NCBI GenBank assembly: GCA_036939755.1
Contig: JALLAZ010001499.1
Location: forward strand, 1 to 11,493
Origin: Stephanodiscus triporus
Taxonomy: Eukaryota; Bacillariophyta; Thalassiosirophyceae; Thalassiosirales; Thalassiosiraceae
DNA: 11,493 bases
Direction of reading: 5' to 3'
The notes under the pieces are model-generated. The model was not told where the DNA came from and made no database searches. It worked only from the letters and a program-made list of their open reading frames with translations. This document shows positions 1 through 11,493 of the stretch, piece by piece (position 1 is the stretch's first letter; every line of letters starts with the position of its first letter). Both the position numbers and the translations under genes were made by a program.

Positions 1-808
1 TGATCCCCCCATGCAAATGGTCTTGAGCAACAACGGAAACTCCTCCTCCGTGACCGTCCCCGCCGTTGTACTCATCAGCCCCAAGGGTGGGCATCCACGT
101 CCTATTCCTCCTATGGCATTGTTGTCGTCCCCGGCTCCTTGTTTTTTCATTGAGTAGGTAGCGGCGGTCACAGGATGCCCCACAGCCATCGTCGATGTGG
201 TCAATGTCCTCGTCAGACAATGAGAGTCGGACAACGGAGGAGGGACCAACGACAGAAACTCCTCCTCCGTGACCCTCCCTGCCAATGTACTCATCAGCCC
301 CAAGGGTGCACACCCGCATCCTACTCCTCCTCCCGCCATGGCGACAACCTTGCAAACGCTATCCGACATCCATCCCACCAACGTCCCCAACAAGATGCCA
401 TTCTTGAAGGCAGCAGAGAAGGAAGGATCGTAGGCATCCGCTGTCGCCTCTTCTTCACCTTGTTGACGAAGCCGTCATTGTCATCTGTTGCTCTTTTTTT
501 GGCATCGAGTAGGTGGTAGGGGTGGTTGGGGGAAGATCCTTGGCCATTGTCGATGACGTCAATGTCGTCGATGTCATCAATGTTGCCGATGTCCATGCCT
601 TGAGCGCCACAAATTGCGCGCGTATCAAAGCCTGCGGGAACGTGGCGTGAGCCTTAGGATCTGAGGGGGCGGAGGGGGATGGCGCAGACATCGTGTTAGA
701 GCCGCCACAGGGGGATTCGGTGGCAGAGCTGTTATCGCTGTCCCCCCCGACAACAACGCCGGTCGCGAGGACATCCCCCCATCGCCTCTCTCGGCGGATC
801 GTCGCCAT
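1..808 (-). pseudogene. Repeat-containing coding remnant, three frames, partial at left edge
   Basis: I do not recognise this protein. Coding-like sequence runs on the minus strand in three successive frames. It starts with an ATG at 808 (MATIRRERRWGD..., Ser/Pro/Gly-rich). It continues from about 596 in a second frame (MDIGNIDDIDDIDVID..., acidic). From 474 down to base 1 there is a 158-codon frame with no stop that leaves the window. That last frame holds two related segments 73 codons apart (GCAPLGLMST.AG.VTEEEF and GCPPLGLMST.AG.VTEEEF), so the repeat is in frame and conserved at protein level. An acidic ID-rich segment also recurs (minus strand around 570-500 and 225-140). Both frame changes go the same way and each would be explained by one missing base. 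Unseen introns or sequence errors are alternatives. The gene's 5' part is duplicated upstream. Confidence 0.4.
25..331. repeat. Degenerate in-frame tandem repeat, period 219 bp
   Basis: Bases 25-112 and 244-331 are similar at an offset of exactly 219 bases. The best-kept core includes AACTCCTCCTCCGTGACC and CTCATCAGCCCCAAGGGTG. Because 219 is a multiple of three, the repeat keeps the minus-strand frame and corresponds to the repeated PLGLMST/VTEEEF module. A weaker similarity links 140-225 with 497-575, at a different spacing, so the two repeat units differ by an indel of roughly 145 bases. Confidence 0.65.
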
Positions 809-1240
809 GCTGGTGAATCTAGAAAGATGGACAGAGGCAGTGGGGGGGAGCGTTTTATGAGGGGGGGGGGGATTGAAGGTGGTGCCTTTGTTGGCTTTTT
901 GGCATTGTTTAAATTTGAGAAAACCCGGTAAGAATCAAGGAAACGAAAGAATTTCAAATGAAAAGAGAAATTAAGAAAATTACAAGAAAAGAGAAGCAAA
1001 AATGGGTCTAAACGATTTGACGGGAACAGGACAAAAATTGGCGAAAAAAAAGCGATTACAGACGAAGGACAGAAATGCATTGGCAAATAATAGGAGCTAC
1101 TTGCTTAGCATGGCCGCTAGATAAATTGTTGGTATGGGCACATACTTTTGGGTTTAGGTACTCGAAAGTGTACCCTAATAATTCCTATGTAGGTAGAACA
1201 TGCACCGTGACTATTTCTAGGGTGGCGGGAAGTCCGTGAT
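628..1240. repeat. Tandem duplication, copy 1 (613 bp)
   Basis: This segment matches 1382-1959 at well over 90% by eye. The offset is 754 at the left end and 719 at the right end. The net 35-base difference comes mainly from a 19-base segment near 970-990 and about 16 bases near 1040-1060 that are present only in this copy. Read on the minus strand, it holds about 430 bases of upstream AT-rich DNA followed by roughly the first 60 codons of the gene that continues to the left edge. It includes a run of 11 G at 861-871. Confidence 0.9.
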
Positions 1241-1658
1241 GGGGTTGACTATATGCACAAGCAACAAATTTGTACCATCTCTTTTTCCGGATGGTGTCCT
1301 GCGGTTTCCGGTATTCATTTCTACTTGTTCCCTCTAACCTGGGCACAAGGGGGTGTTTTTTTTGACTTGGCGGTATTTTTGAAGCCTGCGGGAGCGTGGT
1401 GTGCGCCTTGGGATCTGAGGGAGCGGAGGGGGATGGCGCGGACATCGTGTTAGAGCCGCCACAGGGGGATTCGGTGGCAGAGCTGTTATTGCTGTCCCCC
1501 CCGACAACAACGCCGGTCGCGGGGACATCCCCCCATCGCCTCTCTTGGCGGATCATCGCCATGATGGTGAATCTAGAAAGATGGACAGAGGCAGTGGGGG
1601 GGAGGGTTTTATGAGGGGGGGGGGATTGAAGGTGGCGCCTTTGTTGGCTTTTTGGCAT
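1185..1658 (-). pseudogene. Truncated duplicate of the left-edge gene's 5' end
   Basis: An ATG at 1658 opens a 157-codon frame (MPKSQQRRHLQS...). It crosses the G10 run and then reads MAMIRQERRWGDVPATGVVVG..., matching the start at 808 with a few substitutions. The match stops at the duplication boundary (1382). The remaining codons to 1185 come from the spacer and from the upstream end of copy 1, and do not resemble the parent gene. I infer a non-functional 5' fragment made by the tandem duplication. A short expressed protein cannot be excluded. Confidence 0.45.
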
Positions 1659-1959
1659 TGTTTAAATTTGAGAAAACCCGGTAAGAATCGAGGAAAAGAA
1701 AGAATTTCAAATGAAAAGAGAAAAGAGAAGCAAAAATGGGTCTAAACGATTTGGCGGGAACAGGACAAAAAATTGGCGGGACGAAGGACAGAAATGCATT
1801 GGCAAATAATAGGAACTACTTGCTTAGCATGGCCGCTAGATAAATTGCTGGTATGGGCACATACTTTTGGGTTTAGGTACTCAAAAGTGTACCCTAATAA
1901 TTCCTACGTAGGTAGAACGTGCACCGCGACCATTTCTGGGGTGGCGGGAAGTCCGTGAT
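1382..1959. repeat. Tandem duplication, copy 2 (578 bp)
   Basis: This is the second copy of 628-1240. The two are separated by 141 bases (1241-1381), so the ancestral unit was probably about 754 bases with only part of the second unit present. The G run is 10 long here (1615-1624) against 11 in copy 1, which changes the reading frame across it. The copy ends at AGTCCGTGAT, where copy 1 also ends, and unrelated AT-rich sequence follows. Confidence 0.9.
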
Positions 1960-2050
1960 TAGCTAAAAAAAATACTCTACGGTACGATACGATACAACTC
2001 TATTATTTTAGACTGCGAGGAAACAACATTCTCGCCAAACAAAAAAAATC

Positions 2051-2969
2051 TCATCTCAACACCCTCGCCGGCGGCTTAGACCTTGACACCGCCGTCCTCC
2101 TCGCTGCCTTGGCGAGGGAGATGGTCGGCGTCCCGCCGCCCCCGCGAGCCCGAGATCGCCATCCCGGCTGGGCCGCCGCCGCATGCAATGACCATTGGAC
2201 GTGACGACGACGGAGGGCGGCGCGACCGCGCCACGAGATCGATGCACGACGACCACAACGACGACGACCACGCGCATGACCTTGTCGCTGTCGGAGGGCA
2301 AGAATTGGATCGTCGTGACGCTTCCGCCACCGCCGCGAGGGACGGGACGATCGGACGACGACGACGACAACCCGTCGTTATCAGGCCCGCGCGCGTTCGT
2401 GAGTCACGACCGTCGCGGGGGGGACGACGGGATCGTCTTCGTCAGGCTCGTACGAAGAGGACGCGACGGGCAACCTCGATGCTGACGATGACGACAGCGA
2501 TTGTCGACGATAAAATAGAACGACGAAATGACGTACCTGCCGAACGTCGACCGCCGCCCCCCAGGGAGGACGACGTCGACAACAATGGGGAGTTTCTTTA
2601 TCGTCCTCCGGAACTGCTCCCCAGGAGGCGAATGCGCGTGTTACGGGACGGCGATCGGATACTTATGGCGAGGGCGCGAGCACGCGACAACGACGACATC
2701 GACAGCGGGGGGGAGGAGGAGGAGGAGGACGACGACGATGATGACAATGCGGCGGGCCAGTGGACAACGGGGGAGGGGGGTACGGCGGTCGCGGTGGACA
2801 ATACAATGACATCGTTGACATCGTCGTCACCTGCGTGGCGGGCCCCGAGAATGTGCCGCCGTTGCTAGGAGGAGGAGGCGGCCGCACGGGCCGCGGCAAC
2901 GATGGCGCCACCACCCTCGTCGTTCTTGTCAAACTCGTACTCGTCATACTTCGTTGTTTTTTTTTGCAT
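2051..2969 (-). CDS. Probable GC-rich minus-strand gene, structure unresolved
   Basis: I do not recognise a family. A sharply bounded GC-rich block, with AT-rich flanks on both sides, is open in several frames of both strands because of ACG/GAC-type runs. On the minus strand an ATG at 2969 gives MQKKTTKYDEYEFDKNDEG. This frame hits TAG at 2867-2865, but a candidate GT-AG intron at 2914-2831 (84 bases) would remove it and rejoin in frame to DDDVNDVIVLSTATAVPP. Other possible short introns are 2662-2614 and 2536-2482. Further protein-like stretches include SYEPDEDDPVVPPATVV near 2450-2400 and GSVTTIQFLPSDSDKVM near 2325-2275. Possible stops are at 2076, 2056 and 2051. The strand is an inference from codon-like third-position bias. 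A decayed gene is the main alternative. Confidence 0.35.
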
Positions 2970-3084
2970 TTACTATGATAAAAAATAAGTCTACGTTAGA
3001 TAATACATTAGTTCACGTTATGACCAAACAGACTTGCGAATTTGGTGAGGCTCGACGGCACTCAAGATTTGAGATGGTTTCTCG

Positions 3085-3183
3085 CCTACGTAGGAATGCG
3101 TAAGATCTCCTCAGTATGGACCCTGCGGGATCACGTGACCACACGTGTAGTCCATGTGATTGGGTACACAAAAGTGTACCCAA
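3085..3183. promoter_or_regulatory. Cluster of palindromes upstream of the ion-channel gene
   Basis: In order the cluster contains CCTACGTAGG (3085-3094), TCACGTGA (3131-3138), ACACGTGT (3142-3149) and a perfect 10-bp inverted repeat around an AAAA loop (3160-3183, arms TTGGGTACAC and GTGTACCCAA). CACGTG is the classic core of bHLH/bZIP sites. The cluster lies 110-210 bases before the channel ATG, so a regulatory role is plausible but inferred. CCTACGTAGG and AAAGTGTACCC also occur in the 628-1959 duplication, so part of this cluster may be a relic of a dispersed element. Confidence 0.4.
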
Positions 3184-3219
3184 AGCCCGAAGCATACGTA
3201 AGCGCAAGATTAGCTCAGC

Positions 3220-3257
3220 GGGGCGCTCATTTAGGGGGGGAAATGAGCAAGCGCCCC
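3220..3257 (+). promoter_or_regulatory. Hairpin just before the channel start codon
   Basis: GCTCATTT (3225-3232) pairs perfectly with AAATGAGC (3241-3248) around an A/G7 loop. After a 4-base bulge, GGGGC (3220-3224) pairs with GCCCC (3253-3257). The structure ends 37 bases before the ATG at 3295, so if transcribed it would lie in the 5' leader and could affect translation. The function is inferred only. Confidence 0.45.
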
Positions 3258-3294
3258 TCGGATAATTATTTACTGCCAATAATATTCCACAAAA

Positions 3295-5167
3295 ATGACA
3301 CGACCCTGGTTAGATCTACGGCGCTCTACTGTTGTTGCTCTAATGAAGGACGGCGACGAATTTTCCGAAGTGTTCGATCCGGGCGCGCCGCCCGTCGGCC
3401 TCGACATGGCCGGGCATGACACCCACCTCTTGGGCCCCAAAACTGTCATGTTGGATTCCTTCGTTATCGACTTGCTAAATGTTGACACCGGAGCGCAAAC
3501 TTTCAAGCTGAAGCTGCTCCTTAACATGGATTGGGAAGATGACGGCACCATCGTGCCGGAGACGAAAACCAAGCGTAATTTGCGTTCCAGTTCTGAAGAT
3601 TTCAGTCGTCGAGATAGTTTTGGGTCCGAGTATAAAACTGGAAAGTACGTTCTCAAGAGCGAATTTCGCGACGATCCTGTATCTACGACGTGGAATCCTG
3701 ATGTGGTCCTGGTCAACGCCATTGCCGATGAATCTCCCATCGAGGCCGGATCCAAATTTCACTCTATCCAAATGCTATCCGGGCGACCTATCATCTCAAG
3801 GAGTGTTCTCTACCAACCCGAATGTCGATGCGCTTTCTCGTTTGCGAATTTTCCATTTGACGAGACTGAATTGGTAGTGAAATTCAGCTCTAACAAATGG
3901 AATTCAGAGGAAGTTAAATTCATTTGGTCCAATCGTTTTCAAATTAAGTCCCACCTATCCAGTGACTTGAAGAAGAATGTCGACCAGAACGCCGTTGGTG
4001 GAGTGGGGCTCAGTGAATTTGAGATAATCAAAGTGCGGGTGGAGTCCGATGAGAAGGAAGTTAACTGCATGTCAAAATACGACAATGCCGAAGGCGCCTT
4101 CAGCGAGGCTTATCTCATCATTCATGTCAGACGTGATCCGTATTCCTACCTTTTGCGAGTTGCGGCTGTCGTAGAATTGCTCATGCTTCTAGAGGTGTTG
4201 AGCTTTCTTACGCATGATGACGACTTGAGTGCAAGATTTAGCATCAGCGGGACCATTTTCTTGGCGATGGTCAGCCTTTACGGTCCCATGGCCGACTCGC
4301 TGCCAAAAGTAAGCGTGGTAACGAGGGGGGATAAATGGTGAGCAGGCATTATGCACACAGCGGACAGTAATGTCCCGGCAATCCTTTCGCTCTCTCTCCA
4401 TGCTGATACCGCTGTCTCCCACCCCCAGGCATTTTCAGAACTTTGTGCTTCTCTTTGCATCCAACATCGAAAATCTTGCGGCATGCTTGCTTCGTAAATA
4501 CATCAGCACGGAACATTACAACTTGGTGGAGTCTTTCTTGGCGATTATCTACCTATACTATGTGATCAAAAATCTGTTCTGGTTCGTCAGTCCGTTGAAG
4601 GAGAGGGAAGACTTTTCTAAGTTATTGCTTTGGTTCGAGAATAGGGCTGCGCTTTTCAAAGGTAAACTGCATGGGCATATTTCAAAGATCCGTCTTCGAT
4701 GGACAAAGAAATCAAAAGACGAGGGCAAAGTTGACTCCCATATCAGAACAGTGAGAGCAATGGCAATGGCGTTAAAAGCAGCATGTAAGATGAGTCATAA
4801 GGCACAAGTGTCGAACGGTGAGGCTAGTGGCGGCGGGATTAACGACAACATCATTCACACCAATAGCGACGGCAACAACAACAAGAATCGATTCCTTCAG
4901 CAGGCGCAAGACAGTGCGATCGCCGTCCCAACAAGGAATTTGGCAACGATCGTCAAGCCGAATCAAAAACCTCAGTTGAGACGGAGTCAACTTCCCGTCA
5001 AGGCAGACTCGTCCCCATTCACGGAAAAGGAGATCAAAGAGCTGGAAGGATGTCAGTTCGAGACCGCAGCCAGGTTAGATTCGTCCCGAACCGCCTTTTC
5101 ATCATCGTGGATCCTCGGGCAAGGGAGAAAGAAATTTCCCACCGTGTACCATAAAAAGACATCTTAA
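3295..5167 (+). CDS. Pentameric ligand-gated ion channel (Cys-loop superfamily)
   Basis: Two exons (3295-4337 and 4429-5167) encode 593 residues. The N-terminal ligand-binding domain shows the beta1-beta2 pattern VDTGAQTFKLKLLLNMDW (W80), WNPDVVLVNA (133-142), and the loop C179-x6-FPFD (186-189) followed by W202. M1 is about 284-305. M2 is about 314-336 and ends in LPKVS. M3 is about 350-370 and M4 about 380-401. M2 aligns without gaps to glycine-receptor-type channels: Ala at -1', Arg at 0' (R314), Thr 6', Leu 9' (L323). This predicts an anion pore in the plasma or an internal membrane. The second loop cysteine is replaced by L193. The M3-M4 linker is only about 10 residues, as in bacterial homologues, and a tail of about 190 residues follows M4. 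No signal peptide is seen from this ATG, whose context (AAAAATGA) is good. The ligand is unknown. The family assignment is firm. Confidence 0.9.
4338..4428 (+). other. Spliceosomal intron in the channel gene (91 bp)
   Basis: The donor is G|GTGAGC and the acceptor is CCCACCCCCAG|GC behind a pyrimidine-rich stretch. Removal splits codon W348 (TG|G) and joins the M2-M3 linker LPKVSVVTRGDK to WHFQNFVLLF, restoring the D-x-W spacing conserved in this channel family. Without splicing, a TGA follows W348 at once (4339-4341). Confidence 0.92.
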
Positions 5168-5647
5168 GGAGAAAACTGGCTGGAGCAGCGAGGTCGGCGC
5201 AATTATCTGTAGGAAGGACTAAGTCTCTAGAGAGCATCGACTCACAGAAACAGCCAGCAGAAGCAAAGAGAGACTGAATCGATGCAAATTCGGGGCTGAA
5301 AGAGATGTTGGCGCTGATTTCCACGGTCTTTGGACGTGAAGAGGAGGATAAGAAGTGATGTCTCTAGAGAGGAGTACATGTTTTATCCTGCTCAGTTTTG
5401 GATGCAAATGGAAATTTCCATTCCAACCCACGGAGAAAATATGGAATGGATGGAACATCCTGTATTTATTATGGATCCCAGCAGTAGCAAACACGCCATT
5501 TTGAGAATTGGGCATTACTTTTGGGTTTAAGTTAACACTAAGTTTGTATTTGTCCCAAACTACTGTGTTCAGTTTGGGATCGGCTGGCTCCAACACCAAC
5601 GAAGGGTGGTGTCAACCAACTATTAGAGTGATGTGTCGGATAGCATA
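5168..5647. other. Convergent spacer with palindromes, no supported gene
   Basis: This spacer lies between the 3' ends of the channel gene and the Nudix gene. It contains TCTCTAGAGA twice (5224-5233 and 5361-5370), a perfect 16-base palindrome AATGGAAATTTCCATT (5407-5422) and a CCATTCC/GGAATGG inverted repeat (5418-5424 and 5443-5449). It also holds the 14-mer TACTTTTGGGTTTA (5516-5529), which is shared with the duplication at 1143 and 1862. The short open frames here have no ATG at a sensible place or no protein character. Confidence 0.6.
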
Positions 5648-6766
5648 TCAGCATTTGGCGAACACTTCGGTGGATATGACCCTGCCCGTTCCACGCGAGG
5701 GCGAGAAAGTGCGCCTGAGAACGAGCTCTCCGTTCCTGACGTATCGCAACGACTCCTCCCTGCCCAGCGGCGTCTCGGAGACCGCGACGTGAGCGACGCC
5801 CCCGTCGGCATCCGCATCCGCCAGGTAAAAACAGCGGCGCCTTGCGACCCCTCCTCCCCCGTCGTCGGCGCCGCCGCCGAATATCGTGGACGTACCCTCG
5901 TATCGTTCCTCGAACTCGCCGATGGGGTAGTGCAGCTCCCGTCGAATTTCGATCCACCCGTCATCGCGGTACGTCGTCACGATCCACTCGCTCGGTCGCG
6001 CCTCGCTGTGTCGTCTCCAGGATTGGAGGTAGGGTTCCGACGCCAGTCGACTCGCGTCATCCGGGCTCAGGCCGCGAGCAACGAGGGCCTCCTCGACGCC
6101 TACGTTTCGACCGTTATCGCGAGACCACCTCCCGCCGAGATCGAGCTCGGCGCATCTTTCCTCCCATCGCGTCGCGAGTCGGACGCAATAGTCCCTCAAT
6201 GCTCGATAGGGTAGAGCCTTCTTCTCCCAGACGTCATCCACGACTCGATCCAGCCCCTCCCAGCGCACGGCGGAGAACTCTGGTCTTTCGCCGTTCAATC
6301 CGGACAGCGTGCAAACGAGTGACGGATCCATTTCGAGATCGGACGACGTGCACCGAAACACGACCCAATTGAGTTCCTGTCCGGCGTATCCCTCATCCTC
6401 CAACCAGCCCCTCGTGCCCTCGGTCTCGTACTTGCACTTGACGACGGCGGTCGTTGTCGTTTCTAGGAGCACGTGCCTTCCGTGCTCGAGTCCCACCTCC
6501 TTGTACATCTCGCGTATCGCGGCATCGAAGACGGACTCCGACCCGTCGATCCCGCCCTGAGGCGCCTGCCACGATCCCGGTTTACCGATCCTCTCCCCGA
6601 TCAGGATCTCGCCCTTCGAGTTCAGGACCGCCACCCCCGCACAGGGCCACCACCTCCGACCGTCGTCGGGTTTGCATTGCAATGGATTATTCCGCTTCGG
6701 CGCAACCGACGATGAAGATGATGATGACGATGCCACGTCGAACCTTCCCGGCAACGCGTTGTTGAT
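5648..6766 (-). CDS. Nudix hydrolase, RppH/Ap4A-hydrolase type, 5' end uncertain
   Basis: Residue numbers count the codon at 6754-6752 as 1. The Nudix domain runs from about 36 to 195. PCAGVAVLNSKGEILIGER is followed by SWQAPQGGID (61-70), a hallmark of dinucleoside-polyphosphate and RNA-pyrophosphate hydrolases. The Nudix box is G67-x5-E73-x7-REM-x-KE-x-GL89. Downstream, YAGQELNW and PEFSAVRWEGLD match the rest of this subfamily. The expected role is cleavage of Ap4A-type nucleotides or 5'-triphosphate RNA, and plant relatives act in plastids. K85 (AAG) stands where a metal-binding Glu is normal. Residues 210-368 form an extra, probably beta-rich domain I do not recognise. No in-frame ATG occurs between the Nudix box and an upstream TAG at 7000-6998. 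The start is therefore probably in an unseen 5' exon, with a candidate acceptor TTTTGTCAG ending at 6767. Confidence 0.85.
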   Translation of the reverse strand: MNNALPGRFDVASSSSSSSSVAPKRNNPLQCKPDDGRRWWPCAGVAVLNSKGEILIGERIGKPGSWQAPQGGIDGSESVFDAAIREMYKEVGLEHGRHVLLETTTTAVVKCKYETEGTRGWLEDEGYAGQELNWVVFRCTSSDLEMDPSLVCTLSGLNGERPEFSAVRWEGLDRVVDDVWEKKALPYRALRDYCVRLATRWEERCAELDLGGRWSRDNGRNVGVEEALVARGLSPDDASRLASEPYLQSWRRHSEARPSEWIVTTYRDDGWIEIRRELHYPIGEFEERYEGTSTIFGGGADDGGGGVARRRCFYLADADADGGVAHVAVSETPLGREESLRYVRNGELVLRRTFSPSRGTGRVISTEVFAKC

Positions 6767-6981
6767 CTGACAAAAGAGCCGATTATTGATGGCAAATGAA
6801 ATACCACGTGCCCAGGCAATCCGCCAAAGGAGTTGGCTGCACGGCGATGACGATCGATGGCCCGCGGTCGACGGTCGTCCTTCAATAATTCCTGGCGGCC
6901 GACAAGAGAGAAGGCGGCAGAGGCGGGTAGGATAGAACGGAATACGTTCTTCTATTGATGATGTGGTGTGTCCTCTAGAGT

Positions 6982-7007
6982 ATTTTACTAGGCGAAGCTA
7001 GTAAAAT
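6982..7007. repeat. Perfect 10-bp inverted repeat
   Basis: ATTTTACTAG (6982-6991) and CTAGTAAAAT (6998-7007) are exact reverse complements around a six-base GCGAAG spacer. Placed inside a divergent promoter region directly before a short tandem array, it could be a protein-binding site, a cruciform or a hairpin in a leader RNA. Confidence 0.75.
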
Positions 7008-7009
7008 CC

Positions 7010-7061
7010 GGGAAGTCGTTAGGAAGTCGTAAGGAACTCGTTAGGAACTCGTTAGGAAGTC
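7010..7061. repeat. Short tandem array, 11-bp unit
   Basis: Four full units of consensus GTTAGGAASTC lie at 7018-7028, 7029-7039, 7040-7050 and 7051-7061, preceded by a partial unit GGAAGTC (7011-7017). The units alternate between AAGTC and AACTC endings. The array starts three bases after the inverted repeat. Confidence 0.85.
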
Positions 7062-7197
7062 CTTTTCTCAATTGTTACCGGACTTGTAGTAATTCGTAGG
7101 TATGTACCATACTTTGGGGCGGCAGAATATCCAATATGGTTTTATTCCTCTAGCAGTGGAAGATAGGTATGGTAGAAATTCATCATAAACTTGCCTC

Positions 7198-7971
7198 ATG
7201 AGCACCCTCCGACAGAAAAGGAAGGACCCTGTTTCCAAGGAGGACATCGAGGACCTCATCTCCCTCGACGTCAACGACTCAGCCGTCGATGTCGACGACT
7301 CGGCCGGCTCCGCCTCCTCGTCCAAGCGGACGGTCGCCTCGCACCTTCACCACGATCCCGTCTTCGTCGCCCGGATGGTACTGCGCAAGGTCGGCCAACT
7401 CCTAATAAAAGACGACGAGGAGTCCGACGCGGACGACATCACCACCACCGGGGGGATCATCTCCCTACTGAAGGACATCTTTATCGGGATTGTCGTCGGT
7501 TTGATCTGCGTGTCGGTTTTAATCTTCCTCGATCACAAGGACGTGATCCACATGCAGAGCGCGCACAATTACCGCAACTATGCGAACGCCGTGCTGAGCG
7601 ACCCCGAGACCATGAAGAATGTCGAGGAGAGCTCGGGCCTTAAATTCATGGTCATGGAGGACTATCAGAATAAAATTAAGGAAATCGAATCGTTCTCAAC
7701 AAAGATCGCCGAATTCGAGGAAAAGGGCAAGAAGTACGTCCCCGATTTGGAGGTGGCGAAGAAGGAATACGCGGCAATGAAACCGGATTACGATAAGCTC
7801 GTTGCGGATCCGTTGTTGGGGCTGGATAAGTTCTGCGGGGAGTGCGGGTGGCAGGGGAGGACCAACTGCAACGCCCGTTTGAGTTATTTTGAGACTAAAC
7901 ACAATTTAAGGACGATAGCAGCGAAGCTCGCTATTATGGAGCAGGCCCCACAATGTGTTAAGAAAGAGTGA
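7198..7971 (+). CDS. Single-pass membrane protein with CxxC motif, unknown function
   Basis: This gene encodes 257 residues from an ATG at 7198. Residues 1-90 are hydrophilic, acidic and Ser-rich, with no signal peptide. One strong membrane segment lies at about 92-111 (DIFIGIVVGLICVSVLIFL). A charged region at about 150-200, rich in Lys/Glu, is probably helical or coiled-coil. The C-terminal part has C213-GE-C216-GW, C224 and C253, spaced as in a small metal site or disulfide knot. The N-terminal half uses mostly G/C third positions, like the DUF3172 gene, which supports a real coding gene. I do not recognise a family. The arrangement (cytosolic acidic head, anchor, Cys-bearing tail) suggests a type II or tail-exposed membrane protein, but orientation and compartment cannot be read from sequence. 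Confidence 0.75.
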   Translation: MSTLRQKRKDPVSKEDIEDLISLDVNDSAVDVDDSAGSASSSKRTVASHLHHDPVFVARMVLRKVGQLLIKDDEESDADDITTTGGIISLLKDIFIGIVVGLICVSVLIFLDHKDVIHMQSAHNYRNYANAVLSDPETMKNVEESSGLKFMVMEDYQNKIKEIESFSTKIAEFEEKGKKYVPDLEVAKKEYAAMKPDYDKLVADPLLGLDKFCGECGWQGRTNCNARLSYFETKHNLRTIAAKLAIMEQAPQCVKKE

Positions 7972-8440
7972 ATTGGACCATTTGTTCAATTGAAGAAATG
8001 CGGGTGCGCGCGCATGTGTATGTTTGTTATTTAGGGGGGGGAACGGGGGATTAGAGAGTCGTTCAGTAGGCAGATATGGAGGGGGGGGGGTTGGAAGATG
8101 GATGCAGACATTATTGAAGTTATCCTGCTTATCAAACCTACCATACCTATTACTCCCCTCCGCTCCTTGGTAGCATGAATTGAAGTATGTCAGTCGACTC
8201 CACCTCCCTCATTTTCTTCCGACAAAAAAATAATGATGTTCTCTGTCTCTCTTTTCCTTGCCTTGCTTGCCCCTTGCTCGATTTTTTTAGAGTAGTTTTT
8301 AAGAGCCGTCGGAGGAAATTGCGCGCCCTCTTGCGAAGGGTTCCCACGTTGCGTTGTCCACCTTGTCTTCAACGCAACAACACACTCAAGGTCGAGAGAG
8401 CGACTGTCATGTCGCACAATCCCCATAACCACAAACTATC
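7972..8440. other. Spacer with G-runs; 3' and 5' untranslated DNA
   Basis: I see no supported gene. The first part holds runs of 8 G (8034-8041) and 10 G (8081-8090) on the plus strand. From about 8190 it is pyrimidine-rich and leads to the ATG at 8441, as expected for a promoter and 5' leader. A frame at 8187-8444 is open but has no recognisable protein character. Confidence 0.5.
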
Positions 8441-9670
8441 ATGACGACATCCTCCGCCCAACATCAACGACACGGCAATCGACGGAGGATGATAATTCCC
8501 CTCCCGACGATGCTGCTGATGGCGCTGTGGAACTTCCGAGACCACTCGACGACCGCGATGATGTCGCCGCGTGGCCGAGGTCGGATCGGTCGCGACGGCG
8601 TATCGCCGCCGCCGTCGTCGTCGCCGTCGACGCGCGTCGTCCTCGTCGGCAGTCGTCGTCGCGCCGCGCTGGGGGGCGTCGTCGGCTACGTCGCGGCCCC
8701 GTCGTCGTCGTTTCGTTCGAGAGCGAGACGTGCGCGGTGGGGGGGATCGTCGTCCTCCTCGTCGACGACCACCGCGAAGATGATCGGATCGGCGCGACGT
8801 CGCGACGAGTCCGACGACGACTACGACGACGAGTCCGACGACGACTACGACGACGACCGGTACGGCCGTTACGACGACGGCGCTGGCGGCCGGACCTCGC
8901 GCGGCGATCGCATTCGACGACGACGATTACGACGACTCCCCCCCATGGCCGACGACCTCGGCGTCCCCACCCTCACCGGCTCGTCCCCCGACGACACCTC
9001 CCTCTCCATCCCGTCCCCCTTCGGTCGGGGCGACGCCGGGCTACGTCTCCCCCCCTCGGTGTCCGCCGCCCTCCTCGCGGGCGTGTTCGTTCTCGGGATG
9101 GGCACTGGCGTCACCGTCGACAGCCAGATCAACACCAACCCGCGCGACCTCGCTAGTCGCGACGCCGTGGACAAGAACGCGCCCAACCCGACGCTGTGCA
9201 CGACCTACGGCGCGTCGGCGATGGCGTTCGATCAGCGCGTATTCGTTAGCTTCAACCCCTTCAACGTGTACGTTGCCCAGGCGGACGTCAAGCCCGCGTG
9301 CGTCCTTCGTCCGGCGAACGTCGTACCGATACTCAAGGAACGGAAGCTATTAAACGACGACGAGATACGAGGGTGCAAGATGAACATGAACACGTGGGCG
9401 TTCGTTGGCGACCTGAACGACCAGCCTCAGCTCAGCTGCGTTTACAAGAGCGAGGACGCGCAGAACGAGTTCTTGGACGATCCGAAGAGGGGGATCGGGG
9501 AGGATTACCTGGACGACGATTACAGGAGGGCGATGATGATGAAGAGGGACGTTACGGCGGGCAAGATGAAGACCGGGAAGATGGTGAAGGACACGTTGAC
9601 GGAGGGGCAGAAGATGTCGATCCTGGAGATGGGGGAGAAGACCATGGTCGGGTCCGGAGGTGGCGGGTGA
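8441..9670 (+). CDS. DUF3172 family protein, probably plastid-targeted
   Basis: This gene encodes 409 residues. The C-terminal part from about 205 matches the DUF3172 family of cyanobacteria and algal plastids. A membrane segment (SVSAALLAGVFVLGMGTG, 206-223) is followed by LASRDAVDKNAPNP (237-250), C253, YGASAMAFDQRVFVSFNPFN (256-275), C287, C312 and C333. The molecular role is unknown in the family. The N-terminus has a basic start, a hydrophobic run (MIIPLPTMLLMALW, 17-30), then an Arg/Ser-rich stretch without acidic residues up to 120. This fits the signal plus transit peptide used for diatom plastid import, although no clear ASAF-AP motif is seen. Residues 121-165 are an Asp/Tyr then Arg-rich insert, partly from a 24-bp duplication. 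M17 (8489) is an alternative start. The extreme G/C third-position bias supports the frame. Confidence 0.88.
   Translation: MTTSSAQHQRHGNRRRMIIPLPTMLLMALWNFRDHSTTAMMSPRGRGRIGRDGVSPPPSSSPSTRVVLVGSRRRAALGGVVGYVAAPSSSFRSRARRARWGGSSSSSSTTTAKMIGSARRRDESDDDYDDESDDDYDDDRYGRYDDGAGGRTSRGDRIRRRRLRRLPPMADDLGVPTLTGSSPDDTSLSIPSPFGRGDAGLRLPPSVSAALLAGVFVLGMGTGVTVDSQINTNPRDLASRDAVDKNAPNPTLCTTYGASAMAFDQRVFVSFNPFNVYVAQADVKPACVLRPANVVPILKERKLLNDDEIRGCKMNMNTWAFVGDLNDQPQLSCVYKSEDAQNEFLDDPKRGIGEDYLDDDYRRAMMMKRDVTAGKMKTGKMVKDTLTEGQKMSILEMGEKTMVGSGGGG
8804..8851 (+). repeat. Exact 24-bp tandem duplication inside the DUF3172 gene
   Basis: Two identical 24-base units (8804-8827 and 8828-8851) encode DESDDDYD twice. 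They keep the frame and extend the acidic linker between the targeting region and the membrane segment. Confidence 0.9.
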
Positions 9671-10294
9671 TCTCAAGGGGGCGAGGGATTTTCGTTCGCT
9701 TTCGATTCCCAGTTTCACTTGTGTTGTATGTCGATTCCGAATGGTGGTGATGGGGGAGGGGGCGAATAATAATAACAACGCGTCTGACGTTTACAGTTCA
9801 TTAATAAACAGGATGCAACTTCAATAATGTTTGCGTCGACGTCCATCTACCAACCTCCCCTCCCACCTTTCCCCAATAAAATAGTCCAACTCACCCTATC
9901 CTGACACCACACAGTGAAACCTTCTCCATGAACTTGACCTTCAACAGTTATCAAACGGGCATCACAATTGGTTCTCCCCTGCTACATCGCTGTGTGATTA
10001 TTTCATGATATATTAATACTACCGTTCGAAGTTGATGATACATAAAAGACTTGCGAGAGACGGAATAATAAGTATCATATCTGCGTGTCCAACCAAAAAG
10101 TTGGTTGAGAGAGACGCAAAAAAAAATGACTACCCTAATGCCGGTGTGATGACAACCCATGCACCACAGACCACCAGTGCTGCTTGATGAGGTGTAAGAT
10201 GAATACGTGCAGTGGGAAGGACCGCACTGATGCCTATGGAAGTCCGCTACTGGTACCTTAAGGGACATAGTCCCTAGGTGCTAGGTCTGTCCAT
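9671..10294. other. Spacer after DUF3172 gene, with polyadenylation-type signals
   Basis: This stretch holds two AATAAA hexamers, at 9803-9808 and 9875-9880, that could end the DUF3172 transcript about 135-205 bases after the stop. Further on are AT-rich DNA and a small inverted repeat (CCAAC/GTTGG, about 10090-10105). AGGGA/TCCCT (10261-10275) forms another small stem. I see no supported gene. Confidence 0.5.
9803..9808 (+). terminator. Candidate polyadenylation signal AATAAA
   Basis: An AATAAA hexamer lies 133 bases after the DUF3172 stop codon, in AT-rich sequence. A second copy at 9875-9880 is an alternative. The assignment rests only on the hexamer and its position. Confidence 0.4.
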
Positions 10295-10378
10295 CGGCGG
10301 GTATTTTCTATATATCCGCCGGAGCGGGGTATTTTCCATATACCCGCCAGAGCGGGGTATTGTTTGTATATCCGACAG
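10295..10378. repeat. 3 x 28-bp tandem array with internal dyad
   Basis: Three adjacent 28-base units (10295-10322, 10323-10350, 10351-10378) share the pattern GCGGGGTATT...TATAYCCGCCAG. Within a unit, GGGTA and TACCC-type ends are inverted, best in unit 2 (GGGTATTTTCCATATACCC), so each unit can form a small hairpin. There is no spacer, so it is not a CRISPR array. It lies 128 bases before the ATG at 10506 and may be a minisatellite or a multi-copy protein-binding site. Confidence 0.85.
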
Positions 10379-10505
10379 AGCTGTCCTCTCCGCAATACAT
10401 GTTGCTCTTTCACATCTAGCATTATGACTTGATTACTCTAGATTTCGTAAATCTAAGTCTCACTTCATCCTGTTTCTCATCTAAGTGGTGCTTCATGAAC
10501 TGATC

Positions 10506-11220
10506 ATGCTCTCCTTGCTCTTTCTTCTCTTTTCATCTCGACCCTTCTTCTACGCTTCCGCCATGTCCAGTCCGACAATTCAGGCCTATCGTGCTTCCAA
10601 AATGAAGCCTCCTTTTGTCCCTCACAAGCCCGAGATTGTCACCACTAGGTGCACTAGCGTCTCGCTCTACCCAAAAGTCGATTCTAGCATGACTGATCCC
10701 AAGAAAGCTCTCGCCTACCAGCACAACAAGACTGCTTTGGCCTGTGCTGATCTTGATCAGCGTGCCCGCATCTTGACTTTGGCTGATAGACTCAATTTGA
10801 TGCTCATGGCCAAGTCTGGACTTGCCGATTGGGAGCGCAAACTCTCTCAGAATTGGGCGAACTTTCAGTTTTTGACGATACTCTCTCATGGCACGTTGCA
10901 AAGGGTGCAGCCATTGCCAACATGACTGTGGCGATCGATCTTTTGACCCTCCCACCCTACCAGGATGGGCCCGTTGGGGCATGCCGCGCCGCCGGCATCA
11001 AATTCGTCCGCGTCCAGCTTGAGCTGGATTTTGCTGACCTCACCATTGCCACGGGCGGCGCCTGCTCCCTACGTTAGCAGCAGTGCCTGCTCCCTATGTT
11101 ATCCTCCGCAGGGAATACTACATCCGACTCCCCCAGAGCTCCATCGACCTAACCAATGGCACGGGTGCAGGTTATCGTCTGATGACATGGCTTGGTGCGG
11201 CCGACTGGTTCTCATCCTAG
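10506..11220 (+). pseudogene. Unrecognised coding remnant in three successive frames
   Basis: I do not recognise the family. An ATG at 10506 gives a hydrophobic, signal-like start (MLSLLFLLFSSRPFFYASA), then a region with LADWERKLSQNWANFQ, ending at 10925. A second frame carries plausible protein from about 10871 (FDDTLSWHVAKGAAIANM, then VGACRAAGIKFVRVQLELDF) to TAG at 11075-11077. A third carries APYVILRREYYIRLPQ to GAADWFSS and stops at 11218-11220. Each change is by minus one base. A 25-bp duplication sits at the second break. The end of the second frame resembles the third (DLTIATGG against DLTNGTGAG), so the protein had an internal repeat. A decayed gene or mobile-element relic is likeliest. 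Introns, for example with acceptor CTTTCAG at 10862-10868, are an alternative. Confidence 0.4.
11060..11101 (+). repeat. 25-bp direct duplication, frame-breaking
   Basis: GCCTGCTCCCTACGTTA (11060-11076) recurs at 11085-11101 with one mismatch, at an offset of 25 bases. An offset not divisible by three shifts the reading frame, and the first copy ends in the TAG that closes the second frame of the remnant around it. Confidence 0.8.
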
Positions 11221-11493
11221 CTGGACCAATTTTCTACGTACTGTTACATTTTTTTTAGTGTTGAAAAGTACTGTACCTTAAGTACTAAGTTTTCTATCAT
11301 ACAAGAAAAATGTGCACTAGTGCCAAAAAAAGAGGTATTTTTTCCCCTAAAAACGAAGGCCAAGTCTCTCTTCACCCCCCAACTTTTATCATGGGTCACA
11401 CACCCCCAGTGCATGTAGATATGTGACCCGTGCTGGGACGGCGCATTAGAGCACGGTATCATGCTCAAAAATGGGGGAGAAATATCGCCAGGG
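11221..11493. other. AT-rich right end with inverted repeat
   Basis: I see no supported gene. GGGTCACA (11393-11400) and TGTGACCC (11422-11429) are perfect inverted repeats with a 21-base loop, extendable in RNA by a wobble pair. Two AGTACT palindromes lie near 11267 and 11280. Confidence 0.5.

Follow-up and report, generated by a model that had tools for sequence, protein, structure and literature searches.

The gene at positions 3295-5167 (+ strand) of the window (the whole 11,493-nucleotide stretch of Stephanodiscus triporus DNA analysed here) was firmly assigned, on the evidence of its sequence, to the pentameric ligand-gated channels (pLGICs), as a Cys-less (Pro-loop) subunit of Thalassiosirales diatoms. 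We propose that this subunit is made without a signal peptide and that its ligand domain faces the cytosol, where a cytosolic ligand or state would gate the channel and kinases would tune it; we regard the case for and the case against this proposal as evenly balanced. The predicted gene has two exons and one intron. The reading frames 3283-4341 and 4322-5167 were joined across a 91-bp GT-AG intron (4338-4428), which gave a protein of 593 residues with the following features (window positions, strand).

3280..3282 (+): in-frame TAA stop, four codons 5' of the ATG, with no AG acceptor between stop and ATG
3295..4337 (+): exon 1, from the leader and ligand-binding domain through M1 and M2 to the M2-M3 linker; the intron interrupts codon 348
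3295..3438 (+): N-terminal leader, residues 1-48, ahead of the first predicted strand, without a signal-peptide-like hydrophobic core; the domain start was set by alignment
3319..3330 (+): RRST at residues 9-12 of the leader, a motif of basophilic-kinase type
3439..4134 (+): pLGIC ligand-binding domain, about residues 49-280, of which Pfam matched only 130-229
3607..3618 (+): RRDS at residues 105-108, a motif of basophilic-kinase type that lies in the early-strand insert
3691..3702 (+): WNPD motif, residues 133-136
3823..3831 (+): CRC, residues 177-179, invariant in 16 aligned rows; its second Cys is the first Cys-loop position
3850..3861 (+): FPFD Pro-loop motif, residues 186-189, without the second Cys of the Cys loop
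4141..4212 (+): M1, about residues 283-306, with E294 and E300 invariant and no Pro kink
4231..4296 (+): M2, from -1' (A313) to 20' (D334); R0' is residue 314 and L9' residue 323
4338..4428 (+): intron, 91 bp, GT-AG
4429..5167 (+): exon 2, with M3, M4, the C-terminal tail and the stop
4430..4501 (+): M3, about residues 349-372
4517..4594 (+): M4, about residues 378-403, preceded by a short M3-M4 link
4595..5164 (+): C-terminal tail, about 190 residues, net charge +17

In the profile search of both channel domains that the initial annotation had proposed, the ligand-binding domain was recovered over its curated cut-off (Pfam Neur_chan_LBD, E 2.2e-11) and the Pfam membrane domain fell below its own (E 0.021). 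Among sequences of solved structure, the nearest to the window protein were GABA-A delta (7.3e-8) and glycine receptor beta (1.9e-6); with a profile built from 47 relatives, GABA-A gamma-2 was found at 1.3e-9, and the alignment of the window protein with GABA-A receptors was gap-free from M1 to early M3. The annotated identity as a pentameric ligand-gated channel subunit was borne out by these matches, and the hallmarks WxPD and FPFD, annotated as those of an extracellular domain, were found as WNPD (133-136) and FPFD (186-189). The structure predicted for one relative (P0002) is of low confidence; its strands and helices follow the pLGIC order, in agreement with the annotated beta-sandwich plus four-helix arrangement, and the best 50 matches listed for it by each structure-search program were pLGICs only. 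Because of the low confidence, no argument on ligand pocket or pore geometry is supported by this model.

As for the characters of the superfamily, Table 1 of Jaiteh 2016 (PMC4795631) gives frequencies of 100% for the Pro-loop Pro, 94% for the pre-M1 Arg, 77% for the M1 14' Pro, 79% for a basic 0', 75% for Leu 9' and 88% for the M2-M3 Pro. The window protein has the Pro loop [F/Y]PxD (P187, F188 and D189 invariant in 16 aligned rows), the pre-M1 Arg (VRRDP, with R279 and R280 invariant), the basic 0', Leu 9' and M2-M3 Pro (R0', L9' and P23', each in 62/62 rows) and the beta-sandwich domain with four TM helices (Pfam ligand-binding domain; the low-confidence P0002 model and its structure matches). 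The M1 14' Pro, which is common and not universal in the superfamily, is absent, M1 (YSYLLRVAAVVELLMLLEVLSF) having no Pro opposite that of GABA-A delta. An animal-type Cys loop (two Cys bounding a 13-residue loop) is also absent, with C179 present and Leu193 at the second position. The loop A and loop B aromatic positions, which by alignment with GABA-A delta we take to be Val138 and Asn200, are not aromatic in the window protein; N200 and the loop-C Tyr (262) are invariant. By this presumed mapping, a classical aromatic box is not evident.

The DNA is that of a diatom, as the initial annotation had supposed, because the assembly of which the window is one contig (21.65 Mb, 1324 contigs) encodes a silicon transporter (E 8.9e-228). 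Searches of all contigs with the protein, with PF02931 and at the DNA level found no second pLGIC copy, this locus being the only one. A match to PF02932 on contig C874 (E 0.0118, under the cut-off) was rejected as chance; it is of low complexity and lies opposite a large Asp/Arg-rich reading frame. The first homology search returned 57 rows, 56 of them relatives of the window protein, and a profile search gave at least 85 rows at E <= 0.01. All relatives with a readable species name are Thalassiosirales diatoms (Cyclostephanos tholiformis, Thalassiosira profunda, T. exigua, T. oceanica, Thalassiosira sp. AJA248-18, Cyclotella cryptica, C. atomus, Skeletonema marinoi and Conticribra weissflogii; two MMETSP labels read 'Thalas'), and many other rows are metagenome proteins. 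The taxonomy was checked for C. tholiformis, C. weissflogii, S. marinoi, C. cryptica and T. oceanica, and 5/5 belong to the Thalassiosirales. Among the matches listed, the closest is a JGI protein (P0001) with 96% identity over exon 1, whose contig also holds exon 2 (P0055); the reading frame and motifs are conserved across the relatives. No relatives were found in prokaryote genomes or on viral contigs, and GLIC, used as a query to bridge to prokaryotic controls, gave no loci. Note that these searches need shared 5-residue words, and the pennate diatom pLGICs in print lie outside their reach.

One outlier, P0056 (704 aa, ENA), joins the channel M1-M4 part to an inositol-monophosphatase-type domain (PF00459); this fusion is most likely two adjacent genes run together. 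A search with it (1531 candidates) returned 27 rows, every one already in the family.

The leaders were examined by a crude hydropathy test (best 10-residue mean within residues 1-36, signal-like at 1.9), applied to those 57 of 87 sequences that begin at a Met and extend to the conserved GHD motif, the others being fragments or without the motif. The signal peptide, a feature of the superfamily, has no counterpart by this test in any of the 57 leaders: the highest value was 1.58 (P0015; its relative P0016 begins further in, at a later Met) and the window leader gave 0.92, against 2.35 for the control P0057, an animal-type receptor with a signal peptide. Because the test is crude, membership in the pLGICs rests on homology and not on the leader. 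The missing signal peptide puts an extracellular ligand domain in doubt. Mitochondrial or plastid targeting is not favoured, the leaders being inconsistent (Arg/Ser-rich in P0002, acidic in P0005 and P0007).

A conventional topology, with the ligand domain outside or lumenal, is a serious possibility, which we place somewhat below an even chance. It would mean that a 5' exon encoding the signal peptide was missed, or that the domain crosses the membrane with no cleaved signal, M1 serving as a reverse anchor. To our knowledge, all characterised relatives have this topology. Tasneem 2004 reports that every bacterial member it covers has a signal peptide, and describes the animal ones as built on the same plan. 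The fold and gating contacts are conserved in the window protein, and loop charges discriminate poorly between orientations. Gene models can miss a 5' exon, models with exons and introns often lose their 5' ends, and many rows are single-exon metagenome calls. However, a signal-like core is missing from all 57 leaders, including at least nine that are transcript-derived by source label (MMETSP/EukProt), six of them 'type:complete'. The window ATG is preceded by an in-frame stop with no acceptor between, so that any exon further 5' would have to join within the present one, and the window leader aligns with that of P0011 from the Met onwards. Translocation of about 280 residues without a signal is also unusual, and RRx[S/T] motifs lie inside the ligand domain.

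RRx[S/T] is the classical basophilic-kinase motif. Its observed and expected numbers in 44 sequences were 10 and 0.8 in the leader, 19 and 3.1 in the early-strand insert, and 30 and 6.7 in the F-loop insert, the background being composition-matched shuffles, in which the excess of each segment was reached in 0/500; none was found in the structured core of the 44 sequences. With 12 representatives under 85% identity, the numbers were 3 against 0.23, 4 against 0.99 and 8 against 1.40, respectively, and with 4 representatives under 78% identity the enrichment was not significant for the two inserts. The F loop of the window protein has no such motif, its sites being RRST at residue 9 and RRDS at residue 105.

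Because there are four TM helices, the C-terminal tail and the ligand domain share one side of the membrane. In the rows listed, fragments and the fused P0056 excepted, this tail runs for 26-189 residues after M4, and it is net positive in 22/24, P0008 and P0038 being net negative. In matched 15-residue TM flanks, the net charge per residue was higher on the ligand-domain side in 22/24 (mean +0.040 vs -0.043; P0013 is opposite and P0026 a tie), and K+R density favoured that side in 19/24. As controls, GLIC showed no contrast (net +2 on both sides) and P0057 showed the expected opposite bias. Basic residues directly before M1 are usual in canonical members too; the loop charges agree weakly with a cytosolic ligand domain. 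No N-glycosylation sequon was found in the window protein. In the relatives, sequons are rare in the structured core and are not depleted in the flexible segments (leader 12 vs 15.5, insert 43 vs 34.4, F loop 16 vs 11.8). The RRx[S/T] motifs, the charged tail and the flank charge are all consistent with a cytosolic N-terminal domain.

The proposed channel with a cytosolic ligand domain would work as follows. By analogy with the superfamily, five subunits would surround a pore lined by M2, and a shape change of the beta-sandwich would be passed through the contact of FPFD with the pre-M1 Arg, pushing the M2-M3 linker and opening the gate at Leu 9'; the fold, the Pro loop, the pre-M1 Arg and the M2 pore with its 9' Leu are present in the predicted protein. 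Lacking a signal peptide, the ligand domain would most likely stay in the cytosol, together with the 20' mouth and the charged C-terminal tail, and the -1' mouth would face the outside or an organelle lumen, the host membrane being either the plasma membrane or an endomembrane. Opening would be brought about by a cytosolic ligand or state; basophilic kinases may tune the channel at RRx[S/T] sites in flexible segments, and phosphorylation is itself a candidate gating signal. Extended to the family, this would be an inverted group that dropped the signal peptide and became a cytosolic sensor of a metabolite or second messenger under kinase control, its -1' ring turned outward or to a lumen and repeatedly neutral or acidic; we hold this extension to be a little less probable than its denial. 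In the literature covered, which included few subscription papers, no report of pLGICs with a cytosolic ligand domain was found.

For the pore, the M2 table was made from the 62 of 87 rows that hold M2. The segment from 0' to 25' is nearly frozen: positions 0', 1', 2', 4', 5', 6', 9', 10', 12', 14', 15', 23' and 25' are invariant, with R at 0', S at 2', T at 6' and L at 9' each in 62/62 rows. Position 20' is acidic in all 62 (D 54, E 8), where GABA-A gamma-2 has Lys and delta has Ser. The residue at -1' is A in 32, D in 22, G in 6 and E in 2 rows, and that at -2' is S in 43, A in 14, G in 3, C in 1 and P in 1; the window protein has S at -2', and the Pro of the anion motif is absent from its sequence at this position. 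Neutral/acidic changes at -1' numbered a minimum of 8 on a 56-row tree, which was built without the M1-M2 loop after 31 of the 87 rows had been dropped as fragments, outliers or unmatched; since the deep branches are weakly supported, this count is tied to that tree. In 6 of the 56 rows of the tree (five neighbours including Skeletonema, and T. profunda), D at -1' is accompanied by an M1-M2 loop that has one residue fewer, and a loop shortened by one residue with an acidic -1' is a trait of cation channels.

Ala at -1' before a basic 0' is a mark of anion selectivity (Tasneem 2004), and Jaiteh 2016 (PMC4795631) states that the phylogeny made there tells nothing of selectivity outside the Cys-loop clade. 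The window protein carries this mark, and the Ala at -1', Arg at 0', Leu at 9' and gap-free M2 alignment with anion receptors were all as the initial annotation had described them. Among the 62 rows, A/G is found in 38 and D/E in 24; the cation mark, E/D at -1' before a basic 0', is thus carried by 24 rows of relatives and not by the window protein. GLIC, with E at -2', A at -1' and N at 0', is cation-selective, and therefore an Ala at -1' is not by itself enough for anion selectivity. The ring of acidic residues at 20' and the many rows with D/E at -1' tilt towards cations and the window's Ala at -1' towards anions, and we lean slightly, with little confidence, towards cation permeability. 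Real as the window's Ala at -1' is, the family as a whole lacks an anion signature, and the annotated anion-type pore is not supported for it. The observations of the initial annotation were confirmed and its interpretation was supported in part.

A chloride channel at the cell surface that is opened by an external chemical, as an algal equivalent of the glycine receptor, would fit the A-1', R0' and L9' of the window protein, the gap-free M2 and the fact that the best solved-structure matches are anion channels. We nevertheless consider it improbable, because -1' is D/E in 24 of 62 rows, 20' is acidic in all of them and -2' is Pro in only one, the hydropathy test found no signal peptide, and the presumed loop-B aromatic position is the invariant N200. 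That the protein is degenerate or non-conducting and merely retains the fold is very improbable: M1 lacks the Pro kink and has two invariant acidic residues and the Pfam membrane domain is below cut-off, but M2 is nearly invariant over 62 rows, the 9' Leu and Pro loop are intact, and conservation across Thalassiosirales is strong.

Elsewhere in the window, positions 628-1240 and 1382-1959 are two tandem-like copies with blocks of 91-96% identity at a spacing of 719-754; sequences with 81-92% identity to their last ~140 bases occur on several other contigs (C823, C119, C1274 and C228), and this is a dispersed repeat, perhaps a mobile element. A short direct repeat (88 bases, 85% identity) occupies 25-112 and 244-331. 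The region 5648-6994 (-) encodes a NUDIX hydrolase (Pfam E 5.3e-13) with a C-terminal extension, which in NCBIfam comes closest to RNA pyrophosphohydrolase (E 1.8e-21, below the cut-off of that family), 7201-7971 (+) a protein of 256 aa that has a single hydrophobic segment and matches no family over cut-off, and 8441-9670 (+) a DUF3172 protein (Pfam E 2.6e-57), of a family that occurs in cyanobacteria and plastid-bearing eukaryotes. The region 10180-10700 (+) is a repeat, of which contigs C1146 and C85 carry diverged copies (77-91% identity), and it is adjoined by a short reading frame (10563-10922) with no family match.

Known pLGICs are treated as sensors of the outside (or of the periplasm), and their role in single cells has been called unanswered (Jaiteh 2016, PMC4795631). 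If the inverted topology is true, an order of abundant marine diatoms uses the pLGIC fold turned inward, to cytosolic ligands and kinases and not to dissolved neurotransmitters; if the topology is conventional, the gene simply adds one more member to a diatom channel family already known. Nature has also run an experiment on selectivity in this family, -1' changing charge repeatedly while the rest of M2 is nearly invariant.

Cys-less pLGIC genes have been reported in stramenopiles, diatoms included (Jaiteh 2016, PMC4795631), and across diatoms with losses in some, T. pseudonana being without them and P. tricornutum and T. oceanica being named as hosts from earlier work (Murphy 2024, PMC11085791); thus, a receptor-like channel in a diatom is not new. 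T. oceanica THAOC_09857 (P0026) belongs to the family found here and is, we infer, the T. oceanica pLGIC of Murphy 2024. Those protist receptors and the window protein are alike in the FPxD Pro loop without a Cys pair, the four TM helices and the diatom host, whereas the Thalassiosirales family differs in its leader without a signal-like core and its long charged C-terminal tail. The parts of Jaiteh 2016 and Murphy 2024 used here contain no discussion of signal peptides in diatom Cys-less pLGICs, and in the former the terminal parts of the sequences were discarded. The GABA-A and glycine receptors are the best structure matches in sequence and fold, are alignable without gaps from M1 to early M3 and share A-1', R0' and L9' with the window protein; unlike them, the window protein has no Cys loop, signal peptide, -2' Pro, M1 Pro or long M3-M4 domain, its 20' is acidic, and Val takes the place of the linker Tyr (LPKVSY in inhibitory receptors). 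GLIC and the prokaryotic pLGICs are similar to it in having no Cys pair and a short M3-M4 link; GLIC, however, has a signal peptide and ends directly after M4, where the window protein continues into its C-terminal tail.
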